From an uncultured Collinsella sp. (GTDB taxonomy: Bacteria > Actinomycetota > Coriobacteriia > Coriobacteriales > Coriobacteriaceae): DNA of 5,301 bases. The DNA is taken from positions 1-5,301 of the forward strand of contig CABUZE010000071.1 of NCBI GenBank assembly GCA_902495955.1, written 5' to 3'. Made by a program: the position numbers and the translations under genes. Below are positions 1 to 5,301 of this stretch, piece after piece. Numbering within the stretch: position 1 is the stretch's first letter; each line of letters opens with the position of its first letter. The notes beneath the pieces are model-generated. The model saw nothing but the letters and a program-made list of their open reading frames with translations, was not told where the DNA came from and ran no database searches.

Positions 1-597
1 AAGGTGACCATCGAGGACATCAAGTACGTGCTTTCGAGCCACTACCAGGGTACGGAGTACGACTGCTACGGCAGCAAGGGTACGCCCGCCACGCGCGGCG
101 CCTATCGCCCCATCGGCATCAACCGCAACAGCCAGCTCGCCGTGCAGCAGCTGCGCCCCTATGCTCAGTCGGCATATCGCGCCGTACAGTGGATGGCGTT
201 TGGCTCCAACTCGTTTAACGCGCTCGTGCCGCTGTACGCCAATGTCGAGACCATGCCTGAGTACTATGCCGACACGCAGGCCCGCGTGACGTCCGAGAAT
301 TTCTATTGGGCAAATCGCCTGATTGGCGCCTTGGCCGATGTTCGCTTCCACGAGTGCGGTCGCGCGGTCGAGGATTATCAGGAGAAGGTCGGCGGCATGG
401 GCCACAAGCAGATTCACGACGTTGACGCTGTCGTAGCCGCGCTGCCCAAGGCCGAGGTGCCCGCCGAGCTTGCCCGCGCCAACGAGGCCTTTGCCGAGCG
501 TGTGCGGGTGGAGACCGATGCCCTGTTGGGCAAGGTGCTCTACACCACGAGCTGCGCCATGAAGAACTCCTTCGCGATGAACGACAACGTAAGGTAA
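1..597 (+). CDS. C69-family dipeptidase, C-terminal part (5' end outside the window)
   Basis: The reading frame is open from the first base (AAG codon) to TAA at 595-597, giving 198 visible residues. The GTG at 4 is an internal valine codon, not a start. The protein matches my recognition of the C-terminal half of peptidase family C69 (PepD-like N-terminal-nucleophile dipeptidases, which cleave short peptides). Family-typical stretches are YQGTEYDCYG near the beginning, then R-x-IGINRNSQL, then a W-M-A-F-G...N-x-LVPLYANV segment followed by a P-E-Y-Y motif. The catalytic N-terminal cysteine and any signal peptide lie upstream of the window, so activity and location cannot be judged. The last 60 residues are mainly charged and helical (A-x-x-ALPKAEVPAEL...ANEAFAERVRVET), as is usual for the tail of this family. 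A hairpin terminator begins 18 nt after the stop, so this is the last gene of its transcript. I am fairly sure of the family and unsure of the substrate. Confidence 0.8.
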   Translation, partial: KVTIEDIKYVLSSHYQGTEYDCYGSKGTPATRGAYRPIGINRNSQLAVQQLRPYAQSAYRAVQWMAFGSNSFNALVPLYANVETMPEYYADTQARVTSENFYWANRLIGALADVRFHECGRAVEDYQEKVGGMGHKQIHDVDAVVAALPKAEVPAELARANEAFAERVRVETDALLGKVLYTTSCAMKNSFAMNDNVR

Positions 598-615
598 AGA
601 CAACCTTGCAGCGAG

Positions 616-666
616 CGAGCGGGGCAAACGCCGTCAAAGGCTTTGCCCCGCTCGATTTCTATCTTG
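616..666 (+). terminator. Rho-independent-type terminator after the dipeptidase gene
   Basis: A perfect 13-bp inverted repeat, CGAGCGGGGCAAA (616-628) and TTTGCCCCGCTCG (642-654), is seen directly. The loop can close further by GCC (630-632) pairing with GGC (639-641), leaving a six-base loop. A T-rich but interrupted tail (ATTTCTATCTT, 655-665) follows. The near-symmetrical stem with AAA/TTT at its inner end might also act weakly on the other strand, but no converging gene is seen. Confidence 0.8.
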
Positions 667-681
667 GCGGTAAAACGATTT

Positions 682-710
682 TGTGTCGTTCGCTCAATCT
701 TGGGTACAAG
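682..710 (+). promoter_or_regulatory. Candidate sigma-70-type promoter for the phasin/UbiB operon
   Basis: TTGTGT (682-687) and TACAAG (705-710) are separated by 17 bp, the standard spacing. They match the -35 consensus at 3 of 6 positions and the -10 consensus at 4 of 6. The site lies between the upstream terminator and the ribosome-binding site at 736, where a promoter is expected. The match is weak, so the position supports it more than the sequence does. Confidence 0.3.
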
Positions 711-735
711 AAGGCCAATGCAGTTGTTCACGATT

Positions 736-739
736 GGAG
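736..739 (+). promoter_or_regulatory. Ribosome-binding site that decides the phasin-like start
   Basis: GGAG lies 6 nt before the ATG at 746. The alternative in-frame GTG at 683 has no such site and falls inside the likely promoter, so 746 is preferred. Confidence 0.65.
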
Positions 740-745
740 CCAACC

Positions 746-1162
746 ATGGTTATGAAATTCGATCAGCTTGTTAACGGTGCCATCAACGTGGGCTTCGGCG
801 CCGCCGCCGTTGCCGTCGAGGGCGGCAAGAAGGTTCTCGACGACCTCAATACCAAAGGCGAGCAGGTGCGCAAGGACGCCGGCACCCCCGATATCGCCCG
901 CAGTGTGTCCGACATGTTCGAGCAGGCCGGTGGCACCATCTCCGACCTCACCGAGCGCCTGGGCATGCAGGGCGAGACCGCGGCACAGCGCGTACTCGAC
1001 GAGCTCATCCTGGCCCGCGTCCGCGTTATGACCGCCCCCGAGCGCACGGCCTTCCTGGCCCATGTGCGCGACATCGTCGATTCGGTCGAGGACAACGTGA
1101 CCTCGGTGCCCGTCGAGTCTGTTGAGCCCGACGACGCAGAGGACGCCGAAGAGGCCGAGTAG
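746..1162 (+). CDS. Phasin-like small helical protein
   Basis: This gene encodes 138 residues from ATG 746 to TAG 1160-1162. ATG 752 (MKFDQLV) is an alternative start two codons in. The protein opens with a short amphipathic/hydrophobic stretch rich in Gly and Ala (residues 9-26), followed by K-K-V-L-D-D-L. A mostly helical region follows, with a predicted dimer- or coiled-coil-like pattern (50-116, including ISDLTERLGMQGETAAQRVL). It ends in an acidic tail (124-138) made almost only of E, D, A and V. It has no signal peptide or catalytic motif. The size, helicity and position directly before an AarF/UbiB kinase resemble the phasin-family (polyhydroxyalkanoate granule-associated-like) proteins that sit beside such kinases in other Gram-positive bacteria. 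No PHA synthase gene is in the window, so a true granule role is not supported. A kinase partner, or a lipid- or membrane-surface-binding protein, is equally plausible. The coding region is clear; the function is uncertain. Confidence 0.75.
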   Translation: MVMKFDQLVNGAINVGFGAAAVAVEGGKKVLDDLNTKGEQVRKDAGTPDIARSVSDMFEQAGGTISDLTERLGMQGETAAQRVLDELILARVRVMTAPERTAFLAHVRDIVDSVEDNVTSVPVESVEPDDAEDAEEAE

Positions 1163-1170
1163 CAGCGCAG

Positions 1171-2934
1171 ATGGCAGATTCCACCACCGATTACAACAAT
1201 CTAGATCCCTTGTGTGACGAGACGGCGGTCGTCGACGAGGTCGAGGCCGCCGTCTCGGGCGCTCGCAAGAAGCCGCGCGCTGTCGATATGGTCCCCGAGG
1301 AGCCCGACGCGATGGCGCCGGACGAGGAATACCAGCTCACGCCGGCGGGCCGCCGCGAACGTATCGGGCAGATTGTTCGCCTGATCAAAAAGTACCGCGT
1401 GTGGGACAACCTCACGCCGGTGCGCCTACGCCGCCTGCTCGAAGAGCTCGGCCCCATGTTCGTCAAGATGGGGCAGATTCTGGCTAACCGCTCCGAGATT
1501 TTGCCGCAACGGTTTTGCGACGAGCTGCGTCGCCTGCGCTCCGACGTAGAGCCGGTGCCGTATGAGGTAGTGCTCCGCTGTCTGGAAGAGGAGTACGGCC
1601 AGCGCTTGGGGCAGATGTTCGACGCGATCGACCCCAACCCGCTTGGTAGCGCTTCTCTTGCGCAAGTTCACCGTGCCCGCCTGGTGACGGGCGAGGACGT
1701 GGCCGTTAAGGTGCAGCGCCCCGGCGCGCAACAGGTCATGGCGCAGGACATCGATATCATTCGCTCGGTGGTGCGCATCGTCTCAAAGTTCGTCAACACC
1801 GATCAGTTTGTTGACCTGCACGGCGTGGTCGAAGAGCTGTGGACCTCGTTTCGCGAGGAGACCAACTTTTTGGCCGAGGCCAAAAACCTCAACGATTTCT
1901 ATGAGTTCCATAAGAGCGTGCATGGCGTGTCGTGTCCCAAATCCTACCTGGACCTTTGCACCGAGCACGTGGTGGTCATGGACTACATCGACGGCATCTC
2001 CATCGCCGATCCCAAACGCCTTGAGGCCGAGGGCTATGACCTGGAAAAGATTGGCGCCGCGATCGTCGAGGACTACTCGACGCAGGTGCTCGATGACGGC
2101 TTTTTCCATGCCGACCCGCATGCGGGAAACATCATCCTCAAGGACGGCATTGTCTACTTTATTGACCTGGGCATGGTCGGGCGCATGTCGAGCCACGACC
2201 GCGGTATCGTTAAGGACATGATTTTCGCCGTGGCCGAGGGTGACGTTCCCAAGCTCAAGGATTCGCTCATGCGCTTTGCCGTGACGCGCGGCGATTCGGC
2301 CGAGCTCGACCATTCGGCCTTTTTGTCCGATCTGGACTTTATCGTCGCCGACTTTGCAGGGCTCGATCTTAAGGACTTGGATATCGGCGAGTTTTTGACC
2401 TCGCTGCTAAACTTGGCGCGCAAAAACGACGTTGAGCTGCCGAGCGTGGTGACGATGTTCGCGCGCGGCATGGTGACGCTCGAGGGCCTGCTGACCGAGT
2501 ACATGCCCAACGTTAACATGATCCAGATCATCCAGACGCACATCAAAAACGAGAAAAGCACCTATGCGCGCGTGCGCGATATGGGGCGTGATCTTGCCGC
2601 GAGCAGCTATCGAGCGGCAAAAGGCTCGCTCGAGGCGGCCGAGTATCTGGGCTTGGCGTCGCGCATGCTCACGCGCGGCCAGCTTAAGGTAAACACACAG
2701 ATCATGAGCAGCGATAAGGCGCTGCGACAGCTGGGCGGAATTATCGACCGCATGTCGATGGCAATTGTGATCGCCGGTCTGTTTATCGGTTCGTCGGTGG
2801 TGTACTACGCACGCATCGAGCCGGTTGTGTTTGGTATCCCGGTTATTGGCTTTATGGGCTACGTGAGCGCGCTGGTGCTGGCGCTGATGCTGGGCCGCGA
2901 GATCTGGCGCAACAGCCACGGCGGCAAGCGTTAA
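1171..2934 (+). CDS. AarF/ABC1/UbiB atypical kinase family protein
   Basis: This gene encodes 587 residues, ATG 1171 to TAA 2932-2934. It starts 8 nt after the phasin-like gene without a strong ribosome-binding site of its own, which suggests translational coupling. A disordered acidic N-terminus (1-55) is followed by the UbiB signature K-M-G-Q (99-102), which blocks the active site in studied family members. The alanine/serine-rich nucleotide loop SASLAQVH is at 160-167 and the VAVK lysine is K180. Further on come E229-E230-T-N in the FREETNF motif, the catalytic loop HADPHAGN (313-320) and the metal-binding IDLG with D332. Two hydrophobic segments near 528-547 and 551-575 should anchor it in the membrane. 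Length and motif order are normal for the family. Known members (UbiB, COQ8) are ATPases that support quinone or lipid metabolism at membranes. In an anaerobic actinobacterium the client is unknown, perhaps menaquinone or another lipid. The ubiB symbol is withheld because a ubiquinone role is unlikely. Confidence 0.93.
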   Translation: MADSTTDYNNLDPLCDETAVVDEVEAAVSGARKKPRAVDMVPEEPDAMAPDEEYQLTPAGRRERIGQIVRLIKKYRVWDNLTPVRLRRLLEELGPMFVKMGQILANRSEILPQRFCDELRRLRSDVEPVPYEVVLRCLEEEYGQRLGQMFDAIDPNPLGSASLAQVHRARLVTGEDVAVKVQRPGAQQVMAQDIDIIRSVVRIVSKFVNTDQFVDLHGVVEELWTSFREETNFLAEAKNLNDFYEFHKSVHGVSCPKSYLDLCTEHVVVMDYIDGISIADPKRLEAEGYDLEKIGAAIVEDYSTQVLDDGFFHADPHAGNIILKDGIVYFIDLGMVGRMSSHDRGIVKDMIFAVAEGDVPKLKDSLMRFAVTRGDSAELDHSAFLSDLDFIVADFAGLDLKDLDIGEFLTSLLNLARKNDVELPSVVTMFARGMVTLEGLLTEYMPNVNMIQIIQTHIKNEKSTYARVRDMGRDLAASSYRAAKGSLEAAEYLGLASRMLTRGQLKVNTQIMSSDKALRQLGGIIDRMSMAIVIAGLFIGSSVVYYARIEPVVFGIPVIGFMGYVSALVLALMLGREIWRNSHGGKR

Positions 2935-2942
2935 TGACCCCT

Positions 2943-2971
2943 GGGGGGACAGAATAAAACGGATCATTTTG
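2943..2971 (+). repeat. Possible fragment of a dispersed intergenic repeat
   Basis: Just after the kinase stop, a G run leads into GGACAGAATAAAACGGATC followed by ATTTTG. The stretch has an imperfect palindromic core, AAAACGGATCATTTT, with GATC at its centre. It resembles from memory the GGGACAG-type intergenic repeats seen in REP-like families, some of which accompany REP-associated transposases. Only one copy is in the window, so repeat status cannot be shown here. No convincing terminator for the kinase operon is visible at this spot. Confidence 0.25.
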
Positions 2972-3003
2972 CCTTGCGTCGCGCCGGCGTGGGCTGGTTC
3001 GAA

Positions 3004-3157
3004 CAAAACTATGCCGGTTTACGGGGCTGGAGTGCCGAACCTCGAGCATACCGAAATTCGCACTTTTAAAACCGCAGGTAGATGAGTCGTAGGTTTTTAA
3101 AAATGACAGGTATGGTTGCGAGGTGCTGATTCAGCGCCGTAATCCGGCATAGTTTTG
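3004..3157. repeat. 154-nt imperfect palindrome with 26-nt terminal inverted repeats (MITE-like or long hairpin)
   Basis: The left end 3004-3029 (begins CAAAACTATGCCGG) and the right end 3132-3157 (ends CCGGCATAGTTTTG) are inverted copies matching at 24 of 26 positions. The interior is also nested and palindromic. ACCTCG (3039-3044) pairs with CGAGGT (3119-3124), CATACC (3047-3052) with GGTATG (3109-3114), and TTTTAAAACC (3064-3073) with GGTTTTTAAAA (3092-3102, one bulge). The apical loop is about 18 nt. About 46 base pairs can form in total. No coding frame is supported inside. The ends carry AAAA and TTTT, so as RNA the hairpin could end transcription in both directions, including that of the kinase operon. 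No convincing target-site duplication is visible: the flanks read GAA on the left and AAA on the right. A miniature inverted-repeat element, a REP-like element or a structured RNA are all possible. Confidence 0.7.
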
Positions 3158-3221
3158 AAACGGGCTGTTCTTGCAAGGTCCGACGACAGTTCTTCCTATC
3201 GCAAACCATAGCTTTTACCTT

Positions 3222-3249
3222 GGGCTTCGCCTGTGTGCGGGGCCCTTTT
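3222..3249 (+). terminator. Small terminator-like hairpin upstream of the riboswitch promoter
   Basis: GGGCTTCGC (3222-3230) can pair with GCGGGGCCC (3237-3245) as 9 bp including two G-U pairs, closing a six-base loop. TTTT (3246-3249) follows. It could stop read-through from the kinase operon into the riboswitch leader. The tail is short, so strength is uncertain. Confidence 0.4.
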
Positions 3250-3276
3250 GCGTGCTACCATACTGACAGTAATAAT
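3248..3276 (+). promoter_or_regulatory. Candidate promoter of the riboswitch/surface-protein transcript
   Basis: TTGCGT (3248-3253) and AATAAT (3271-3276) are separated by 17 bp. The -10 matches TATAAT at 5 of 6 positions and the -35 matches at 3 of 6. Transcription would start near 3283, just before the first paired base of the riboswitch at 3286, which is the layout expected for a cis-acting leader. The untranslated leader would then be about 320 nt. Confidence 0.5.
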
Positions 3277-3285
3277 CGATGGCCT

Positions 3286-3458
3286 AGATGGTGGTGTGGA
3301 GACGCACGAATGCGCGGTTTTCCTGCGCGTTTGGGAGAATCGGGGTGCAAATCCCCGGCTGTACCAGTAACCGTAATTCCTCTTGGCCCGGGATGTTCGC
3401 ATCGCAGATCGGACGATGCGCCCGGGTCGGTAAGGTTAAGTCGGATCGCCTCCCATCT
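3286..3458 (+). ncRNA. Cobalamin (adenosylcobalamin-type) riboswitch aptamer
   Basis: The conserved core is seen directly. GGGAGAAT (3333-3340) precedes the hairpin CGGGGTGCAAATCCCCGG (3341-3358), then CTGTACCAGTAACCGTAA (3359-3376). These correspond to the family pattern of GGGAA, GGTG-AAA-TCC, and a C-rich stretch ending in ACTGT. The B12-box equivalent AAGTCGGATCGCCTCCC is at 3438-3454. The closing helix pairs AGATGG (3286-3291) with CCATCT (3453-3458), and GGT (3293-3295) can meet GCC (3448-3450). A peripheral arm forms from GCATCG (3399-3404) with CGATGC (3414-3419), extended by CCCGGG (3387-3392) with CCCGGG (3421-3426). The family binds cobalamin and normally lowers expression of B12 synthesis, transport or B12-independent isoenzyme genes. 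Here the first gene downstream is a secreted Ig-repeat protein. Confidence 0.92.
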
Positions 3459-3461
3459 TGC

Positions 3462-3493
3462 ACGCGGCCGCGGCGCATGCCGCCGGTACGCGT
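3462..3493 (+). promoter_or_regulatory. GC-rich hairpin in the riboswitch expression platform
   Basis: ACGCG (3462-3466) pairs with CGCGT (3489-3493). The inner stem GCGGC (3470-3474) pairs with GCCGC (3479-3483) around the loop GCAT, and GCC (3467-3469) can pair with GGT (3485-3487). It starts 3 nt after the aptamer closes. No U-run follows it or occurs later in the leader, so control is more likely translational than by termination. Confidence 0.5.
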
Positions 3494-3514
3494 TGGGCTC
3501 TGGAGGGAAGGGGG

Positions 3515-3548
3515 ACCCCGATGGGGGTACTCGAGCGCGATATGCGCG
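3515..3548 (+). promoter_or_regulatory. Two short hairpins in the distal leader
   Basis: ACCCC (3515-3519) can pair with GGGGT (3524-3528) around the loop GATG, which covers an in-frame ATG at 3521. GCGC (3535-3538) can pair with GCGC (3544-3547) around GATAT. Upstream, GGAGG (3502-3506) is complementary to CCTCC in the aptamer's 3' strand (3449-3453), so ligand-dependent exchange of pairing is possible. This is a reading of complementarity only, not a folded structure. Confidence 0.35.
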
Positions 3549-3592
3549 ATGACGTGGGGCAGCCGCTGGGCAATGCTCCAAGTTCAGACAAT

Positions 3593-3597
3593 AGGAG
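3593..3597 (+). promoter_or_regulatory. Ribosome-binding site of the surface-protein gene, with a possible sequestering partner
   Basis: AGGAG lies 4 nt before ATG 3602 and 10 nt before the in-frame ATG 3608, so either could be used. GGAG (3594-3597) is complementary to CTCC (3576-3579), so a small hairpin could hide the site, consistent with translational control by the riboswitch. This supports 3602 or 3608 over the far upstream in-frame ATGs at 3521 and 3542. Confidence 0.6.
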
Positions 3598-3601
3598 ACA
3601 A

Positions 3602-5301
3602 ATGGATATGTTTGAAGACGAGCGCCAGCGCGCCTCGTGGCGTCGTCATGGAGCGATTGCCCGCGGCGTAGCCAAGCGCGGTCTGGTTGCATTCTTGGCT
3701 TTTGCCATGGCTTTTGGCACCACGCCGGCGCAACTTTGGGCCGAGGGCGCCGAGGGCATTGCCGAGGCCGTGACCCAGGCTGCGACGGGCGGCGAGGGCG
3801 CGGCGGCAGACGATGGCGCTACTGCCGACACCGGCGCGAACAGTGCGGCGGCGAGCGCTGCTGCCGATGGCGCCAGCGCAGATCAGGGCGCAACTGCGAG
3901 TACCGCGAATGGTGCTGACACCGTCGCAGGCAACGCGACTGAGTCCGAGAGCTCTCCCGCGGCGCCTGCTACTTCGGAGCAGGAGAACGCCGTTGCCGCC
4001 GCTTCCGCCACGACGCTTTCGAGCGAGGCCAAGGTCTATATCCAGGACGCCAAGGATAAGGACAACTCGTATTCCACGAAGTCTGGTGCTCTCAGCGCGG
4101 GCGATACACTCTGGGCAAATATGTTCGATGAGGTCGAGGACGACTGGTACGGCACTTCGACTGAGTCCGTTGCCAATCCCGGCACCTGGACTTACACCTG
4201 GCTCGCCGGCACGACCAGGGCTAGCGGCAATGTCGCCGACTACACCGAGGTCGTAGGCCACGAGCAGTCGCTCACTGTCACCGCCGCGATGGAAGGCAAA
4301 TACTTCATCTGCAAGGTAACGGTTGATGGCAAGGACTACTATGGTCCCGCTGCGTACGGCTCGGGCATCAACGCTAATTACATCCCCGGTCCCGTGCTGG
4401 GCGCCGGTCAGATGGAGCTTAACAGCGTCAAGCTGAGTAGCGACACGCCGAGCATAGGCGATACCCTGACGGCGACTCCGTATGTAAGCTATTATCAGCA
4501 AGCTCCTGCCGATGCCAAGGTCACCTACACGTGGTCCGCATCCACCTCGCAGTACTCGGGATTTACCAAGATCGAGGGCGAGACGGGCGCTACGCTCGTG
4601 GTGGGCGACGACCTTGAGGGCAAGTACATCAGGGTCGAGGCCAACGCTGGCGTCAACACGGTGAACAAGACCACTTCCAGCAAGGTCAAACAGGCCGGTG
4701 CGGTCGAACTTTCGGCCGTGTCTATCGTTAACACCAAGGACAACACGAGCGTCTTTGCGGTGGGGGATACCGCTAAGGCCCGCGCCAAGGAGAAGGGCGG
4801 CGCGTACGGCGCGTTCGTCGACGCGAGCAAGCTCAACTATCAGTGGCAGAGCTCTAACACCAAGAGTGGCACGTATACCGACATTGCGGGTGCCACGGGG
4901 GAGACCCTCGAGCTAACCGACGCTTTGGGCGGCAAGTACCTCAAGTGCAAGGTGTCCTCGAAGATCGGCTCTTCGAGCTTGACCAACTCGACGGGCGCTC
5001 TCGTTGCTGCCGCCGGTTCAATTAATGTCACGAGCGTGACTATGAGCCCGACTTCGGGCAAAGTCGAGGTTGGTTCCACGATTACGGCGACCGCCAAGGC
5101 GGGTTCCACCGACGTTACCACCGATTCGCATGTCTCGTGGCAGTGGTATAAGGGCACCTCGAACTACGCGAGCTCGTGCAACACGCCTATCGAGGGTGAG
5201 ACTGGCAACACCCTGCCAGTGCCTGCCGCCCTCAAGGGCTACTACGTCGCGGCCAAGGCCAACGGCGGTTACAGTGAGCAGAGGCCTAACGGCTATTATG
5301 C
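3602..5301 (+). CDS. Secreted surface protein with tandem Ig-like repeats, B12-riboswitch controlled (3' end outside the window)
   Basis: The frame is open from ATG 3602 to the window edge, with 566 complete codons visible. A basic n-region (R14, R15, R21, K25, R26) precedes a hydrophobic core at 28-39 (LVAFLAFAMAFG). Cleavage is plausible after LWA at residue 47, so the product should be exported. Residues about 50-140 form a low-complexity linker rich in Ala, Gly, Asp, Thr and Ser. Four related domains of about 100-110 residues follow, starting near residues 144, 271, 368 and 473. Each has a core tryptophan (W200 in TYTW, W311 in TYTW, W415 in NYQW, W515 in SWQW). A G-K-Y-like motif sits 31-34 residues later (Y234, Y342, Y446, Y548), usually after G-x-T-L-x-V. 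This is the pattern of Ig-like/bacterial surface repeats in Gram-positive adhesins and enzyme scaffolds. Any ligand-binding, catalytic or cell-wall-anchor domain must lie downstream. The riboswitch suggests a role tied to corrinoid supply, which is inference. Confidence 0.88.
   Translation, partial: MDMFEDERQRASWRRHGAIARGVAKRGLVAFLAFAMAFGTTPAQLWAEGAEGIAEAVTQAATGGEGAAADDGATADTGANSAAASAAADGASADQGATASTANGADTVAGNATESESSPAAPATSEQENAVAAASATTLSSEAKVYIQDAKDKDNSYSTKSGALSAGDTLWANMFDEVEDDWYGTSTESVANPGTWTYTWLAGTTRASGNVADYTEVVGHEQSLTVTAAMEGKYFICKVTVDGKDYYGPAAYGSGINANYIPGPVLGAGQMELNSVKLSSDTPSIGDTLTATPYVSYYQQAPADAKVTYTWSASTSQYSGFTKIEGETGATLVVGDDLEGKYIRVEANAGVNTVNKTTSSKVKQAGAVELSAVSIVNTKDNTSVFAVGDTAKARAKEKGGAYGAFVDASKLNYQWQSSNTKSGTYTDIAGATGETLELTDALGGKYLKCKVSSKIGSSSLTNSTGALVAAAGSINVTSVTMSPTSGKVEVGSTITATAKAGSTDVTTDSHVSWQWYKGTSNYASSCNTPIEGETGNTLPVPAALKGYYVAAKANGGYSEQRPNGYY

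Follow-up and report, generated by a model that had tools for sequence, protein, structure and literature searches.

A likely B12-switched operon start in Collinsella: predicted surface proteins with transcobalamin-like domains as candidates for corrinoid capture

The window analysed here is a stretch of 5,301 nt from an uncultured Collinsella sp. (GTDB lineage Bacteria; Actinomycetota; Coriobacteriia; Coriobacteriales; Coriobacteriaceae), corresponding to positions 1-5,301 of the forward strand of contig CABUZE010000071.1 (assembly GCA_902495955.1). It ends inside a gene that we called gene A (3602-5301, + strand, like all features below), which encodes the N-terminal 566 residues of a predicted exported surface protein, 82-92% identical to the relatives L001-L005. 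The reading frame runs stop-free from the ATG at 3602 to the window end (566 codons) and is preceded by AGGAG at 3593. An alternative in-frame ATG lies earlier, at 3521 inside the leader, and database relatives differing by about 29 residues in length would fit different start choices. A signal peptide is predicted at about residues 1-47 (3602-3742), where a hydrophobic run at residues 27-41, the hydrophobicity maximum of the first part of the protein, is followed by AQLWA, the cleavage site being placed by eye. The translation then reads as a linker rich in Ala, Gly, Asp and Ser (3743-4030), followed by four repeats delimited by self-comparison: residues 144-256 (4031-4369), 270-364 (4409-4693), 367-471 (4700-5014) and 473-566 (5018-5299), the last one cut by the window end. 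The four Ig-like repeats of the initial annotation were thus recovered, with five of the six repeat pairs exceeding all 300 shuffles, but the pair of repeats 1 and 4 does not stand out (16 of 300 shuffles score as high), repeat 1 being the weakest match to the others. Pfam gave no match on the window piece of gene A at E ≤ 0.1, and we use the label Ig-like on the strength of a likeness between the repeat stretch of L005 and the ZirU family (58.8 bits, cut-off 100) and on reading by eye.

Upstream of gene A we placed a cobalamin-class riboswitch aptamer at 3286-3455, its outer bounds set by eye around a match to the AdoCbl-II model (RF01689) at 3334-3450 (+), obtained by cmscan of the window against Rfam. 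This match (30.2 bits, E = 4.1e-4) is the sole Rfam row at E ≤ 1, one weaker overlapping match of the same clan (CL00101) having been omitted by the tool, but it stays under the Rfam gathering score of 36.5. No riboswitch match at gathering level was found in six relative loci scanned, and RF00174 on its own gave none in the first six genomes, RF01689 detecting the riboswitch where RF00174 alone missed it. A conserved core with a covarying P4 stem, by which we recognise a cobalamin-class riboswitch, is present. The P4 hairpin (3341-3357, with 3341-3345 pairing with 3353-3357) was analysed in 31 cores (alignment A4), derived from 35 pattern matches by removing four 41-base versions that overlapped 40-base ones; the row common to the window was entered as the window, with a one-base shift. 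Double-sided changes occur at three pairs and 98.1% of the cells are paired, the covariation score being 0.283 against 0.087 for shuffled alignments (0 of 500 shuffles equal it); the search pattern had fixed the inner two P4 pairs, not the three covarying ones. By this tally, 19 of the 31 cores leave the third P5 pair unpaired. The leader around the aptamer has a mean identity of 95% in 15 Collinsella sequences including the window; the part from the aptamer to the start codon (3456-3601), conserved in these sequences, is the probable expression platform, and 3521-3602 aligns without gaps across all 15. Further upstream, a terminator-like hairpin (3222-3245) may end the preceding transcription unit, the consensus scan having found one such hairpin against 0.7 expected by chance, and a simple scan of 2935-3700 gave no sigma-70-like promoter. 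The RF01689 match, the P4 covariation, the open reading frame and its hydrophobic N-terminus together confirm what the initial annotation had proposed from the letters of the window, a riboswitch ahead of an exported repeat protein. Among the contrary outcomes that the annotation had named, just one occurred, and in a mild version, namely the sub-gathering Rfam score.

The cut-off part of gene A was studied through its relatives, which, we infer, it matches; the domains and genes described from here on lie outside the window. The guess that a DUF4430 domain would occupy the unseen C-terminus proved well founded: PF14478 (DUF4430) is carried by 120 listed proteins out of 3457 found, all of these 120 at least 97% identical to the ortholog L005 over residues 60-570, and also by orthologs at the same locus. 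Profile scores are 31.1 bits for L005 gene A, 68.2 for gene B and 99.7 for L006 gene A, with a cut-off of 23.8. Full-length relatives of gene A (up to 92% identical) combine a beta-propeller with one to four DUF4430 domains and have a hydrophobic anchor at the C-terminus, and their proteins also show List_Bact (internalin-like) and Ig-like domains. The Ig-like repeats seem to form a stalk that varies, the complete orthologs of this locus spanning 1140 to 2404 residues; in L006 the stalk is absent and three DUF4430 domains are kept. Directly 3' of gene A, relatives carry a short second DUF4430 gene, gene B, with a predicted membrane anchor and a single C-terminal DUF4430 domain near the membrane, and in some related operons this protein reads by eye as a lipoprotein. 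Reading the tails of the gene A relatives by eye, we found a hydrophobic stretch followed by KRR or KRGKGDGNAR and no LPXTG-type motif before it, and for lack of this motif we rejected sortase anchoring of gene A. A different Collinsella surface protein, in L015, has LAKTG. The propeller (alignment A3, 19 of 36 pieces) is modelled with probably eight blades, and BamB, YxaL and eight-bladed designs rank first in Foldseek and VIA-align; the nearest proteins, BamB and YxaL, are thus not known B12 binders. We had expected a BtuG-like propeller; BtuG is not among the 50 matches listed by each of the two programs, and a likeness to it may exist, but we claim none.

The association between riboswitch and DUF4430 extends over the genus. 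With the AdoCbl-II model (E ≤ 0.05), 40 of 43 Collinsella genomes show a single site, which in 39 cases lies upstream of DUF4430; the only genome with no DUF4430 is also devoid of the riboswitch match and the importer gene, and two genomes (G025 and G032) have DUF4430 and no riboswitch match. Sites above the gathering cut-off occur in 4 of the 43 Collinsella genomes and in 10 of 159 in the class sample. These low scores, shared by the window and the six relative loci, are what one would see if the riboswitch had decayed and the surface gene were expressed irrespective of B12, a reading that we regard as very unlikely given the mean leader identity of 95% in 15 Collinsella sequences, the compensatory changes in P4 and the recurrence of the site ahead of DUF4430. 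All five Collinsella genomes (of 43) in which no B12-binding-domain match was found retain the riboswitch match, DUF4430 and the S component. Outside Collinsella (Collinsella rows excluded), 20 of 55 DUF4430 genomes have no riboswitch within 9 kb upstream among the matches listed, where strict filters lose weak ones, and 73 of 119 merged riboswitch sites, again among the matches listed, lie in DUF4430-less genomes, so that we rejected the view that every cobalamin riboswitch in the class works for DUF4430. We examined 20 loci of the 23 non-Collinsella RF01689 sites, the G172 site being left out. At one site in a genome without DUF4430, L163, the riboswitch is followed by genes for a Peripla_BP_2 lipoprotein and an ABC ATPase in a BtuFCD-like arrangement. 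Another Collinsella protein preceded by a riboswitch contains a prenyltransferase-like region; we detected this region in just 4 of the 43 genomes, and a single-sequence search with its L194 version gave no PDB match.

The predicted fold of the DUF4430 domain points to cobalamin carriers. The domain of L006 gene B (about 100 residues, L006:14033-14338) was modelled with a pLDDT of 97.7; at E ≤ 0.001 the Foldseek matches of this model are confined to transcobalamin, haptocorrin, intrinsic factor and a single protein of R. gnavus, and the top matches of VIA-align and Foldseek are the cobalamin carriers and 3u7z, the carriers being the best fold match by a wide margin. The C-terminal beta domain of these mammalian proteins shares with DUF4430 the predicted fold and a detectable sequence similarity. 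A PDB search with the single gene B sequence gave no match, so a profile was needed (alignment A2, 49 of 73 non-redundant domain pieces, 147 distinct), which placed a ThiS protein (0.084) above intrinsic factor (0.27), neither being significant. In the accessible text of PMC5599065 the human beta domain is shown to bind cobalamin. The control genomes of Lactococcus lactis and Methanosarcina acetivorans also carry DUF4430, so the domain alone is no proof of B12 use. With its Ig-like repeats of variable length, internalin-like domain and propeller, gene A could also be an adhesin or glycan-binding protein, in which the repeats and propeller act, DUF4430 is a beta-grasp spacer and B12 merely signals the site in the gut. 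We consider this improbable, as the fold is so much closer to the cobalamin carriers, as L006 lacks the stalk yet has three DUF4430 domains, and as several relatives have a short DUF4430 protein with an ECF-type transporter under the riboswitch and no gene A.

Such ECF-type genes, which the initial annotation had suggested looking for downstream alongside btuFCD, belong to the riboswitch operon in many relatives, but in the clade of the window the transporter is located elsewhere in the genome. The best match of the S component is CbrT, whose role as an S component for vitamin B12 is proven (6fnp_A, E = 1.8e-15, versus 0.0027 and 0.0035 for the next-best S components), and, searched as a single sequence, the S component also gives matches to general Pfam models of ECF S components, close to the cut-offs of these models; the alignment (A5) comprises 19 of the 20 S components, the one excluded having a long insertion. 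Two ABC_tran stretches, indicating a double ATPase, are present in L092, L093 and L095, and homologs adjoin the S component in further loci. Between gene B and the ATPases sits a conserved membrane protein with a RARG motif, which we take to be typical of EcfT. By place and motif it is a putative EcfT, and the assignment stays putative because searches of Pfam, NCBIfam and PDB sequences gave no convincing match. The system might instead serve another cargo, such as incomplete corrinoids (cobinamide), haem or a metal ion (cobalt), with B12 repressing only as the end product. This would agree with the name of the solved R. gnavus DUF4430 protein, putative metal-binding protein, and with the transport of cobinamide besides cobalamin by ECF-CbrT, as stated in the accessible part of PMC5997447. 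It has little likelihood in our view, given the match of the DUF4430 fold to cobalamin carriers and an S component far nearer to CbrT than to others, and capture of cobinamide would be a variant of corrinoid capture rather than a different mechanism.

We therefore favour, at roughly 80% probability, an operon start likely switched by B12, whose predicted surface proteins would catch corrinoids through transcobalamin-like domains and pass them to a B12-type ECF importer. This reading is based on the homology of the riboswitch and its covarying stem, on the order of the genes and their link with DUF4430, on homologous domains and their predicted folds, and on the similarity of the S component to CbrT, and it supports the surface corrinoid-capture role suggested initially, with corrinoid binding itself as a prediction. 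On this basis we infer a course in which B12 shortage would lead the riboswitch to permit expression of genes A and B. The product of gene A would leave the cell and stay at the surface through its C-terminal hydrophobic anchor, with the charged linker and variable Ig-like stalk bearing the DUF4430 domains and the propeller. Corrinoid bound by DUF4430 would then be handed to gene B and on to the CbrT-like S component. Extracellular capture of B12 by Collinsella is likely because the riboswitch precedes the surface gene and the domain of its relatives resembles the human B12 carriers.

Several known systems resemble parts of this arrangement. Mammalian cobalamin carriers consist of two domains, alpha and beta (PMC5599065, accessible part), united in one soluble protein, whereas the Collinsella DUF4430 domains are on predicted anchored surface proteins and gene A pairs them with a propeller. 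The alpha domain of the mammalian carriers is a barrel, for which the Pfam scan of gene A and gene B proteins gave no match. In Firmicutes S-layer-type proteins (Paenibacillus and others), DUF4430 and prenyltransferase-like repeats, the latter homologous to part of the second Collinsella protein, are on one chain, whereas Collinsella has the two on different proteins. BtuG, BtuH and BtuJ of Bacteroidetes are described, in the accessible parts of PMC6143338 and PMC13398666, as surface lipoproteins, encoded in B12 loci under riboswitch control, which capture the vitamin and supply it to a transporter. The likeness lies in surface proteins encoded in riboswitch-preceded loci and in the propeller of BtuG, which is however seven-bladed and partners the outer-membrane BtuB, while Collinsella has an ECF-type transporter and a BamB-like propeller. 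ECF-CbrT of Lactobacillus delbrueckii (6FNP) has a homologous S component with ABC ATPase genes adjoining, whereas in Collinsella and relatives the double ATPase, putative EcfT and S component form a gene set of their own, preceded in many genomes by DUF4430 surface proteins, none of which is mentioned for CbrT in the accessible text. We found no description of a comparable system in the literature searched.

Collinsella is Gram-positive. More tentatively, the proteins of Collinsella and related bacteria might form a relay in which a transcobalamin on a stalk, a single riboswitch-controlled surface protein with several DUF4430 domains, catches B12 beyond the cell wall and delivers it to the membrane DUF4430 protein and on to the ECF transporter of CbrT type. 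Certain species might have the barrel and beta halves on separate riboswitch-controlled surface proteins that close around the vitamin, and gut bacteria could obtain B12 in this way from other microbes, or even strip it from carriers of the host. Surface capture of B12 has already been worked out for gut Bacteroidetes, and the operon supplies concrete candidates in a common human gut genus, namely transcobalamin-like surface proteins, a CbrT-type importer and one riboswitch. DUF4430 proteins, named only by their domain in the few named database entries, gain a testable function, and the findings suggest that bacteria possess relatives of the beta half of the mammalian B12 carriers which likewise handle B12.

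Upstream of gene A, the last gene of the 5301-base window, an AdoCbl-II riboswitch (RF01689) was matched at positions 3334-3450 with 30.2 bits, the sole Rfam row listed with E ≤ 1 and below the Rfam gathering score of 36.5 bits. This score is weak alone, but the riboswitch call is stronger than it suggests, because the leader is conserved (mean identity of 95% among 15 Collinsella sequences), the P4 stem covaries, and sites of the same kind exceed the Rfam cut-off in 4 of 43 Collinsella genomes and in 10 of the 159 genomes sampled from the class Coriobacteriia. Among 31 distinct cores from the class, three P4 pairs are altered on both sides, mainly from G-C to C-G, giving 28 two-sided cells against 11.5 in shuffles; with the partner shifted by 1-3 columns, the count falls to 3 or fewer. 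Which form of the ligand this riboswitch binds, and in which direction it controls expression, can be presumed from its class. Further upstream, the window contains the last part of a C69 peptidase gene (1-597), then a small gene at 746-1162 that is phasin-like by a Pfam match below cut-off, and at 1171-2934 a kinase-like gene of the ABC1 family. A terminator-like hairpin with a weak consensus match (3222-3245) comes next and may close the upstream transcription unit. The phasin-like and kinase-like genes precede the same leader in all four relative loci listed, and the peptidase in two of them, the other two listing an overlapping antisense ORF instead.

The gene A ORF is open to the window end; its start is either the ATG at 3602 or another ATG in the same frame, at 3521. 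In the encoded protein a predicted signal peptide is followed by a linker and then by four Ig-like repeats, of which the last is truncated by the window end; on self-comparison five of the six repeat pairs scored beyond shuffles, the exception being repeat 1 versus repeat 4. Scanning the species genomes with a pattern-based search gave 14 loci for this gene, all Collinsella by title. In 12 of them gene A is complete, with 1140 to 2404 aa (that of L002 runs off the contig, and that of L010 ends at 479 aa near a contig end). The L005 ortholog begins with a signal and an Ig-like stalk that includes an atrophied Ig domain; behind these come, in order, DUF4430, a beta-propeller (detected by comparison with L006), a Listeria-Bacteroides repeat, a charged linker and, at the C-terminus, a hydrophobic segment with KRR. 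The stalk is missing from the L006 protein, in which DUF4430 occurs three times. With the L005 protein as query, 3457 matches were obtained; all 120 relatives listed from these carry both DUF4430 and the Listeria-Bacteroides repeat among their precomputed Pfam domains, and the only source-named protein among the 120 is called just "DUF4430 domain-containing protein". Among these 120 full-length proteins, the best match to gene A has 92.4% identity. The LPXTG motif is absent from the gene A proteins examined. Gene B is found directly 3' of gene A in all 12 loci with a complete gene A (in one case cut by the contig end), and encodes a protein of ~300 aa that has a hydrophobic segment at its N-terminus, then a charged linker, and one DUF4430 at its C-terminus. 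A minimal version is seen in G023, where the gene directly behind the riboswitch encodes a predicted exported protein of 219 aa, which has just one DUF4430 and, at the C-terminus, a hydrophobic segment (L097, 3389-4048 in reverse-complement coordinates).

DUF4430 is present in 42 of the 43 Collinsella genomes, and 40 of the 43 contain exactly one RF01689 match each (E ≤ 0.05). For all but one of these 40 sites, DUF4430 is matched further downstream on that contig and strand (nearest match at 331 to 5343 nt), and for the fortieth (G034) the DUF4430 genes are on another contig. Likewise, 123 of the 131 Collinsella DUF4430 matches are found within 9 kb downstream of an RF01689 site. G039 lacks DUF4430, the riboswitch match and the S component of the putative transporter, and two genomes (G025, G032) have DUF4430 and no riboswitch match. 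The class sample includes 55 further genomes with DUF4430, in 35 of which a cobalamin riboswitch lies within 9 kb upstream of the domain, with none found so placed in the other 20. The 55 genomes have 46 detected riboswitch sites between them, and 38 of these have DUF4430 downstream within that distance. The riboswitch also serves other genes, since the other 73 merged sites of the sample belong to genomes without DUF4430. In one such genome (G131, L163), the genes after a riboswitch of the same kind encode a Peripla_BP_2 lipoprotein and an ABC ATPase. BtuFCD genes would be expected to be arranged in this way, and a BtuFCD-like system apparently replaces the DUF4430 one here. In G177 (L148, 1047-1400 in reverse-complement coordinates) and G111 (L154, 687-1036), two AdoCbl-II matches stand in tandem before the same gene A operon.

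A link to ECF transport is provided by five of the 43 Collinsella genomes (G020, G024, G033, G040, G041). There the riboswitch leads into a gene for a short DUF4430 protein, behind which lie those for a membrane protein, a double ABC ATPase and the S component (Pfam basis: L092, L093 and L095; in G033 the last gene is cut by the end of its contig). The short DUF4430 proteins of L092 and L095 have a lipobox, as judged by eye. Outside Collinsella, the S component is encoded downstream in 15 of the 20 riboswitch loci retrieved, and eight of these 15 have the order gene A with propeller, DUF4430 protein, ATPases and S component. The S component is present in 42 of the 43 Collinsella genomes. Outside the five operon genomes it is mostly encoded apart from the riboswitch, and in the three such contexts examined it is adjoined by the same ATPase and membrane genes. 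The membrane protein beside the ATPases is putatively EcfT; it contains an RARG motif, a feature of EcfT, but searches of Pfam, NCBIfam and PDB sequences yielded nothing convincing. Run against all PDB sequences, a profile built from 19 S components retrieved 6fnp_A at 1.8e-15, followed by 4hzu_S (predicted membrane protein, 0.0027) and 3p5n (riboflavin uptake protein, 0.0035). 6FNP is ECF-CbrT, for which transport of cobalamin and cobinamide has been demonstrated (PMC5997447).

A further, stronger riboswitch site (RF00174, 46.8-48.2 bits) is found in G005, G006 and G034, preceding a second large surface protein, as seen in L194 and L196. In G005 (L194) the site lies at ~800-925 and the 1.5-kaa protein is encoded by ORF 1115-5614. 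In Pfam itself this protein has FIVAR only, and its residues 1077-1355 share homology with part of certain Firmicutes surface proteins (e.g. Paenibacillus, 3.7e-74) that carry prenyltransferase-like repeats and DUF4430 together. A barrel of this type is the fold of the transcobalamin alpha half, and the L194 protein may represent that half in a split transcobalamin; the homologous region was found in 4 of 43 Collinsella genomes. In G005 and G006, and probably in G034, the two candidate halves of a transcobalamin-like binder are thus carried by different proteins, each encoded behind a B12 riboswitch of its own.

Capture of B12 at the surface is known for Bacteroidetes (PMC6143338, PMC13398666, PMC8941943), and according to a review btuFCD occurs in the absence of btuB in many gut Gram-positives, which points to variant machinery (PMC6977713). 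The name DUF4430 is applied to teleost transcobalamin-like sequences in PMC4350170. We found no description of this riboswitch-DUF4430-ECF system in the library searched, which lacks most subscription papers.

B12 users in Collinsella are probably few. An ORF with a B12-binding domain, mostly of 820-970 aa and, judging by size and domain only, likely methionine synthase, is found in 38 of the 43 genomes. Five genomes (G021, G022, G023, G030, G031) have no B12-binding-domain match, yet all keep DUF4430, the riboswitch match and the S component. What was observed is gene order, homology, folds and covariation. The best-supported reading is that gene A, gene B and the ECF set form a capture and import system. 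Its regulation would be such that low B12 opens the riboswitch, the gene A and gene B proteins would then display their DUF4430 domains outside the membrane, and the corrinoid bound there would be handed over to the CbrT-like ECF transporter.
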